From: Clostridia bacterium
Lineage (GTDB): Bacteria > Bacillota > Clostridia > Oscillospirales > CAG-272
Length of the DNA stretch: 64,000 bases
Reading direction: 5' to 3'
Assembly: GCA_017408585.1 (NCBI GenBank)
Contig: JAFQUJ010000007.1
Location: forward strand, 31,053 to 95,052
Position numbers and translations under genes: made by a program. Of the stretch, positions 1 to 64,000 are shown in pieces; position 1 is the stretch's first letter; the number at the start of each line of letters is the position of its first letter. The notes below the pieces were generated by a model. The model did not search any database, was not told the origin of the DNA, and saw only the letters and a list, made by a program, of their open reading frames with translations.

Positions 1-39
1 GTAAGAGATTTTGCTACGCAATGGCATAAAGGCTCTTAA
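1..39 (+). CDS. C-terminal end of an upstream gene (partial)
   Basis: Frame 1 is open from the window edge for 12 codons, reads ...ATQWHKGS and stops at TAA (37-39). A strong terminator follows 20 bases later, which fits the end of a gene that begins outside the window. Too little is present to assign a family. Confidence 0.3.
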   Translation, partial: VRDFATQWHKGS

Positions 40-60
40 AAATTTAAATACCACTAATTA

Positions 61-88
61 AAAAAGCCGAGAATTTTCTCGGCTTTTT
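61..88 (+). terminator. Rho-independent terminator
   Basis: A perfect GCCGAGAA/TTCTCGGC stem lies between an A5 and a T5 tract, so it could act in both directions. The same 28-bp element, differing only at two loop bases, recurs at 13270-13297 at the far end of the RHS island. Confidence 0.85.
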
Positions 89-120
89 GTATGCAAAAAG
101 GAGCACAAAAGCACAAATTG

Positions 121-149
121 TTGACAAACGCATCATATAGTGCTAAAAT
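121..149 (+). promoter_or_regulatory. Sigma-A promoter of the 194-2464 lipoprotein gene
   Basis: TTGACA (121-126), a 17-nt spacer and TAAAAT (144-149), with an extended -10 TGC just before it. The gene's ribosome-binding site AAGGAG lies about 30 nt further downstream. Confidence 0.85.
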
Positions 150-193
150 AAAGGTAGGCAAATTGCCGAAAATTGACTTTAAGGAGAACATTT

Positions 194-2464
194 ATGAGAA
201 AATTAACACTTATTTTGCTCGCAATGGTATTGTGTATTTGTTGCTTTTCACTCATAGCGTGCGACGAGGAGGAAAGCACAACCTTCGAACCGGTTGAATA
301 CACTGTCGGCTACACAATTGGAAGCACTAACTTTAATTACACCATTACAACTGCGGAAAATGGTATGTATCCGTTTTCACTTAGCATAAATGGTGGAAAG
401 AAATACGATCTTGGCGCAGTTTTCAAAAACGAGGACGGAACTGTATCGTATGGCTCTGAAATAACATTTACGCTAAATGACGATAAGACGGCTACCATTG
501 TGAAAACCGCTAACGCAACATCCTTGCCCGCTACGCTCGCTCCAACCTACGATATGGTTGCGGGAGAATACACACCGATTGAGGGCTTTGTTTTGAATCG
601 TGCAAACGAGGAAGCACCCGAGGATCCCAAGCTTTACATAAGAGCTGACGGAACAGCAACCTTCATTGACATGGAATGCAAGGTTTATCCACTAATGGGT
701 ATGTATTACGAGAGTGTATTGCTTGTAAACGAGGAATACGAGGGCATTCTTTTGAAGCTCGATAAGACCAAAAACGAATATTCCAACGACAAAAACGACC
801 TTTCTATTAATTTTAGAGGTAGTAGCTTTATTGAATGCTATTACGAATTTTACTATGAAAATCGCACCAACTATGTGGGCGAAAGGTCTATGAATACCTA
901 TCTGCTTGAAATTTCAGATAACGGAACATTTATTTTGACCAACTATGATGTTGCTGTAATAGGAAAATGCAAGACCGAAAACGGCGTGACAACCCTAACC
1001 TCGTCAGATTATAATTCCACAGATAAAAAGCTTGTTGAAAGCGACGAGCTTGTAGAAATCAGTGGCGATAAATTTGACCTTGTAAGCGATGTTAAATACG
1101 AGGTAGGCGAAAAGGAGCTTGTTGTCTATAAAAACGGAATGTGCTATACAAATATACTTGATATAAGCTCAGGACAATTACAGATAGTTCGTGGCGTAAG
1201 TGATGATAATATCGTAGCTTACGACAGAGAAGGCACTCATATATTTAATAAAAACCTTGACTATATAGGGTACATAACCAGGCCAAATGTGTATGTTTCC
1301 CATACTACGCAAAATATATATAAGGATTTGTCATCAAACAAAAAGCTCATTGTTGATAAGACAAATGGCAAGGCGCTTGTATTTGTAAACACCGCAGGCC
1401 CCGATGGCACTACCCCATATTATGCGTATTATGACAATCTCTCGATTGCTAACAATTGTGCATTTGCAACACATTCACAAGGTGATAGCCAAATGTATCT
1501 TTTGATGGCAGATACAATGGAATATTTTTGCGTGCCATATAGCACACAAATCTATTCAAACATCATAAGCGAGGGCTTTACACTCAAAAAATACGATACA
1601 ATAGAGTTCATTTCAAGCCTTGGATGGCAAGAAAATGTGATTTATTCAGACTCATACATTTTCCAATCCGGAAATAAGTGCGCAATCCTTGTGGTAAACA
1701 AGGAATATGAGGCTTGTGGATTTTCCGATATTGGAGAAACAGTCAAGACTTATCCTCTTACAGGCGGTATGATAGTTGACGGACTTTCAAATAGCCGAGT
1801 TGTTTACATATTTATTGAGGACGAGGGCAGGCTAACCATTCGCGAAAACGAAAACGAAATATATGGTACAAAGGCGCAGGCAATCGAGGATTACTTCGTT
1901 TTGTATTCAGAATCCTCTGCATATTTGTTCAACAATAAAACAGGCGAATATGTAATGCGTATTTCAGATCCCGACTTTGCAGGATTTTCAAATCTTGTTG
2001 CGTACTACATAGGTGGGTATGAGGATCTCACGGTAAGCTGGTATAAGCGTCCGCATTATGTGAGCAAGAATGGAGATTTTGTTTACATCGCTAACGGAGG
2101 AGATGCAATCGAATATGTAAGATACGAATGCACTCAAACTCCTGACATTTTTGAAAACGAATGGTATTATGTAAAAAATGATACAGGGCTCGATTTTGTT
2201 ATGATGATACAAAATGGTCATTGTTATACATGCCATATTTACCATGATTACGAAACAGAGCAAAAGGATAGCTTCGACATAATGCTTGATGAGGTTAACG
2301 CTACTACCGTAACAAGCAAAACAACCGATACACTTGATGATGGCAAGATTTTAACCACACTTCAGCTTGAAAATGGTAAGATAATTGAGATAACCGCAAG
2401 CTTTAATGACGCTGACGAAAACAATTCGAATGCGTGGGTGGATTTCAATATTGAAATTGAATAA
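194..2464 (+). CDS. Large secreted lipoprotein of unknown function
   Basis: The 756-residue product starts with a lipoprotein signal: basic MRK, a hydrophobic stretch and the lipobox LIAC at about residues 20-23, so it should be anchored to the outer face of the membrane. I chose ATG 194 because AAGGAG sits 8 nt upstream; an in-frame ATG at 173 has no ribosome-binding site and would hide the signal peptide. The mature part is rich in Tyr, Asn, Asp and Glu, with many short beta-type segments and no motif I recognise. It has its own promoter (121-149) and terminator (2491-2521), and it lies immediately upstream of the RHS gene in the same orientation. A role linked to RHS is possible only by proximity. 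Confidence 0.85.
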   Translation: MRKLTLILLAMVLCICCFSLIACDEEESTTFEPVEYTVGYTIGSTNFNYTITTAENGMYPFSLSINGGKKYDLGAVFKNEDGTVSYGSEITFTLNDDKTATIVKTANATSLPATLAPTYDMVAGEYTPIEGFVLNRANEEAPEDPKLYIRADGTATFIDMECKVYPLMGMYYESVLLVNEEYEGILLKLDKTKNEYSNDKNDLSINFRGSSFIECYYEFYYENRTNYVGERSMNTYLLEISDNGTFILTNYDVAVIGKCKTENGVTTLTSSDYNSTDKKLVESDELVEISGDKFDLVSDVKYEVGEKELVVYKNGMCYTNILDISSGQLQIVRGVSDDNIVAYDREGTHIFNKNLDYIGYITRPNVYVSHTTQNIYKDLSSNKKLIVDKTNGKALVFVNTAGPDGTTPYYAYYDNLSIANNCAFATHSQGDSQMYLLMADTMEYFCVPYSTQIYSNIISEGFTLKKYDTIEFISSLGWQENVIYSDSYIFQSGNKCAILVVNKEYEACGFSDIGETVKTYPLTGGMIVDGLSNSRVVYIFIEDEGRLTIRENENEIYGTKAQAIEDYFVLYSESSAYLFNNKTGEYVMRISDPDFAGFSNLVAYYIGGYEDLTVSWYKRPHYVSKNGDFVYIANGGDAIEYVRYECTQTPDIFENEWYYVKNDTGLDFVMMIQNGHCYTCHIYHDYETEQKDSFDIMLDEVNATTVTSKTTDTLDDGKILTTLQLENGKIIEITASFNDADENNSNAWVDFNIEIE

Positions 2465-2490
2465 AAATAAACAGACCAAGAACCGTCCTA

Positions 2491-2521
2491 AAAGACTATC
2501 GCATAAGCGATAGTCTTTTTT
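2491..2521 (+). terminator. Rho-independent terminator
   Basis: AAAGACTATCGC/GCGATAGTCTTT hairpin with a short ATAA loop followed by T6, about 26 nt after the lipoprotein stop codon. Confidence 0.85.
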
Positions 2522-2620
2522 CATTTTTCGCAAAAAATAAAAAAATCAAAAAAATTTCAAAAAATGTGTCACACTTTTCATTTTCCATTGTTTTATTAAT
2601 AGAAGATAAAAGCAAAAGCT

Positions 2621-2683
2621 GAAATCATCGTTATCCTGCACAAAAATCAACCTCAAAATTTGTGCAAAATGCGAAGAATGATT
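2621..2683. other. Nested inverted repeats upstream of the RHS gene
   Basis: The 357-nt gap 2465-2822 holds no gene. It contains TGCACAAA (2637-2644) facing TTTGTGCA (2659-2666), nested within AATCAT (2623-2628) and ATGATT (2678-2683). This could be an operator or a leader structure of the RHS gene. A TTGACA at 2718 and a GATAAT at 2746 lie downstream, but their 22-nt spacing is too wide for a normal promoter. A very A-rich stretch with an AAGGAAAAAG ribosome-binding site precedes ATG 2823. Confidence 0.4.
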
Positions 2684-2822
2684 TTTTCAAAAAAAATTTA
2701 AAAAAATTTAATATTTTTTGACAAAATTCGACTCTTTATATGTGAGATAATGGAAAAAAAGGGGGGATTTTAAACAAAAATCAAAGCCAAAAGCAAATCA
2801 AACAATAGGAAAGGAAAAAGTT

Positions 2823-5800
2823 ATGGAAATTAAAAGAAAAAGCACACTAAAGCTCCTCGCATTCATCTTGTCCGTGCTTATGCTGATAGTGTCAATGCCA
2901 CTCACCGCCTTCGCGCTGGCGCTTGATAGCTTAAACGATAGCACCGACACACCAAGCACAAGCCCTAAGGACATAATTGTGCTAGAGGAGGACAAAGCAT
3001 TAAGAGAGGAAAATGTCAAGCATTTTAAGCTCTCAAACGGAACAACAAAGGCGGTAATCTATCCCGGAGCGGTACACTATAAGGACGCAAACGGAAATTG
3101 GATAGATATTGACAACGCCTTGACCCTTAACGGAAGCGAATACTCTACAAGCAATAAATCAAAAATAAAATTCGCAACCAAATCAGGCTCAAATTGCTTG
3201 ATAAGCATTAAGGACGGAGAATATAAGATAGATTTCACCCCCCTTAATACAAATAAAGTAAATGTGGCAATCGAAAACCCACAAAAGAGCAATAGCCGTA
3301 AATTCGAGGATTTGTCAAGGCTAAATAGCCTCGTATCAATGGCAACATACGCCAACATCTATGACGGAATAGACCTCGAATACATACTAGCAGGCAATAA
3401 TGTCAAGGAAAATATTATTGTCAAGGAAAAACAAGACTCATACACCTTCGCCTTCGAGCTAAAGCTGAATAAATTGAGCGCAATGCTTGAAAACGGAGCG
3501 GTAATTTTAACAGACGCCGACACGGGCGAGCAAAAATATAAAATCCCCACCCCGTATATGTATGACGCTAATGGCGTTTATAGTAATGGCGTCGAATATA
3601 GCCTTGTTCAAGAGAGTAAATGGAAATATACCCTCACCGTAATCGCTAGCGCCGATTGGATAAACGAGGACGAAAGAGCCTTCCCCGTCACAATCGACCC
3701 AACAATAGGCTATGAAAGCACGCAAATAAATGACTATACCATAAAAAACGGTCAAATAACCGATAACGAAATGCTCAAAATAGGAGGGGGAAGCTCCTCA
3801 TATATAGAGCTTTCAAGTCTGCCAAGCTTCCCTAAGGACGCATACCTTACAGACGCCTATCTGTCCCTGAATTATCTTGCAGGAAGCGGAACAATAGGAC
3901 TTTTCGATACAAACGAAGCAAATCCACCTATGGATTATGTAAATGTAAGCGATGATGACACACAGTGGTACACCTTGAACCTGCGTAACCTCGTAGATGC
4001 GTGGTATAAGGGAACATACGAGGAATATATAATTTGCCTCGGAATGATATCGGGCGCAGAGGTTTCCGTGGCATCAAGCGATACAGTCGATGCCTCAAGA
4101 CCGATAATAGCTATCACCTACCGTGATATGAAGGGCGCAGAGCCATATTGGAGCTTTATCTCTCAAAGCGCCGGCAACGCAGGAACAGGAAGCATCAATT
4201 TGGCAACAGGAAATCTCTTGTTTGAAATAAGCACACCCTCAACCACCGATAGCTTGTTTAGCTTCACCCCCAGCCTCATATATAATTCAGCTATCGCAGG
4301 CGAGGAATATAAATATTCTAACGCTCAAATAGGCTATTGGGGAACATATGTCGCAAATGGCTTCAAAGCAAACTTTAACGAGGCATTGATTAAGGATAGC
4401 TATATCAATTCAAATGGCGATAGCGAAACCTACTATATCTGGGCAGATAGCGACGGAACAGAGCACTATTTTATCAAGGATAGCGAGGGCGTGTATCGTG
4501 ACGAGGACGGCTTACAGCTCACCCTCAGCACAAACGATAACGATATAACGCAGAATTGCATAATAACCGATAGCGCACATAATCAAAGAATATTCGCGCA
4601 TATGTCGGGAACAGTTTCAAGCGAAATCGAAGCAACATGGTATCTTAGCAAGCTCCGTGACCCTAGCGGAAATGAATTGTATTTTCAAATAGATGGCTCG
4701 AAAAAGCCAAACGATATAAAGATTATACCAAATGGTCAAAATGCTATCACAATGATAAGCCCATTGTATAACGCCAATAGTAGACTAGCGCTTTTGTGGA
4801 ATAATTCTTCAAAGGAAGGCGTAGTTTTCCGTCATAGCACTAACCCTGATGATGACGAGGAACTCAGTACAAATGGTGGAAAATACCTAAGAGAAGCTAT
4901 TTATATCAAGTGCGAAAGCAATATCGGCTGGAGCTATGTAATGAATAATTTCTTAGGCGATTTTGATAACCAAACCGACGGAATAACCGTCAATGCCATA
5001 ATGCAATATTCCTACGACCCAAACGGATACTTGACAGAAGCCCACGATACCCTGTCAGGCTATAAAATAAAATATACCTATGAAGACGGACAGGTAACAG
5101 GCGTCACCGAATATGGTAAAAATGGCACACAGGGTCAAACAATCGGCATAAATTACGAAACAGGCTATACAGAGGTGCACACCTCAGGCTCAAACGATAT
5201 TTATGGCGACAACGACGATATAATCAATGTCTATGTCTTTGATAACCAAGGCAGAACCATAACCACATACTCAACAAACGAAGATAGAACCGAAATTTAC
5301 GGAGCTTCAAGCGGTGAGTATGATGGTGAGGCTACAAACAGTTTAAAGACAAGCAGTGTTTCAAGCGGAACTTCGTCTAACTATATAGTTAATGGAAATT
5401 TTGAAGTAACAGATAGTCTTTGGCAGTGGACTGTAAGTGATTCAAACAAGGTTACATTCCAATATGAAGACGGAAATGCACCCGCTTGGGATAATGGAAG
5501 GGCTGTTATTTCTGCTGATAAAAACACCGAACAGTATATAAAACAAACGGTAGTTTTGACCGACGGAGATTATACAATGTCTCTTGATCTAAAAGGCTTG
5601 TCCGATACGGAACTTATAACAGTTAAACTAATAGCTCAAACAAGAGATGGTGTAAGCTATGAAAAGGAAATAGTGATTGATAGTAGCACATCTGTTGACA
5701 AAACGGATTTTGCAACAATGAGCTTTTCCCTAGATGGCGAATTAAACTCCGCAATTATATGTGATGTGTTTGTTAAAGTAGTAGCAGAAGACGAGGCTGT

Positions 5801-8800
5801 AAGTGTTGAAATAGATAATTTAATGCTATCAAAAACAACCGGTGCTCAAAAATACAATTATGTAAACGATGCCGAGTTTGAGCTTAGCTACTTTGGAGAA
5901 AATACTAATAATGTAGGTATTTGGTGTACTGCTCCAATAGAAACAAATACAGATTGGTATACCACATTTAGAAAATCATTAAAACTAAGTGGTGAAATTG
6001 ACGAAGAAAAATATGTAACTCAGCTTATATATAAAGCAACAGAGCAGGAAATGCAATTGTCGTCTAACGGATTTTGTGCAACTCAATATCCAACAATGTT
6101 CAATTTGTCAGGCTTTGGAAAAGCAACCTCAATTTTAAGCAGTAAAGATAGCTTTTTTGGATTGAAGCTTGAAATAAAGGTGCTAGTGCCTGAATATAAT
6201 GAAAACAATGAAATTATAGGCTTTACAGAAAAGCCACTTGAATATGAGACTAAATTCAAACAGAACACGCAAAATTGGCAATATTCAAGTGTTTCAGCAG
6301 TAATTCCCGAAAATGTATTTATAAGTGAAATTCGTGTGTATTGTGAATATTCAAACAATTTGGGAGAAGCCTTGTTTGACAAAATTTCATTGACACAAGA
6401 AAACGCAGGAGATATTGTTCAATATGATTATTATAGCGGTGGAAGAATAAAATCACAAAAGAGTAGTTCCAGCGTTGTTAATTATGTGTACTATGATGAC
6501 GGAAATGTTGAATATGCAATATTTAATGATAAAATGATTCGTTATGAATATAGCTCTAACAAAGTAAGTAAGCAAACTACATATTTATACGACCGATATA
6601 TCTATGATGTGGAAAATCCCACAATAGCCATGAACTATAAAGAGCTTATGACAATAGATAATATTGTAGTTTACGAATATGACTCATATGGATTGCCTAT
6701 AAAAACTCGTGTTTCCGGTGGTGATACTTATTCAGAAACCATATATGAATATTATTACGATAACAGAATATTTGGAGCAATAAAATCCGTTACTGATTCA
6801 CTTGGAAATGTAACAAGATATTTTTATGATAACAAAAACGGAAATCTTATAGCAACAACAGAGCCAGATGGTTATGGAATATATTATAGATATGATGATT
6901 TGGGAAATGTTGTTTCTATTCAAAAAGCAATGTATAATGGTGGAAATGCTGCCTTGTCGGTTAGTGGAAATGGATTGGTTACATTTGAGTATGATGACGC
7001 AAATATGTTACAATCTATAAACGCCAATGGAACGATTTACGATTTTACATACGACATTTTTGGAAATGGAGAAGAAATATTTATAGGTGATGATAAAATT
7101 ATTGAACAGACCTATAATTCCAATAATGGCAAGCTGTTGAGTGTAAGATATGGTAATAATGTACTTATAGAATATACTTATGATAATTTGGATAGAGTAA
7201 CAGAAATTACCTATTCAAAGGGTTCAAAAAGTCGAACATATACCTATACATATGATTCAAGTGGAAATGTAATAAAGGTTGAAAATGACGATAACAATCA
7301 AACAACCATGTATGATTATGACTCGTCAGGAAACTTGAAGAGATATTATACTTATAATAGCAATACAGGTATAATAATTAATTCTATGTCGTATTCCTAT
7401 GATAGCAAAGCGAGATTGTCTGAGGCTTCGTATTATAAAGACTTTTTAATCAATAGTGATGTTTATGAATATTATACTGCGAATCATAATTATCAATACG
7501 AGTATGGTAATGACGATAGTCTTTCGAGTTCTTCCATCAGCTTTATGAATAACAACATGTATAGCTTTAATTATTCGTATGACGCGTTTGGACGCTTGAC
7601 ACAAAGGACAAGCCATTTTAATGAGGAAATGACAATTATCAATGCGTATGTATATGTAAACGATAATTCCAAAACCTCAAATAGAGTGGATAAATATATC
7701 TCTCAAATAAGTGGATTTATTTCCTTTGAATATGATTATGAATATGACACTAATGGAAATATAACAAAGGTGTATATATCAGAAGATAATTTGATATATA
7801 GCTATGAATACGATTCGCATAATCGCTTGACAAGAGAGAACGATGCAATACAAGAAAAGACATACATATATTTGTATGATCCTAGCGGAAATATATTCAG
7901 AATAAAAGAATATTCCTATACAACGGAAGGTATAGCCTCGGCTACCCTTAAAAGAACAATTTCATATACATATTCAACAGGCGCATGGAAAGACCAACTG
8001 GTGTCGTATAAAATTGAAAATGCAGACGGGACAGAGGTCGAAAAAACAATAGCCTATGACGAAATAGGAAATCCAACAGAATACCTAGGATATGATATGG
8101 AATGGAACGAGCTGGGAGAATTAGAAGTAATTAGAAATGGCGAAGAAATTCTTGCGTATTATGATTATAGTGATAGTGGCATTCGTTCTAGAAAAACGGT
8201 GGATGGAGTAATTCATAATTACATATATGAAGGAACGACACTTTTATACGAATATTACGGAGAAGTATTTATAGCCTATTTCTATGACGAATCAGGCGCT
8301 CCCATTGGAATGGCATATCGTGACGGAAGCAAAGCAAATCTAAATCTGCCAATGGAAGAACAATTTGAGTATTATTACTTTACAAAGAACCTACAAGGTG
8401 ATATAATGATAGTAATGAGCGATAATGGAATTGCAGTTGCCGCTTACTCTTATGACGCTTGGGGAAATCATATAGTAGATGCTCAAAGCGGTTACGAGTA
8501 TATCGCAAATGCAAATCCATTTAGATATCGTGGATATTATTATGACGCAGAAACAGGCTTTTATTATCTACAAACAAGATATTATGACCCTCAGTTAAGA
8601 AGATTTATCAGCGCTGACGATATCGGTTTTCTGGGTGCAGATGGTGGCTTGCAATCTTACAATTTGTATGCGTACTGCCAGAATAATCCTATTATGTATG
8701 CCGATCCTAGTGGAGAGTTTGCGATATCTTTGATTGTAGGGTTAGCGGTGTCATTTGTAATTGGGACTATAGCAAGTGCAACTAGTCAGTATGTTCAATA

Positions 8801-9290
8801 TGGAGAAGTTAATGTACTACAGGCGGGAATTGATGGGTTGTTTGCAGTTGCTTCAACAGCATTGGCTTATACGGGCATTGGTTTAGTTGGTTCTATTGCT
8901 GTGGGAGCAGGAATGGGATTGGCACAATACGCAATTGACTCGGCTATATTTCACGATGATTTTACTTGGTCTGGTGCTTTAATCGCAACTGGATTAGGTG
9001 CTTTAGGTGGGTTGGCTAGTGGTAGAGGCGCTCAACACTTTAAGTCTATTGGAAGCAATCTTGACGAAACAGGAAGAACAGGTGTTAAGGCGATTCTTAC
9101 TGCGTTTGATAGATATGGAAAAGGCTCAGGCTATCAAAAAGTAATGAATTTATGGGGAGGTAGAGTTGCAAATTCTCTAGCAAATTCTATTTCTCAAAAT
9201 TTTACAAAAAGTGCGTTAATCATTTGGGGCACAACGGCTACAACTTATGTAGCAAGTTATTGGTTAGGAAAAATTAATTGGGGATTTTAG
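2823..9290 (+). CDS. Secreted RHS/YD-repeat polymorphic toxin-type protein
   Basis: The 2155-residue protein begins with a signal peptide (about residues 1-33). Residues ~300-430 resemble the DNRLRE-type domain often found in Firmicutes RHS proteins. After it comes GSINLATGNLLFE, the usual opening of an RHS shell. Residues ~850-1190 hold two beta-sandwich, carbohydrate-binding-like modules. Residues ~1200-1830 are dense YD repeats (YDxxGN, YxYDxxxRL). The RHS core (YRGYYYDAETG...RYYDPQLRRFIS...NPIMYADPSGE) lies at about 1898-1965. In the RHS family the shell encloses a C-terminal toxic tip. Here the last ~190 residues are Gly/Ala-rich with hydrophobic segments and match no toxin I recognise. 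The immunity candidate starts 8 nt after the stop. Base composition shifts to more AT near 5.3 kb, suggesting a mosaic gene. Confidence 0.93.
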   Translation: MEIKRKSTLKLLAFILSVLMLIVSMPLTAFALALDSLNDSTDTPSTSPKDIIVLEEDKALREENVKHFKLSNGTTKAVIYPGAVHYKDANGNWIDIDNALTLNGSEYSTSNKSKIKFATKSGSNCLISIKDGEYKIDFTPLNTNKVNVAIENPQKSNSRKFEDLSRLNSLVSMATYANIYDGIDLEYILAGNNVKENIIVKEKQDSYTFAFELKLNKLSAMLENGAVILTDADTGEQKYKIPTPYMYDANGVYSNGVEYSLVQESKWKYTLTVIASADWINEDERAFPVTIDPTIGYESTQINDYTIKNGQITDNEMLKIGGGSSSYIELSSLPSFPKDAYLTDAYLSLNYLAGSGTIGLFDTNEANPPMDYVNVSDDDTQWYTLNLRNLVDAWYKGTYEEYIICLGMISGAEVSVASSDTVDASRPIIAITYRDMKGAEPYWSFISQSAGNAGTGSINLATGNLLFEISTPSTTDSLFSFTPSLIYNSAIAGEEYKYSNAQIGYWGTYVANGFKANFNEALIKDSYINSNGDSETYYIWADSDGTEHYFIKDSEGVYRDEDGLQLTLSTNDNDITQNCIITDSAHNQRIFAHMSGTVSSEIEATWYLSKLRDPSGNELYFQIDGSKKPNDIKIIPNGQNAITMISPLYNANSRLALLWNNSSKEGVVFRHSTNPDDDEELSTNGGKYLREAIYIKCESNIGWSYVMNNFLGDFDNQTDGITVNAIMQYSYDPNGYLTEAHDTLSGYKIKYTYEDGQVTGVTEYGKNGTQGQTIGINYETGYTEVHTSGSNDIYGDNDDIINVYVFDNQGRTITTYSTNEDRTEIYGASSGEYDGEATNSLKTSSVSSGTSSNYIVNGNFEVTDSLWQWTVSDSNKVTFQYEDGNAPAWDNGRAVISADKNTEQYIKQTVVLTDGDYTMSLDLKGLSDTELITVKLIAQTRDGVSYEKEIVIDSSTSVDKTDFATMSFSLDGELNSAIICDVFVKVVAEDEAVSVEIDNLMLSKTTGAQKYNYVNDAEFELSYFGENTNNVGIWCTAPIETNTDWYTTFRKSLKLSGEIDEEKYVTQLIYKATEQEMQLSSNGFCATQYPTMFNLSGFGKATSILSSKDSFFGLKLEIKVLVPEYNENNEIIGFTEKPLEYETKFKQNTQNWQYSSVSAVIPENVFISEIRVYCEYSNNLGEALFDKISLTQENAGDIVQYDYYSGGRIKSQKSSSSVVNYVYYDDGNVEYAIFNDKMIRYEYSSNKVSKQTTYLYDRYIYDVENPTIAMNYKELMTIDNIVVYEYDSYGLPIKTRVSGGDTYSETIYEYYYDNRIFGAIKSVTDSLGNVTRYFYDNKNGNLIATTEPDGYGIYYRYDDLGNVVSIQKAMYNGGNAALSVSGNGLVTFEYDDANMLQSINANGTIYDFTYDIFGNGEEIFIGDDKIIEQTYNSNNGKLLSVRYGNNVLIEYTYDNLDRVTEITYSKGSKSRTYTYTYDSSGNVIKVENDDNNQTTMYDYDSSGNLKRYYTYNSNTGIIINSMSYSYDSKARLSEASYYKDFLINSDVYEYYTANHNYQYEYGNDDSLSSSSISFMNNNMYSFNYSYDAFGRLTQRTSHFNEEMTIINAYVYVNDNSKTSNRVDKYISQISGFISFEYDYEYDTNGNITKVYISEDNLIYSYEYDSHNRLTRENDAIQEKTYIYLYDPSGNIFRIKEYSYTTEGIASATLKRTISYTYSTGAWKDQLVSYKIENADGTEVEKTIAYDEIGNPTEYLGYDMEWNELGELEVIRNGEEILAYYDYSDSGIRSRKTVDGVIHNYIYEGTTLLYEYYGEVFIAYFYDESGAPIGMAYRDGSKANLNLPMEEQFEYYYFTKNLQGDIMIVMSDNGIAVAAYSYDAWGNHIVDAQSGYEYIANANPFRYRGYYYDAETGFYYLQTRYYDPQLRRFISADDIGFLGADGGLQSYNLYAYCQNNPIMYADPSGEFAISLIVGLAVSFVIGTIASATSQYVQYGEVNVLQAGIDGLFAVASTALAYTGIGLVGSIAVGAGMGLAQYAIDSAIFHDDFTWSGALIATGLGALGGLASGRGAQHFKSIGSNLDETGRTGVKAILTAFDRYGKGSGYQKVMNLWGGRVANSLANSISQNFTKSALIIWGTTATTYVASYWLGKINWGF

Positions 9291-9298
9291 GAGGAAAA

Positions 9299-9733
9299 AT
9301 GGAATTATTATATTTAGTTGGAACTATATGGGCACTTTTGTTTTTAACATTTGCTTTTTGTTTTGATGATAGAAGGCCTATGTCAACAAAACTAAAATAT
9401 AAATATAGAGTTAAGGAAAATTCGATATTTAGAAAAATTATCAAATTTAAAGATAAAAAACACTATCCTTGCAATTATTTTAAAATAGTTCCATTTTATG
9501 TATTTCTATTATTAGCAGTTTTAAGTTTAATCCTATTATTTGTTGATATATTTACTAATGGCTTTATTACCAATACTATTCCTGAAGAAGCTTTTATAAT
9601 AGCAATGTTATGCATTTTTGTAATTAGTATTGCTTACTTTCTTGTTATTATCATTTGGTGGGAGATTGTTGATTATAACGAGTTTAAGTTCGCTAAAGAA
9701 GAATTATATAAAGAAAGAAAAAATAAAAAATAA
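9299..9733 (+). CDS. Small membrane protein, candidate immunity protein for the RHS tip
   Basis: The 144-residue product has about three hydrophobic helices (residues ~3-20, ~65-88, ~100-122) and a Lys-rich C-terminal tail. ATG 9299 is chosen because AGGAGG lies 5 nt upstream; a start at 9278 would overlap the RHS gene and lacks a ribosome-binding site. Polymorphic toxin genes are typically followed at once by their immunity gene, and this one follows 8 nt after the RHS stop in the same orientation. A membrane-embedded immunity protein would fit a tip that acts in or crosses the membrane. That function is inferred from position only; the sequence matches no family I can name. Confidence 0.8.
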   Translation: MELLYLVGTIWALLFLTFAFCFDDRRPMSTKLKYKYRVKENSIFRKIIKFKDKKHYPCNYFKIVPFYVFLLLAVLSLILLFVDIFTNGFITNTIPEEAFIIAMLCIFVISIAYFLVIIIWWEIVDYNEFKFAKEELYKERKNKK

Positions 9734-9815
9734 GACAGACAGTGGACGATTCTGTGTCTCCAAATTAAAAAAGGATAAGGGGTAGGAAACTACCCCCTAT
9801 TCAAAACTAAATATA
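9734..9815 (+). repeat. RHS-cassette boundary repeat, copy A
   Basis: Begins one base after the immunity gene. It has a palindrome-ended head (AGACA...GGACGATTCTG...TGTCT), an A-rich spacer, a hairpin (GGGGTAG-GAAA-CTACCCC), and then a shared tail ending CAAAACTAAATATA. RHS coding homology starts exactly at its end. Copies B (11354-11433) and C (13174-13239) are nearly identical over their shared parts. Confidence 0.9.
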
Positions 9816-9878
9816 TACACCGAACAAGGAGAGCTAGCAGTATCATATAAATATGATGCTTGGGGCAAGGTAATAAGC

Positions 9879-10670
9879 ATGACCACAGAAACCGGATATT
9901 CCCACATATCAAGTGCAAACTGTATTCTTTACAGAGGCTATTACTATGACTTTGAAACTCAATATTATTACCTCAATGCAAGATATTATGACCCATATAC
10001 CAAGAGATTTATTAGTGCGGATAGCATAATCTCAGGTGTTGGTGGAAATACAAACGGTTATAACCTGTATGTATATTGCTTTGATAATCCAATTATGTAC
10101 TCGGACTCCTGTGGTAGTTGGCCAACAAAGGAAGAATTTCAAGCGTGGTGGAAAGAATCAAAAAGCGATGTTGTAGATAATTTTGAAAAAGCTGGAGAAT
10201 TCTTTAAAAAGATCATAGAGGGAATTGTTGTTTTTGGTTACAATATGGACCAAGATTCAAGAAATTTTGACATCAATAATAAGAGTTATGAGGTTGTAAA
10301 AGAAGCACATTATATATCCTCATATGATGGTACACTAGTTATAAAGTTGCCCATTGGAGGCAATGCGTTTTCATATGGTGCAATATTCGCAGGTGACATT
10401 TCTGAAATTGATCTAAAACACGAATACGGGCATTATAAGCAATTTAAAGAAATAGGATTGAAAAAATACACATTGTATGTTGCCCTTCCTTCTTTATATG
10501 GATATTGGAGTGGTGTAGATTATGATGACTATTATTCTCAACCATGGGAATATGGTGCAGATTTATATGGTGAAATTACAGAGCTTAGAAAAGATAAAAA
10601 TCTTGAAGCTTATCCTTACCGGGTCAATTCTCGACAAATATATGAGTCATATTGGAGGTTAGTTAAGTGA
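9879..10670 (+). CDS. Orphan RHS 3' cassette with HEXXH metallopeptidase-like tip
   Basis: The encoded 263 residues open with the end of an RHS core (YRGYYYDFETQYYYLNARYYDP...NPIMYSDSCGS, residues ~19-85) and continue into a different tip from the main RHS gene. The tip carries HEYGH (181-185) and, 38 residues on, PWEYGAD (Glu224). That is the arrangement of a zincin metallopeptidase with a third Glu ligand. The RHS frame is open upstream of ATG 9879 to the end of repeat copy A (reading IYTEQGELAV...YDAWG), with no start codon or good ribosome-binding site there. I therefore read it as a displaced, probably silent C-terminal module. It overlaps the next gene by 4 nt, so the pair moves together. 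Confidence 0.8.
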   Translation: MTTETGYSHISSANCILYRGYYYDFETQYYYLNARYYDPYTKRFISADSIISGVGGNTNGYNLYVYCFDNPIMYSDSCGSWPTKEEFQAWWKESKSDVVDNFEKAGEFFKKIIEGIVVFGYNMDQDSRNFDINNKSYEVVKEAHYISSYDGTLVIKLPIGGNAFSYGAIFAGDISEIDLKHEYGHYKQFKEIGLKKYTLYVALPSLYGYWSGVDYDDYYSQPWEYGADLYGEITELRKDKNLEAYPYRVNSRQIYESYWRLVK

Positions 10671-11386
10671 AAAGCTTTTTTAAAGCAAGAATGCTTATTA
10701 TAATTGTTTTATTGATTTTTCTGTTGGGGTGCTCTGGTACCAGAAGCCCGTATTCTGTTGTTTGTAATAATCAGCTTTTTTACAACACAAACAGATGGTG
10801 TGAACTTACTGTAGTATCAAAGGATAACTATGGCAGGGAGTTGTTTTGTTGGGATTTTTCAGTCGATTATGTTTACATGATATGCAGAGTAATATCAGAT
10901 GAAAATTCGGTTGCTGTTTATGATATGGATTGTTATATTATGTCAGACAAAGAATTAGATCCCAATAGTGAAACGCTTCAAAAGTTAAAGATTATAAATG
11001 ACTGGGACAATGAGATAAATGCTCAAAAAGAAGTTAAATACAGTCTTGAAGAAAGCTATGATTATTGGCTTTCCGACAAGATGTCAGGGGTTGTCTGGAA
11101 TATGATAGGATTCGAATATGATAACTTTACATATGAAAGTATTGTTACTCCTAATGGCAATGTGATTTTTTCAATAACGCCTGCAAAGGTTGTTGGTGAA
11201 TATCCTGGAACTCCCATTCTAGGACCGAGTATAATGGTTGCTTTTAATGAAAAATCTGAAATAATCAACAAAATGGAACTTGAAGGCGAATATGTTGAAT
11301 GGAAAGAACAAATTAGGGAATTTAAGAAAGTAGTGGATGAAGAACAAGGAGTGGAGACAGAGGACGATTCTGTGTCTGAGCAGTAA
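10667..11386 (+). CDS. Lipoprotein, candidate immunity protein of the HEXXH cassette
   Basis: 239 residues starting at GTG, which overlaps the previous stop (GTGA); GGAGG lies 8 nt upstream. The N-terminus is a lipoprotein signal (hydrophobic residues ~9-20, lipobox LLGC), so the protein should sit on the outer membrane face, where it could neutralise an incoming protease tip. No family is recognised. Its last ~12 codons (GVETEDDSVSEQ) lie inside repeat copy B, so the repeat supplies the natural or replaced C-terminus. The immunity role is inferred from position and translational overlap. Confidence 0.75.
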   Translation: MKSFFKARMLIIIVLLIFLLGCSGTRSPYSVVCNNQLFYNTNRWCELTVVSKDNYGRELFCWDFSVDYVYMICRVISDENSVAVYDMDCYIMSDKELDPNSETLQKLKIINDWDNEINAQKEVKYSLEESYDYWLSDKMSGVVWNMIGFEYDNFTYESIVTPNGNVIFSITPAKVVGEYPGTPILGPSIMVAFNEKSEIINKMELEGEYVEWKEQIREFKKVVDEEQGVETEDDSVSEQ

Positions 11387-11433
11387 AAAAGAATAAGGGG
11401 TAGGAAACTACCCCCTATTCAAAACTAAATATA
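11354..11433 (+). repeat. RHS-cassette boundary repeat, copy B
   Basis: Same order as copy A: a GAGACA...TGTCTG head, an A-rich spacer, the GGGGTAG-GAAA-CTACCCC hairpin and a tail ending ACTAAATATA. The head overlaps the 3' end of the lipoprotein gene. RHS coding homology resumes immediately after it, reading IYAEDG, at the same codon position as after copy A. Confidence 0.9.
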
Positions 11434-11521
11434 CGCAGAAGATGGCACAGAAATCGGTGGATATACCTATAACGCATGGGGAGAGCTACGCTCCCTATGG
11501 TCGCAAACAGGCTATGCTGAC

Positions 11522-12271
11522 TTGATTGAGTCAAATCCATTCCGTTACAGAGGCTACTATTACGATACCGAAACAGGCTACTATTATCTTAATTCAAGAT
11601 ATTATGACCCACAGGTAAAGAGGTTTATTAGTCCGGATAATCTAAATTATCTCGGAGCTAATGGCGATTTGAATAGCTATAACCTCTATGCTTATTGTAG
11701 TAATAATCCTGTGATGTATGTTGATCCGATGGGAACGGCGATAGGTGGTGCTGCTTTGCTCGGCATAGGTGCAAAGCTTGTAGGCGTTATATCAGCTGCA
11801 TTACCGGTTGTTGCAGTAGTTGCAGTAGTTGCGATAGCGGTAGTTGCAATTGTATTGATTGCAAATGAAATTGAAGAGGCACCAACTCTTGAAATCGCTC
11901 AGGAAGATGTTGACAAAATAAACCAAAATCATCCGGGCGAATATACCGTTTATAGTTTGGTTGATCCGCATACTAACGAGATAAAATATGTTGGACGAAC
12001 GAAAAATTATGAGGCAAGAATGAATCAACATAAAAAAAGCGAAAAAACAAAAGATTTGATTCCAAAACATCGAATAGACAATTTAGACTATTCTACGGCG
12101 AGAGGAATGGAACAATTTGGAATCGTATATTACAATATGCTTGAGTTAGGAAGAAATTCAATAAACGGAGTTAGTCCTAAAAACAAGAATCGTAGCGTTT
12201 ATTTAAGAGTTGCATACGATTATCTTTATAATATAACAACGAATGAGTGGTACAATATTTTTGGAGTGTGA
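11522..12271 (+). CDS. Orphan RHS 3' cassette with GIY-YIG nuclease-like tip
   Basis: 249 residues counted from a TTG that is probably not a real start; the RHS frame is open upstream to repeat copy B (IYAEDGTEIGGYTYNAWGE). Residues ~1-72 are an RHS core end (NPFRYRGYYYDTETG...NPVMYVDPMG). A Gly/Ala/Val hydrophobic stretch follows at ~75-115. The tip from ~138 reads YTVYSLVDP...IKYVGRT...ARMNQH, the pattern of the GIY-YIG endonuclease fold. Such tips are known among polymorphic toxins and would cut nucleic acid in the target cell. With no start signal, the module is likely expressed only after recombination onto a full RHS gene. Confidence 0.8.
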   Translation: MIESNPFRYRGYYYDTETGYYYLNSRYYDPQVKRFISPDNLNYLGANGDLNSYNLYAYCSNNPVMYVDPMGTAIGGAALLGIGAKLVGVISAALPVVAVVAVVAIAVVAIVLIANEIEEAPTLEIAQEDVDKINQNHPGEYTVYSLVDPHTNEIKYVGRTKNYEARMNQHKKSEKTKDLIPKHRIDNLDYSTARGMEQFGIVYYNMLELGRNSINGVSPKNKNRSVYLRVAYDYLYNITTNEWYNIFGV

Positions 12272-12276
12272 TAATT

Positions 12277-13161
12277 ATGAGTGAAATTTTTAGCATTTAC
12301 GATTTTGATGTTGTTTGTGACATTGATGCAGAATACGATTCCGAGTATGATGCACAAGGCTTTATTAAACACATAGAAGAAAATTATAAAGCAGAAATAG
12401 CAGATGACGACGATATGCCCTTGGTATATATAGGAATATGCGTAACATTGAACAAAAGAAATATTCCAATTCCGGACGAGCTTAAAGTGGTTGTTTCTAA
12501 GCTATTAAAAAGCAAGGGTCTTGTTGAAAGAATAAGAGAAGACGAGGAATATTTTAAGAGCTTCAAAAAGTGGAGAACCAAATTTTTAAAAGCAATTGAA
12601 AAAAACGAGTCATTGGAAACCGAATTTGTAAAGTATGTTTCTCCGTTTACTAATTGGCGAGAAAATGATGTCTATATGGTTGACATCACTGAATCCCCTG
12701 ACGAAGAAAGATATGTTTTTATAAGGGTAGTAGAAATAAGAGAAGAAAAAACAAAATACTACCCACAAATATATCTTTTTATTATGCCTGATTTTTCAAG
12801 CAATTTTGGAATTGATACCTTGGATGAAATAGTGTATTTGCCGGTATCTGTAAGATTTGATTGCCGAGGATTATATGATTATCTGTACGAGTTAGTTGAT
12901 GACGCTTTAAGAAAAAGTTGCGAAAAAGAAATAAAGTATGTTGGCAATTATCAATTAAAAGACCCCCAAAACTTGATAGACCTGAGAAAAAGCTCATATC
13001 GTGCACGGTTTCTGTTGGAAGAAATTACAAATGAACGCTTAGAAAGAATAAACCTTAAAATCTTAAAAAGGATGCAAACAGGAGACATCGTTGGAGGAGG
13101 AGAAAGCCTCTTTGAAGCATTGGAACGGGAAAAGGCAGAAAGGGAAAAGAAAGCGGAGTAA
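12277..13161 (+). CDS. Candidate immunity protein of the GIY-YIG cassette
   Basis: 294 residues, highly charged (Glu, Lys, Asp), with no signal peptide or membrane segment, so cytoplasmic as expected for immunity to a nuclease tip. ATG 12277 is preferred over an in-frame ATG at 12247 because GGAG lies 10 nt upstream and the start then falls 5 nt after the cassette stop. It belongs to no family I recognise. The C-terminus is a Lys/Glu helix (EALEREKAEREKKAE). Repeat copy C begins 12 nt after its stop. Confidence 0.75.
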   Translation: MSEIFSIYDFDVVCDIDAEYDSEYDAQGFIKHIEENYKAEIADDDDMPLVYIGICVTLNKRNIPIPDELKVVVSKLLKSKGLVERIREDEEYFKSFKKWRTKFLKAIEKNESLETEFVKYVSPFTNWRENDVYMVDITESPDEERYVFIRVVEIREEKTKYYPQIYLFIMPDFSSNFGIDTLDEIVYLPVSVRFDCRGLYDYLYELVDDALRKSCEKEIKYVGNYQLKDPQNLIDLRKSSYRARFLLEEITNERLERINLKILKRMQTGDIVGGGESLFEALEREKAEREKKAE

Positions 13162-13173
13162 AGAACATACAAG

Positions 13174-13239
13174 GCAGACAGGGGACGGTTCTGTGTCTCC
13201 AAATTAAAAAAGGATAAGGGGTAGGAAACTACCCCTTAT
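13174..13239 (+). repeat. RHS-cassette boundary repeat, copy C
   Basis: Head AGACAGGGGACGGTTCTGTGTCT, A-rich spacer and the same GGGGTAG-GAAA-CTACCCC hairpin, here followed by TTATTTTT so that it resembles a terminator. The CAAAACTAAATATA tail of copies A and B is missing, and a different RHS remnant follows directly. Confidence 0.88.
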
Positions 13240-13266
13240 TTTTATGACGAAATGGGCAATCCAACA
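13240..13266 (+). pseudogene. RHS repeat remnant
   Basis: Right after repeat copy C the sequence reads (F)YDEMGNPTN, matching YDEIGNPTE of the main RHS protein at both DNA and protein level (compare ~8055-8080). It then runs into a terminator. It is the stump of another RHS gene at the end of the array. Confidence 0.6.
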
Positions 13267-13269
13267 AAT

Positions 13270-13297
13270 AAAAAGCCGAGAAAATTCTCGGCTTTTT
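13270..13297. terminator. Terminator at the end of the RHS array
   Basis: GCCGAGAA/TTCTCGGC stem between A5 and T5, able to serve both strands. It is identical in the stem to 61-88. The gene on the minus strand ends at 13320. Confidence 0.85.
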
Positions 13298-13319
13298 AAA
13301 TTGTCCTAATGCTAGTAGC

Positions 13320-14141
13320 TTAATAATAGAAGGCGTGATTTCCAATCTTGGTAAATAATGTTCCGTTTTTGCTAATCCAACTATTTGGAGCTTTTTTAGG
13401 GTTGACAAAATATAAGATTTTATTGCTTATCGAATACCCTTCAAGACAAATCTTAGCTGCAATAATGCTCTCGCTTGTAGGCTCATTGTAAATTGTTCCA
13501 TTAGAAGCAGGAGAGAACTGCACACCATATTTTTTGTCAAAAATTACCCCATAAATAGTATTTGGATAAGCCTTGGATTTCACACGATTTAAAATAACAT
13601 TACCCACTGCAATCTTGCCAAGCAATGGCTCGCCACGGCTCTCAGCGCTAATAATTCTAGCAAGCCAGTAAACCTCGTCAGAGCGATAATAGCTATCCCC
13701 CGACTTAATTGCGCCACTACCCTTGGTAATCAAAAATCCATGATAGCTGTTGTCCCATTTGATTTTTGCGTCAAACGCCTTGTAAAGAAGCAAAACGGGA
13801 GCATACATAATGCCACTACGCATATAAATAGGCTCATCAAAATATAAATATCGACCATTAGCCACTATGTAATTGCTACCGTCCTTGCAAGTCAAGCTCA
13901 GCTTGCTTGTCTTAATCGTAAGCGTGCGAGTAGAATAATCGTAGCTTACCTTAGCGCTAGCATCCATTGCGGTTGCGAACTTTCTAATACCCACATAAGT
14001 GGTATTATTTGTTACTTGAACATTTCCTGTGAATTTTTCTCCACCTATATAAACTCCAACGCCCGATGAGGCACTAGCCGAAATAGCGAATACCGACACC
14101 ATCGTTAAAACGAGCAATAGGATAGATATAGCCTTTTTCAA
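13320..14141 (-). CDS. SleB/CwlJ-type cell wall hydrolase with copper-amine-oxidase-like N-domain
   Basis: About 273 residues. A signal peptide (MKKAISILLLV...SASA) is followed by a stalk domain like the N-terminal domain of copper amine oxidase (residues ~25-135). The C-terminal hydrolase_2 domain (~155-273) begins LARIISAESRGEPLLGKIAVGNVILNRV, with the catalytic Glu in SAESRG. This family degrades spore cortex or vegetative peptidoglycan, and the protein should be exported. I chose TTG 14141 because AAAGGA lies 6 nt upstream; ATG 14159 is in frame but has no ribosome-binding site. It has its own promoter at 14208-14236. Family confidence is high; whether it acts in germination or growth is not decidable here. 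Confidence 0.88.
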   Translation of the reverse strand: MKKAISILLLVLTMVSVFAISASASSGVGVYIGGEKFTGNVQVTNNTTYVGIRKFATAMDASAKVSYDYSTRTLTIKTSKLSLTCKDGSNYIVANGRYLYFDEPIYMRSGIMYAPVLLLYKAFDAKIKWDNSYHGFLITKGSGAIKSGDSYYRSDEVYWLARIISAESRGEPLLGKIAVGNVILNRVKSKAYPNTIYGVIFDKKYGVQFSPASNGTIYNEPTSESIIAAKICLEGYSISNKILYFVNPKKAPNSWISKNGTLFTKIGNHAFYY

Positions 14142-14207
14142 ACAACATCCTTTCTTCATAGTATACTAGATAAACAAATTTGTAAAATCGCGACAATTTA
14201 CGATATT

Positions 14208-14236
14208 ATTGTAGCATATGCCAAAGAATAAATCAA
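14208..14236 (-). promoter_or_regulatory. Sigma-A promoter of the SleB-type gene
   Basis: On the minus strand TTGATT, a 17-nt spacer ending in TGC, then TACAAT. The leader before the start codon is about 65 nt. Confidence 0.7.
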
Positions 14237-14260
14237 CGAACAATATCTGCCAAAAAAACC

Positions 14261-14301
14261 AAAACAGACCACCTTGTGTAACAAAAGATGGTCTGTTTTT
14301 T
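14261..14301 (-). terminator. Terminator of the SpoVB-like gene
   Basis: AACAGACCA paired with TGGTCTGTT, extended by CTT/AAG, with T-rich flanks on both sides. On the minus strand it follows the flippase stop by about 14 nt. Confidence 0.75.
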
Positions 14302-14314
14302 AAAACCAAGCCTC

Positions 14315-15832
14315 TTAGTCAAGCAAAAGAGAGCGTCCCCATTCAATATCCTCGCGTGATATAGCGCCTATTACCCGGGAAATAATAATGTATAAAATTG
14401 CGCTTATACCAATCTCTAAGAAAACAGCCCCCTTGCCATAAGCGATAATCCCAAAAATTGCGGTCATAATGTTGAAATCAAATAAAAACCGAACAATAAC
14501 AGTTGATAAAATTATGCTAACAAGAGGCTTTAAAATCCATTTTACAATAGGCGTTTTCACCCCTGTCAAATTGAGCAATCTCATAATGCTAAAGCTCGTA
14601 TTAAATAGCTCTGTTATGAAAATTATAACCACATACCCCGAGATTCCCATTTTTGGAAGTAAAATTACAATCAGCAAAAGACTAATAAGCGAGTCGCTGA
14701 TATTTACCCTCATTGTGTAAATCTGCTCGCCCAAGCCCTTTAACATTGCGTCAACCGCCCCGTCAAGATACATAAGCGGAATTAATGGCGCTAAGAGCCG
14801 AATGTATTCTCCCGCCTCGTGACTACCATAAAGATAAAGCCCAATCTCGTGCGAAAACGAAACAAAAATACCGCTAACGCCAACCGAGAACAAAAGAGAT
14901 AGAGCAAAAACCCTCGAAACAATGTATCTAATGCGCGCGTAGCTCCCCTTAGCATATGCCTCTGATAGCTCAGGCACAAGAAGCGACGAAAATGCTCCAA
15001 GCATCGCACTAGGAAAAAACAAGAGCGGAATAACCATTCCGTGTAAAACTCCATAAGAGGCAATAGACGCCTCATATCCCAGACCACACCGACGCAAGCC
15101 CCAAGGAATGGCAAGATGCTCAAGCGTAGAAAGCGCACTTCTTGCATAAGCGCTAATTGCAACAGGCAACGATATCTTGCAAATTTCGCCAACCGTTTCG
15201 CTCGTATTTTCGACACATCTTGCACAATTTCCACTCTTTAAATCAAAAAGGCACAAAATTCCCGAAAGAGTAGCACTTAAAAGCTCGCTTATTACCCCAC
15301 CGCCAATCACCGCTAAAATGGCATTTTCAAGCCCCGCAGGCGCTAAAAGCGCAAGTAAATACGCAACAATTCCAAGCCTGATTCCTTGCTCCAAAAACTG
15401 AACAATTACATTTTTGTAAACTCTCCTTGTAGCGCAAAAATATCCATTGATTGCGCTTGATATGGATATGGCGGGCAACGAAATAGCAAAAAGCTTAATC
15501 GACCGAATGACACGCACATCTCCGAGGATTTTTTCGCCGATAACACCCGAAAACGAGAACAAAATAGCAAATGCGAGTGCCGAAAAGCCAAGGCAATAAA
15601 GAATAGCGCCTCGCATGATTTTGCCACCACGCCCCTCGCCCTTTGCCAAATCTATTGAAACGAGCCTTACCACCGCCAAATTAATGCCCGAGCACGCAAA
15701 GGTGATGGCAAAGCCATAAATTCCCGAAACGAGCGTCAAAAGTCCCATGCCCTCAGCGCCGATTTTCGACGAAACATGTGCGTTAAACGCCACACCAATC
15801 GCCCTTAATATAAGTGAACCGCACCCAAGCAA
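14315..15832 (-). CDS. SpoVB-like polysaccharide/lipid flippase (MOP superfamily)
   Basis: A 505-residue integral membrane protein with about 14 hydrophobic segments. Its N-terminal pattern (LILRAIG...AEGMGLLTLVSGIYGF) and length match the SpoVB/MurJ-like branch of MATE-type flippases. In spore formers SpoVB is needed for cortex peptidoglycan synthesis and is thought to move lipid-linked precursors across the membrane. The first permitted start is TTG 15832, but the frame stays open upstream for 11 codons (TGLKNTFSNAL) and these look like the family's usual N-terminus (KNTF...). No ATG, GTG or TTG occurs in that extension, so the true start is uncertain. It is divergent from tcdA. Confidence 0.85.
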   Translation of the reverse strand: MLGCGSLILRAIGVAFNAHVSSKIGAEGMGLLTLVSGIYGFAITFACSGINLAVVRLVSIDLAKGEGRGGKIMRGAILYCLGFSALAFAILFSFSGVIGEKILGDVRVIRSIKLFAISLPAISISSAINGYFCATRRVYKNVIVQFLEQGIRLGIVAYLLALLAPAGLENAILAVIGGGVISELLSATLSGILCLFDLKSGNCARCVENTSETVGEICKISLPVAISAYARSALSTLEHLAIPWGLRRCGLGYEASIASYGVLHGMVIPLLFFPSAMLGAFSSLLVPELSEAYAKGSYARIRYIVSRVFALSLLFSVGVSGIFVSFSHEIGLYLYGSHEAGEYIRLLAPLIPLMYLDGAVDAMLKGLGEQIYTMRVNISDSLISLLLIVILLPKMGISGYVVIIFITELFNTSFSIMRLLNLTGVKTPIVKWILKPLVSIILSTVIVRFLFDFNIMTAIFGIIAYGKGAVFLEIGISAILYIIISRVIGAISREDIEWGRSLLLD

Positions 15833-15929
15833 AAGCGCATTGAAAAAGTATTTTTTAGCCCTGTTTATTTAAAATCACCACACAATCACTAAAATATATG
15901 AGCGCAAATTTACAAAAATTCAATAAAAA

Positions 15930-15958
15930 TTGACTTTTTGTCAAAAGTGTGTTATTAT
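15930..15958 (+). promoter_or_regulatory. Sigma-A promoter of tcdA
   Basis: TTGACT, 17-nt spacer, TATTAT; the transcript would start about 25 nt before the GTG start codon. Confidence 0.78.
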
Positions 15959-15988
15959 TACTATTAGTAAATAAAAGGAGAGAAAACG

Positions 15989-16693
15989 GTGGAAGAGCTT
16001 TCAAGAACTCAAATGCTCCTGGGCTACGATAAGGTACAAGAGCTTCAAAATAAAAAAGTGATTGTCTTTGGAATAGGTGGAGTTGGCGGATATGTGTGCG
16101 AGGCGCTTTGCCGAAGCGGAGTCGGCACAATAGATATAGTGGATAACGATAAGGTATCCTTGTCAAATATAAATCGTCAAATAATTGCCCTTCATTCAAG
16201 TGTTGGCGAGTATAAAACAGAGGTAATGAAAAAAAGAATGCTCGACATAAATCCGAGCGTTAGTGTAAACGCCTTCAATACCTTCTATACCCCCGAAACT
16301 GCCGACCAATTCGACCTTTCAAAATATGACTACATAGTTGACGCAATCGATACGGTAAGCGGTAAAATAGAGCTGGTAATGCAGGCTGAAAAATATAATA
16401 TTCCAATAATTTCCTCAATGGGCGCAGGTAATAAGCTGGACCCTACCGCCTTTAAGGTGAGCGATATTTATAAAACCTCGGTTTGCCCACTTGCAAGAGT
16501 AATGCGTGCAGAGCTCAAAAAAAGAGGGGTAAAACGCTTGAAGGTCGTTTATTCCGAGGAAAAGCCCATCACACCACAAATACCCGAGGAAATGAAAAAT
16601 CTCCCCAAAATCCCACCTGCATCGTGCGCGTTTATTCCGTCAGTTGTAGGCTTAATTGTCGCAAGTGAGGTAATCAAGGATTTAATCAAATAA
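15989..16693 (+). CDS. tcdA: tRNA threonylcarbamoyladenosine dehydratase
   Basis: 234 residues of the E1/ThiF-like superfamily. The ATP-binding motif GIGGVGGYVCEAL is at ~27-39, the DNDKVSLSNINRQ segment at ~50-62, and the C-terminal Cys-Pro segment (SVCPLARVMR) typical of TcdA/CsdL follows. TcdA uses ATP to cyclise t6A37 in ANN-decoding tRNAs to ct6A in the cytoplasm. The start is GTG with AAGGAG 8 nt upstream. It is a single-gene unit with its own promoter and a terminator at 16700-16729. MoeB/ThiF are less likely because the C-terminal region and length fit TcdA. Confidence 0.92.
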   Translation: MEELSRTQMLLGYDKVQELQNKKVIVFGIGGVGGYVCEALCRSGVGTIDIVDNDKVSLSNINRQIIALHSSVGEYKTEVMKKRMLDINPSVSVNAFNTFYTPETADQFDLSKYDYIVDAIDTVSGKIELVMQAEKYNIPIISSMGAGNKLDPTAFKVSDIYKTSVCPLARVMRAELKKRGVKRLKVVYSEEKPITPQIPEEMKNLPKIPPASCAFIPSVVGLIVASEVIKDLIK

Positions 16694-16699
16694 ATAAAA

Positions 16700-16729
16700 G
16701 CACTCTCCAAACGGAGAGTGCAATTTTTT
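16700..16729. terminator. Bidirectional terminator between convergent genes
   Basis: GCACTCTCC-AAAC-GGAGAGTGC stem-loop with A- and T-tracts on its two sides, between the tcdA stop and the convergent lipoprotein stop. Confidence 0.85.
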
Positions 16730-17720
16730 ACTTGTTAAATGTAGGAATTGAACTAACAGAAGAGCCCTTAAACCACGAAACAGTGTAGCTTATCTCGCCA
16801 TGAGATAAAAACTCTTGAGCCTTGCCGGCACGGTGTAGCTCGTGTAAATCCTTAGGAGAAACATCTCCTACAATCATAGCGGGAAGTCCTGTAAATACAG
16901 GATTGCTGTCGCTAAAATCCCAGTTATAAAAATCCGTTACATTGTAAACAATAGTAGCACTGTAAATGTTGCCATTTACTGTGAGATTTTTGATTTCGAT
17001 GCTCGTAAAGTAAGAGCCAACCGCAAATTTCCAATCTCCTGTGAGATTGTGGTGAACAACCTCTTCCTTTTGGAATACATTAATGCTCTCACCCTCAACA
17101 GCTAACGCCTCACAGGCACGAAGTGCTAAATTCAGCTCCTCGTTTCGAGTTTTCAAGGCGTTTTCGTCATTCAAAAATTCCTCGACATCAATTTCGTAAT
17201 CCTCACCGGAATTTTTAAGGAAATGCTCCATTAGCTTGCTTGCGTTTTTGTAATTCAAAATAGAACCGCCATTTTTGATAGCATTTGCACTTTTGATAGT
17301 AGAGCTTAGCTCCGATTCCGTGCAGGTCGCTCCCTTGCCATAGGTGTTCTTTGCGCTCGCCATCTGCCTTAGCCTGTCATACGACTCGGCAACAGACGAA
17401 ATCGCACTTGAATATTGACCAAACTCAGTCAAGGGCTTGATTACCTCTGTTTCGCTTTCGCTCTCAGAGTCACTCTCATAGCCTTCGCCTTCCGTGCTTT
17501 CGCTCTCGGTAGCGCTCTCAATAGATGATTCCTCGCCTGAGGCACTCTCAATGGCTACCTCGCTCTTGCTTTCGGCTTCTGTGTTGCTACCGGACTCGCT
17601 TTCGCTTGCAGATACGGATTCCGTTTCGCTTTCGTTTGATATGGATTCATCATTATTATCACATGAAATACATGCTAAAATCATACAAAGAAGTAATATA
17701 AAAGCAGTAAGCCTTTTCAT
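16728..17720 (-). CDS. Lipoprotein with Ser/Glu-rich linker, unknown function
   Basis: 330 residues. A lipoprotein signal (MKRLTAFILLL...lipobox CISC at ~17-20) is followed by a ~75-residue low-complexity linker made of Ser/Glu/Ala/Thr repeats (SESES, ESATES), probably spanning the cell wall. A helical domain (~100-215) comes next, then a beta-rich C-terminus (~225-330; ITNLTVNGNIYSATIVYNV-like strands). I do not recognise a family. The promoter at 17754-17782 is strong and back-to-back with that of the dipeptidase gene. The repeat-rich linker DNA could vary in length between strains. Confidence 0.82.
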   Translation of the reverse strand: MKRLTAFILLLCMILACISCDNNDESISNESETESVSASESESGSNTEAESKSEVAIESASGEESSIESATESESTEGEGYESDSESESETEVIKPLTEFGQYSSAISSVAESYDRLRQMASAKNTYGKGATCTESELSSTIKSANAIKNGGSILNYKNASKLMEHFLKNSGEDYEIDVEEFLNDENALKTRNEELNLALRACEALAVEGESINVFQKEEVVHHNLTGDWKFAVGSYFTSIEIKNLTVNGNIYSATIVYNVTDFYNWDFSDSNPVFTGLPAMIVGDVSPKDLHELHRAGKAQEFLSHGEISYTVSWFKGSSVSSIPTFNK

Positions 17721-17753
17721 AAAAATATACCTCGTTTTTAATATTACTTAATT

Positions 17754-17782
17754 AGTATAACACATTTTTTCGAAAAAGTCAA
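17754..17782 (-). promoter_or_regulatory. Sigma-A promoter of the 16728-17720 lipoprotein
   Basis: Minus strand TTGACT, 17-nt spacer ending in TGT, TATACT (extended -10). Confidence 0.83.
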
Positions 17783-17792
17783 TAAAATATAC

Positions 17793-17822
17793 TTGAATAC
17801 CAAGTGATAGCTGTGATAGAAT
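17793..17822 (+). promoter_or_regulatory. Sigma-A promoter of the M24 peptidase gene
   Basis: TTGAAT, 18-nt spacer ending in TGA, TAGAAT. It is divergent from 17754-17782, the two -35 boxes being only 10 nt apart. Confidence 0.72.
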
Positions 17823-17839
17823 ACAATAGAGGTGATTTT

Positions 17840-18904
17840 ATGAAAGAAAGAATACAAGCCCTAAGAGAGAAGCTCTTGGCACTAAAAATAGATGCCTGCC
17901 TTATTACATCTGCCGTTAGCCACCTGTATTTTACAGGCTTTGACAATCCCGACGCTATGCTTCTTATAACCATGGAAAACGCATACGCCTTCGAGGATTT
18001 TCGATATATTGAAACGGCAGAAAATAAGCTCAACGGTATCTACACAGTAATAAAGCCCGAAAATCTAATATCTCAATATATAAATGAAATTATATCAAAT
18101 GAAAAAATTTCAAAAATAGGTATTGAAAATAAAAGCATAACGCTTTATGAATATGAAAATATCTCTAAAAAGCTAAATGCAAGGCTTGTGGGCATTGATG
18201 ATACAATTCTTGCAATGCGTGAGATAAAAAGCCCACAGGAGCTTGAAAAAATCGCAATAGCACAGGAAATAACCGACGGGGCGTTCGCACATATTTTAAA
18301 AATCATAACCCCACTTATGACGGAAAACGATGTCGCATCAGAGCTTGAATATTATATGAGACGCCACGGTGCACAGGATAAAAGCTTTGAAACAATTGCT
18401 ATAAGTGGAGCGAAATCCTCAATGCCACACGGCACACCAAGCGACACAAGGCTCAAAAAGGGCTTTTTGACAATGGACTTTGGCGCACTCTATGAGGGCT
18501 ACCATGCCGACATGACAAGAACAATTTGCATAGGCAAGGCAGACAGCGAAATGAGAAGGCTCTATGACACCGTCTTGAAGGCTCAAAAATCTGCGCTCGA
18601 TATTTTAAGAGACGGACTTGTATGCTCACAGGTTGATAAAGTGGCAAGAGATATAATTGATGCAGATTATAAGGGGTGCTTTGGACACTCTCTTGGTCAC
18701 GGAGTAGGACTTGAAATTCATGAAATGCCAAGCCTAAGCCCTAAATGCGATAAGATTCTTGCGTGTGGAAATGTAGTCACGGTTGAGCCGGGAATTTATA
18801 TTCCTAAAAAATATGGTTGCAGAATAGAGGATTTGGTTATAATCAAAGAGGGAGAAATCAGAAATTTAACAAAAAGTCCTAAGGAACTAATAGAAATTTA
18901 CTGA
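17840..18904 (+). CDS. M24 family aminopeptidase P / Xaa-Pro dipeptidase
   Basis: 354 residues with the N-terminal creatinase-like domain (1-~125) and the C-terminal pita-bread metallopeptidase domain. Two-metal ligands are visible in MDFGALYEGYHADMTR (two Asp), GHSLGHGVGLEIHE (His), VTVEPGIY (Glu) and GCRIEDLV (Glu). It cleaves peptide bonds involving proline in the cytoplasm. ATG 17840 is preferred over 17804 because AGAGGTGA precedes it. It lies just upstream of efp, the common Firmicutes pairing of a proline peptidase with the factor that helps ribosomes through proline stretches. Each gene has its own promoter here. Confidence 0.93.
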   Translation: MKERIQALREKLLALKIDACLITSAVSHLYFTGFDNPDAMLLITMENAYAFEDFRYIETAENKLNGIYTVIKPENLISQYINEIISNEKISKIGIENKSITLYEYENISKKLNARLVGIDDTILAMREIKSPQELEKIAIAQEITDGAFAHILKIITPLMTENDVASELEYYMRRHGAQDKSFETIAISGAKSSMPHGTPSDTRLKKGFLTMDFGALYEGYHADMTRTICIGKADSEMRRLYDTVLKAQKSALDILRDGLVCSQVDKVARDIIDADYKGCFGHSLGHGVGLEIHEMPSLSPKCDKILACGNVVTVEPGIYIPKKYGCRIEDLVIIKEGEIRNLTKSPKELIEIY

Positions 18905-18941
18905 TTTTTTACAAAAAATAAAAAAATATTGCCATAACCTA

Positions 18942-18970
18942 TTGAAATATTAATTAATTTATAGTAAAAT
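18942..18970 (+). promoter_or_regulatory. Sigma-A promoter of efp
   Basis: TTGAAA, 17-nt spacer, TAAAAT. The leader is about 73 nt and I see no clear riboswitch in it. Confidence 0.75.
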
Positions 18971-19049
18971 ATGGGTGTAATTTATGGGCTGATTTTGGCG
19001 TGTCGCTCTTTATCAATTTTACGAAATCGCCAAGGAAAGGAAAACGACA

Positions 19050-19613
19050 ATGATTACAGCAGGAGATTTTAGAAATGGTGTTACCTTCGAAATGGAAGGT
19101 AAGGTTTATCAAGTAATTGAATTCCAACATGTAAAGCCGGGTAAGGGCGCAGCCTTTGTAAGAACAAAGTACAGAGATGTTGTTACAGGCGCTATCCGTG
19201 AGGCATCCTTCAACCCAACCGCAAAGTTTGAAACAGTACAGGTTGAGCGTAGAGAGCTTCAATACCTCTATAACGATGGAGAGCTTTACTACTTCATGGA
19301 TATGGAAACATATGAGCAAATTCCGGTTGACTCAGCTAAGCTTGGTGAAAACTTCAAGTTTGTTAAGGAAAACGAAATGTGCAAGCTTTCTTCAATTAAG
19401 GGAGATATCTTCGCAGTTGAGCCACCAACATTTGTTGAGCTCATCGTTACTGAAACAGAGCCGGGCGTTCGTGGCGATACAGCTACAAATGTAACAAAGG
19501 CAGCAACTCTTGAAACAGGCGCTGTTATTAGAGTTCCAATCTTTATCAACGAGGGCGACAAGCTTAAGATTGATACAAGAACAGGCGAATATCTTGAGCG
19601 TGTAAACAAATAA
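19050..19613 (+). CDS. efp: Translation elongation factor P
   Basis: 187 residues, the normal EF-P length, in three beta-barrel domains: the KOW-like N-domain ([40 protein letters not shown]), the central OB fold (~70-125) and the C-terminal OB fold (~130-187, [25 protein letters not shown]). EF-P binds between the ribosomal P and E sites and relieves stalling at polyproline. The modified residue of the N-domain loop is Lys (PGKGAA), the acceptor in bacteria that modify EF-P; no modification enzyme is seen nearby. AAGGAAAGGAAAA precedes ATG. Confidence 0.97.
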
Positions 19614-19626
19614 TTAAGTTTATTTC

Positions 19627-19648
19627 GGGCTCGTATATTCGGGCCCGT
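19627..19648 (+). terminator. Possible weak terminator after efp
   Basis: CGGGCTCG paired with CGGGCCCG (one G-U pair), loop TATATT, followed only by TTAAATTTT. The stem is strong but the T-tract is poor, so some read-through into the next gene is likely. Confidence 0.5.
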
Positions 19649-19679
19649 TAAATTTTAAATTAAGAAAGGAAATAATATT

Positions 19680-20105
19680 ATGGAAATGGATATTCTTGAA
19701 AAGATAGCTTATATAAAGGGCTTAGCAGAGGGACTTTCTCTTGACGAAACAAAGCCTGAGGGTAAGGTTCTTAGCGCAATTATCGACCTTCTTGGCGACA
19801 TCTGCGAAACTGTTGCAGACATCGATGACGAGGTTGGCGTTCTCGGCGACTATGTTGAGGAGCTTGACCACGATCTTGGTGAGGTAGAGGAGTATCTCTA
19901 CTCAGACGAAGAGTGTGATTGTGACTGCTGTGATGATGACGATTGCTGTGATTGCGACTGTGACTGCGATTGCTGTGACGAGGATCTCGTTGAGGCTATG
20001 TGCCCACACTGCGCTGAAACAATCGTATTTAGTAGCGAAATCGACCTTGACGAGCTTGAGTGCCCAGCTTGTGGCGAAAAGTTTTCTAGCGAAAGCGACG
20101 AGTAA
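19680..20105 (+). CDS. CD1247-N-domain-like acidic protein with Cys/Asp tract and zinc ribbon
   Basis: 141 residues. Residues ~1-70 (DILEKIAYIKGLAEGLSLD...LLGDICETVADIDDEVG) match the short helical domain seen in clostridial proteins annotated as CD1247 N-terminal domain proteins, often encoded beside efp. Residues ~78-102 are almost only Cys and Asp. A CPHC...CPAC zinc ribbon closes the protein (~107-135). The many Cys and Asp suggest metal binding; the cellular role is unknown. AAAGGA precedes ATG 19680; Met3 is an alternative start. It probably reads through from efp and ends at the terminator 20121-20149. Confidence 0.85.
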   Translation: MEMDILEKIAYIKGLAEGLSLDETKPEGKVLSAIIDLLGDICETVADIDDEVGVLGDYVEELDHDLGEVEEYLYSDEECDCDCCDDDDCCDCDCDCDCCDEDLVEAMCPHCAETIVFSSEIDLDELECPACGEKFSSESDE

Positions 20106-20120
20106 TTAAAGCAAAATAAA

Positions 20121-20149
20121 ATCGCACCTGAAAATCAGGTGCGATTTTT
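20121..20149. terminator. Terminator between convergent genes
   Basis: ATCGCACCTG-AAAAT-CAGGTGCGAT followed by T5; A-tracts on the other side allow use by the minus-strand gene ending at 20156. Confidence 0.85.
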
Positions 20150-20155
20150 GTTTTA

Positions 20156-22105
20156 TTAGTCATTTTTGCCGGTGCTATATGATGCAACAGGAACGGCAGT
20201 GGCCAAAGCCTTAACAGAAAGAAAATCAACCGTGTAAAGCTTGTTTTGACTTTGCGCAACTGTGCTTGTTATAGGAGTTGACGAGGCGTCGGAGTAGTCC
20301 TTTTGAACAAAGTCAACTGTGTCACCATCAATTACATAAAGTGAAATTACAATGTCAAGATTTTGTAGCTTTTCTTGAAGTATAGCGTCATTACTTGAAA
20401 ATCCTGAAAGGAAGAAATCGAGATTTGAATACTCTGTTGTGGTCATTTCAATCTGTATGCCACCCTTGGACGAGGTTAACTTGTTGTTTTCATCGAAAAC
20501 ACTATCTCCAAGATATTGAGGGTTGAACATTAGAACGCCAAATTTTATAGCGCCATTTGGATTTTTGGAATTGTAGTAGATAAGTGCATCTGTATCAACC
20601 CCAAATCCACCGGCAATACCACCGTCGCCGAATGAATAGCCATTAGCCGAGAAGATAGGAGCAAGAGTGCCTGTTTTGTTTATAAAAGTACAATTGTCAC
20701 AGGCGTGACCCTCAGCACCCTCAAGATCGTATCCGTTAGGATATGAAACACTCACATCTTCGCTTAGAATATGGTTTACGCCATAATAGGTTGCCTGTGC
20801 GGTAAATATAGGAGTGATTGCATTAGCACAGCTATGTGCTACATTGTCAACCCAAGCATCATATGCTGTTGGCACGCTGACCTCACTCGCACCGGAAACC
20901 GATTTGAGAACAGAGAAGTCATCTAATATCATAAAGGCTTCAATAGCCTTGCCGATATTATCCTTGAAAATTACAGAATGATTATAAACTGTTACCTTGA
21001 AGCCTCTGTCATTTCCGGATGGAGCAACCTCTACGAATTGAACAGAATTGTCAGCGCTCAAGAGAATTCCTGTGTATTTTTTATTTGTGGCATCATATGA
21101 GCCCCATGTGCCCGTTGCTTCGTCATATTCAACATATACGCCATCGCTGTTCTTCTTTAGCTTGACGGCAGATGCTGTTGAATAATTGTCATGTATGGCA
21201 TCAGTGCCCCATGTGTATAGGCTTCTGTTCCATTGCTCGTCTGTCGCAATTACGGCACCGGATTTTGAGTTTGAAAGACCGACATTGTTGTGAATTGAGC
21301 CACCATAAATGAAAAGTCCGTTGCTAATACCGAAAAGACCGTAATAGTTATTGTATCTTGATGTTTGGAAGTTCATAAAAATCTCACCGCCAAACATATT
21401 CAATGTCGATATCTTTAAAAGTCCGTTTCCGTATGCACAGGAGTTTCCGTATATTCTTCCACCATACATATTTAATGTGTTGCACTCAATTATCGAATAA
21501 ACAGAGTGGTTTCCAAAGATTTCCGCTCCCTCGTATATATTGAATGTGGTAGTCTTGAAAATATGTCCGTCGGAGGCAGTTTTGTTCGCGCCCTTCACAA
21601 CTGCTCCCGACATAAGATTTATTTCCTTGAATTTTGTGTTGTTGCCGTAAAATAGCCTTCCCGAGATTTGCTCAAGGTCAAGGGTCATAGTGCTTTTGTC
21701 AAGAGAGCCTATGCTCCATACCGTGTTAGCAAATGTACAAGTATATTTTCCGTCATTACACCACATTCCCGCATTTGGATAAAATATTCCATCTCCGTTT
21801 CTTGCCATAATTGAAACAGTTTTTCCTTCTGCGGTGTTCATGTCTAGTCCGTTTACATATCCGCCATCTACTGTCCATTTTACCCCACCGTCGAGAATAT
21901 AGGTAATAGACTTTCCAAAGTCAAAGTAGGTTTTAATGTCGGCGTTGATAACAATTGTATCTCCGTCAAGCGCGCTTGAAAAAGCAGAGTTGAATTCGTC
22001 AGCGCTCGAAACGGTGTATTCGGTAGCCGAGCAGACAAGCGTTAAAGCCATAATAAGCATTAAAGCAAACGCCATAACGAATAATAGCCTAAATTTTGAT
22101 TTCAT
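20156..22105 (-). CDS. Secreted right-handed beta-helix protein
   Basis: 649 residues. A signal peptide (residues 1-~27, cleavage near CSA-TEY) is followed by repeated short strands with stacked Asn/Gly turns (LNMYGGRIYGN, LNMFGGEIFMN, LFIYGGSIHNN), the signature of a pectin-lyase-like beta-helix (~30-330). The C-terminal half (~340-649) is beta-rich and includes one CxxC module (HACDNC). The family includes adhesins and polysaccharide-binding proteins; no catalytic residues can be assigned. AGGAG precedes the ATG. The promoter at 22141-22169 is near consensus and a G11-containing inverted repeat lies just upstream of it. Confidence 0.82.
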   Translation of the reverse strand: MKSKFRLLFVMAFALMLIMALTLVCSATEYTVSSADEFNSAFSSALDGDTIVINADIKTYFDFGKSITYILDGGVKWTVDGGYVNGLDMNTAEGKTVSIMARNGDGIFYPNAGMWCNDGKYTCTFANTVWSIGSLDKSTMTLDLEQISGRLFYGNNTKFKEINLMSGAVVKGANKTASDGHIFKTTTFNIYEGAEIFGNHSVYSIIECNTLNMYGGRIYGNSCAYGNGLLKISTLNMFGGEIFMNFQTSRYNNYYGLFGISNGLFIYGGSIHNNVGLSNSKSGAVIATDEQWNRSLYTWGTDAIHDNYSTASAVKLKKNSDGVYVEYDEATGTWGSYDATNKKYTGILLSADNSVQFVEVAPSGNDRGFKVTVYNHSVIFKDNIGKAIEAFMILDDFSVLKSVSGASEVSVPTAYDAWVDNVAHSCANAITPIFTAQATYYGVNHILSEDVSVSYPNGYDLEGAEGHACDNCTFINKTGTLAPIFSANGYSFGDGGIAGGFGVDTDALIYYNSKNPNGAIKFGVLMFNPQYLGDSVFDENNKLTSSKGGIQIEMTTTEYSNLDFFLSGFSSNDAILQEKLQNLDIVISLYVIDGDTVDFVQKDYSDASSTPITSTVAQSQNKLYTVDFLSVKALATAVPVASYSTGKND

Positions 22106-22140
22106 AATGTTTAATCTCCTAATAAAAAGTTTATGAAATA

Positions 22141-22169
22141 ATTATATCATTATATAATTTGCGTGTCAA
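22141..22169 (-). promoter_or_regulatory. Strong sigma-A promoter of the beta-helix gene
   Basis: Minus strand TTGACA, 17-nt spacer ending in TGA, TATAAT: full consensus with extended -10. Confidence 0.88.
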
Positions 22170-22177
22170 GCAATTTT

Positions 22178-22230
22178 GCACAAAAATCGGGGGGGGGGGC
22201 ATTATTTTTGTGCGATTTGCACAAAAATCG
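22178..22230. repeat. G11 tract inside a 10-bp inverted repeat, with an extra direct copy
   Basis: GCACAAAAAT (22178-22187) and its inverse ATTTTTGTGC (22204-22213) enclose 11 consecutive G (22189-22199). A direct copy of TTGCACAAAAATCG follows at 22217-22230. The element lies between the divergent promoters 22141-22169 (minus) and 22296-22324 (plus), and the G run starts 20 bp upstream of the minus-strand -35. Confidence 0.8.
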
Positions 22231-22295
22231 AGATTGGAAAATAAAACAGAAAACAGATAAGGCTTAAAATATTAAATAAAAAATTTAATATAATG

Positions 22296-22324
22296 TTGCA
22301 AAATTTTATAGCATGTGTTATACT
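22296..22324 (+). promoter_or_regulatory. Sigma-A promoter of the isomerase-oxidoreductase operon
   Basis: TTGCAA, 17-nt spacer ending in TGT, TATACT (extended -10). Confidence 0.75.
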
Positions 22325-22372
22325 TAATGTAGTATGCAGATGCATATTAGAACAATTGAAGAGGTACATATT

Positions 22373-23191
22373 ATGAAACTTGGAACAATGGTACACCTTG
22401 GCGATAATGTTATCGAAAAAATCAAGGATGTAAAAAAGCTAGGATTTGACTCCTTTCAGCTATGCTGTTGGAATTTTGACTATTTCACAGCTGAATGGGC
22501 TGAAAAAATAAAGCTCGCAACCGAAGAAGCAGGACTTGAAATAAGTGCTGTATGGTGTGGCTGGGAGGGCGAGCAATGCTGGGACTTTGTAAGAGGCCCA
22601 ATCACGCTCGGCATCGTTCCTGTATATTTTAGAGAAAAAAGACTTGCAAATCTCAAAAAAGGCTCTGACTTCGCAAAAATGCTCGGCGTAGTTGATGTTG
22701 CAACACATATGGGCTTTATTCCCGAAAACCCTAACACAGACGAGTATCGCGGAGTTGTTTGCGCAATAAGAGAAATCGCTGAATATTGTAAGGCAAACGG
22801 TCAATATTTGCTCTTTGAAACAGGACAAGAAACACCAATCACACTTAAAAGAACAATTTTGACAGTTGGCACAGGCAATCTAGGAATCAACCTTGACCCT
22901 GCAAACCTAATTTTGTATGGTAAGGCTAACCCCTGTGATGCAGTTGATATCTTTGGCGAATTTGTTCGTGGCGTTCACGCAAAGGACGGAAACTATCCAA
23001 CCAACCCAAATTATCTTGGTGAGGAAAAGAGAATTGGCGATGGTCGCGCTAACTTCCCGGTTCTTATCAAAAAGCTAATGGAGCATGGCTATAACGGCTC
23101 ACTCACAATCGAGCGTGAAATTGATGGCGATAAGCAAATCGAGGACATAATTTATGCTAAAAAATTCTTGGAGGATATTATAAATGGCTGA
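22373..23191 (+). CDS. Sugar phosphate isomerase/epimerase (AP-endonuclease-2 TIM barrel)
   Basis: 272 residues of the xylose-isomerase-like TIM-barrel superfamily. Candidate metal ligands sit at strand ends: FETGQE, GINLDPANL, VRGVHAKDG and LTIERE. Relatives interconvert sugars, inositols or keto-sugars; the substrate cannot be told. ATG 22373 fits the family N-terminus (MKLGTMVHLGDN) with GAGG about 9 nt upstream; the ATG at 22334 would add unrelated residues. The next gene overlaps by 8 nt, and pairing with a Gfo/Idh/MocA oxidoreductase is typical of pathways for unusual sugars or inositol derivatives. Confidence 0.9.
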   Translation: MKLGTMVHLGDNVIEKIKDVKKLGFDSFQLCCWNFDYFTAEWAEKIKLATEEAGLEISAVWCGWEGEQCWDFVRGPITLGIVPVYFREKRLANLKKGSDFAKMLGVVDVATHMGFIPENPNTDEYRGVVCAIREIAEYCKANGQYLLFETGQETPITLKRTILTVGTGNLGINLDPANLILYGKANPCDAVDIFGEFVRGVHAKDGNYPTNPNYLGEEKRIGDGRANFPVLIKKLMEHGYNGSLTIEREIDGDKQIEDIIYAKKFLEDIING

Positions 23192-24161
23192 TATTAGAGT
23201 AGGACTTATTGGCATTGGTGGAATGGGTGGATGCCACTATGAAAATTATAAGAGCGCAAAAGGCGCTAAGCTTGTTGCTGTTGCAGATGTTCGCTTTGAA
23301 ATGGCACAGGAAAAAACAAAGGGCACAGATGTTAAGGTTTACGCAGATTATAAGGAAATGCTCGCAAATGAAGAGCTTGATATGATCGATATCTGTACAC
23401 CGAGCTTCCTTCATGCCGACATGGCAATCGCTTGCCTTGAGGCTGGATATCATGTACTTTGCGAAAAGCCAATGACACTAACCGCTGACGAGGCTCAAAG
23501 AGTTCTTGAGGCTACCAAAAGGACAGATAAAAACTTTATGGCAGCGCATGTTGTAAGATTTATGGCTCCTTATGTATATTTAAGAAGCGTAATTCAGAGT
23601 GGAGAGCTCGGTAAGCTCATGCGCCTTGATATGAAGCGTATTTCATCTATCCCTGCATGGAGCTGGGAGGATTGGATGAGAGATGAAAGCAGAAGCGGAG
23701 GCGTTATCACCGACCTCTCAATCCATGATATCGATTATGTTCAAAGCATTCTCGGAATGCCCGATAGCATTAGCTCATATCACTATGGACTAAAAAACAA
23801 CAATGACTTTGCTCAAACCGAAATGGTTTATGGCGATATACTCGTGAGCTGCGAGGGAACATGGTATAACGCACCAATTCCATTCCACGCAACCTATCTT
23901 GCAGTATTTGAAAACGGATATGTAGAAAGCTCTGGTAAGCTCTACAAAAACGGCAAGGAGGTAGGCGTTGAAAGCACCGAAAAGGTAAGCGATGTTGACC
24001 TTGGAATTAATATCGGCAACGATAACGGATATCTTAATGAGATTCAATACTTTATCGATTGCATACATAATGGCACAAAGCCAACTCTTGTTACTCCGGA
24101 GAGCTCAGCTCAAACAATGACTCTTGTTGATAAGATTAAGGCAGTAGCTAAAAAGCTTTAA
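23184..24161 (+). CDS. Gfo/Idh/MocA family NAD(P)-dependent oxidoreductase
   Basis: 325 residues with an N-terminal Rossmann fold (VGLIGIGGMGGCHYENY, ~5-21), the conserved CEKPM motif (~93-97) that positions cofactor and catalytic Lys, and the C-terminal alpha/beta domain with GGVITDLSIHDIDY (~172-185; catalytic His region). It oxidises a hydroxyl of a sugar, inositol or a derivative in the cytoplasm. TTGGAGGA precedes ATG 23184 and the start overlaps the isomerase gene, so the two are translationally coupled and likely act on successive intermediates. No transporter or regulator for the substrate is adjacent. Confidence 0.93.
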   Translation: MADIRVGLIGIGGMGGCHYENYKSAKGAKLVAVADVRFEMAQEKTKGTDVKVYADYKEMLANEELDMIDICTPSFLHADMAIACLEAGYHVLCEKPMTLTADEAQRVLEATKRTDKNFMAAHVVRFMAPYVYLRSVIQSGELGKLMRLDMKRISSIPAWSWEDWMRDESRSGGVITDLSIHDIDYVQSILGMPDSISSYHYGLKNNNDFAQTEMVYGDILVSCEGTWYNAPIPFHATYLAVFENGYVESSGKLYKNGKEVGVESTEKVSDVDLGINIGNDNGYLNEIQYFIDCIHNGTKPTLVTPESSAQTMTLVDKIKAVAKKL

Positions 24162-24167
24162 GTAAAC

Positions 24168-24192
24168 GGGCATACGGGATTCCCGTATGCCC
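24168..24192 (+). terminator. Hairpin after the oxidoreductase gene
   Basis: GGGCATACGGG-ATT-CCCGTATGCCC, an 11-bp stem, but followed by only CCTTT. It may terminate partially. I see no clear promoter before the next gene at 24235, so some transcription may continue. Confidence 0.65.
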
Positions 24193-24234
24193 CTTTAATA
24201 TAGAAAGTAATACAGAAAGAAAAGGAGAAAAACT

Positions 24235-25551
24235 ATGGGACTTATAAAAGCAGCAGTAGGCGCAATTGGTGGCGCATTGGCTGATCAATGGAAGGAATAC
24301 TTCTATTGCGAGGCTCTTGATGCCGGAACAATTATGGTAAAGGGTGAAAAAAGCACAAATAAAAAGCGCTCATCAAATAAAAAGGGTAGCGATAATGTTA
24401 TCTCAAACGGATCTGTAATTGCAGTAGCAGACGGACAATGTATGCTGATCGTTGAGCAGGGACGCGTTGTAGAGGTAAGCGCAGAGCCGGGCGCGTTTGT
24501 TTGGGATAGCTCGAGCGAGCCAAGCATTTTCGCAGGAAAATTTGGTCAAAGCTTAATCGACACCTTCAAAACTATCGGCAGACGCTTTGCGTTTGGTGGA
24601 GATACAGGCAAGGATCAAAGAGTTTACTTTGTTAACACAAAGGAGCTAATTGGAAATAAATATGGCACAGCAAGCCCTGTTCCATTCCGCGTAGTTGACG
24701 CAAATATAGGACTTGATATTGATATCTCAATTAGATGTAATGGAGAATTTTCATACAGAGTATGTGACCCGATTTTGTTCTATACAAATGTTTGTGGAAA
24801 TGTTTCGGACTCTTACACAAGAGATATGATTGATAGTCAGCTAAAGAGTGAGCTATTGACAGCTCTTCAGCCGGCATTCGCTAAAATCTCAGCTAAGGGA
24901 GTTCGCTATTCGGCTCTCCCGGGACATACAACAGAAATTGCCGAGGCTCTAAATGATGAGCTATCTGCAAAATGGAGAGAGCTCCGTGGAATTGAAATCG
25001 CATCCTTCGGCATCAATGCAGTAAACGCATCAAGAGAAGACGAGGAAATGATTAAGGAGCTTCAAAGAAGAGCAGTTATGAGAGATCCCACAATGGCAGC
25101 TGCAACAATCGTCGGCGCACAGGCAGATGCAATGACAATCGCTGCAGGCAACGAAGCAGGCGCAATGATGGGCTTCATGGGTATGGGAATGGCATATAAT
25201 GCCGGTGGCGCAAACGCAGGTGGACTTTATGCCATGGGACAAAACAATAATCCTACCCCTCAAAATCCAACTCCCAGCACACAAAATGGTTGGACCTGTG
25301 CGTGTGGAGCTACAAATACAGGCAATTTCTGCGCAGAATGTGGAACTAAAAAGCCCGAGGCAAATGGCTGGACTTGCTCATGTGGCTCAGTAAATAAAGG
25401 CAAATTCTGCTCAAACTGTGGAACTAAAAAGCCCGCAGGCGTGCCACTTTATAAGTGCGATAAGTGTGGTTGGGAGCCAAGTGACCCTAAAAATCCACCA
25501 AGATTTTGCCCCGAATGTGGCGACCCCTTTAATGATGACGATATCAAATAA
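24235..25551 (+). CDS. SPFH-domain protein with zinc ribbons (YdjI-like)
   Basis: 438 residues. Residues ~60-280 form the SPFH/virion-core-like domain seen in B. subtilis YdjI. A Met/Ala/Gly-rich hinge (~285-335) is followed by three C-terminal zinc ribbons (CACG...CAEC, CSCG...CSNC, CDKC...CPEC at ~352-435). SPFH proteins scaffold membrane assemblies. Next come a YdjG-like zinc-ribbon membrane protein and a TPM-domain protein (YdjH-like). In B. subtilis ydjGHI lies with pspA and is tied to envelope stress and membrane recruitment. Start ATG has AAAGGAG 7 nt upstream. The function is inferred from gene company and family. Confidence 0.85.
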   Translation: MGLIKAAVGAIGGALADQWKEYFYCEALDAGTIMVKGEKSTNKKRSSNKKGSDNVISNGSVIAVADGQCMLIVEQGRVVEVSAEPGAFVWDSSSEPSIFAGKFGQSLIDTFKTIGRRFAFGGDTGKDQRVYFVNTKELIGNKYGTASPVPFRVVDANIGLDIDISIRCNGEFSYRVCDPILFYTNVCGNVSDSYTRDMIDSQLKSELLTALQPAFAKISAKGVRYSALPGHTTEIAEALNDELSAKWRELRGIEIASFGINAVNASREDEEMIKELQRRAVMRDPTMAAATIVGAQADAMTIAAGNEAGAMMGFMGMGMAYNAGGANAGGLYAMGQNNNPTPQNPTPSTQNGWTCACGATNTGNFCAECGTKKPEANGWTCSCGSVNKGKFCSNCGTKKPAGVPLYKCDKCGWEPSDPKNPPRFCPECGDPFNDDDIK

Positions 25552-25576
25552 TTAAATTGTAAAGCGAGAACAAAAG

Positions 25577-26674
25577 GTGAGTAATACACTACTAGAATAC
25601 AAATGCCCGTGTTGTAGTGGAGCGATTAATTTCGACTCCGAGGCGCAAAAGCTTGTATGCCCCTATTGTAATACCGAGTTCGATATTGAGGCAATAACCG
25701 ACTTTAACGAGGCAGAGCAAGATGGTGCAAATCAAGAAGAGCCTACATGGGAGGAATATACAACCGAGAGTGGAAGTGGGGATTGGCAAAGCGGAGAGGA
25801 GCTAAATGTTTATACATGCTCCTCGTGCGCTGGTGAAATTGTAGCCGATGATACAACCTCTGCCACCCTGTGTCCGTATTGTGGCTCTCCTGTGCTCCTG
25901 ACAGGAAGGCTAACGGGTGCGTTTCGTCCCGACTATGTTATCCCATTTAGCATAAGTCGAGAGGAGGCAATGAAGAGCTTTAATGACTTTATGAAGGGTA
26001 AGCTCCTTTTGCCAAAGGACTTTAAAACAAAGCATACAACCGCCAAGCTAGAGGGAATATATGTGCCATTTTGGCTATATGATTGTGACACCGATTCAAG
26101 CCTAAGATATCGTGCCACCACCGTTCGCAGATGGTCTGATAGCAACTATACATATACAAAAACCTCTCATTTTCTGCTAACTCGTGCGGGTAGCCTAGGC
26201 TTTGATAAGGTTCCTGCCGATGCGTCAACAAAAATGGATGACATTTATATGCAAGCTATCGAGCCATACGATTATTCCAAAATGATAGGCTTCGAGATGC
26301 CCTATCTTACGGGCTTTATGGCTGAAAAATATGATGTTGACCCAACTAGCGCATCAATTGTCGCAAACGAGAGAATTAAGGCAAGCACTCTTGGCGAATT
26401 TGCGAAAACAACCGCGGGCTACGCAACCGTCACCCCACAGAGCGCCAATATAAAAATCTTGAACGGAAAAACAGGCTACGCCCTACTCCCCGTTTGGATG
26501 ATTAATACAACCTATAATAACGAAACCTATACCTTTGCAATGAACGGACAAACAGGAAAGTTTGTTGGAAGGCTCCCAATTTCAACCAAAAAATGCTTCG
26601 GCTGGTTTGGAATAATTGCGGGCGCAATCGCAGGCATAGGCGCAATCATTTCGCTCCTTGCGAGCTTACTTTAG
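25577..26674 (+). CDS. Zinc-ribbon membrane protein, YdjG-like
   Basis: 365 residues. The N-terminal zinc ribbon (CPCC...CPYC, ~10-32) is followed by a second one (CSSC...CPYC, ~80-103), then a beta-rich domain that begins RPDYVIPFSIS. The C-terminus has a hydrophobic helix (~338-365). The GTG start 25577 follows a weak ribosome-binding site. In the B. subtilis equivalent, the YdjG/YdjH pair is thought to hold the SPFH protein at the membrane; this gene sits between the SPFH and TPM genes, consistent with that. Some databases would label such proteins as TFIIB-type zinc-ribbon or PriA-like; I see no helicase motif. Confidence 0.82.
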   Translation: MSNTLLEYKCPCCSGAINFDSEAQKLVCPYCNTEFDIEAITDFNEAEQDGANQEEPTWEEYTTESGSGDWQSGEELNVYTCSSCAGEIVADDTTSATLCPYCGSPVLLTGRLTGAFRPDYVIPFSISREEAMKSFNDFMKGKLLLPKDFKTKHTTAKLEGIYVPFWLYDCDTDSSLRYRATTVRRWSDSNYTYTKTSHFLLTRAGSLGFDKVPADASTKMDDIYMQAIEPYDYSKMIGFEMPYLTGFMAEKYDVDPTSASIVANERIKASTLGEFAKTTAGYATVTPQSANIKILNGKTGYALLPVWMINTTYNNETYTFAMNGQTGKFVGRLPISTKKCFGWFGIIAGAIAGIGAIISLLASLL

Positions 26675-26685
26675 GAGGGGGATGT

Positions 26686-27447
26686 ATGCGTAAATTAATA
26701 AAAATCACAATTTTCACGATTGTATTCATGGCGCTTGTATGCGCGCTAACCATATGCGTAAGCGCTAAAAATTATGTTGTCGATTACGAGAATGTGTTAA
26801 GCTCCTCTCAAGAGAATTTTCTTGAAAATAAGCTATCTAGCCTCTCTGAAAAGTATCAATGCGATATGGTGTTCCTAACCACAGAAAGCTTTAATGGCAA
26901 AACAGCACAGCACTATGCCGAGAATTACTACGACAACAACGGCTATGGCTACGATAGTGACGGAACAGGCGTAATTTATGTTTTAAGCACAGAGCAAAGA
27001 GAATACTATATCTGCACCACAGGCAAGGCAAATAAGATTTTCAAGGGCAACCGAATGGATTATCTTGAAAGCTCAATTTTAACCTGCCTACAAAACGACG
27101 ATTTCGATGGATCTGCTTATGCCTATGCAAATAAGGCAACGGAAATCCTCGAAAGCTATGAAGCAGGCATAGACACCGAGACGCTCAAAACAGGAATTAT
27201 AATCTCCGTTATAGCAGGCGCTATTATAGGACTCATTGTAGTCCTTGTGCTGAGGGCAAAAATGAATAATGCTAAGCCTCAAAAAACAGCGGGACATTAC
27301 ATAAGAAATGGCTCGTTTAATCTAACCGTTTGTCGTGATATGTATCTTTATAGCACCACAAGACGCGTCGCAAGACCAAAGAGCAATAGCTCGGGTGGAT
27401 CTCGTGGTGGCGGAAGATCTCATGGTGGACGAGGCGGACGCTTCTAA
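26686..27447 (+). CDS. TPM-domain membrane protein (YdjH/YgcG-like)
   Basis: 253 residues: signal peptide (1-~27), an extracytoplasmic TPM domain (~30-165, VVDYENVLSSSQENFLE...YDSDGTGVIYVLSTEQREYYICTTGKA), one transmembrane helix (~172-195) and a Gly/Arg/Ser-rich cytoplasmic tail (SSGGSRGGGRSHGGRGG). This is the usual form of the family. ATG 26686 follows GGAGGGGG; an upstream ATG at 26593 is inside the previous gene. As third gene of a ydjGHI-like operon it likely forms a membrane complex with its neighbours. TPM domains have been reported as phosphatases in plants, but no activity can be read here. Confidence 0.88.
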   Translation: MRKLIKITIFTIVFMALVCALTICVSAKNYVVDYENVLSSSQENFLENKLSSLSEKYQCDMVFLTTESFNGKTAQHYAENYYDNNGYGYDSDGTGVIYVLSTEQREYYICTTGKANKIFKGNRMDYLESSILTCLQNDDFDGSAYAYANKATEILESYEAGIDTETLKTGIIISVIAGAIIGLIVVLVLRAKMNNAKPQKTAGHYIRNGSFNLTVCRDMYLYSTTRRVARPKSNSSGGSRGGGRSHGGRGGRF

Positions 27448-27452
27448 AAATC

Positions 27453-27481
27453 AAAAAGCCGACCACATGGTCGGCTTTTTT
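27453..27481. terminator. Terminator of the ydjGHI-like operon
   Basis: AAAAAGCCGACC-ACAT-GGTCGGCTTTTTT, with A- and T-tracts suiting both strands; spoVAE ends at 27488 on the other strand. Confidence 0.9.
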
Positions 27482-27487
27482 GTGTCC

Positions 27488-27856
27488 TTAATCCTTTGTC
27501 TTACTAGAAAAAATAAGAGAGCAAATATATCCCAAAACTATCGCCGCAGTAATTCCGCCTGCAGTAGCACTAAGCGCCCCTGTTAGTGCCCCGAGCAAGC
27601 CACTCTCGTCAACTGCCTTTTCAACACCCTTTGCAATCGCATATCCAAAGCCCGTCAAGGGAACTGTCGCCCCACAGCTTGCAAAATTCACAATAGGCTC
27701 GTAAATTCCAAGAGCAGTAAGCGCCACGCCCGAGCAAACATAGGAAACTAAAACTCTTGCCGGCGTGATTCTCGTTTTATCTATTAAAAGCTGAGCGATA
27801 ACGCAGAATAATCCACCAACCACAAACGCCCATACATATTCCAAAAGCATCTCCAT
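27488..27856 (-). CDS. spoVAE: Stage V sporulation protein AE
   Basis: 122 residues, a small membrane protein with about four hydrophobic segments and the conserved GATVPLTGFGYAIAKGV region of SpoVAE (the SpoVAEb form). SpoVA proteins form the inner spore membrane channel for Ca-dipicolinate uptake in sporulation and release in germination. GGTGATTTT precedes the start. It is last in a compact spoVAC-spoVAD-spoVAE set with gaps of 1 and 4 nt. spoVAA, spoVAB and spoVAF are absent here, as in many clostridia. Confidence 0.95.
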   Translation of the reverse strand: MEMLLEYVWAFVVGGLFCVIAQLLIDKTRITPARVLVSYVCSGVALTALGIYEPIVNFASCGATVPLTGFGYAIAKGVEKAVDESGLLGALTGALSATAGGITAAIVLGYICSLIFSSKTKD

Positions 27857-27860
27857 AAAA

Positions 27861-28850
27861 TCACCTACCTATATGAACCAAATGTGCAACAGAGGGAATA
27901 GTCCCACCCTGATATAAAGTCATAGGACTCATAAGCGCTCCTGTGCCAATAAAAAGAATATCATTAAGAGTGCTAGCCTCAAAATTTCTTAAAACGCTTC
28001 CTGCCAAAACACTAGCACTACAACCACAGCCACTGCCACCTGCATGCTTGTCCTGGGCATCAAGATCGTATATCATAAGCCCACAATCTGCGTGCTTGTC
28101 CCGTATGTCAAGCCCCTCTCTTAAAAGCAAATCCTTTAAAATTTCGCTCCCCTCAAAGCCAAGATCACCTGTCAAAATCAAATCAAAATCCTCGATAGTG
28201 TGGTTGGAATTCTTAAAATATCGCTTGATTGTGTCAATACAAGCCGGCGCCATCGCCGCCCCCATGTTGTTTATATCGTTAATGCCCATGTCAACACTCT
28301 TGCCAAAGACGATTTCCTTGATTTTGGCGTGCCCTGTGTCGCTTAAAATAAAAGCTCCCGCTCCCGTAACCGTCCATTGAGATGTTGGAGTGCGTTGCCC
28401 CCCATATTCAAGAGGAAACCTAAACTGCCTCTCACTTGCACAGTAATGCGACGAGGTGACGCAAGCGCAAGCAGAGCTAGCCCCGCTATCATATAAAATT
28501 GCTCCAAGCGCAAGTGATAGCGCACAGGTGGAGCAAGCACCATAAAGCCCGATATATGGAATGTCAAAATCAATTAAACCATAGCTAGAGCCAACACATT
28601 GATTTAATAAATCTCCGGCAAGTAGCGCATCAATGTCGGACTCCTTGAAATCGCCACGCTTGATAGCACCCGAAAGCGCAAGCCGTTGCATCTCACTCTC
28701 CGCCTTCTCCCACGAGTCCTTTCCAAACCTGTCATCACTTGAATATTCGTCAAAACACGCTCCTAATGGCCCTGAGCGCTCGTGAGAGCCAACAACACTA
28801 TAATAAGAGCTGATATGTGGTGGATTTTTTAGCTTAATTATATCATTCAT
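27861..28850 (-). CDS. spoVAD: Stage V sporulation protein AD
   Basis: 329 residues with a thiolase-like fold. Typical SpoVAD stretches are visible: NPPHISSYYSVVGSHERSGPLG near the N-terminus, the Cys-containing GACSTCALSLALGA (~132-145), and GGSGCGCSASVLAG near the C-terminus. SpoVAD is the soluble SpoVA subunit, reported to bind dipicolinic acid. It lies between spoVAC and spoVAE, 1 nt and 4 nt from them, so the three are co-translated. No sigma-G promoter was found with confidence upstream. Confidence 0.96.
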   Translation of the reverse strand: MNDIIKLKNPPHISSYYSVVGSHERSGPLGACFDEYSSDDRFGKDSWEKAESEMQRLALSGAIKRGDFKESDIDALLAGDLLNQCVGSSYGLIDFDIPYIGLYGACSTCALSLALGAILYDSGASSACACVTSSHYCASERQFRFPLEYGGQRTPTSQWTVTGAGAFILSDTGHAKIKEIVFGKSVDMGINDINNMGAAMAPACIDTIKRYFKNSNHTIEDFDLILTGDLGFEGSEILKDLLLREGLDIRDKHADCGLMIYDLDAQDKHAGGSGCGCSASVLAGSVLRNFEASTLNDILFIGTGALMSPMTLYQGGTIPSVAHLVHIGR

Positions 28851-28851
28851 A

Positions 28852-29286
28852 TCAAATACCCGTAAAGTAATAAATAATTCCGTAAATTACGCCGGAGAGT
28901 GATCCGTAAAGAATCACAGGGCCGGCGATTGTGAAAATCTTAGCTCCAACACCGAAAATATATCCCTCGCTCTTTGTGTCGATCGCGGGCGAAACCACCG
29001 CATTTGCAAAGCCCGTAATAGGAACTAGCGTGCCTGCTCCCGCAATCCTTGCGATATTGTCAAAAATACCAAGTCCCGTCAAAATGGAGGCAATAAAAAT
29101 CAAGCTAATCGAAACAAGCGTCGATGCGTCCTGCTCCCATGCCCCAAGATAAAGATATAAATTCCTTAGCCCTTGACCGAGCGCACAAATAAAACCACCA
29201 ATCAAAAACGCAAAGGAGCAGTTTTTGAGATAGCTCGACTTTTTAGCGCGTCCCTCGACATATTTTTTATAATCTTCCTTGTCCAT
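28852..29286 (-). CDS. spoVAC: Stage V sporulation protein AC
   Basis: 144 residues, membrane protein with about four helices and the family's GAGTLVPITGFANAVVSPAIDTKSEG region. SpoVAC can act as a mechanosensitive channel for small molecules in the spore membrane. ATG 29286 (MDKEDYKKYVEGRAKK) is chosen because AAGGTGGTG lies just upstream and it fits the family N-terminus; an in-frame ATG at 29367 adds 27 unrelated residues. First gene of the spoVACDE unit, divergent from the zinc-ribbon gene at 29416. Confidence 0.95.
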   Translation of the reverse strand: MDKEDYKKYVEGRAKKSSYLKNCSFAFLIGGFICALGQGLRNLYLYLGAWEQDASTLVSISLIFIASILTGLGIFDNIARIAGAGTLVPITGFANAVVSPAIDTKSEGYIFGVGAKIFTIAGPVILYGSLSGVIYGIIYYFTGI

Positions 29287-29360
29287 TATAAGCACCACCT
29301 TGAAATCAAAAATCATATATGCTAAGTGTTTGTAAATAATTAGAAAATTATTCAAAATAG

Positions 29361-29389
29361 TTGACAAAAAAAGCGAAAGGTTGTATTAT
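29361..29389 (+). promoter_or_regulatory. Sigma-A promoter of the zinc-ribbon/mscS operon
   Basis: TTGACA, 17-nt spacer, TATTAT. AGGAGGTGAA lies about 12 nt downstream, so the leader is very short. Confidence 0.85.
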
Positions 29390-29415
29390 AATAATAGTAT
29401 AGGAGGTGAATGTAA

Positions 29416-29832
29416 ATGGCAAATATTGCAAAAAAGTTTACTCGCACTGTAAAAAAGGCAACTCGCAAGGTAACAAAATTTGCATCTGAGGCTGTTAATT
29501 CTACAAAGTACAGCATTCAAATTAAGGCGAAGGGAGGCGACCTTGAGGAAAAATACGAGGAGCTGGGAAGGCTTTGCTATAAGCGCACAAAGGAAGATAG
29601 CGAACAGCTCGAGGCGCTATATAATAAGTGCCTTGAAGAAATAGAAGCTTTAAACCAAGAAATTCTTGAGCTAAGAAGAAAGCTCGCACATCAAAGGGCA
29701 GAGGTTGTTTGCCCATCATGCGGAATATATGTGGCATCAAGCAGAGAGGTATGCCCTAGCTGTAATGCTCCACTTACACGCATGGAGGTAGATGCACCAT
29801 CATCGTCAGATGGCGACGAAGAAAACGAATAA
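29416..29832 (+). CDS. Coiled-coil protein with C-terminal zinc ribbon
   Basis: 138 residues. A Lys-rich N-terminus (~1-35) leads into a coiled coil (~40-95, EEKYEELGRLCYKRTKEDSEQLEALYNKCLEE...). A zinc ribbon CPSCG...CPSCN (~99-117) and an acidic tail follow. Such proteins are common in clostridia and of unknown function. AGGAGGTGA precedes ATG. The mscS gene starts 30 nt after its stop, without a promoter between, so they likely form an operon and may both respond to envelope stress; this link is inferred. Confidence 0.82.
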   Translation: MANIAKKFTRTVKKATRKVTKFASEAVNSTKYSIQIKAKGGDLEEKYEELGRLCYKRTKEDSEQLEALYNKCLEEIEALNQEILELRRKLAHQRAEVVCPSCGIYVASSREVCPSCNAPLTRMEVDAPSSSDGDEENE

Positions 29833-29862
29833 AATTAAATATAAAATAGAAAGGAAATTAAA

Positions 29863-30693
29863 ATGGCAGAATTTTTCAGAAGCTTGTGGGATAATATCTA
29901 TACCGCTCTAACCAATCCCGCAACATATAGATTCCTAGGAAGAATTCTTTTAGGAGTTTTAGTTATTATAATCGGCTGTAAAATTGTTAAAAAGGTTTCA
30001 AAAAAGCTTGTTAATTCAAGAGTTATGGGACGCTTTTCAATGACAGTTCGCACATTTTTGGGACACCTAATTTCAATCGCTCTTTACATAGTTGTATGCC
30101 TGTTTGGCGCTAGCATAATCGGCTTTGACATTTCTGTGTTTGGCTCGCTTATCGCATCAGCAGGACTCACCATAGGACTTGCAATGCAAGGAAGCCTCTC
30201 AAATATCGCAGGAGGTGTAATGGTTGTAGGCTTAAAGCCCTTCGAGGTTGGCGATTATATCGAGTCAAACGGAGTTAGCGGAACTGTTACCGATATCGCA
30301 ATCTTTTACACAACTCTTACAACACCCGATAACAAGAAAATCGTAGTTCCAAATGGCGCACTCTCAAATTCCGTTATCGTAAACTATTCAGCAAATGACA
30401 CAAGACGACTAGACCTAACCTTCGGTATTTCCTATAATACTGACTTAGACCTAGCTAAAAAGGTGCTCCTTTCCTGTGCAAAGCTTGACGAAAGAATTTT
30501 CACAGATCCGGCCCCGGTTGTCTATATTACAGAGCATGCCGATAGCGCAGTAATGGTTCAACTAAGAGTATGGGTAAGAAATGAAAATTATTGGGATGTC
30601 AACTTCGCTATGATAGAGCAGGTTAAGCGTTCCTTCGACCAGCTCGGTGTTGAAATTCCATTCCCACAAATGGATGTTCATCTTATAAAGTAA
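29863..30693 (+). CDS. mscS: MscS-type small-conductance mechanosensitive channel
   Basis: 276 residues. Three N-terminal helices end in the pore-lining TM3 (IASAGLTIGLAMQGSLSNIAGGVMVVGLKPFEVGDYIE, ~95-135). Then come the beta domain (VSGTVTDIAIFYTTLTTPDNKKIVVPNGALSN) and the C-terminal alpha/beta domain, ending in IPFPQMDVHL as is typical. It releases small solutes on hypo-osmotic shock. AAAGGAAATTAAA precedes ATG. Confidence 0.95.
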   Translation: MAEFFRSLWDNIYTALTNPATYRFLGRILLGVLVIIIGCKIVKKVSKKLVNSRVMGRFSMTVRTFLGHLISIALYIVVCLFGASIIGFDISVFGSLIASAGLTIGLAMQGSLSNIAGGVMVVGLKPFEVGDYIESNGVSGTVTDIAIFYTTLTTPDNKKIVVPNGALSNSVIVNYSANDTRRLDLTFGISYNTDLDLAKKVLLSCAKLDERIFTDPAPVVYITEHADSAVMVQLRVWVRNENYWDVNFAMIEQVKRSFDQLGVEIPFPQMDVHLIK

Positions 30694-30703
30694 TAAAAAT
30701 CAA

Positions 30704-30733
30704 AAAAACCGACAGAAATCTGTCGGTTTTTTC
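30704..30733 (+). terminator. Terminator after mscS
   Basis: AAACCGACAG-AAAT-CTGTCGGTTTTTT. The 178 bases from here to the clpC stop hold nothing else recognisable. Confidence 0.9.
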
Positions 30734-30911
30734 TTTTCAAAATGTATCTAAGATACTAAAAGTACGCAAAAAATCGTGTTTTAAAGGCGCATTTTTAAAG
30801 CTCGAATGCCTCAAATCGACAATTTCCAATCGTCAATGAGTCAATGCGTGTCAAAAAAATATCACAACACCTCGAAAAACCTCGTTTTATATCTAACATA
30901 TAATCATATTA

Positions 30912-33314
30912 TCATATATTCAAGCGTTCATAAGATATAACTCTGCCGTCAAATTTAGCTAAAATACGCTCTCCACGCTTGATTTTACCGGATAAAATTT
31001 CCTCGCTCAACGGATTTTCCAAATGGTTAATAATTGCTCTCATAAAAGGCCTTGCTCCATATTCCTTGCTATGCCCAAGCCTAGTTAGATGGTCAATAAC
31101 GCTCTCGTCAATCTCAAGCTCAATGCCAATGTCCTTAATTCTTGTGCTTAAATCTCGTAGCATAAGACGACAAATTTCCCTTGCACTATCAAGACTAAGT
31201 GCCTTGAAAACTACAATTTCATCAAGCCTGTTCAAAAACTCGGGCGCAAATTCCTTTTTCAAAAGCGATTTAACAGCCTCGTCTTGATTTACAAATGCTC
31301 CGTTGCCAAATCCTAATGGCTTAGGCGCAGAAATTTCTTCGCCACCAATGTTAGAGGTCAAAATTATAATCGTATTCTTAAAATCAATGTGCTTTCCAAA
31401 GCTATCACTTAGCTCACCCTCGTCTAAAATCTGCAAAAGAACATTGTAAATCTCAAAATGCGCCTTTTCAATCTCGTCAAATAAAACAACGCTGTAAGGA
31501 TTTCTCCTAACCGCCTCAGTTAGCGCCCCGCCATCCTCATAGCCCACATATCCTGCCGGCGCACCAATCAGCTTAGAAATAGAATGCTTTTCGGAATACT
31601 CTGACATATCAAAGCGAATAAAGGCGCTCTTATCTCTAAATACACACCTTGCAATCTCCTTTGCAAGCATCGTCTTTCCAACACCGGTAGGACCGACAAA
31701 TAATAGAGAAGCGCACGGACGCGTAGGGCTTTTAATTCCAAGACGCCCTCTCTTAATCGCATATGATACAGCTCGCACCGCCTCGTCTTGACCGATAACT
31801 CTCTTTTGAAGAAGCCCTTCAAGCTCTCGTAGCTCGTCAAGCGTCAAATCATCATCACTTGAAATCGGAATTTTCGTCTGTGTTGAGATAATATCGCGAA
31901 TTTCCTTTTCACTAACCATTGGAAGCAGAGCCTCACCCGCCTCGCGAATTCTTTTACGCTCATTTTTTATTTCAATAATGATTTGCGCCTCCTTGTCGCG
32001 CAAATCCGAGGCAATCTCGAAGCTCTTGTCTAAAATCGCTTCCTCCTTTTCATGCACACACTCCTCAAGCTCCCCCTCAAGCTCCCTTAAACGCTCCGAG
32101 CGTGAGCTGTACCTCATTTTTACAGATGCACAAGCCTCGTCAAGCGCGTCGAGCGCCTTGTCTGGCAAAAACCTGTCATTTAAATATCTAACCGAGAGCT
32201 TAACTGATGCCAAAATTGCCTCGTCGCTGATTTTTACTCCGTGAAACGCCTCATATCTGGGGCGTAAGCCCCTTAAAACCTCAATTGCCTCTCTCTCGCT
32301 CGGCTCTTGAACAAATATAGGCTGAAAGCGCCTTTCAAGCGCGCTATCCCTTTCAATGCTTTTTCTATATTCTTGAATTGTAGTAGCGCCAATCACTCGC
32401 AAATCCTGACGGGCAAGGGCAGGCTTTATAATGTTCGCTGCATCAATTGCACCCTCAGCACCACCCGCACCCATAATAGTGTGAATTTCATCAATGAAAA
32501 GAATGATATTTGGATTTGCCCTCGCCTCGCCCAACACAGCCTTCATTCGCTCCTCGAACTCGCCTCGATATTTAGTACCGGCAATCATAGCTGTAAGGTC
32601 GAGCGAAACAATGATTTTACCACTTAGCTCGTCAGGCGCGCGCCCATCACAAATCATTTGCGCCAACCCCTCAACAATAGCGGTCTTTCCAACACCACCC
32701 TCGCCAATAAGACAAGGATTGTTCTTTGTGCGCCTACATAAAATTTGTACAAGCCTCGAAAGCTCCCTTTCCCTACCAATAAGAGGGTCAAGCTTGCCTA
32801 GTAGAGCAAGAGAATTCAAGCTTTTTCCAAAGGCTGAGAGCATAGGTGAGCTACCAATTTCATCTCTTGCCCCCACCTTATCTGAGGAAATCGCCTCGCT
32901 AATAGAAGCAATATCATTTTTTAAGGAAACAATAGATATTCCAAGCGCGCCAAGAATCCTAGCTCCAACGCAATCAACCTCATCGCAAATCGCGAAGAGA
33001 AGATGCTCAGTGCCAACAAAAGCTCCACCAAATTTCTTTGCATAGCTAGCTGATGCCTCAAGCACCCTCTTGCACTTAGGTGTAATAGAAGCCCCTGTGC
33101 CATCTACACCTCTGCCGGAAATGTCAATTATTTGGTCGTGTATCGAGGTGTAGAGCGCCCCCTTGTCATCAAGCAATCTTGACGCCACACATTCTGTGCA
33201 CATAATACCTAAAAGTAAATGCTCTGTGCCTATGTATGTGTGTCCAAGAGCAATTGCTTGCTTTTTCGCATTTTCAAGCACTATTTGAGCCTTAGGAGTG
33301 AAACGATTAGTCAT
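30912..33314 (-). CDS. clpC: ATP-dependent Clp protease ATP-binding subunit ClpC
   Basis: 800 residues: a double Clp-N domain (1-~140), AAA+ module 1 with Walker A GEGGVGKT (204-211) and Walker B (ILFIDEIH), a UVR-type middle segment (~420-450, EKEEAILDKSFEIASDLRDKEAQ), and AAA+ module 2 with GPTGVGKT. The UVR motif and the 800-residue length indicate ClpC rather than ClpB. It unfolds substrates for ClpP. AAGGGAGC precedes ATG 33314. The usual partners ctsR, mcsA and mcsB are not adjacent; instead it follows the peptidoglycan-binding gene cluster on the same strand, 56 nt away, with no clear promoter in the gap. Confidence 0.94.
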   Translation of the reverse strand: MTNRFTPKAQIVLENAKKQAIALGHTYIGTEHLLLGIMCTECVASRLLDDKGALYTSIHDQIIDISGRGVDGTGASITPKCKRVLEASASYAKKFGGAFVGTEHLLFAICDEVDCVGARILGALGISIVSLKNDIASISEAISSDKVGARDEIGSSPMLSAFGKSLNSLALLGKLDPLIGRERELSRLVQILCRRTKNNPCLIGEGGVGKTAIVEGLAQMICDGRAPDELSGKIIVSLDLTAMIAGTKYRGEFEERMKAVLGEARANPNIILFIDEIHTIMGAGGAEGAIDAANIIKPALARQDLRVIGATTIQEYRKSIERDSALERRFQPIFVQEPSEREAIEVLRGLRPRYEAFHGVKISDEAILASVKLSVRYLNDRFLPDKALDALDEACASVKMRYSSRSERLRELEGELEECVHEKEEAILDKSFEIASDLRDKEAQIIIEIKNERKRIREAGEALLPMVSEKEIRDIISTQTKIPISSDDDLTLDELRELEGLLQKRVIGQDEAVRAVSYAIKRGRLGIKSPTRPCASLLFVGPTGVGKTMLAKEIARCVFRDKSAFIRFDMSEYSEKHSISKLIGAPAGYVGYEDGGALTEAVRRNPYSVVLFDEIEKAHFEIYNVLLQILDEGELSDSFGKHIDFKNTIIILTSNIGGEEISAPKPLGFGNGAFVNQDEAVKSLLKKEFAPEFLNRLDEIVVFKALSLDSAREICRLMLRDLSTRIKDIGIELEIDESVIDHLTRLGHSKEYGARPFMRAIINHLENPLSEEILSGKIKRGERILAKFDGRVISYERLNI

Positions 33315-33370
33315 ATAAAGCTCCCTTCATATCGTTTTTCTATATTCTTGACACAAAATGAAGAGAATTT

Positions 33371-33901
33371 TCAGCCTCTTTCCAAAATTACACTCTCGTA
33401 TTCCTCGAAAAGAGCCTCTAATGTAGCAGAATCGATGACCCCTGTGTCGTCAAATAGGTTTTTTCGCTTGAATTCACGAATTGCATTTTCCGTTATCTCA
33501 TCATACACCCCCGTGAATGAAATCTCGCCAAATTCGTCATGCTTTGTCGAAATTTGAGAGAGCATATACTGTATAACATAAATAATATCATTTTTATCAC
33601 CCGGTAATATTTCAACATCTCTTGATTTTGGAATTAACTGAACTCGGCGCACTCCTAAGCGCTCAAACCTCGTTTGATGGTGAATAAGATGCAAAAGCGA
33701 CCAGGTTTCATAGTCAACAATACCATTTGCCTCAAGTGAATATCTGGATTGAAATTCCATTAGCGCTTGCCTTGTTTCGTCCTCAAAAACCCCACTCACA
33801 GGAACACTTGAATATTCATTTTCTAAAAGCTCTAAATCTCTTAAAATCCTTTGTATTTGTATAATCGCCAAAGCCTCATTTGTAGAATCTAAAAAAGCCA
33901 T
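33371..33901 (-). CDS. Peptidoglycan-binding domain protein
   Basis: 176 residues, made of two PG_binding_1-like modules (~8-65, IQRILRDLELL...GVFEDETRQALMEFQSRYSLEANGIVDYETW; ~95-165, VQYMLSQI...GVYDEITENAIREFKRKN...DTGVIDSATLEALF). No signal peptide is visible, so it may act in the mother cell or forespore. ATG 33901 (MAFLDSTNEAL) has GAGG about 8 nt upstream and lies 7 nt after the previous stop; longer in-frame starts overlap that gene. It is third in a three-gene cluster with a SpoIID-like protein, suggesting spore coat or cortex work. Confidence 0.82.
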   Translation of the reverse strand: MAFLDSTNEALAIIQIQRILRDLELLENEYSSVPVSGVFEDETRQALMEFQSRYSLEANGIVDYETWSLLHLIHHQTRFERLGVRRVQLIPKSRDVEILPGDKNDIIYVIQYMLSQISTKHDEFGEISFTGVYDEITENAIREFKRKNLFDDTGVIDSATLEALFEEYESVILERG

Positions 33902-33908
33902 AATTACC

Positions 33909-35303
33909 TCACTGTATTTCATATCCGGGGAATTGCCCCTGTGTCGATAAAGTGCCCAAATATAAATCTCTATATACCGATGTAATGGCGTCCCAAACCT
34001 GTGCGCCCACAATCCCGGATTCCGTCAAGCCAAAGACGCTCTGAAACTCCCTTACCGCATTTTGTGTTCCGGGTCCAAAAATCCCATCAACCGTTACAGG
34101 CGAAATTTGTGAATAGGTTCTCGAAATATAATTTAAATATTCCTGTAACGCCCTCACACTCTCCCCCTGTGAGCCAATTCGTAACACCATACCGGGATAG
34201 GGAAGGGCGTTCTCTCCAAAATACCCCTCAGGAAGCGATCCTAAAATGCCAAGATAAGCTCTGTAAAGCTGATCCCAAGTCGCATAAGCAACCACCCCTG
34301 TGTCGCTAATTCCATAATTTCGCTGAAAAGCTTTAACTGCACTCTCCGTCGCCTCGCCAAAAGAACCATCAATGGAAATTATGGGAATTTCCTGCTCGTA
34401 AGCACCCACTAAGGATAATAAATATTGTAGCTCAAACACCTCAGGGCCACTATCACCCAAGCTAAGCTCTGTATTGAAAAGCCTAGTCACCTCGTTAAGC
34501 GAAATTCCCTCGGAGGCAAGGTCGTTAATCCTTTTCACCGCATTGAAAATTGCTATTATTTTGTACCATGTAGCCTTTCCAACAATTCCATCGGGCGTTA
34601 AATTAAACGCTCGCTGAAATTCCATCACAGCACTCTCTGTCGTAGGACCGAAAACACCATCAATAGGATAAATCTTAGGAATTGACGGATAGTTTTTGGA
34701 TATTCGATTTAGTCGAATTTGCACACTCTGTACATCATTTCCAATAGCTCCAAGCGATAAATCTCTGTTGGGATAGCTGGGAGTCCTTGTGCCAACGGGA
34801 GCATCCATTACTATCTCAATATCGTCACCATAATAAAATTGTAAAATTTCAAACGGGGTAAGTCCCTGCTCAGCTAGGGAAACAGTTCCCCATTGCTCAA
34901 GACCATTGCATTGTATCTCTCTGCCATCGCAATAGGCTGTAAAATACGGCTCAATTCCACCACCCTTGGTCACATAATTGTTGAAAATTTCGTCAACAAT
35001 TTGCGAAATATTTTCAAAAATATCTCTTCCATACACAAACGATTGATCGATGGTTGTTGAGTTCGTAATATCGAAATTATATCCCCTCGACGGATAATAT
35101 TCCGTGTAAATTCTGTTTAGTGCATACGAAATTTGAGCGTAAATATTAGCGCGAATGGCATTTTCGGGCCATGTGGGAAAAATCTCACTCGATGCCACAT
35201 TTTTAATGTAATCAGCAAACGGAACACTCACATTTTGCGCAGGAGTGTCGGGAGCACCCAAATGAACCGTTATGTATTCGGGAATTATAGGTAAATTAGG
35301 CAT
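33909..35303 (-). CDS. SpoIID-like protein with three peptidoglycan-binding modules
   Basis: 464 residues. The N-terminal ~165 residues resemble the SpoIID/LytB domain (VPFADYIKNVASSEIFPTWPENAIRANIYAQISYALNR, then STTIDQSFVYGR). Three PG_binding_1 modules follow at ~185-250, ~270-345 and ~370-445, each with the G(V/S)FG..T..AV..FQ...G...(D/T)G(I/V)V...W pattern. There is no signal peptide. Classical SpoIID is a membrane-anchored lytic transglycosylase for engulfment; this soluble variant is probably a spore cortex or coat enzyme or structural protein. It is middle gene of the cluster 35744-33371. Key catalytic residues cannot be confirmed by eye. Confidence 0.8.
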   Translation of the reverse strand: MPNLPIIPEYITVHLGAPDTPAQNVSVPFADYIKNVASSEIFPTWPENAIRANIYAQISYALNRIYTEYYPSRGYNFDITNSTTIDQSFVYGRDIFENISQIVDEIFNNYVTKGGGIEPYFTAYCDGREIQCNGLEQWGTVSLAEQGLTPFEILQFYYGDDIEIVMDAPVGTRTPSYPNRDLSLGAIGNDVQSVQIRLNRISKNYPSIPKIYPIDGVFGPTTESAVMEFQRAFNLTPDGIVGKATWYKIIAIFNAVKRINDLASEGISLNEVTRLFNTELSLGDSGPEVFELQYLLSLVGAYEQEIPIISIDGSFGEATESAVKAFQRNYGISDTGVVAYATWDQLYRAYLGILGSLPEGYFGENALPYPGMVLRIGSQGESVRALQEYLNYISRTYSQISPVTVDGIFGPGTQNAVREFQSVFGLTESGIVGAQVWDAITSVYRDLYLGTLSTQGQFPGYEIQ

Positions 35304-35318
35304 AAATCCTCCTAAAAA

Positions 35319-35744
35319 TCATAAGTCTGTGTCCGGAATTGAAATGTATCTGTCTTGCCCGTCAGGGTTGAAGGATTCCGGGTCAGCATACTCGGATAGC
35401 GGTATTAAATTGAATGGTAAAATCGCTGTCACGCCCTCAAAAATCGGTACTCTGCTTTTTTCTGATGAGTAAAAGCCGGGCGCAGTAACGCTTACATTGT
35501 AACTGGTGTAAGGCTCGGGATTTCCGGGACTCATTGATAAATCTCCGCTCACTGTTTCTAGCGCCACACGCTCCGTTCTTCCTGACGAATTGGTGCGCAG
35601 AGAATAAATGCTCGATTCGGCATTTTCTAACGGATAAACATAAACTAGCGCATTCTCAATCGGAATAGCACCATTTGCGGTTCTCACCTCGACAACGAGA
35701 AAACCAATGCTTTCAGTATTTCTGTTCGTAAAAATCACCTCCAT
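35319..35744 (-). CDS. Carboxypeptidase-regulatory-like (CnaB-type) beta-sandwich protein
   Basis: About 141 residues. The core (GFLVVEVRTANGAIPIENALVYVYP...NSSGRTERVALE...YNVSVTAPGFYS) is a carboxypeptidase-regulatory-like/CnaB beta-sandwich. No signal peptide is present. The start is uncertain: ATG 35744 has no upstream ribosome-binding site, and GGAGGTGA, which looks like a good one, lies just inside the frame with only non-standard codons at the right distance downstream. It is the first gene of the cluster with the two PG-binding proteins, gap 15 nt. Function unknown. Confidence 0.72.
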   Translation of the reverse strand: MEVIFTNRNTESIGFLVVEVRTANGAIPIENALVYVYPLENAESSIYSLRTNSSGRTERVALETVSGDLSMSPGNPEPYTSYNVSVTAPGFYSSEKSRVPIFEGVTAILPFNLIPLSEYADPESFNPDGQDRYISIPDTDL

Positions 35745-35779
35745 ATCACTACATATTATGCAAAAAAACAAAAAAGGTC

Positions 35780-35808
35780 TTGAAATTGTAAAATTAATGA
35801 GTTAAAAT
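35780..35808 (+). promoter_or_regulatory. Sigma-A promoter of queT
   Basis: TTGAAA, 17-nt spacer, TAAAAT. The predicted start of transcription, 35815-35816, coincides with the first base of the riboswitch stem. Confidence 0.8.
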
Positions 35809-35815
35809 ATATCGC

Positions 35816-35857
35816 AGTGAGTTCGAAACCATCCTCACTTAAAACAAAACTAAGGAG
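35816..35857 (+). promoter_or_regulatory. preQ1-I riboswitch
   Basis: AGTGAG (35816-35821) pairs with CTCACT (35834-35839) around a TTCGAAACCATC loop. An A-rich linker and AAACTAAGGAG follow. These are the parts of the class I preQ1 aptamer: P1 stem, C-rich loop, and a tail that folds back as a pseudoknot. The tail contains the AAGGAG ribosome-binding site, so ligand binding should hide it and stop translation of queT. Confidence 0.85.
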
Positions 35858-35868
35858 TAAATAAAATA

Positions 35869-36366
35869 ATGAAGGATTCAAAAAATAAGACCCTGTCGAT
35901 TGCCTATTCTGCAATAATCGCAACACTTTATGTTGCACTAACATGGCTCTCTAACGCGCTAGGACTTGCAAGCCTTGCCATTCAGCTAAGACTAAGCGAG
36001 GCACTCTGCGTTCTCTCAGCCTTTACCCCGTTTGCACCACTGGGAATGTTCGTCGGCTGTCTTATCTCAAATCTAACTATGGGTAGCGCACCGCTCGATA
36101 TAATATTTGGCTCGCTCGCCACCCTGATCGGAGCTTACCTTGGCTCAAAAATGAAAAATAAATGGCTAGTTCCAATTCCAACCGTGCTCGCTAATACGAT
36201 AATTGTCCCATTCGTGATTATTATCTCGTACACAAACGAGGCACTAAGCCTAGGACTTTACGCTATAACCGCCCTTGGCGTTTTCGCAGGAGAGGTAGCC
36301 TCGGCGTATGTTCTGGGAATGCTGTTACTGATAGCTATGGAAAAACACAAGATATTCAAAAAATAA
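35869..36366 (+). CDS. queT: QueT family queuosine-precursor transporter
   Basis: 165-residue membrane protein with about five helices, matching the S-component-like QueT family (LSNALGLASLAIQLRLSEALCVLSAFTPFAPLGMFVGCLISNL). It takes up queuosine precursors such as preQ1 or preQ0, likely with a shared ECF energy-coupling module encoded elsewhere. A preQ1-I riboswitch directly upstream supports the substrate. AAGGAG lies 12 nt before ATG and belongs to the aptamer. Single-gene unit with terminator at 36365-36388. Confidence 0.93.
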   Translation: MKDSKNKTLSIAYSAIIATLYVALTWLSNALGLASLAIQLRLSEALCVLSAFTPFAPLGMFVGCLISNLTMGSAPLDIIFGSLATLIGAYLGSKMKNKWLVPIPTVLANTIIVPFVIIISYTNEALSLGLYAITALGVFAGEVASAYVLGMLLLIAMEKHKIFKK

Positions 36367-36388
36367 AAGCGGAGAAATCCGCTTTTTC
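36365..36388 (+). terminator. Terminator after queT
   Basis: AAAAGCGGA-GAAA-TCCGCTTTTT; the A side overlaps the queT stop codon. Confidence 0.85.
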
Positions 36389-36390
36389 TA

Positions 36391-36419
36391 TTGATTTTAA
36401 GGGCGATGTATGTTAAAAT
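36391..36419 (+). promoter_or_regulatory. Sigma-A promoter of the ComEC-like hydrolase
   Basis: TTGATT, 17-nt spacer ending in TGT, TAAAAT (extended -10). Confidence 0.78.
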
Positions 36420-36448
36420 ATATCTAACAAATTTTTAAGGAGAGCATC

Positions 36449-37420
36449 ATGGGAAGAAAAAGCAGAAAAAAAGCGCAAAAAAGATTAAAAAGAAAGATTA
36501 TAACTACCCTAATAGGTATCATAATCGCGTTAATTGCTCTTGCAATCGCGTATTTTATGGGCGGAAGTGACGAGGAAAAGCCACCCGAAAATTATGATAT
36601 CCCCGAGGGCTCAATAGAATATCACTTCATCGATATCGGTCAAGGCGACGCAACGCTTATTATGGTTGACGAAAAGGCAATTCTTATCGATACAGGTGAT
36701 AGAGGAAGCGACGATAGAAAGAAGCTCACCGATTATCTTGATAAAATGAATATAACTGAGCTTGAATATTTTATCGCAACTCACCCCGACGCTGACCATA
36801 TCGGCTCTGCCGCATATGTTGTTGAAAACTATGATATAAAGAATGTAATTCTCTCACCAAAGGAGCATACAACTCAAACCTATACAAGCTTTATTGAGGC
36901 TATCGAGGCAAAGGAGCAAATCAATGTTATCGTAGCTGATCAAGACGAAATCGGAAAGAAATACAATGTTGGTGAGCTTGAAATGACAATCCTCGGCCCA
37001 CTTGATACAGAGGACTATTCAAGTAAGGATATGAACAATCCAAGCGTTGTAATCATGGCAAGATGGGGAAATACCAAGGTTCTCCTAACAGGTGACGCAG
37101 AGAAGGAGGCAGAGCTAAAGCTTGTCGAAAAATATGGTGCATCACTTGATTGTGATGTCTTAAAGGTAGGCCATCACGGCTCGGATTCCTCAACTCACTC
37201 AGCAGACCCCGAAAACGGAATTGCAAACGGATTTTTACACTATGTAAAGCCGGAAATCGCAATTATCTCCTGTGGAACAGGTAATAAGTATGAGCATCCA
37301 CATCAGGTAACCCTTGACGAGCTTGCAAAATATAATGTAGAGGTACACAGAACAGACCACGAGGGCTCAATAGTTCTCGTGTCCGATGGTACAAATATCA
37401 CCTTAAAGGAAGCAAAATAA
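36449..37420 (+). CDS. Membrane-anchored metallo-beta-lactamase-fold hydrolase, ComEC C-domain-like
   Basis: 323 residues. A Lys/Arg-rich start and one transmembrane helix (~18-37) precede an MBL domain. Motifs: DIGQGDATLI (~66-75), ATHPDADHIG (~109-118, HxDxDH), LLTGDAEKEAE and GHHGSDSSTH. This is the ComEC/Rec2 nuclease-like domain without the channel part, and the protein probably faces the outside. Stand-alone relatives are common in Firmicutes; the substrate is unknown, with extracellular DNA a possibility. AAGGAG lies 8 nt before ATG. Alone between a promoter and a terminator. Confidence 0.9.
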   Translation: MGRKSRKKAQKRLKRKIITTLIGIIIALIALAIAYFMGGSDEEKPPENYDIPEGSIEYHFIDIGQGDATLIMVDEKAILIDTGDRGSDDRKKLTDYLDKMNITELEYFIATHPDADHIGSAAYVVENYDIKNVILSPKEHTTQTYTSFIEAIEAKEQINVIVADQDEIGKKYNVGELEMTILGPLDTEDYSSKDMNNPSVVIMARWGNTKVLLTGDAEKEAELKLVEKYGASLDCDVLKVGHHGSDSSTHSADPENGIANGFLHYVKPEIAIISCGTGNKYEHPHQVTLDELAKYNVEVHRTDHEGSIVLVSDGTNITLKEAK

Positions 37421-37424
37421 AAAC

Positions 37425-37454
37425 AAAAAAGTCCAACTCATGTTGGACTTTTTT
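37425..37454. terminator. Bidirectional terminator
   Basis: AAAAAAGTCCAAC-TCAT-GTTGGACTTTTTT between two convergent genes. Confidence 0.92.
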
Positions 37455-37458
37455 AGCT

Positions 37459-38214
37459 TTAGGTTTTAGCAGCACCAAGTAGCCACGAGGTTGGCAAAAT
37501 CTTCGCAAGAATGCGATAAAACTTGTAAAATAGCCTAGGTGTATAAACCGCCTTGCCACGCTTCGAGGCCTTGATAGCTCCGATTGCGGTTTTTTCGGGA
37601 TTACAGCGAGGAAGCTTGTCAAAGGTAGGAGACGCCCCCTTTTCAATTCCCGCAACTCCTAAAAATTCCGTATCCATAGGACCGGGACAAACTGCGGTGA
37701 CATTTATTTTCCTCTTTTTCAGCTCATATCTTAGCGACCTTGAAAAGCTCATTATATAAGCCTTTGTGGCAGAATAAACGCTCATTCTCGCATTTGGAAC
37801 AAATGACGCAATCGAGCACGCATTTATTATGTAAGAGCGCTTAGGCATATAAGGAAGAGTGATGGTTGTAAGCTCTGTTACAGAGCGTGCATTTAAGTCA
37901 ACCATGTTTCCCTGAGCTATGTAATTAGCCTCGTCAAGCCTTCCTAAAACGCCCATGCCCGCATTGTTAATAAGGAAAATAACCTCGTTCTCGCCCTCAC
38001 TTAGCATATGACCTAGACGCTCCATGCTATCGCGAGAGGTAATGTCCATAGGAATACACCTTGTAGGAATTTTTCCGTATTTTTCTTTGATGTCATTTAG
38101 CCTGTCCTCGCGCCTTGCGATAATCCAAATCTCGTCAAGAGCCTCACCTTGAAGCCCACGATAAAATTCAACGCCAAGACCGCTGGATGCACCCGTTATA
38201 ATAGCAATTCTCAT
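37459..38214 (-). CDS. Short-chain dehydrogenase/reductase (SDR)
   Basis: 251 residues of the classical SDR type. The cofactor motif TGASSGLG is at ~7-14, NNAG at ~84-87, the catalytic Ser in ACSIASF at about residue 136, and YSATK at ~148-152. A C-terminal hydrophobic, basic segment (FYKFYRILAKILPTSWLL) may bind membranes, as in SDRs that act on lipids. Substrate unknown. Its start lies 9 nt after the stop of the esterase-like gene, so they form an operon. Confidence 0.93.
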   Translation of the reverse strand: MRIAIITGASSGLGVEFYRGLQGEALDEIWIIARREDRLNDIKEKYGKIPTRCIPMDITSRDSMERLGHMLSEGENEVIFLINNAGMGVLGRLDEANYIAQGNMVDLNARSVTELTTITLPYMPKRSYIINACSIASFVPNARMSVYSATKAYIMSFSRSLRYELKKRKINVTAVCPGPMDTEFLGVAGIEKGASPTFDKLPRCNPEKTAIGAIKASKRGKAVYTPRLFYKFYRILAKILPTSWLLGAAKT

Positions 38215-38223
38215 AAAATCACC

Positions 38224-38997
38224 TTAAAAGCCTAGATTTTTTAGGAAAATAACGGCGTTTTTGCTCCAAAACGAAATATCATTCTTGTCATAAGCAAGAC
38301 CAAGACCATGACAACCAACAGGATAAATGTGCGCCTCAAAATAAACCTTATTTTTCGCCAATTGCTCAACTAGCATAATTGAGTTTTCAACAGGTACAGC
38401 ATCATCAGTTGCAGTATGCCAAATAAAGCAAGGTGGAGTGTCGGAGGTAATGTGCTTTTCGTTTGAAAGTAGCTCAACCAGCTCAGGATCGTTCATATCG
38501 TCACGAAGAAGGTTTTGACGAGAGCCCATATGCGTAAATGGCTCTGTAAATGTAACAACAGGATAGCAAGGCATAAATGCGTCGGGACGAGCGCTCAAAG
38601 CGTCAATGTCGTCACTCTTTGGATAAGCCTCGAAATTATAAAGCGTACCGGAGGTACAGCAAAGATGTCCGCCGGCAGAGAAGCCAAGAGTCGCAACTCT
38701 TTCATAGCCAAGTGAACGAACAAGCCTAATAGCTCTTTGAACATCACTAAGAGGCGCAAATTTGTTACACGGCATAACATTATAATCAAGAGTAAAGGCA
38801 TTAATTCCACCCTCATTGAACATAATAGCAATAGGCTCTTTTTCGTGGTCCGCCTTGCCGCCATAGCCACCACCGGGGCAAACAATAACTGCGCTCTTAT
38901 TGTCATTTACCTTGTATTCAGTAATGGAAGGACGAAAAGCATTGTTTGTGTCGCTAATGTAGGGAGGATTTTCCCATAGATAAAATTTGTTTCTCAT
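38224..38997 (-). CDS. Alpha/beta hydrolase, acetyl-esterase-like
   Basis: 257 residues. The nucleophile elbow GFSAGGH (~113-119), an acid in TATDDAVP and a late His in GCHGLG give a Ser-Asp-His triad. The oxyanion region is CPGGGYGG (~40-47). It resembles BD-FAE and acetyl-xylan esterase type enzymes that deacetylate plant polysaccharide fragments, and it is cytoplasmic (no signal peptide). ATG 38997 is chosen with GAGG 9 nt upstream; ATG 39048 adds unrelated residues. First gene of an operon with the SDR. The polysaccharide role is an inference from family. Confidence 0.9.
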   Translation of the reverse strand: MRNKFYLWENPPYISDTNNAFRPSITEYKVNDNKSAVIVCPGGGYGGKADHEKEPIAIMFNEGGINAFTLDYNVMPCNKFAPLSDVQRAIRLVRSLGYERVATLGFSAGGHLCCTSGTLYNFEAYPKSDDIDALSARPDAFMPCYPVVTFTEPFTHMGSRQNLLRDDMNDPELVELLSNEKHITSDTPPCFIWHTATDDAVPVENSIMLVEQLAKNKVYFEAHIYPVGCHGLGLAYDKNDISFWSKNAVIFLKNLGF

Positions 38998-39136
38998 AAA
39001 TTTAACCTCACAAAAAATTAGTAATTCTATTTTACCACAAAATAACACACATAGTGGGATTTTTTTGAAAAAATATCATAATTTTTTTGCAATAACGAAA
39101 AAAACAAAAAAATTTAACATTTTTTGAAAAAGGCTA

Positions 39137-39165
39137 TTGACAAAATTGAATTGCTGTGATATTAT
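39137..39165 (+). promoter_or_regulatory. Strong promoter of tRNA-Lys
   Basis: TTGACA, 17-nt spacer ending in TGA, TATTAT; about 22 nt before the mature tRNA 5' end. Confidence 0.85.
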
Positions 39166-39187
39166 GTATAGGCGTAAATTCACATAT

Positions 39188-39263
39188 GCCCTTGTAGCTC
39201 AGACGGTAGAGCACTTGACTTTTAATCAAGGTGTCCGGAGTTCGAATCTCCGCAAGAGCACCA
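39188..39263 (+). tRNA. tRNA-Lys (anticodon TTT)
   Basis: A 76-nt cloverleaf with encoded CCA. The anticodon arm is CTTGA-CTTTTAA-TCAAG with anticodon TTT at 39221-39223; the T-arm is CCGGAGTTCGAATCTCCG-like. The acceptor stem GCCCTTG/CAAGAGC has one C-A mismatch at the third pair (C3-A70). It is a single-tRNA unit with its own promoter and terminator. Confidence 0.95.
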
Positions 39264-39267
39264 TAAA

Positions 39268-39296
39268 AATCGCAAGCAATTTGCTTGCGATTTTTT
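39268..39296 (+). terminator. Terminator after tRNA-Lys
   Basis: ATCGCAAGCAA/TTGCTTGCGAT hairpin with a T6 tract, 5 nt after the tRNA. Confidence 0.9.
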
Positions 39297-39444
39297 CTTT
39301 TTTTATCAAAAATAAAGCTCGGCAAGTCAACTTCCTTTGAACAAAATTCACAGAAAATAAAGCCTAAAATTGTAATAAAAGCCGAAAAGTTTGTGCAACT
39401 ATTACAAAAATCAACCATTCAACCCTACATTTTTGTCAAAGCAC

Positions 39445-39473
39445 TTGAAATAAGCTCTCGCGTGTGTTAAAAT
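39445..39473 (+). promoter_or_regulatory. Sigma-A promoter of the CxxC-module secreted protein
   Basis: TTGAAA, 17-nt spacer ending in TGT, TAAAAT (extended -10). Confidence 0.8.
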
Positions 39474-39507
39474 AATAGCGTAAAAATTTATTATAAGGAG
39501 ATAAAAA

Positions 39508-42003
39508 ATGAAAAGATTTTTATCAATTATGCTTGCAATATTGATGCTTGTACCTCTTTTTGTTTTCAGCACCACAGCTGAGGAGCAAGGAACAAGATGT
39601 ACATATAAAAGAAACAATGTTGCAGGACTAGCAACCGTAACTACATCCGCACCTGTATGGATGGTAGATGTCGGATATCTTGTTGACGGAGATAGAGCTC
39701 TAGGAACTGCCGCTAACTCAGGTGTAAGAGAAATGAGCTATACCTTTGAGTTTGCCCAAGCAACTCTTTTTGATGAGATTGTTATGGTAGTTAATTCTAA
39801 GGGAGACCTTCCGGCTTCATATCAAGGCCATTTTAAGGAAACCGCTTCAAACAACGATTATCCTATTACCTTGAAGCTATACAATGGTGACTCGGAAATT
39901 TACTCATATGGTCCGGTTCAAACACTTGACATCACTGAGATTTCAACTAGTGATGACGCAAACTTTGAGCCTATGAGTGCTACAAAGATTGTTATCACAA
40001 TCCAAAACAATAACGCAAACCACCTTGCTGCTTTGTGGGAGGTAGAGGCGTATTCAGGAGAGTTTGGTAGTCACGCTTGGCAAGAGGGCGAAACTGTTGC
40101 CTCTGACTGTGAGACAGCAGGACATATAGACCTTTCTTGCGCTTGTGGAGCAACCTCTAAAAAAGAACTTCCATTGAGTGAAAATCACAGCTGGGATAAT
40201 GGAACAATCACAACACCGGCAACTGAATCAGAAGATGGTGTTATGACCTATAAGTGCTCTGTTTGTGAAAAAACAAGAACTGCTTCAATCCCTGCAACCG
40301 CACACAATGCCTTTGACGAGGGAGTAGTAACAGCTCCAACATGTACAGATATGGGCTATACCACCTTTACATGTACACATTGTGGCACATATACCTATAA
40401 GGGTAACTATGTAAACGCTCTTGGTCATGATATGGACGAGGGTACAATGACAATCAAGCCAACCTTCACATCAGGTGGCCAAATGACATATTCCTGTAAA
40501 AGAGATGACTGCGACTACTCATATACTAAGGATCTTCCAATGGCTTGGTATAGCGATAGTGAATTTATCATTGGCGCAGATCATGCAACTGTGACTGAAG
40601 AGCTCACAGGCGAGGCTTGGGCAGGTTCATCTAAGGATACTGTTCTTGATGGTTATATAATGGGTACTCCAAATAGCTTTACAGGTGGAAAAGACCCTGA
40701 AAATGATAACTTCTGGAAGGCTCCTTGTGGCGATGGCAAGGGCGGTAAGCTCATAATTGAATTTGACTATGAGTATTATCTCACAGCCGCTAAATTCTAT
40801 ATTTATGCAAACTCACTTGGATTTACAATCGAAATCTTTGATGCAGAGGGTAACTCCATCTATAAAACCGAAAAATCAAACTATGGTGTAGAATCTGCTA
40901 AGGATTCACCTATTGAGCTTGTAACTGAGGTTATTGGACAAAAGGCGAAGAAAGTTGTAATTACATCAGCCAACCAACATAACAAGAGCCCATGGGTAAC
41001 TGAGGTTGAAATGTATGCTCACAAGTGCTTGTACGATGAGGCTGACAAGCAAAATGTAGTTGAGGATGCAGAAAACTGTAAGACTACATTTGATGGTACA
41101 TGCTGGATGTGTAAAGAGGCACGCACAGGCGTTGTAGAGTATAATCACGATTTTGCAGATGTTGTTGCTACTCAAGATGCGTCCTGCTATAAGAATGGTA
41201 AGGGCACAAAGACCTGTAAGGTATGTGAGTTTGTTGAGAATGTAGTAATTCAGGCAACAGGCGATCACGATTTTGAAAACGGACAAGAAACAGTTGTTAC
41301 TAAAAATAACTGTGGCACAGCAGGCGAAGCATATAAGACATGCGCAACTGAGGGCTGTGGCAAAAAGAGTGAAAACTATGTTCTTGAGCCAACAGGCAAT
41401 CACCCAAGATATAACTGGGTAGAGCTTGAGGGACAAGAGGCTGACTACACTCACGAGGGTGTGATGGGCAGCTTCTGTGCAGTATGTAATACAAGAGACG
41501 AAGAAGCCGGAACAAAGGCTTCCAATAAGCTCACACTTGATTGTATAAAAAATAACATCAACTGGTCAATCAGATACACAGATTATGTATCTCCAAGAGC
41601 AAATTTCAAGCTCAACAAGTCAGTAATCGAGGGTATCACTGATGAATATTCAGTAAAGGTTTATGGTGTTGTAAAGAAGGGTGAAGTCGTAAAAGAGGTT
41701 CTCATTTATGACGAGGATGGCGCAGCAAGTGGCGTAAAGAGTGACGGAACATTCGCTCTCGTTGTTAAAAATGCCGGCTACACAGAGGAATATGAGTTCT
41801 CTGTAAGAGTTGAGATTACAGATCTCGAGGATAAGACAAGCGCATCATCAATCGTTTATCCAAAGCCATTGACAACTGATACCAGCGCTTCAACAACATC
41901 GGCTAAGGATGTTGCAACATACTTCCTTGCAAGCTCATCAAGAGCTGGTAGCCTTGATGCCGAGGTTAAGAAATTCTACGAGCTTGTAAAGGCTGCAGAA
42001 TAA
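39508..42003 (+). CDS. Secreted protein with discoidin-like domains and repeated CxxC modules
   Basis: 831 residues with a signal peptide (1-~23, cleaved near STTAEE). Two discoidin/F5-8-like beta-sandwiches lie at ~40-188 and ~350-515. Between and after them are about eight ~30-45-residue modules with a CxxC or Cx4C pair and a following H(D/S/N) pattern (CSVCEKT, CTHCGTY, CWMCKEA, CKVCEF, CAVCNT). A beta domain and Ala/Ser-rich C-terminus end the protein. Such modules recur in secreted proteins of gut clostridia, and the LRR-dockerin-CotH protein at 56.9 kb has them too. A surface or substrate-binding role is likely; no enzyme motif is seen. AAGGAG lies 8 nt before ATG. Confidence 0.85.
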   Translation: MKRFLSIMLAILMLVPLFVFSTTAEEQGTRCTYKRNNVAGLATVTTSAPVWMVDVGYLVDGDRALGTAANSGVREMSYTFEFAQATLFDEIVMVVNSKGDLPASYQGHFKETASNNDYPITLKLYNGDSEIYSYGPVQTLDITEISTSDDANFEPMSATKIVITIQNNNANHLAALWEVEAYSGEFGSHAWQEGETVASDCETAGHIDLSCACGATSKKELPLSENHSWDNGTITTPATESEDGVMTYKCSVCEKTRTASIPATAHNAFDEGVVTAPTCTDMGYTTFTCTHCGTYTYKGNYVNALGHDMDEGTMTIKPTFTSGGQMTYSCKRDDCDYSYTKDLPMAWYSDSEFIIGADHATVTEELTGEAWAGSSKDTVLDGYIMGTPNSFTGGKDPENDNFWKAPCGDGKGGKLIIEFDYEYYLTAAKFYIYANSLGFTIEIFDAEGNSIYKTEKSNYGVESAKDSPIELVTEVIGQKAKKVVITSANQHNKSPWVTEVEMYAHKCLYDEADKQNVVEDAENCKTTFDGTCWMCKEARTGVVEYNHDFADVVATQDASCYKNGKGTKTCKVCEFVENVVIQATGDHDFENGQETVVTKNNCGTAGEAYKTCATEGCGKKSENYVLEPTGNHPRYNWVELEGQEADYTHEGVMGSFCAVCNTRDEEAGTKASNKLTLDCIKNNINWSIRYTDYVSPRANFKLNKSVIEGITDEYSVKVYGVVKKGEVVKEVLIYDEDGAASGVKSDGTFALVVKNAGYTEEYEFSVRVEITDLEDKTSASSIVYPKPLTTDTSASTTSAKDVATYFLASSSRAGSLDAEVKKFYELVKAAE

Positions 42004-42014
42004 TTAAAGCAAAC

Positions 42015-42044
42015 AAAAAATCGCTCCAAACGGAGCGATTTTTT
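42015..42044. terminator. Bidirectional terminator
   Basis: AAAAAATCGCTCC-AAAC-GGAGCGATTTTTT between two convergent genes. Confidence 0.92.
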
Positions 42045-42048
42045 ATGC

Positions 42049-42492
42049 TTAATTGTTAGAAAATAGCGACGCCTGACGCTGTGCTTCCTTGTCGCATCTT
42101 TCATTGTATGGGTGTCCTGCGTGACCCTTTACCCAAACATAGGTAATAGAATGCCTTTGTATTTCATTTAATAAAATTTCCCACAAGTCAGGATTTAGAG
42201 CAGGGGAACGGTCAGCCTTTTTCCAGCCCTTTTCCTTCCATGACTGCGCCCAACCATTTTGAAGAGCATCAAGGGCGTATTTTGAGTCAGAGGTTAGAGT
42301 TACCTCGCACCCTTCCTTTAAAGCCTTTAACGCCTCTATAATGGCAGTAAGCTCCATTCTGTTGTTGGTTGTTTGCGCCTCACCACCGGAAATCACCCGT
42401 TCGTGCTCTCCATAAACTAAAATCGCACACCAGCCACCGGGACCGGGATTGGAAAGACAAGACCCATCAGTATATATATCAACATGCTTCAT
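42049..42492 (-). CDS. rnhA: Ribonuclease HI
   Basis: 147 residues. The fold is clear from [16 protein letters not shown] (first Asp), [13 protein letters not shown] (Glu), [16 protein letters not shown] (Asp) and [17 protein letters not shown] (His and the last Asp). It degrades RNA in RNA-DNA hybrids. TTGGAG lies upstream of ATG. It has its own promoter 42522-42550, divergent from the rpsF operon promoter. Confidence 0.96.
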
Positions 42493-42521
42493 ATATAAAC
42501 TCCAAATAAATAATTTAGTTT

Positions 42522-42550
42522 ATTCTACCATATTAAATATAATAAATCAA
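42522..42550 (-). promoter_or_regulatory. Sigma-A promoter of rnhA
   Basis: Minus strand TTGATT, 17-nt spacer ending in TGG, TAGAAT. Confidence 0.75.
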
Positions 42551-42587
42551 TAATTTTTATAAAATTTACATTTTTTTAGAAAAAATA

Positions 42588-42616
42588 TTGACAAAGCCAA
42601 AAATCTGTGATACAAT
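42588..42616 (+). promoter_or_regulatory. Promoter of the rpsF-ssb-rpsR operon
   Basis: TTGACA, 17-nt spacer ending in TGA, TACAAT (extended -10). A ~83-nt leader follows. Confidence 0.85.
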
Positions 42617-42625
42617 ACCCCAGAA

Positions 42626-42678
42626 CAGATGCGCAGGGCGTGTCTGCTCCTGCCGATAAAAAATCTTTAATTTATCGG
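42626..42678 (+). promoter_or_regulatory. Structured rpsF leader
   Basis: Two adjacent stem-loops: CAGATGCGC/GCGTGTCTG (with two G-U pairs) and CCGATAAA/TTTATCGG, followed by AGGAGGTG. rpsF operons in many bacteria carry a leader bound by S6:S18 for feedback. This one sits in the right place, but I could not confirm the conserved bulged CCG signature. Confidence 0.4.
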
Positions 42679-42705
42679 TCTTATGTCCATAGGAGGTGTA
42701 AAAAG

Positions 42706-43026
42706 ATGGAAAAAGTTATCAATTCTTACGAAACTTTGTTTGTGGTTGACTACTCCCTCGGAGAAGAGGCTGTAAAGGCAATCGTTGACAAGTTTACAAC
42801 TCTTATTGCTGATAACGGAACAGTTGAATCTGTTGATGAGTGGGGCAAGCGTAAGCTCGCATACCCAATCAATGACAAGACAGAGGGATACTATGTTCTC
42901 GTTAACTTTAAGAGTGAGGGTACATTTACTCTCGAGCTTGAGCGTGTGTTCGGTATTACCGAAGGCATTCTTCGTTCAATCGTGATCCGTCACATTGAAG
43001 ACAAAAAGACAAAAAAAGAAGCCTAA
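42706..43026 (+). CDS. rpsF: 30S ribosomal protein S6
   Basis: 106 residues, normal for S6 (INSYETLFVVDYSLGEEAV...GKRKLAYPINDKTEGYYVLVNF). It binds 16S rRNA together with S18, encoded two genes later. AGGAGGTG lies 9 nt before ATG 42706; an upstream TTG-type extension from 42607 would run through the structured leader and is rejected. Confidence 0.97.
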   Translation: MEKVINSYETLFVVDYSLGEEAVKAIVDKFTTLIADNGTVESVDEWGKRKLAYPINDKTEGYYVLVNFKSEGTFTLELERVFGITEGILRSIVIRHIEDKKTKKEA

Positions 43027-43047
43027 GGAAAAAGGAGGGTCTAAATT

Positions 43048-43482
43048 ATGGCAAATTTTAATTTGAACAAAGTAATTCTTGGCGGACGCATTACCGCTGA
43101 TCTAGAACTTAAGCAGACCCAGTCCGGTATCGCAACAATCCAGTTCACAATCGCTGTAAATCGTCGTTTTCAGGGAAAGGGCGCAGAGGACAACCAAAGC
43201 GCAGACTTCATCACTGTAAGAGCATGGCGTCAAACAGCAGAGTTTATTAGCAGATTTTTCAAAAAGGGAAGCTCAATCTGCGTAGTAGGCTCTATCCAAA
43301 CAAGAAACTGGACTGATCCACAGGGCGTAAAGCACTATGCAACAGATGTAGTAGCTGATGAGGCATACTTCGTTGACGCAAAGGGCGAAAACACACCTGG
43401 CTTTGGCGATGCACCGTCATTCCAAACACAACCAACACCTAAATTCGAAGAGGTTTCAGGTGACGACGATCTACCATTCTAA
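43048..43482 (+). CDS. ssb: Single-stranded DNA-binding protein
   Basis: 144 residues: an OB fold ([21 protein letters not shown]...[21 protein letters not shown], 1-~108), a short linker and the C-terminal partner-binding tip DDDLPF. It coats single-stranded DNA and recruits replication and repair proteins. AAAGGAGG precedes ATG; the usual place between rpsF and rpsR. The linker is short compared with many SSBs. Confidence 0.97.
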
Positions 43483-43520
43483 TTGAAGGTAGCCACAAAT
43501 TAAACAGGAGGAATTTCAAG

Positions 43521-43796
43521 ATGGATAACAACAATGTTGAAAAGGTTGAAAGAACCGAAGGCACTCGTCCTTCTCGTCCAATGATGAGAAGAAAGAAGAA
43601 GGTTTGTGCTTTCTGTGCTGATAAGATCGGCCACATTGATTACAAGGATACAGCTCGTTTGAGAAAGTATGTTACAGAGCGTGCAAAGATTCTCCCAAGA
43701 AGAATCACAGGCACATGCGCTCATCACCAAAACGAACTTACAAAGGCAATCAAGCGCGCTCGTTTCATGGCTCTTATGCCATACATCGATGACTAA
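43521..43796 (+). CDS. rpsR: 30S ribosomal protein S18
   Basis: 91 residues, with [54 protein letters not shown] typical of S18, including a Cys pair (CAFC) plus a Cys-His-His (CAHH) that can bind zinc, the C+ paralog form. AGGAGG lies 8 nt before ATG. Last gene of the operon. Confidence 0.97.
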
Positions 43797-43807
43797 TCGA
43801 AAATAAT

Positions 43808-43835
43808 AAAATCCACTCAAAAGAGTGGATTTTTT
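43808..43835 (+). terminator. Terminator of the rpsF operon
   Basis: AAATCCACTC-AAAA-GAGTGGATTTTTT. Confidence 0.92.
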
Positions 43836-43836
43836 A

Positions 43837-44107
43837 TTTTTGATTTTTGAAAAATCAAACGGCAATTTTCCTTTCCTTAAAAGGCAAGTGATCATAAAAA
43901 CAAATTTTTGAATTTATAAATTCTAAAATATTAAAATTACATAATCTCGATTGATAACAAGCTATAAAAGACAAAGGGGGAACTTTTACCGTTGCCCCTT
44001 TATTATATATAGAACTTATATACTATATGCGTATGCGTGTGCGATACATGCGATTTTAATATAATGAAGGAAACCGAAAACGCTAGCATTCAAAAGAAAA
44101 CAGAAAA
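43837..44107. other. Non-coding gap between rpsR and rpsT
   Basis: No credible gene. It holds a small palindrome GATTTTTGAAAAATC near 43842 and a hairpin AAAGGGG/CCCCTTT (43973-44001) with a TATTATAT tail. That hairpin could end a small transcript, but no matching promoter was found. The rest is AT-rich. Confidence 0.4.
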
Positions 44108-44138
44108 GAAAAAGAGCTCTGCGGGTTAAACAGAGCTC
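44108..44138 (-). terminator. Terminator of rpsT
   Basis: Minus strand GAGCTCTG-TTTAACCCG-CAGAGCTC followed by TTTTTCTTTTC, 16 nt after the rpsT stop. Confidence 0.85.
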
Positions 44139-44153
44139 GTATATTCTATTAGC

Positions 44154-44417
44154 TTACGCCATCTTATTGAGCATAAGAGTAAGCGCACTCTTCTTATGAG
44201 CAGCATTGTTTTTGTGGAGAAGACCATGAGCAACAGCTTGGTCAATCTTCTTAATAGCAACTACATAAGCAACTTTTGCAGTCTCTTTATCACCGCTTTC
44301 AACAGCAGCCTTAAACTTCTTAATAACGGTGTTGAGCTGAGATTTGAGCATCTTGTTACGAAGTGTCTTGGTAGCAATAACCTTTACACGCTTCTTAGCA
44401 GATTTGATATTAGGCAT
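44154..44417 (-). CDS. rpsT: 30S ribosomal protein S20
   Basis: 87 residues, Lys/Ala-rich helices typical of S20 (MPNIKSAKKRVKVIATKTLRN...AHGLLHKNNAAHKKSAL). Primary 16S rRNA binder. AAAGGAGG lies 7 nt before ATG. It is a monocistronic unit with its own promoter and a short structured leader (44446-44466). Confidence 0.97.
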   Translation of the reverse strand: MPNIKSAKKRVKVIATKTLRNKMLKSQLNTVIKKFKAAVESGDKETAKVAYVVAIKKIDQAVAHGLLHKNNAAHKKSALTLMLNKMA

Positions 44418-44445
44418 GATTGTCCTCCTTTAAATTAATCTAATC

Positions 44446-44466
44446 CAACAGATGCACTATCCGTTG
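44446..44466 (-). other. Hairpin in the rpsT leader
   Basis: On the minus strand CAACGGAT-AGTGC-ATCTGTTG (one G-U pair). It lies between the promoter and the ribosome-binding site and may take part in S20 feedback, which I cannot verify. Confidence 0.35.
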
Positions 44467-44509
44467 CCTGAGAGGGTGCTCCGAATAAAGCCTGTTCGTA
44501 CGATTACAT

Positions 44510-44538
44510 ATAATAACACAAACAAAAAATAAAATCAA
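44510..44538 (-). promoter_or_regulatory. Sigma-A promoter of rpsT
   Basis: Minus strand TTGATT, 17-nt spacer ending in TGT, TATTAT. Confidence 0.78.
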
Positions 44539-44639
44539 TACCTTTTTGAAAAATTATTCTAAATTTTTTAAATTATTTTTAACTCTACTAAAAATTAATT
44601 ATAAAAATCTAAAAAAATCACAAAATTGTTCATAAAAAA

Positions 44640-44662
44640 TTTACATATTAACAAAATGTAAA
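44640..44662. other. Palindrome upstream of the rpoB promoter
   Basis: TTTACAT, 9 nt, ATGTAAA; operator-like and 58 bp before the rpoB -35. The surroundings are extremely AT-rich, so chance is possible. Confidence 0.3.
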
Positions 44663-44720
44663 CTTTTTTAAAATTATGTGTAAATAAAATAACTTTTTTA
44701 CAAAAAAATAAAAATAATGC

Positions 44721-44749
44721 TTGACAAAAATATGCAATGGTGGTAGAAT
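44721..44749 (+). promoter_or_regulatory. Strong promoter of rpoB-rpoC
   Basis: TTGACA, 17-nt spacer ending in TGG, TAGAAT. A ~65-nt AT-rich leader runs to ATG 44822. Confidence 0.88.
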
Positions 44750-44821
44750 AAAACTCCGTGTAATAACGCATAAATTATATAATATAAAAATAAATTTAAG
44801 GAAATATGGAGTGATTAGTTT

Positions 44822-47800
44822 ATGGTCAAAGAGCAAAAGCTTGGCAAAAACACGAGAATGAGCTTCGCAAAAATCAACGAATTGATTGAAATGCCCAACC
44901 TTATCGATGTGCAGACAAAATCATTTGAGTGGTTTTTGAAGGAAGGACTTATGGAGGTTCTTCGCGAGGTTTCTCCAATTACGGATCATTCTGGCAATCT
45001 TTCTATCGAGTTTGTATCCTTCTCTCTCGATACAACGAAGCCAAAGCATCCGGTCGAGGAATGTAAGATTAGAGACACAAACTATGCTGCACCTCTCAAG
45101 GTAACCGTTCGTTTGATGGACAACACCACAGGTGAGGTTAAGGAGCATGAGGTTTTCATGGGCGATTTTCCGCTTATGACAGACCACGGCACATTTGTAA
45201 TCAATGGTGCTGAGCGTGTAGTAGTATCTCAAATCGTTCGTTCACCCGGTATGTACTATGATTCAACAATAGACAAGACAGGTATGCACAACTTTACCGC
45301 ACAGGTAATTCCTTATCGTGGAGCATGGCTTGAGTATGAAACAGATGCTCAAAATGTTTTCTATGTTCATATCGATAAGAACAGAAAGATGCCTATAACC
45401 GTTCTTATCCGTGCTCTCGGTATTGAAACCGAAGAGGACATTAAGGATATGTTCGGTGAACTCTTTATGACACCTACTCTCGCTAAGGACGAAAGCGAAA
45501 AGCTCGCAATCGAAAGCCTTACATCAATCAGAGAGGAAGCTCTTAAAGAAATATACAAAAGACACCGTCCGGGTGAGCCTGCAACAGCAGAGAGCGCTGA
45601 AACACTTCTCAACAACTTCTTCTTCGATCCAAAGAGATATGACCTATATCCTGTTGGCCGTTATAAATTCGATAAGAAGCTCGCTATTGTTGACAGAATC
45701 GCCGGACTTACCCTAACTCGTCCTGTAATCAGTAGAAAAACAGGCGAAATCCTTTACGAGAGTGGTGTAATCCTTAAGCCCGAGGACGCAAGAATTATTG
45801 AGTCCCACTGTGTAAACGAGGTTTATGTTCAGGTTCTTGAAAAGGAAACAGGAAAGATCGTAGAAATCAAGGTGTTCGGTAACGGAACAGTTAATCCTGA
45901 GGACGCTATCGGCTTCTCACTTAAGGATTGTGGAGTTAACGAAAAGATCAACTATGAAAAGCTCATGCAAATTGTTGAGGATTGCGCAGGCGATGTTGAG
46001 GCAATTAAGCTTGCTGTTAAGCGTAACCTTGCAGAGCTTTGCCCTAAGCATATCACAAGAGAAGATATCCTAGCTTCTATTAGCTATCTTGTATGCCTTG
46101 CTCATGGCATTGGCGTAAAGGACGATATCGACCACTTGGGTAGCAGACGCCTTCGTTGCGTAGGTGAGCTCCTACAAAACCAAGTTCGTATCGGTATGTC
46201 TCGTATGGAAAAGATTATAAGAGAAAGATTGAACGCCGTAACAGACGCAGAGGAGCTTTCTCCAAAGAATCTTATAAATATCAGACCCGTAGTTACTGCT
46301 ATTAGAGATTTCTTCGGTTCATCACCACTTTCACAGTTCATGGACCAAAACAACCCACTAGCAGAGCTAACTCATAAGCGTCGTATTTCAGCGCTCGGTC
46401 CCGGAGGCTTGTCAAGAGATAGAGCCGCATTCGAGGTGCGTGATGTTCACTACACCCACTATGGTAGAATGTGTCCTGTTGAAACACCTGAAGGTCCAAA
46501 CATCGGTCTTATCTCATACCTTTCAACATATGCGAGAATAAGCGACTATGGCTTTATTCAAGCTCCATATCGCAAAATTGTTGATGGCAGAGTTACAGAC
46601 GAGGTTGTATATATGACCGCCGATGAGGAGGACGGACATATTATCGCTCAGGCTTACGAGGCTCTTGATAGCGAGGGCAGATTTGTAAATAAAAAGATTA
46701 TCGTTCGTGATAGAGCAGAAATCCTTGAGGTTGACCCTTCACTAGCCGACTACATGGATGTATCTCCTAAGATGGTTGTATCAGTTGCTACCGCAATGAT
46801 ACCATTTATCGAAAACGACGACAATGCTCGTGCACTCATGGGCTCAAACATGCAGAAGCAGGCAGTTCCACTTCTTACCTCTGACTCACCAATTGTTGGT
46901 ACAGGTATGGAGTATAAGGCAGCATACGACTCCGGTGTTGTAGTTATCGCAAAGCGCGCCGGCGTAGTTGAAAGAGTAGATGCTACTCATATCATTATTC
47001 GCGCAGAGGATGGTACGGCTGATACTTATGAGCTTCTTAAGTTCAAGCGCTCCAACCAAACAACATGCGTAAACCAAAAGCCAATCGTAAAATGTGGCGA
47101 AATCATCGAGGAGGGTCAGGTTATCGCAGACGGACCTGCAACCTCTAATGGTGAAATCTCTCTTGGTAAGAATGCCCTTATCGGCTTCATGACATGGGAG
47201 GGATATAACTACGAGGACGCTGTTCTTCTAAATGAAAAGCTCGTCCGTGATGATGTTTATACATCAATTCATATCGAGGAGCTCACACAAGAAGCAAGAG
47301 ATACCAAGCTTGGCCCGGAGGAAATCACACGCGAAATTCCTAACGCAGGCGAGGATATGCTCAAAAATCTTGACGAGGATGGTATTGTAAGAATAGGTAC
47401 TGAGGTTAAGGCTCATGATATTCTCGTCGGTAAGGTTACACCTAAGGGTGAAACCGAGGTAACAGCCGAGGAAAGACTCCTTCGTGCTATTTTCGGTGAA
47501 AAGTCAAGAGATGTAAGAGATACATCACTTAGAGTTCATAACGGTCAGGATGGTATCGTAATTGATGTTAAGATCCTTTCTCGCGAAAATGGCGACGAGC
47601 TCTCTCCTGGCGTAAATAAGGTAGTTAAGGTTTATATCGCTCAAAAGAGAAAGATCTCCGTAGGAGACAAAATGGCGGGCCGTCACGGAAACAAGGGTGT
47701 TGTATCAAGAATTCTTCCACCGGAGGATATGCCTTTCTTGGCAGATGGTACTCCACTTGATATCGTGCTCAACCCACTCGGCGTTCCTTCTCGTATGAAC

Positions 47801-48703
47801 ATCGGTCAGGTTCTCGAGGTTCACCTCGGTATCGCAGCTAAAAAGCTTGGCTGGAAGATAATGACTCCTGTATTCGATGGCGCAAAGGAGCAGGATATCT
47901 TTGAATGTCTAAAAATGGCAGGACTTTGGAGAGATGTTCTTCCAAATGAGAACACAGACGGAAAGGATCTCTTTGAAGAGGTTATAAGAGAAGACGGTAA
48001 GAGAGATATCCAACGCCTTGATGACGAAACAAGAAACAATCCTGATGCACTAGCACAGCTACTAGCAGAGGGCAAGCTAAAAATATGCGACGGTAAAACA
48101 ATTCTTTATGACGGACGCACAGGTGTACCGTTCGATAACCCTGTAACCGTAGGAATTATGTACTACCTCAAGCTCCATCACCTTGTTGACGATAAGATTC
48201 ACGCTCGTTCAACAGGTCCATACTCACTCGTAACACAACAGCCTCTTGGTGGTAAGGCACAATTTGGAGGTCAGCGTTTCGGAGAGATGGAGGTTTGGGC
48301 GCTCGAGGCATATGGCGCAGCATATACACTTCAAGAAATACTCACCGTTAAGAGTGACGATATTATCGGTAGAACAAAAGCATTTGAGGCAATTGTTAAG
48401 GGTGCAAATATCCCAACACCTGGTATTCCGGAGTCCTTCAAGGTGCTTGTTAAGGAGCTTCAAGCTCTCGCTCTTGATATTAGAATTCTTGACGATGACG
48501 GCAATGAAATTGAGCTATCAAACATCGGTGAGGAGGATCTCGCTCCAAGAAATGTAGTAGCTCCCGCAGCGGATGATGAAACCGTTGAGGAAGAGCCATC
48601 TGATGACGAGGCATACGATAGCGATGATTTTGCTGAAGAAGACGTGGATTTCCCTGAGGATTTTGGCGGAAATGCTTTTGACGACTTCGATGATGAAGAC
48701 TAA
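44822..48703 (+). CDS. rpoB: DNA-directed RNA polymerase beta subunit
   Basis: 1293 residues. Conserved stretches: the rifampicin-pocket region ([35 protein letters not shown]), [25 protein letters not shown], and the C-terminal [24 protein letters not shown], plus an acidic tail (~1250-1293). It forms the catalytic core with beta-prime. The rifampicin-pocket residues visible are Gln, Asp, His, Arg and Ser as in sensitive wild types. GGAGTGA precedes ATG. It has its own strong promoter and is not preceded by rplK-rplA-rplJ-rplL; rpoC follows after 29 nt. Confidence 0.98.
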
Positions 48704-48732
48704 CAAAAACTACTAAAAGAAGGAAAATGCTA

Positions 48733-51700
48733 ATGGAACATACATTTGATTCTATAAAAATAGGTCTTGCTTCTCCTGAAATGATAAGAAGTTGGTCTTG
48801 GGGTGAGGTAACAAAGCCCGAAACCATCAACTATCGTACACAAAAGCCCGAGAAGGACGGTCTTTTCTGTGAAAAGATCTTTGGTCCAACAAAGGACTGG
48901 GAATGCGCATGCGGTAAGTATAAGCGTTCTCGCTATAAGGGTCACAAGTGTGAAAGATGTGGCGTAGAGGTAACGACCAAAAAGGTTCGTCGTGAAAGAA
49001 TGGGACATATCGAGCTTGCATGCCCGGTTGCTCACATTTGGTATTCAAAGGCAACTCCATCAAGAATGGCATTGCTTCTTGAAATTTCTCCAAAGGCTAT
49101 TGAAAATGTTATATATTTCGTTCAAAGAATCGTAACCGATCCTGGTGATACACCTCTTCTTAAGTATCAGGTTCTTACAGAAAAGGAATACCAGGACAAC
49201 TACGAAAAGTACGAAACACGCTTCAAGGCTGAAATGGGAGCAGAGGCAATCAAGAAGCTCTTAGCTGAGATTGATATCGAGGCACTTTCACAACAGCTTA
49301 AGGAAGAGCTTGCAACCGCAAGCGGACAAAAGAAGCTAAAAATTATTAAAAGACTTGAAATCGTAGAGGCATTTAGAAAGAGCGGAAACCGCCCTGAATG
49401 GATGATTCTTGATGTTCTTCCTGTTCTCCCACCTGAAATTCGTCCAATGGTACCACTTGATGGTGGAAGATATGCAGCATCGGATATCAATGACCTCTAT
49501 CGTAGAGTTATCAATAGAAATAACCGTCTTAAGAAGCTTATTGAGCTCCGTACTCCTGATATGATTATCAAGAACGAGAAGAGAATGCTTCAAGAGGCAG
49601 TAGATGCGCTTATCGATAATGGTAAGCGTGGAAAGCCTGTAACAGGTCCTAGCAACCGTCAGCTCAAATCTCTTTCCGAGATGCTCAGAGGTAAGCAGGG
49701 ACGCTTCCGTCAAAACCTTCTTGGTAAGCGTGTTGACTACTCAGGCCGTAGCGTTATCGTTGTAGGTCCAAGCCTAAAAATTTATCAATGCGGACTTCCT
49801 CGCGAAATGGCACTTGAGCTATTCAAGCCATTCGTTATGAAGCGCCTAGTTGAAACTCAAAAGGCTGGAAATATCAAGGAAGCTAAGAGAAAGGTAGAGC
49901 AGGTAGCAGACGAGGTTTGGGACGCACTTGAGGTTGTAATCAAGGAGCATCCTGTGCTTCTAAACCGTGCTCCTACACTTCACCGTCTATCAATTCAAGC
50001 ATTCGAGCCTGTACTCGTTGAGGGAAGAGCTATTAAGCTTCACCCACTCGTATGTAAGGCGTTCAATGCTGACTTCGACGGAGACCAAATGCCTGTCCAT
50101 GTTCCTCTATCCAATGAGGCTCAGGCAGAGGCTAGATTCCTTATGCTCTCGGCTAATAACCTTTTGAAGCCTGTTGACGGTAAGGCTATCGCCGTTCCTT
50201 CACAGGATATGGTTCTTGGCTCATACTACCTAACTCTTGACCCAAGAGAGGGCGAAAAGGGCGCAGGTAGCGTATATCGTGATATGAATGAGGCTATTAT
50301 GGCGTACGAAAATGGCGACCTAGAGCTTCATGCACCTATCAGAATTAGAGTCGTTAAGGAAATCAATGGCGAAACAAAATCCAAAATTATCGAGGCAACC
50401 CTCGGCAGACTTATATTCAATAGCAATATCCCACAGGATCTTGGCTATGTAAATAGAGAAGAAGATCCATTTGGACTTGAAATCAACTTTGTTGCAGGAA
50501 GCAAACAGCTCTCACAAATTGTTGACCGTACAATCAAAATTCACGGCTTTACAATGGCAGCAGAGGTTCTTGATAGCATCAAGGCTATGGGCTATAAGTA
50601 TTCAACAAGAGCATCACTTTCAATCTCAGTTGCCGACATGGTTATTCCGGAGGAAAAATACGAGATTGTAAGAGAGGCTGAGGCAAGGGTTGACGAAATC
50701 TTCTCATATTATAGAGAGGGTGAGCTCACCGATAACGAAAGATATAACTGCGTTATCGATATTTGGAACAAGGCAACAGACGATGTTGTCGCTGAAATCT
50801 TGAAGAGCTTCAATAAATACAACCCAATTAAGATGATGTCAGACTCTGGTGCTCGTGGTAGCATGACACAGATGCGTCAGCTCGCAGGTATGCGTGGACT
50901 TATGTTCTCCGCAACAGGTAAGACAATGGAAATTCCAATTAAGTCTAACTTCCGTGAGGGTCTAACAATCCTTGAATACTTCGTAGCTGCAAGATCAGCT
51001 CGTAAGTCGCTTTCCGATACAGCTCTTAAAACAGCTGACTCAGGATACCTTACAAGACGCCTTGTTGATGTTTCACACGAGGTTATCATTCGTGAGCATG
51101 ACTGTGGAACAAGCGATTATATGATCGCTAGCGATATCAAGGAAGGCAACGAGGTTGTTGAAAAGCTCGCAGACAGAATTCTTGGTAGATACACAGTTGA
51201 GGATGTTATTAACCCACAAACCGGCGAGGTAATTGTTGGCACTAACCAAATGATTACAGCTGATGCAGTAGATAAGATTGTTAAGGCTGGTATCACCGAG
51301 GTTAAGGTTCGTTCCGTTCTTCGTTGTAAGACAAAGGGTGGCGTATGTGCTCACTGCTATGGTATGGACCTTGCAACATCAAAGCCTGTTAATATCGGTG
51401 AGGCTGTCGGTGTTATCGCAGCTCAATCAATTGGTGAGCCTGGTACACAGCTTACCATGAGAACCTTCCATACCGGTGGTGTCGCTTCTGCAAACATCAC
51501 ACAAGGTCTTCCTAGAGTTGAGGAGCTCTTTGAAGCTCGTCGTCCTAAGAAGCCTGCAATTGCTTGCGAGGCATCAGGTACAATCGAGATTGTTCCTGAT
51601 GGAAGAATTAATAAGATTATCGTTACCGACGAAGAAACCGGTAAGGAATTCAAATACGATGTTCCATTTGGAACAACAATCATTGTTCATGACGGCGATA

Positions 51701-52248
51701 CTGTTGAAAAGGGTCAAGCACTCACCGAGGGCTATATGGCTCCTGCCGACATTCTTGCTATCAATGGCATCGAGGCGGTATATGATTATATCGTGCGTGA
51801 GGTACAAAAGGTTTACCGTTCGCAAAATGTTGATGTTGACGATAAGCATGTTGAGGTTATCACTCGTCAAATGACAAGAAAGGTTAGAATTGAGGACAGC
51901 GGAGATACCGACTTTATCGTTGGTACAACCGTTGATAAGGACGAATTCGTTCGTGCTAACGAGGTAATTAGAGCAAGAATAGAGGCTGGTGAAATCACAC
52001 TTCGTGAGGCTATCGGTTCACCAATTCTTCTTGGAATTACTAAGGCGGCATCCTCGACTGAATCCTTCCTATCCGCCGCATCCTTCCAGGAGACCACAAA
52101 GGCGCTCACCGACGCTGCAATTCGCGGTAAGATTGACCACCTTCTCGGACTTAAGGAAAATGTTATTATCGGTAAGCTAATCCCTGCAGGTACAGGTCTT
52201 GCTGAATATAATAGAATCGGCGTAAAGAAAGAACCATCTAATGCCTAA
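48733..52248 (+). CDS. rpoC: DNA-directed RNA polymerase beta-prime subunit
   Basis: 1171 residues, a short clostridial-type beta-prime. The N-terminal zinc site is CACGKY...CERCGVEV, the catalytic Mg loop NADFDGDQM is present, and the second zinc site is near the C-terminal third ([15 protein letters not shown]). ATG 48733 ([26 protein letters not shown]) is preferred with GAAGG about 9 nt upstream; ATG 48727 is two codons earlier with poor spacing. Co-transcribed with rpoB; a terminator follows and the next unit is a two-component system, not rpsL-rpsG. Confidence 0.98.
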
Positions 52249-52257
52249 ATAAAAATC

Positions 52258-52290
52258 AAAATGCCATGCAATCGCATGGCATTTTATTTT
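52258..52290 (+). terminator. Terminator of rpoBC
   Basis: AAAATGCCATGC-AATC-GCATGGCATTTT followed by ATTTTTTA. Confidence 0.88.
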
Positions 52291-52354
52291 TTAGTAGCCA
52301 TAAAATCTTGTAAAAAAACCAAAAAAGTGATAAAATAATAAAAAAATAGTAATT

Positions 52355-52408
52355 TTTACAAAACTTTAACAATTTTAAAACATATTGAAAAAATTAAGAA
52401 TGTATAAT
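52355..52408 (+). promoter_or_regulatory. Phased direct-repeat operator and promoter of the two-component operon
   Basis: TTTACA (52355), TTAACA (52366) and a weaker AAAACA (52377) repeat every 11 bp. A TATAAT -10 (52403-52408) with TG two bases before it follows, and no -35 hexamer stands at the right distance. The layout resembles PhoP-type activator boxes placed over a weak promoter. The first two boxes and their flanks recur before the 56239 operon. Confidence 0.6.
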
Positions 52409-52430
52409 GACATGGTAAGGTGGTGTTATT

Positions 52431-53102
52431 ATGGTGAAAATATTAGTAGTAGAGGACGATAAGGACCTAAATAAGCTCGTTTGCACATATCTAAGAGGCT
52501 GTGGTTATGAGGTTAGCGCATGCTTTGACGGAGAAGAGGCCATCGAAATTATGGAGCAAAAGCAATTTAATATGGTTATAAGCGACATCATGATGCCTAA
52601 AATGGACGGCTTTGAGCTAGCCGAAAGCATAAGAAGCTTTGATACTCAAATTCCAATTCTATTTATGAGCGCTAAGGACGATAAGCCCTCTAAAATGCTG
52701 GGCTATAAAATAGGTATAGATGACTATGTGGTTAAGCCCTTCGATATTGATGTGCTAATTATGAAGGTAAACGCCCTTTTGCGTCGCGCAAAAATAGAAA
52801 CCGAAAAGAAAATTACAATAGGTAATCTCGTAATGGATATTGAGGAGCATACCGCCTATGTTAATGGCGAGGAAATTTCCTTGACTGTAAGAGAATTTAA
52901 TCTTCTTTTCAAGCTTCTTCAATACCCCAAAAAGACCTTTACACGCTCAGCCTTGATGGAGGAGTTTTGGGACTACGATTCCTCGGCAACCTCGAGAACA
53001 GTCGATGTCTATATGGCAAAGATAAGAGAAAAAACCGCCGAATGTGATGGCTTTGAAATAATAACCGTTCACGGACTCGGCTATAAGGCGGTGCTCAAAT
53101 GA
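52431..53102 (+). CDS. OmpR/PhoB-family response regulator
   Basis: 223 residues. The receiver domain (1-~120) has acidic residues Glu8-Asp9-Asp10, the phosphoacceptor Asp52 (ISDIMMPKMDG) and Lys102 (VVKPF). The winged helix (~128-222) has LTVREFNLLFKLLQYPKKTFTRSALMEEFWDYDS...SRTVDVYMAKIREK. It binds tandem direct repeats when phosphorylated. AAGGTGG precedes ATG, and the kinase start overlaps its stop by 4 nt. The 11-bp-phased repeats at 52355 and 56110 are the obvious candidate sites, giving autoregulation. The exact family branch cannot be named. Confidence 0.94.
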   Translation: MVKILVVEDDKDLNKLVCTYLRGCGYEVSACFDGEEAIEIMEQKQFNMVISDIMMPKMDGFELAESIRSFDTQIPILFMSAKDDKPSKMLGYKIGIDDYVVKPFDIDVLIMKVNALLRRAKIETEKKITIGNLVMDIEEHTAYVNGEEISLTVREFNLLFKLLQYPKKTFTRSALMEEFWDYDSSATSRTVDVYMAKIREKTAECDGFEIITVHGLGYKAVLK

Positions 53103-54145
53103 ATAATAGAAGAAAAAAAGCGATTGTTACAATAAACGGAACAATAATGTTCTTTTTTAGTATATGGTTAACGGTAACAATAGCAGTTTCAGCCTTTAAG
53201 CTTATGGTCGATAGAACAAGCGACATGAAAAAGGTCTATATAGTAATGCTTTTCGTGATATTGTTCTTGTCTGTTTTGTGGACGCTTGCCGACCTTTTAA
53301 GACGAAAAATAATGGTCGAAAAGCCAACTGAGGAAATACTTATCGCAACCGAAAAGATTGCAAGAGGCGATTTTTCTGTAAGATTGACACCAAAATACAT
53401 CTATGGAAAATATGACGAATACGATGAGATACGAGAAAATATAAATCGAATGACCGCCGAGCTTGAAAAAAGCGAGATTTTAAAAAACGATTTTATATCA
53501 AATATATCTCATGAAATAAAAACTCCCCTTGCGATAATTCAAAGCTATGCGACTCTAATAAACGACCCCACAATAGATAGTGAGGAAAGACAAAGATATG
53601 TAAAAATCTTGTGCGAGGCAACTAAGCGCCTAACAGCCCTAATCAACGATATTTTAAAGCTTAATAAGCTTGAAAATCAAGGTATAATAGAGAGCAAGGA
53701 GGGCATAAGATTACACGATAGTCTAGCTGAGGCTGTAATTCAATTTGAAACACTAATAGAGGCTAAAAATCTTGAAATAGAAGCTGACCTTGACGAAATT
53801 ACAATAGTATCCGTCAAAAGCTATCTTGATATAATATGGAACAATCTTATATCAAATGCTATCAAATTTACCGAGAATGGTGGAAAAATCACCATATCAC
53901 TAAAAAACGATAACGGACGCGCAATTATCAAGGTGTCAGATACAGGCTGTGGAATTTCCAAGGAAACGGGAATGAGAATTTTTGAAAAATTCTATCAGGG
54001 CGACACCTCGCATGCCCAAGAGGGTAACGGACTCGGTCTTGCACTAGTTAAAAAAATCATTGATATAATCGGTGGAGAAATCTCCGTCGAAAGCGAAATC
54101 GGAAGAGGAAGCACCTTCACCGTGATACTTAAGGATTTGACATGA
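53099..54145 (+). CDS. Sensor histidine kinase
   Basis: 348 residues. Two transmembrane helices (~10-31 and ~46-66) are separated by only ~14 residues, so there is no extracellular sensor domain. A HAMP-like linker (~68-125), the H-box NDFISNISHEIKTPLAIIQSY with His138, and the ATPase boxes (NLISNAIKFTENGG, VSDTGCGIS, GNGLGLALVKKI) follow. Kinases with this intramembrane-sensing layout usually respond to envelope damage or read a partner membrane protein; the membrane proteins in the same operon are candidates. ATGA overlap with the regulator gene indicates coupled translation. Confidence 0.94.
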   Translation: MNNRRKKAIVTINGTIMFFFSIWLTVTIAVSAFKLMVDRTSDMKKVYIVMLFVILFLSVLWTLADLLRRKIMVEKPTEEILIATEKIARGDFSVRLTPKYIYGKYDEYDEIRENINRMTAELEKSEILKNDFISNISHEIKTPLAIIQSYATLINDPTIDSEERQRYVKILCEATKRLTALINDILKLNKLENQGIIESKEGIRLHDSLAEAVIQFETLIEAKNLEIEADLDEITIVSVKSYLDIIWNNLISNAIKFTENGGKITISLKNDNGRAIIKVSDTGCGISKETGMRIFEKFYQGDTSHAQEGNGLGLALVKKIIDIIGGEISVESEIGRGSTFTVILKDLT

Positions 54146-55041
54146 AAAATCTTTTAAAAAAGGCTTTTTCTATTTTAAAAAAGCCACCAAAAATTGCATT
54201 AATAATAGCATATATATTAACAGCCCTTTCGATAACAGGCTCGATTCTAATACTGATAATTAGCCCTAAGGGCGCATTTTATGAGATTCTCTCATATACT
54301 ATCTATGCAATTTCTGCCATAACCTTAGCATATACAATATATACAATAGTAATTTTTGCATCTAAATGGAAGGCAGAAATACAAAACGCAATAAATAGGA
54401 ATTCTTTTACAAGAGAGCTTTTTTCTAATTATGGATATAGAACTATGGCTTTTGCCGTGATATCGATTGGAATCGGCGTATTATATGGCGGATTTTTCGT
54501 AGCTATGGCTATTGTAAATAAATCTGTATGGTATAGCGTTTTGGCAGGAATTCATATAATAATGTCTGTGTCAAGAGGAATAGTTGTTTTTAATCGTAAG
54601 AGCGAAGAAAATAGCATAATGCACGCAAAAACACATATTAATTGTGGTATTTTGTTAATTGCATCAACTCTTGCACTTGATATAGCAGTTTTACAAATGG
54701 CGTTTTTAGATAGAGCCTTTTCTTATGGCGAATATACAATTTATGTTGTCGCACTCTATGCCTTCTATAAAATAATTACATCAAGCATAAATTATTTTAA
54801 AAGAAAAAGAAATGAAGGCCTTAAAATAAAAACAATAAGAAATATAAATCTTGCCGATGCAATGATATCAATTCTGGCATTACAGGCATCACTTCTGTCA
54901 ATATTTGGCACAGGAGATATTTCACAAGCCTTTAATTTAATTACAGGTGGCGTCATTAGCGCTCTGATTGCAACCATGGGAGTGTCAATGATAGTTATGG
55001 GAATAAAAGAAAAACAAAAAATAAAAACGGAGAATAAATAA
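54142..55041 (+). CDS. Multi-spanning membrane protein of unknown function
   Basis: 299 residues with about eight hydrophobic helices (~15-40, ~42-70, ~95-125, ~128-150, ~165-190, ~195-213, ~232-255, ~262-288). The start overlaps the kinase stop (ATGA). No family was recognised. Its tight coupling to a kinase lacking its own sensor domain makes it a candidate signal partner or target. The protein has no obvious transporter motif such as a Walker box. Confidence 0.85.
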   Translation: MKNLLKKAFSILKKPPKIALIIAYILTALSITGSILILIISPKGAFYEILSYTIYAISAITLAYTIYTIVIFASKWKAEIQNAINRNSFTRELFSNYGYRTMAFAVISIGIGVLYGGFFVAMAIVNKSVWYSVLAGIHIIMSVSRGIVVFNRKSEENSIMHAKTHINCGILLIASTLALDIAVLQMAFLDRAFSYGEYTIYVVALYAFYKIITSSINYFKRKRNEGLKIKTIRNINLADAMISILALQASLLSIFGTGDISQAFNLITGGVISALIATMGVSMIVMGIKEKQKIKTENK

Positions 55042-55425
55042 GTGGGAAATCAAGAATTCAGATACACATATACAGCACCAACAAGCACTGAAAAGCAGGA
55101 AATTGAGCATATAAGACGACAATACTCACCCAAGGCGGAAACTGACCTAGACAGGCTAAGACGCCTTCATAATAAAGTAAACCAATTGCCACAAATAATC
55201 TCTCTTATATTTGGTATTATAGGCACGCTGATTTTTGGACTTGGCTTGACCTGTGCGCTTGAATGGGATATGATGGCGCTTTGTGTTGTTTTATCAATTG
55301 TTGGAATAGTGCTTGTAATTTTTGCCTATCCGATGTATAATTATTTCCTAAAAAGAAATAAGGCTCGATACGGAGAAGAAATTTTGGAGCTTTCAAATAA
55401 ACTTTTAGATATAAAGGAAGAATAA
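55042..55425 (+). CDS. Two-helix membrane protein, paralog of 56239-56589
   Basis: 127 residues: charged N-terminal helix (~18-48, IRRQYSPKAETDLDRLRRLHNKV), two transmembrane helices (~53-75, ~80-102) and a C-terminal helix (YGEEILELSNKLLDIK). GTG 55042 follows the previous stop without a gap; GGAG lies about 10 nt upstream. The protein at 56239 shares this layout and many positions (IR..Y..K....LD.L..L..KV; GT.G.L..G.G; Y.E.I..LS...L), so the two are paralogs. Function unknown. Confidence 0.82.
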   Translation: MGNQEFRYTYTAPTSTEKQEIEHIRRQYSPKAETDLDRLRRLHNKVNQLPQIISLIFGIIGTLIFGLGLTCALEWDMMALCVVLSIVGIVLVIFAYPMYNYFLKRNKARYGEEILELSNKLLDIKEE

Positions 55426-55426
55426 A

Positions 55427-56068
55427 ATGAACTATATAATTTGTGTTTTGATAGGCTATTTGCTTGGTTGCCTTAGCCCATCAGCATTAATAGCGAAAAT
55501 AAAGCATAAAAATTTAAGAGAAAACGGCACTCAAAATCTAGGTGCAACAAATGTATCACTTGTTATCGGTAAAAAGTGGGGAGTTGCCGTAATGCTGTTT
55601 GATATCGCAAAATCATTTTTTGCTTGTAAAATAGCAGAGCATATTCTAGACGAGGAGCATATTGGCCTTGTTGTAGGACTTTTTGCAATCGTCGGTCATG
55701 TTTTCCCATTTTATATGCACTTTAAGGGAGGAAAGGGACTCGCCCCCTACGGTGGACTTGTCCTCGCCTACAATCCTAAGGTGTTCTTATTTATGCTGGT
55801 TACCTGCACTATAATTCTTGTAATCGTAAATCACGGCTATGCAATGGCATATTCTGCTTCCATAATGTTTTGCGTTATCTCCACAATAATGTCAAAGGAT
55901 ATATGGGTATTTATCCTTAGCGCATGCGCAGGAGCGCTTATAATGTGGAAGCATGCAGAAAACATTAAAAAAGCCCATAACTCAGATGAGATGAAAATAA
56001 GAGATTACATAAAGACATTATTTAAAAGGAAGAAAACTGAGGACGATATCACAGAAGAAAATAATTAA
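55427..56068 (+). CDS. plsY: Glycerol-3-phosphate acyltransferase PlsY-like
   Basis: 213-residue membrane protein with about six helices. PlsY motifs: ENGTQNLGATNV (~36-47; the family's GSGNxGATN), GHVFPFYMHFKGGKGLAPYGG (~88-108). PlsY transfers an acyl group from acyl-phosphate to glycerol-3-phosphate, the first step of phospholipid synthesis. The first motif is atypical (NGTQNLGATN rather than GSGNPGATN), so this could be a diverged paralog. Its position one base after the membrane protein gene puts lipid synthesis under the two-component operon. Confidence 0.88.
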   Translation: MNYIICVLIGYLLGCLSPSALIAKIKHKNLRENGTQNLGATNVSLVIGKKWGVAVMLFDIAKSFFACKIAEHILDEEHIGLVVGLFAIVGHVFPFYMHFKGGKGLAPYGGLVLAYNPKVFLFMLVTCTIILVIVNHGYAMAYSASIMFCVISTIMSKDIWVFILSACAGALIMWKHAENIKKAHNSDEMKIRDYIKTLFKRKKTEDDITEENN

Positions 56069-56093
56069 AATGGCGTTTTATACGCCATTTTTT
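56067..56093 (+). terminator. Terminator after plsY
   Basis: AAAATGGCGT-TTTAT-ACGCCATTTTTT; the A side overlaps the stop codon. Confidence 0.9.
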
Positions 56094-56109
56094 CTGTTTA
56101 TTTTACATT

Positions 56110-56154
56110 TTTACAAAACTTTAACAATTGTTTTTCAAAACACTTACCTAAAAT
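56110..56154 (+). promoter_or_regulatory. Phased direct-repeat operator of the 56239 operon
   Basis: TTTACA (56110), TTAACA (56121) and TTTTCA (56132), again 11 bp apart, then a possible -10 TAAAAT at 56149; a second TAAAAT is at 56180. Twenty or more bases around the first two boxes match 52353-52373. Likely bound by the response regulator. Confidence 0.55.
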
Positions 56155-56238
56155 TGTTTTTTTAAAAACATATGGACAGTAAAATGTAAATGTAAGCTAA
56201 AGCAAACAAAAAACGCAAACAAGAAAGGAATTAAAGAA

Positions 56239-56589
56239 ATGAATCAACACGACACATTAGAGGTAGCGAGAATTCGCCAAGAGTACACAGAAAAAAATAC
56301 ACAAAAGCTAGACGAGCTAAAGGCGCTTGACAGAAAGGTAAAGCTCCCTGCTGAAATCTTTGCATACACCTTCGGCACAGTAGGCTCGCTAGTGCTCGGA
56401 GCAGGCATGAGCATGGCTATGGGCGTTATAGGAAGCGGACTTATGATCCCCGGAATAGTTGTAGGTTGCCTGGGAATTGTAGCGGTAAGCGTAAATTATT
56501 TTATAAGAAACAAAATTCTATCATCAAGAAAAAAGAAATATGCAGAGCAAATAATGACTCTAAGCGATGAAATCCTAAACGCACAATAA
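56239..56589 (+). CDS. Two-helix membrane protein, paralog of 55042-55425
   Basis: 116 residues: charged N-terminal helix (IRQEYTEKNTQKLDELKALDRKVK), two Gly-rich transmembrane helices (~38-60, ~65-88) and a C-terminal helix (YAEQIMTLSDEIL). AAGAAAGGAA precedes ATG. It shares the layout and many residues of the small membrane protein in the two-component operon, and the same phased repeat stands upstream. Function unknown; likely an envelope protein produced in response to the same signal. Confidence 0.83.
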   Translation: MNQHDTLEVARIRQEYTEKNTQKLDELKALDRKVKLPAEIFAYTFGTVGSLVLGAGMSMAMGVIGSGLMIPGIVVGCLGIVAVSVNYFIRNKILSSRKKKYAEQIMTLSDEILNAQ

Positions 56590-56602
56590 GGAGATATTGA
56601 AT

Positions 56603-56872
56603 GTGAAAAAGATTATCGAGTTTTTCAAAAGAGCATTCCAAGACATGAAGGAAAGTGCAAGAGCGCAGCACGAGGTTGATAAGGCGAATTTTAACGCTAC
56701 AAGAGCAGAGGCTAGAGCAACATGGGAAGAGGCAAAAATGAGTCCCAGAGAGCGTCAGGCGCTAATCCAAAGACAACGCGAGGAGCAAATCCTTAGCGCA
56801 ACTAAAAGAACAGCCGAGGCAAACGAAAGAATTGAGCTTGTAAGAAGAGTAAGAGAAGGCAATAACGCATAA
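56603..56872 (+). CDS. Small charged helical protein
   Basis: About 89 residues, almost entirely amphipathic helix rich in Arg, Glu, Ala and Gln (FFKRAFQDMKESARAQHEVDKANFNATRAEARATWEEAK). There is no signal peptide or clear membrane segment. GTG 56603 has AAGGAG 9 nt upstream; TTG 56597 is an alternative but too close. It starts 13 nt after the membrane protein stop and forms an operon with it. The helical, basic N-terminus could lie on the membrane surface. No family recognised. Confidence 0.75.
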   Translation: MKKIIEFFKRAFQDMKESARAQHEVDKANFNATRAEARATWEEAKMSPRERQALIQRQREEQILSATKRTAEANERIELVRRVREGNNA

Positions 56873-56882
56873 AATTAACACA

Positions 56883-56910
56883 AAAAGAGTGAACTTTCGT
56901 TCACTCTTTT
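56883..56910. terminator. Bidirectional terminator
   Basis: AAAAGAGTGAAC-TTTC-GTTCACTCTTTT between convergent genes. Confidence 0.9.
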
Positions 56911-56914
56911 AATT

Positions 56915-59900
56915 TTATTTTGCGTTTGAAGCCTCTTCTGTTGGCAAGAAGTTAGTGGTGTAATAATCATATAGCCACTCACATCTATATTGCCACCATG
57001 TGCGTAGATAAATTATCGCATCGGTAAAGGTATCGTCCTCACAGTAAACCATCTGATTTGGGTGAGTTGCCGCACCGAATGGACCATCTGTGTAGTTTCT
57101 GTTAAGAGCGGTTGCCGCACTACCTTGCGCTAGCTCGTCAATTACGCATCTTACAGGCTTTTCAGTTATAGGGTCAATAAGATTTGTATCATAATAGCTC
57201 TTGAACAAATCCTCGTTTTCCTTAATGAATAGAGCAACCTCGCCTCTAAATTCAGCAGAATATTCTATCATATAAGAGAACCACCAACGCCTTTGACCAT
57301 TATTGAGTGATGGGTTGGAGGAACCATTGCCTCTATCGTTAACCCAAAATGCATCAGCCCAAGGACCAATTGCAGAGCCGAAGTTTCCAATATCATTAAG
57401 CGCCTTAATCTCAGCACGAGTAACAACATCTCCGTAAATTATCTCTTGGTTCCAATAGTGGTAAGACGAATGCTCGTCAAATCCATTATCTCGTTGAGTT
57501 GTAACCTTAACATTACCTTGAGAAATATCCAAGTCCCAAACAGGACCGCCATGTAGCATTCCGTCCTCAATATAGAAACGAGTAGAGTCCCAAATCATAT
57601 CCATATCCTTGACATATTCATGGAATATGAAGTACGCCATCATGGAATCCATGTCCATATATTTTGCCATTTCATCAGTGTCACCACTCAAAATAGCAAA
57701 GTCAAGCTGATACATTGTTCTCATCATTTGGGATCTTGTGTAAGCAGTGTATTCAGCAGGCTCCTCAAGACGCATAAGTCTAAGACCGAAAATAGGTGAA
57801 GGGAACGCCGCATCATCAGAACCATTTTTGTATGAGAGGTGAATAATAACATCCCTTTCCTCGTCGATGTTAACACTATCCTCGCCAATATCAATAGGAG
57901 AGGTTAGCATATAACAGCCCTTGAATGTACCATTCAAATGTACCTCTACAAATCTATATTTGCAGGTGTATTCAAGGCCCAAATCCTGAGCAAACTCAAA
58001 CGCAACAGCGTTTCTTATAAGAGAAGTGTCGAGAGCGTTTGCAAGAAGACGATATTTCTTGCCTGGAGCAGTATCTTCGTAGGTGTTATCTCCAAACATT
58101 CCAAAAAGGTCAACCTTTCTGGAGAACTTAATGTTGTATGGTTGCTTTGAGCCAACGCCCGCAGTTGCATTACCTCTTACCTTCATTTGACCCTCAGAGT
58201 CAGTAAGAGTTTGGATTTTTCCGTTATCATCGTAATAAGCAACAACAATGTTTGCGCTTATATAAGGCTTATCCTTTCCAAGAAGCTTTTCATTAGCCTC
58301 AAGGTAAATTACAGGAACATCATTAACCTTATATTGAATTGTTGGCAAAACTCTTCTAATTTCCTCAACAAGAGCATCAACCTGATCCTGTGTGAGCGCC
58401 TTTTTGGTATTGTCAACAATAGGCTTTAGGAGAGCAGAGCTCTCAGCGGTACAATATTTGATATAGTTTGCAGGAATTGTTGCAACAATTTCCGCAAGAA
58501 CGCCACGATTAACAAGCCTGTGCTCAAGTGTATTACAGTTAGCGCAAAGACTGTATTCGTAATCCATTTCTGAGTCACTTAGCATCCACCATGAAGATGC
58601 GTGTGGAAGCTTTTCAATTTCTATTGTATCCTCATAATCACAAACAGAGCATACTCTCTTTAAAGATCCGGCAACAGAGCAAGACGCTTCCTTTAAAACA
58701 GTCTTTACAAACATATGATCTCTTGGAGCAGTAGCCTCTTCGCCTATGTATGCACCACAGTCAGCACAGAAGGAAACATATAGTCCACCGTTCGTACAGC
58801 CCTCACGAGAAACAATAACAGTAGTTACATGAACATGGTGATCGCAGATGTTTTCATTATCAGCAATTGTAGCACCAAGATTTCCAACATATTGCTTTAG
58901 AATAAGAAGGTCAATTGTGCCTACCTTGCCATCACCGTTAACATCACATGCAAACAAATTAGCATTTGAAGGAACATTACCAACAATTTTACCGAGAAGA
59001 GCAATGTCCTTTTCGTCAATTGTGCCATCTCCGTTAACATCTCCGCCCTTGTAAGCAGAAATTTCAAAGCTATCAAGACAAACCTCACCACAAACAGAGC
59101 AAGTAGCGCTTGAATGGCTGTATTTATCAGTCGCTTCCGAAACGGGTGTGCCAAGCTTGTGTCCGAGAGCATATTTGGAAACAATCTCCTGCTCCGTGTT
59201 GCAGTTAATGCAGTCAACGATTATGGATTCGTTTGTTACGCAGTCAAGCTCTGTAACACGAAGGATTTGTCCAACATGTCCAAGAGGCTCAAGAACTACC
59301 TCTTGATCGCAAAGACAGCAAACCAATTTTCCCTCATCCTCGCACTCAGCGGGAGTATCAAGATATCCATAAAAATGCGAGCCATATTGCAAAACGCAAT
59401 CTCTTTGAAGATTGATTGAGAATTTTGACGGCCACGAGCCGTTGTTAGTAATGCCGTCCGTCTTTGTTCGGGTGGAGAACACACCAATCAAGTTGTCGGT
59501 GTTGGAAACCATATCCTTGTAGAAATAGGTTATATTTTCCTCGCAAACGGCCCAAACCAGATTGTTACAGTTATAAATAACTGTGTTTCCAACAGTTGTT
59601 ACATTCTTTGGGAAATATATCGATGTAATACCCGTGCTTCTAAAAGCATCGGTTTCAATAGTAGTAACATTTTTGCTGATTATAATGGTTTCCAGAATAG
59701 AAGCGCCCTCAAAAGCACTATCCTTAACAGTAGTTACTGATTCCGGAATAACATATTTGGTTATCAGCTTTCCATATGGATAAGCTATAAGATTAGTCTT
59801 ATCCTTGTTAAATACAACTCCGTCAACTGTGGAATAATTTGCATTTTCCTCGCTTATCTCGTATGCCTTAAGCTTTGAGCAACCGGAGAACGCACTTAAA

Positions 59901-60706
59901 ACAAAATTACAATCCTTTCCAAGATATACCTTTTCAACAAATCTGCAATTTTGGAATGCACTACCACCAAGTGAGGTAAGCTTTGGCAAATTAAGCTCTC
60001 CCGATAGGCAATAGCAGTTTGAAAACGCAGAGCCCTCAATTTTTGTTACCTCGGGTGAAATTTCTATGTAAAGAAGTGCCTCGCAGTTAGAGAATGCAGA
60101 GGATAAGTATTCTGTTATAGGCTTTTCGGTTTTAACAACCTCGCCATTTTCATCCTTTGTCTCAATCTCGCCTGCCTCGAATTTAACAAGCGCCTTACAT
60201 TCTTGAAAGCATCCTACAGGAACAGTGTTCATACCGGCGGTATATTTTACAGTATCAAGGCCTACACAACCTCGAAATGCGTAATTACCGATTTTTGTAA
60301 CACTGTCGGGAATAACAATTTCTCCGTAAATCGCAGAGCACTCAAACGCCCTTTCTCCAATCTCAACAAGAGTGTCGGGGAAGGTTACATGTCCAAAATA
60401 TTTTTTCGCAAGATAGGTGTCTCCGGAGGAGTAGCTGGTGCCACACTTGAAGGCCTCCTTGCCAATCTTGGTAACCGTATATTCTGTTTCGCCAACATAC
60501 ACCTTAGCCGGAATGTTGAGCTCGGAGGTGCGCTTTTCTCCTGTCTTTAAGTTAGCACCGGTAATGGTGGCGGTATGATCGGTATCATTCTTTGTGAAAA
60601 GCCATGCCCTTCCGTCAGTATCGGTCCAGGTTTCAGCACTAATACTAATGCATAGCATTAATGCAAAAATCAGAGTAAATATCAAAATGTGTAGAAATTT
60701 TTTCAT
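56915..60706 (-). CDS. Secreted LRR - dockerin - CotH-kinase fusion protein
   Basis: 1263 residues. A signal peptide (1-~24) is followed by BspA-type leucine-rich repeats (~50-400; repeats like LVEIGERAFECSAIYGEIVIP). CxxC modules (LVCCLCDQ, DCINCNT, CSVCGE) come next, then a type I dockerin at ~553-612 with two Ca loops (GDVNGDGTIDEKD, CDVNGDGKVGTID). More CxxC modules precede a CotH-like protein-kinase domain (~795-1150; KVRGNATAG...KQPYNIKF, GPVWDLDISQG as nucleotide/metal motif). CotH kinases phosphorylate spore coat proteins; in secreted clostridial proteins, CotH with dockerin is linked to cellulosome-like complexes. ATG 60706 with AAAAGGAGC is chosen over 60769, which lacks a site. Strong promoter 60741-60769. 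Confidence 0.9.
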   Translation of the reverse strand: MKKFLHILIFTLIFALMLCISISAETWTDTDGRAWLFTKNDTDHTATITGANLKTGEKRTSELNIPAKVYVGETEYTVTKIGKEAFKCGTSYSSGDTYLAKKYFGHVTFPDTLVEIGERAFECSAIYGEIVIPDSVTKIGNYAFRGCVGLDTVKYTAGMNTVPVGCFQECKALVKFEAGEIETKDENGEVVKTEKPITEYLSSAFSNCEALLYIEISPEVTKIEGSAFSNCYCLSGELNLPKLTSLGGSAFQNCRFVEKVYLGKDCNFVLSAFSGCSKLKAYEISEENANYSTVDGVVFNKDKTNLIAYPYGKLITKYVIPESVTTVKDSAFEGASILETIIISKNVTTIETDAFRSTGITSIYFPKNVTTVGNTVIYNCNNLVWAVCEENITYFYKDMVSNTDNLIGVFSTRTKTDGITNNGSWPSKFSINLQRDCVLQYGSHFYGYLDTPAECEDEGKLVCCLCDQEVVLEPLGHVGQILRVTELDCVTNESIIVDCINCNTEQEIVSKYALGHKLGTPVSEATDKYSHSSATCSVCGEVCLDSFEISAYKGGDVNGDGTIDEKDIALLGKIVGNVPSNANLFACDVNGDGKVGTIDLLILKQYVGNLGATIADNENICDHHVHVTTVIVSREGCTNGGLYVSFCADCGAYIGEEATAPRDHMFVKTVLKEASCSVAGSLKRVCSVCDYEDTIEIEKLPHASSWWMLSDSEMDYEYSLCANCNTLEHRLVNRGVLAEIVATIPANYIKYCTAESSALLKPIVDNTKKALTQDQVDALVEEIRRVLPTIQYKVNDVPVIYLEANEKLLGKDKPYISANIVVAYYDDNGKIQTLTDSEGQMKVRGNATAGVGSKQPYNIKFSRKVDLFGMFGDNTYEDTAPGKKYRLLANALDTSLIRNAVAFEFAQDLGLEYTCKYRFVEVHLNGTFKGCYMLTSPIDIGEDSVNIDEERDVIIHLSYKNGSDDAAFPSPIFGLRLMRLEEPAEYTAYTRSQMMRTMYQLDFAILSGDTDEMAKYMDMDSMMAYFIFHEYVKDMDMIWDSTRFYIEDGMLHGGPVWDLDISQGNVKVTTQRDNGFDEHSSYHYWNQEIIYGDVVTRAEIKALNDIGNFGSAIGPWADAFWVNDRGNGSSNPSLNNGQRRWWFSYMIEYSAEFRGEVALFIKENEDLFKSYYDTNLIDPITEKPVRCVIDELAQGSAATALNRNYTDGPFGAATHPNQMVYCEDDTFTDAIIYLRTWWQYRCEWLYDYYTTNFLPTEEASNAK

Positions 60707-60740
60707 ATATAGCTCCTTTTTGGTTAATTTGCACATATAC

Positions 60741-60769
60741 ATTCTACCATACATTTCTTTTCTTGTCAA
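60741..60769 (-). promoter_or_regulatory. Strong promoter of the LRR-dockerin-CotH gene
   Basis: Minus strand TTGACA, 17-nt spacer ending in TGG, TAGAAT. Confidence 0.86.
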
Positions 60770-60852
60770 TAGACTATAAATATTTTATAAAATACATATG
60801 CATAAATTTATATCACAATCGCGCAAAGAATACCGAACATACAAAACAAAAA

Positions 60853-60876
60853 AATCCAAGTCACTTGACTTGGATT
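60853..60876 (-). terminator. Terminator after ktrA
   Basis: AATCCAAGTCA-AG-TGACTTGGATT on the minus strand, followed by TTTTTTGTTTTG. Confidence 0.85.
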
Positions 60877-60902
60877 TTTGTGAGTAATCTAAAATTTTGA
60901 TA
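60876..60902 (-). repeat. 27-bp direct repeat, copy 1
   Basis: Perfect 27-bp match to 63179-63205 (TTTTGTGAGTAATC...TTTTGATA on the plus strand). It lies in the ktrA 3' region, directly next to the terminator stem. Confidence 0.9.
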
Positions 60903-60941
60903 TCGATTTATACAATGTAGCAAAATGACACGAAATAATAT

Positions 60942-61592
60942 TTATTTCAATTTGCCTAATTTTGTTGTGTTTGCGATCACTATTAGTGTGGTTTCGTTGT
61001 CAAGCACTTGCTCGGGATTGATATTTACACTCACCTCTTCGCCCTTCTTAATGGCAACAATATTGAATCCGTATTTTTTGCGGAGATTTAATTCGATCAG
61101 GTTTTTTCCACACCACTCGTCCTTTACATCAATCTCAATTATAGATACATCGCGCGATAATGAAATCATATCAATAAATCCTGAGCTGAGAAGATTTTTG
61201 GCAAGACGAACGCCTGACTCATTTTCGGGAAATACCACTTGATCTGCACCTACACGAAGCAATATTTTTTGTTGCATTTCATTTGCGCATTTTGCGATTA
61301 CAGTCTTAACACCGGCCTCCTTGCAAAGTGTTATTGCCATTACACTTGCCTCAAGATTGCTAGCCATACAAACGATAACGATATCAATGTTTTCGATGCC
61401 GAGGCGAGAGATAACCTCTGCGTCGGTCACATCTGCACATTTGCACACAGGCAGATATGCTGCCGCATCGTTGACAATTTTTTTATCGGCATCTACGGCA
61501 ATCACCTCCATGCCGTTTTTTACAAGCTCTCTTGCCACGGCTATGCCGTACCTTCCAAGTCCAAAGACTGCGTATGTTTTCTTAGCTTTCAT
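60942..61592 (-). CDS. ktrA: Ktr/Trk potassium uptake regulatory subunit
   Basis: 216 residues: RCK-N Rossmann domain (FGLGRYGIAVARELVKNGMEVIAVDAD, ~8-34) and an RCK-C domain (~135-216, GFIDMISLSRDVSIIEIDV...VNINPEQVLDNETTLIVI). KtrA rings sit under the KtrB channel and open it on binding nucleotide; the RCK-C part may bind c-di-AMP in Firmicutes. It starts 11 nt after ktrB on the same strand, with a ribosome-binding site AAGGAGAAAA upstream. Confidence 0.93.
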   Translation of the reverse strand: MKAKKTYAVFGLGRYGIAVARELVKNGMEVIAVDADKKIVNDAAAYLPVCKCADVTDAEVISRLGIENIDIVIVCMASNLEASVMAITLCKEAGVKTVIAKCANEMQQKILLRVGADQVVFPENESGVRLAKNLLSSGFIDMISLSRDVSIIEIDVKDEWCGKNLIELNLRKKYGFNIVAIKKGEEVSVNINPEQVLDNETTLIVIANTTKLGKLK

Positions 61593-61603
61593 TAATTTTC
61601 TCC

Positions 61604-62965
61604 TTATCCTATACTGATATCTTCTGTTGGTTCTGATATGACATTCTGACTCTCGCTTTTACTTCCAAGAGCGACAGCCAATGAAATTGGACCAACTCTG
61701 CCGAAATACATTGTTACTATTATGATTAGCTTCCCAAAGGTGTTAAGCGTTGATGTCAGGTTTCTTGAAAGACCGACTGTTGCAGTTGCGCTGACCGTTT
61801 CATAAACTGCATCAATGGCAGAAGCATTGCTCGTCGCCATCAAAAGCACGGTAGATGTGGTGCATATTATTAAAAATGATACCACTACCGCAATTGCCTT
61901 TTTTATCGATTCGTTGGAAACACAACGGCCGAATAGAGTAGTACTGTTCTTGTTTCTGATAGTAGAAAAAGCCGAGCAAATCAAAACAGCAATGGTTACT
62001 GTTTTGATACCGCCTGCTGTTCCAACTGGCGAACCGCCAATCAGCATTAAGATAATAGATATAGTGGCAGAGGCGTTTGTAAGATTTTCTTGCGGAATTG
62101 TAGCAAAACCCGCGGTTCTTGTGGTAACTGATTGAAAAAATGACACTTGAATTTTATCGAAAAAGGACATTTCTCCAATAGTCAAGGGGTTAGTGTATTC
62201 AAAAATAAATATGAGAATTGCGCCACCCAAAATGAGTCCTGCGGTAACAGTGATGGCAATTTTTGAATGTAATGTCAAATGCCTGAATATCCTTCGGTTC
62301 TTTTTTGAGGAATTCTTTGCAACGCGAATTACATCCCACCATACAATATATCCAAGACCACCGAGAATAATCAGCACGGATGTAACTATGTTGATTAAGG
62401 GATTAGTGGCGTAATTGCAAAGACTGTTTTCCGCAATAATGTCAATACCTGCATTACAAAAGGCGGAAACCGAATTGAATATGGATATCCAAACGCCCTT
62501 AGCTCCAAATTCGGGAACAAACACAAGCATATACAGAATAGCGCCTATTCCTTCAATGATAAAAGTTCCGAGCAGTACATTTTTAACGAATTTTGCAAGT
62601 CCCGACATCGTATTGAGATTGAATGCATCTTGAATGAGTAATCGGTCGCTGATTCCCATTTTTTTGTTTAAAAGAAGCATCAGCCCCGACATAATTGTAA
62701 TGATACCAAGGCCACCGATTTGTATGAGAAGTAAGATGACAATCTGCCCAAACACGCTCCAAGTGGAAACCGTAGGAAGCGTAACAAGTCCTGTTACACA
62801 GGTGGATGTTGTTGCCGTAAAGAGAGCATCGAGATACGACACAGGGGCGCCCGTAGCGGAGCTTATAGGCAATGCCAGCAGTGCGCTTCCTACGAGAATA
62901 GTCCCGAGAAAGCTGAGTAATATGATCTGCGTGGTTGAAAGCGTGAATTTCTTTTTCCTAACCAT
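61604..62965 (-). CDS. ktrB: Ktr/Trk potassium uptake channel subunit
   Basis: 453 residues, integral membrane, built of four M1-P-M2 repeats with selectivity-filter Gly positions (TCVTGLVT, SAFCNAGID, TTRTAGFATI, ATATVGLS). It passes K+ with KtrA as gating subunit. ATG 62965 (MVRKKKFTLST) follows AGAGGAAAA; ATG 62998 would add residues that overlap the leader hairpin. First gene of the ktrB-ktrA operon. Confidence 0.93.
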   Translation of the reverse strand: MVRKKKFTLSTTQIILLSFLGTILVGSALLALPISSATGAPVSYLDALFTATTSTCVTGLVTLPTVSTWSVFGQIVILLLIQIGGLGIITIMSGLMLLLNKKMGISDRLLIQDAFNLNTMSGLAKFVKNVLLGTFIIEGIGAILYMLVFVPEFGAKGVWISIFNSVSAFCNAGIDIIAENSLCNYATNPLINIVTSVLIILGGLGYIVWWDVIRVAKNSSKKNRRIFRHLTLHSKIAITVTAGLILGGAILIFIFEYTNPLTIGEMSFFDKIQVSFFQSVTTRTAGFATIPQENLTNASATISIILMLIGGSPVGTAGGIKTVTIAVLICSAFSTIRNKNSTTLFGRCVSNESIKKAIAVVVSFLIICTTSTVLLMATSNASAIDAVYETVSATATVGLSRNLTSTLNTFGKLIIIVTMYFGRVGPISLAVALGSKSESQNVISEPTEDISIG

Positions 62966-62991
62966 AAGATTTTCCTCTAAAAAGCATAAAA

Positions 62992-63020
62992 GAACCACAT
63001 CCTCTACAGTCAGCTGGTTC
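62992..63020 (-). other. Hairpin in the ktrB leader
   Basis: Minus strand GAACCA, 17-nt loop, TGGTTC, then TTTTATGCTTTTT. It could be a weak attenuator. It is too short for the c-di-AMP (ydaO) riboswitch often found before ktr genes. Confidence 0.35.
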
Positions 63021-63043
63021 CTTTCGTAATTATTATTTTTATA

Positions 63044-63072
63044 ATTATATCACATTTTGTTTTTTGTGTCAA
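63044..63072 (-). promoter_or_regulatory. Consensus promoter of ktrB-ktrA
   Basis: Minus strand TTGACA, 17-nt spacer ending in TGA, TATAAT. Confidence 0.88.
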
Positions 63073-63146
63073 TATATTTTTGCGCAGTAATATTTTATCG
63101 AATTACTGAGCTTTAATACACGATAAGTGTGATGATTGTATAAAAA

Positions 63147-63179
63147 ATGGCTGTAATTTTGTGTTAAAATTACAGCCAT
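63147..63179 (-). terminator. Terminator of the XRE gene
   Basis: ATGGCTGTAATTTT paired with AAAATTACAGCCAT, 5-nt loop; on the minus strand followed by TTTTTTATAC. The stop codon of the XRE gene is 136 nt away. Confidence 0.75.
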
Positions 63180-63205
63180 TTTGTGAGTAATCTAAAATTT
63201 TGATA
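63179..63205 (-). repeat. 27-bp direct repeat, copy 2
   Basis: Perfect match to 60876-60902, again directly abutting a terminator stem. The rest of the ~350-nt gap 62966-63314 holds the ktrB promoter and leader, this repeat and its terminator, and GGTGCA-type short repeats near 63219-63270. Confidence 0.9.
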
Positions 63206-63314
63206 CCATTTTTGTGTGGGTGCAAATTTTAGCGTTATGGGTGCATTTTTCTATAAGGCTTGCACCTATTTTAGTTCGATAAATTGGAATTTGACGCTCT
63301 CTCAATTTGAAATC

Positions 63315-63923
63315 TTATTTCTTTATTACTTTTTTGCACCAAGTACGTTTGTTGCAATTCGGACACTTTAAATAACGGGTAAATCCCATGTGCATTGCAT
63401 TCTTTGCTTCTTTATAAGTAGGAACTATTTCGCAACCGCAATTTTTGCACTTGTAAGCACCTACACTTACCTCAAGCTTTAATGCATAAAAACAGGGTAT
63501 CAAAAATACGATGCAAACCCCAAGAATTGTGACAAGTTGCCAAATACCTTCGGGTATCAAAAACCTAGCAACAAATATACCTGCAAATAGGGCTGTAATA
63601 CTTGCACCCATAATCACCCACATATTAGTCCAGATTGTTTTGTTTTTTTGTTCTACCTCTTTTGCCATATCAAGCAAAAGTTGTTCGTTTTTCTGATCAT
63701 TATTTTCCATACTGATTTTCTCCCCATTAAGTAAATCGTTTATACTTATATCAAGGATATGACACAAATCAAGCATAACCGACGTATCGGGCATTGATCT
63801 GCCGTTTTCCCATTTAGATACAGCCCTATCGGTTATATTAAGTTCTTCAGCAAGTTGCATTTGAGTTAAATTTTTTGCCTTTCTGCATTCAGCAATAAAG
63901 CAACCGATTTTGACTTGGTCCAT
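63315..63923 (-). CDS. XRE-family regulator with membrane helices and zinc ribbon
   Basis: 202 residues. The N-terminal HTH_3 domain (~6-62, IAECRKAKNLTQMQLAEELNITDRAVSKWENGRSMPD) leads through a charged linker to two hydrophobic helices (~100-120, ~127-150). A C-terminal zinc ribbon follows (CKNCGCE...CPNCNK, ~158-190). DNA binding on the inside, tied to the membrane, suggests control by an envelope signal; no target gene is evident. AAAGGAGGCGA precedes ATG. It may be autoregulated from the promoter at 63945-63974. Confidence 0.88.
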   Translation of the reverse strand: MDQVKIGCFIAECRKAKNLTQMQLAEELNITDRAVSKWENGRSMPDTSVMLDLCHILDISINDLLNGEKISMENNDQKNEQLLLDMAKEVEQKNKTIWTNMWVIMGASITALFAGIFVARFLIPEGIWQLVTILGVCIVFLIPCFYALKLEVSVGAYKCKNCGCEIVPTYKEAKNAMHMGFTRYLKCPNCNKRTWCKKVIKK

Positions 63924-63944
63924 ACTATCGCCTCCTTTGATTAT

Positions 63945-63974
63945 AGTATAAGCATTCGCACATAGAGAGTCTAC
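63945..63974 (-). promoter_or_regulatory. Probable promoter of the XRE gene
   Basis: Minus strand GTAGAC, 18-nt spacer, TATACT; TATAAT overlaps the next five bases. The last 26 bases of the window hold nothing I can call. Confidence 0.5.
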
Positions 63975-64000
63975 ATACTGTTGGTTGAGTTGGGGAGTTA

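Follow-up and report, generated by a model that had tools for sequence, protein, structure and literature searches.

The locus analyzed here is an RHS C-terminal displacement array of the type described by Jackson et al. in 2009: within a 64,000-nucleotide stretch of the genome of a Clostridia bacterium, probably uncultured (hereafter the window), a full RHS gene is followed by RHS core fragments with unrelated C-termini. Arms-race fossils of this kind are known; this one stands out for how clear its boundary element is. What is new is a second array at a remote locus (C11), the sole site of further repeat matches (E ≤ 1e-3) in this genome outside the window. The initial annotation of this DNA, which proposed that RHS tips and their immunity genes had been displaced and share a repeated junction, was borne out to this extent: both displaced RHS 3′ cassettes exist, as do the three repeats.

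RHS gene and displaced cassettes in the window

All features lie on the plus strand:

2823..9290 (+), full-length RHS gene encoding 2155 aa and ending in a C-terminal tip of its own; RHS_repeat, and TIGR03696 at residues 1877-1964
9299..9733 (+), immunity candidate of the main tip, directly behind the RHS stop codon; no family above cut-off
9738..9812 (+), repeat A, comprising a REP-like palindrome (9738-9758), a hairpin (9775-9800) and the joint to the RHS entry
9813..10670 (+), displaced cassette A: RHS-associated core (TIGR03696) from main residue 1864, then tip A (10119-10670)
10667..11386 (+), immunity candidate A, resembling a lipoprotein on inspection by eye
11356..11428 (+), repeat B, comprising a REP-like palindrome (11356-11376), a hairpin (11391-11420) and the joint
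11429..12271 (+), displaced cassette B: RHS-associated core (TIGR03696) from residue 1864, then GIY-YIG nuclease tip
12247..13161 (+), immunity candidate B, alternative ATG start at 12277; no Pfam family above cut-off
13177..13240 (+), repeat C: REP-like palindrome 13177-13197, hairpin 13214-13239
13241..13270 (+), RHS stump C, ~30 nt, FYDEMGNPT; entry at main residue 1820, by eye

The main RHS gene was the sole full-length match among five RHS matches in an assembly that is 69% complete and comprises 20 contigs; a further RHS gene could therefore lie outside it. Here and at C11, the genes assigned to immunity are candidates by position and homology. Tip A contains the motif HEYGH, had no Pfam match, and is presumably zincin-like; tip B matched PF01541 (26.1 bits; cut-off 22.6). 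Both tips remain open frames with neighboring ORFs. With respect to fusions of these tips to full RHS genes in other genomes, the expectation held for tip A, relatives of which lie in full-length frames in two of nine other matching genomes among 295 searched (G006, 2107 aa, 39% identity; G098, 2197 aa, 38%), but not for tip B, for which no full-length frame was found and whose matches in two other genomes sit in frames of 421 and 660 aa. The idea that plasmids or phages carry cassette B was rejected: it matched 2 of 72,556 plasmid and 3 of 50,697 phage records, and in these the RHS core part only.

The cassettes had also been described as start-less. This does not hold strictly, since cassette A possesses an in-frame ATG at 9879, preceded by AAGG. 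The window shows no excess of consensus promoters (15 found vs 19.2 ± 4.4 in shuffles).

Behind repeats A and B, RHS homology resumes at the same codon: matches begin at main residue 1864 (1865/1864 in one search), the second residue of IVMSDNG. This entry is not unique, since stump C enters 44 codons before A and B. Its FYDEMGNPT, too short for a search match, was aligned by eye with FYDESGAPI at main residue 1820, and its first 24 nt match the main gene at 17 positions. A blastn alignment of 13175-13251 with C11 (88% over 78 nt) runs from repeat C into stump C, and one C11 joint enters at the same earlier point. The proposal of a single fixed entry codon therefore gives way to two entry points, each used at both the window array and C11; the third RHS stump does exist behind repeat C, but spans only ~30 nt and enters elsewhere than A and B.

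A composite repeat at the joints

An 81-nt repeat occurs in three copies (at 9721, 11339 and 13160), the second and third being 80% and 90% identical to the first. Within it, GGGGTAGGAAACTACCCC has three exact occurrences in the window, where 0.01 would be expected and where none of 100 shuffles reached three, and GACAGnGGACGATTCTGTGTC has three occurrences (0, 0 and 1 mismatch) against 0.00 expected. Each copy follows the same order: a REP-like palindrome at the stop codon of the upstream immunity gene, a hairpin, and the RHS entry. The stop codon of the main immunity candidate lies 4 nt 5′ of the repeat A palindrome, and repeat B encodes the last residues of immunity candidate A (EDDSVSEQ). 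Across both arrays, the palindrome starts at most 18 nt past the stop codon, or inside the gene end, in eight of nine immunity units (one, C11_5, partial); unit C11_3 is without it. A known RNA family was considered and rejected, as none of five matches at E ≤ 1 reached its gathering score.

Comparing five joints of this genome revealed two left and two right types, with all four combinations represented. The 22-nt hairpin stretch is identical in four of the five, while C11d carries one mismatch. The four-combination argument draws on these five joints in total, the mismatched C11d included.

Related genomes carry the same arrangement with different sequences. Among seven arrays chosen for a shared joint, five (G000, G002, G009, G242, G003) have the same joint behind unrelated upstream ORFs; upstream ORFs of G098 are homologous, and G219 was assigned to neither class. 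In G242, a main gene is followed by six displaced copies spaced 1.59-1.85 kb apart and 85-98% identical to the main copy. Entries vary between arrays, from −7 to −252 nt relative to the anchor, which rules out a universal single entry codon, and several genus members with different joints enter near QGD codons.

The Enterobacteriaceae rhs arrays are similar in layout, with a full rhs gene and then strings of core fragments with unrelated tips. New tips displace old ones, and in the Serratia example the fragments mostly lack start codons (PMC2935791). There, core fragments vary in length, whereas here unrelated immunity candidates are followed by one recurring composite palindrome/hairpin joint, which is also present in a remote array of immunity-type ORFs. 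The same paper asks how a circular intermediate could first arise. Orphan immunity arrays of the Vibrio cholerae T6SS likewise show sequential displacement, loss of effectors and immunity genes left behind; in contrast to the repeated junction element found here, sections of Kirchberger 2017 report no specific integration sites or site for mobilization and propose homology-facilitated illegitimate recombination (PMC5361080). A joint that recurs behind unrelated immunity candidates, in several species and with different sequences, offers a concrete, testable site for tip/immunity mobilization.

A remote array of immunity-type genes

Searching this genome outside the window with a 98-nt repeat (E ≤ 1e-3) returned three matches, all at C11:99.7-101.7 kb. 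The repeat is thus not limited to the window array, since its other copies make up a second one at this remote place. C11 has the same joint as the window array, RHS scraps and toxin scraps, but no full RHS gene. It comprises six open immunity-type ORFs, all on one strand. Two of its RHS scraps align with today's main gene at 96.0% identity (174 nt) and 97.2% identity (145 nt), well above the values for A and B. Ahead of C11_6 sits an Ntox44 remnant covering profile positions 40-103 of 104, the first 39 being absent.

Matched against 391 RHS-linked ORFs, three of the six C11 ORFs had counterparts (controls, 0 of 23) and three had none. C11_3 shares 49% identity with the ORF that comes immediately after G026's long RHS frame, C11_4 is 50% identical to an ORF behind a displaced RHS fragment of G008, and C11_5 matched at 24%. 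Lipoprotein arrays at C12, C7 and C10 were considered as RHS immunity and rejected, as no ORF there matched the RHS-linked set. In G001, a C11-type array is absent, and the interval from the end of tyrS to the phosphoesterase gene contains a single lipoprotein-like ORF.

The presence of tip scraps only, alongside six open immunity-type ORFs, points to immunity retention, and C11 has the look of an immunity archive built out of displaced tips. Like polyimmunity loci (Zhang 2012), it consists of several immunity-type genes in tandem and in one orientation, away from a toxin gene and with no intact toxin. Such loci are described as never interrupted by toxin genes or cassettes (PMC3482391), whereas RHS and toxin scraps sit between the C11 ORFs. 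Because it retains these scraps and the joint repeat, C11 looks like an intermediate. Through the shared junction and near-identical RHS scraps, it ties RHS tip arrays to polyimmunity loci, so far described apart; if true, immunity archives can arise from displaced tips through toxin trimming.

Origin of the arrays

We consider it probable that the window array arose by displacement through tip-immunity exchange, leaving the displaced tips as relics and the immunity gene kept by selection. Incoming tip-plus-immunity segments would replace the tip of the sole full RHS gene, pushing older tips and their immunity genes downstream. The exchange would proceed by homologous recombination, for which the RHS-associated core would provide the left arm and the palindrome/hairpin tail the right one. 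The recurrence of the joint behind unrelated ORFs in five of seven arrays, together with the independent assortment of its halves, suggests such swapping between an RHS-core arm and a repeat arm. The joint itself may have been formed rarely and then copied, which would explain why the RHS entry looks fixed. Selection for the immunity gene would be clearest at C11, where the toxins may have been trimmed away behind an apparent copy of a neighboring gene's upstream region. With a single genome of this species in the comparison, no rearrangement was seen.

Some observations count against parts of this scheme. Tips A and B are still open, which relics do not need, and G242 copies 2, 4 and 6 have a common entry, but the DNA in front of copy 4 differs, which the copying of a single joint does not account for. 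C11_3 lacks the palindrome, and the displaced copies of G251 and G169 have no joint in common beyond what other copies share.

Similarity within the window is lower than expected of a displacement array, whose fragments should be nearly identical to the upstream rhs core: the main gene is 74.6% identical to A over 59 nt and 69.4% identical to B over 196 nt. Given at most 75% identity here, compared with 96-97% for the C11 scraps and 85-98% for the G242 copies, the window array is old or of mixed origin.

The mechanism envisaged by Jackson et al., by which cassettes excise and integrate as circles through a single crossover in the RHS core (PMC2935791), overlaps with tip-immunity exchange. It explains why arrays are regularly spaced and internally similar in their cores, and how tips can be displaced yet not deleted. 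With the repeat as a mere passenger terminator, it leaves unexplained both the same tail behind unrelated upstream ORFs and the independent assortment of joint halves; as an account of its own we regard it as possible, with the balance tilting against it.

A more doubtful idea is that insertions of a REP element, served by a Y1 transposase of its own, often fall near immunity stop codons, the arrays arising independently and the repeat being decorative. The palindrome is dispersed, 16 of 29 genomes holding 74 sites in all against none for a reversed control, and 36 of its 46 loci have no RHS match within 5 kb. The palindrome half of the repeat is accordingly not exclusive to RHS loci, being scattered through the genus; what stands is enrichment, 10 of the 46 loci lying within 5 kb of an RHS match against 0.29 expected (~34-fold), which counts against hitchhiking. 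Of 20 Y1 loci retrieved from the genus, three, belonging to a single group (G015/G004/G024), have the palindrome within about 30 nt behind the transposase stop codon. A dispersed short palindrome and a tyrosine transposase flanked by it resemble REP elements with RAYT transposases, some of whose short imperfect dispersed palindromes also sit beside a Y1 gene (PMC3733652); judged from these positions, the palindrome likely has a cognate transposase in relatives. The word Firmicutes does not appear in the main text of the RAYT survey (PMC3733652); the element described here is concentrated at RHS loci. Against hitchhiking, this incomplete (69%) genome yielded no Y1_Tnp match, and hairpin and RHS entry are shared as well, which a palindrome alone would not carry along.

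The initial annotation had favored a silent cassette store, with intact displaced tips serving as donors that recombine into the main RHS gene to switch toxin. Efficient RecA exchange needs some 25-70 nt of identity. In the stretches compared, neither A nor B shares an identical run of more than 16 nt with the main gene, and C11 holds toxin scraps beside its six open immunity-type ORFs; for this locus the reading is unlikely, even though tips A and B are open frames with neighboring ORFs. Orphan tip/immunity modules behind a full toxin gene are a feature shared with the silent cassettes of CDI/Rhs and maf islands, for which recombination with the full gene is backed by genome comparison (PMC3150448, PMC4287609), as opposed to short identity and one genome of the species here. 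In seven other arrays of the family, stretches of 21-155 nt (37-155 nt in G242) are identical to a full-length copy, a range that leaves out G169 (46-86 nt), G036 (212 nt) and G141 (54 nt), whose reference copy is not established as full-length. Judging from these run lengths, tip switching would be more feasible there.

Site-specific, integron-like insertion at the hairpin by some recombinase or Y1 transposase would fit the assortment of joint halves around the conserved 22-nt stretch and the entries near QGD codons, but is improbable given that inspection by eye of the ORFs listed next to the two arrays showed no tyrosine integrase or other recombinase, that this incomplete genome lacks a Y1_Tnp match, and that entries differ between arrays. 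Equally improbable, in our estimation, is a reading in which the palindrome/hairpin junction acts as an active exchange site, moving tip-immunity segments or immunity genes alone as units between the RHS locus and the remote archive, helped by a single-strand REP transposase or palindrome recombination; if true, it would constitute an integron-like memory of past interbacterial toxins in these clostridia.

Promoters at the joints were considered separately. A perfect TTGACA-N17-TATAAT occurs at two joints of G098:C26, yet a long RHS ORF contains the same stretch, identifying it as an RHS fragment, and the candidate was rejected. A promoter internal to the RHS motif FTKNLQGDII, tested against synonymous recoding in 58 segments with a pattern that missed other genus members, showed no enrichment over the whole set and is a lead only. 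Values in its own genus were 0.015 (G000), 0.037 (G002), 0.065 (G015), 0.067 (G013), 0.16 and 0.64 (two copies in G018) and 1.0 (G008); in another register, they were 0.025 (G024; second copy 0.38) and 0.032 (G004).

Tip displacement in the window array

RHS tips have been displaced at the array downstream of the full RHS gene, and a shared joint follows immunity candidates that are unrelated. The locus comprises:

2823-9290, full RHS gene (main gene), 2155 aa
9299-9733, immunity candidate of the main gene
9813-10670, displaced cassette A
10667-11386, immunity candidate A
11429-12271, displaced cassette B
12247-13161, immunity candidate B
13241, RHS stump C, 30 nt

Both cassettes enter RHS homology at residue 1864 of the main protein, just ahead of the Rhs-associated core domain (TIGR03696), which spans residues 1877-1964 in the main protein, 15-102 in A and 13-101 in B. 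Tip B is a predicted GIY-YIG nuclease (PF01541; 26.1 bits, cut-off 22.6). A Pfam search returned no match for the main tip or for tip A, the latter of which contains HEYGH, presumably a zincin-like motif. We infer a clostridial host for the array, since relatives of the RHS core that bear a name come mainly from assemblies of Clostridia and Oscillospiraceae.

Each joint is a composite repeat, running from the palindrome GACAGnGGACGRTTCTGTGTC through an A-rich spacer and a 22-nt stretch with the hairpin GGGGTAG-GAAA-CTACCCC into the RHS entry. Read on the minus strand, the hairpins are followed by a T run and score as terminators. A weak palindrome-like match (2 mismatches; within chance) lies upstream of the RHS gene at 2473-2487 on the minus strand. 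Within that gene, immediately before the core-tip module, the codons FTKNLQGDI (8379-8407) hold TTTACA-N17-TATAAT preceded by TG, which might be an internal promoter serving the immunity gene; in several genus members such a match is unlikely to arise from codon choice alone, an effect that is not family-wide.

A second array on contig C11

A remote array of immunity-type ORFs carries the same joint together with near-identical RHS scraps. Searching the window's own genome (1.48 Mb, 69% complete) with the 98-nt repeat returned three matches outside the window at E ≤ 1e-3, all on contig C11; short of this threshold lay weaker matches on C11 and one 14-nt match on C9. Here, six immunity-type ORFs (C11_1 to C11_6; 107-245 aa, one strand) lie between tyrS and a metallophosphoesterase gene, with RHS and tip scraps instead of a full RHS gene. 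Two of the RHS scraps match the present main gene at 96.0% identity over 174 nt and 97.2% over 145 nt, far above the identity of the main gene to A (74.6% over 59 nt) or B (69.4% over 196 nt). A toxin scrap matches Ntox44 (profile positions 40-103 of 104), and at one joint the IYTEQ entry passes directly into an exact 23-nt match to the 3' portion of tip B, as if almost the entire toxin had been deleted.

Three of the six ORFs, as opposed to 0 of 23 control ORFs, matched a set of 391 RHS-linked ORFs drawn from 148 loci that match the RHS core: C11_3 (49% identity to the ORF immediately 3' of a long RHS frame in G026; G numbers denote other genus or family genomes), C11_4 (50%, to an ORF 3' of a displaced RHS fragment in G008) and C11_5 (24%). 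C11_1, of the DUF3997 family, is 39% identical to a palindrome-adjacent ORF in G025. A 43-nt direct repeat (copies 86% identical) flanks the array, its right copy resembling by eye the sequence upstream of the phosphoesterase gene in G001, the one genome used for this flank comparison, where one lipoprotein-like ORF separates that gene from the tyrS end. The phosphoesterase gene is present in 13/29 genus genomes; tyrS was not found in the fetched stretches around it other than that of G001.

Across both arrays, the palindrome lies 4-18 nt past the stop codon or within the gene end in eight of nine immunity units. It starts 4-18 nt past the stop in five and encodes the last residues of immunity A, C11_5 (partial palindrome) and C11_6; C11_3 lacks it. 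The fixed entry codon proposed in the initial annotation holds for A and B, which share the IYxExG entry with C11 joint C11d (reading IYTEQ), but not for C and C11 joint C11a, which enter 44 codons earlier at FYDExG. The palindrome side is of two types, CCAAATT (A, C) or GAxCAG (B, C11a, C11d), and all four combinations with the two entries occur among these five joints. The hairpin stretch does not vary among A, B, C and C11a and is one base off in C11d; on the basis of these five joints, the simplest reading is that joint halves recombined around it. At the C11 right end a variant hairpin, GGAGCAG..CTGCTCC, has both arms changed in step (by eye).

Palindrome distribution and Y1 transposases

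Among the 29 genus genomes, the strict pattern GACAGGGGACGG-N3-9-TGTCT occurs at 74 sites in 16 (reversed control, 0). The complete 98-nt repeat was found in the own genome only; G004 has two 26-27-nt matches to its palindrome part. After merging sites within 5 kb, 10 of 46 loci had an RHS match no more than 5 kb away versus 0.29 expected under uniform placement disregarding contig ends, and 0 of 200,000 simulations reached 10. As to whether the repeat occurs only at RHS loci, a check suggested at the outset, the 98-nt repeat is found in the window and on C11, and the palindrome is enriched near RHS matches, but 36/46 palindrome loci lie elsewhere. An exact strict-pattern palindrome is missing within 5 kb at 14 of the 24 RHS loci, three of which (own C11, G009:C20, G008:C17; contig after the colon) carry variants. 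At 21 non-RHS palindrome loci (30 fetched, less 7 RHS loci and 2 duplicates), RHS-linked ORFs were matched by 4/32 ORFs within 150 nt versus 1/29 beyond 500 nt, a weak difference, with one further match at 150-500 nt.

Three of 20 Y1-transposase loci, fetched among 25 matches listed and partly overlapping, have the palindrome within ~30 nt past the Y1 stop codon (G015:C17, G004:C322, G024:C147), and their proteins share M.R.AR..SKTG.YH.MLRGINQQ. On G015:C17 (stretch L077, reverse strand 3167-4206), the Y1 gene is flanked by direct and inverted palindromes, between which lies a short RHS fragment (by eye); this unit comes directly after an RHS frame plus a small ORF. A Y1 search of the own genome (69% complete) gave no match.

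On G004:C372 (L115 351-1861), three small ORFs have a palindrome between the second and third and another after the third; since the second shares 60% identity with an ORF 3' of an RHS core in stretch L285, this is perhaps another immunity array. Own contigs C12, C7 and C10 (L033 4800-7500, L035 3800-7000, L034 3700-4400) carry lipoprotein-like and other small ORFs followed by the palindrome variant GGTTCTGTGTCTTAGC, in tandem and with almost identical signal peptides on C12, and with an additional hairpin GGGTGCG..CGCACCC behind them on C12 and C10; none matched the RHS-linked ORF set.

Related arrays and proposed tip exchange

The RHS core matched in 14/29 genus and at least 81/246 family genomes. 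Forty stretches (20 + 20) were fetched, a non-random sample picked for RHS or palindrome matches; array anatomy covers 29 of them plus the window, and copies were compared by sequence in 20. G242 has a full RHS gene and six displaced copies spaced 1.59-1.85 kb. Six arrays that include a full gene (G000, G002, G098:C26, G219, one pair in G242, and G009) have two displaced copies whose shared DNA extends further upstream than their resemblance to the full copy does. A shared joint is also present in G003:C20, without a full copy for comparison. G251 and G169, where the identity of the full-gene copy is not settled, showed no extended shared joint among copies, and the others compared had too few copies or an ambiguous reference. 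The last upstream ORFs are mutually without significant similarity in 5/7 shared-joint arrays (G000, G002, G009, G242, G003) and homologous (30%) in G098; G219, which gave no ORF-comparison result, counts in the denominator only. Entry positions vary from array to array: several genus members with different joints enter near QGD codons, which may reflect chance or common descent, and others enter elsewhere.

Tip-immunity segments would be exchanged between two arms of homology, the RHS-associated core on one side and the tail repeat on the other, with a joint that probably arose once or twice in the lineage and was then copied; the displaced tips of the window array would be relics, and immunity what is retained. 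A pure fossil is harder to reconcile with the open frames of tips A and B and with C11 scraps almost identical to the main gene. The initial proposal of tip switching fares poorly in the window array, where the longest run identical between the main gene and A or B is 16 nt, as compared to 21-155 nt in the seven arrays whose reference copy is full-length (G242, 37-155; G219, 82-125; G098:C26, 25-111; G009, 88; G006, 73; G002, 21-61; G133, 30 nt).

We found no report of a REP-type joint at RHS arrays in the open-licence literature, searched on neighbouring topics rather than that combination. Published descriptions cover displacement architecture with a circle model (Jackson 2009, PMC2935791), immunity arrays through displacement without specific sites (Kirchberger 2017, PMC5361080), polyimmunity loci (Zhang 2012, PMC3482391), silent cassettes (PMC3150448, PMC4287609) and a REP survey (PMC3733652).

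On G242:C10 (L164), a ~130-bp joint element precedes two of the six displaced copies (at 5652 and 12404); its terminal inverted repeats, AGCAAGCATCGC..GCGATGCTTGCT, are by eye perfect in copy 2. On G098:C26 (L167 1190, 5039, 9048), a perfect sigma-70 consensus lies within the long RHS ORF and at two displaced joints, copied there with its surroundings; those copies therefore have an internal RHS deletion. Un-annotated human faecal 'Bacteriophage sp.' records (MT836326, MT835902, MT837118) encode segments of the RHS core (at two sites in one record) and may represent bacterial DNA or an episomal tip pool.
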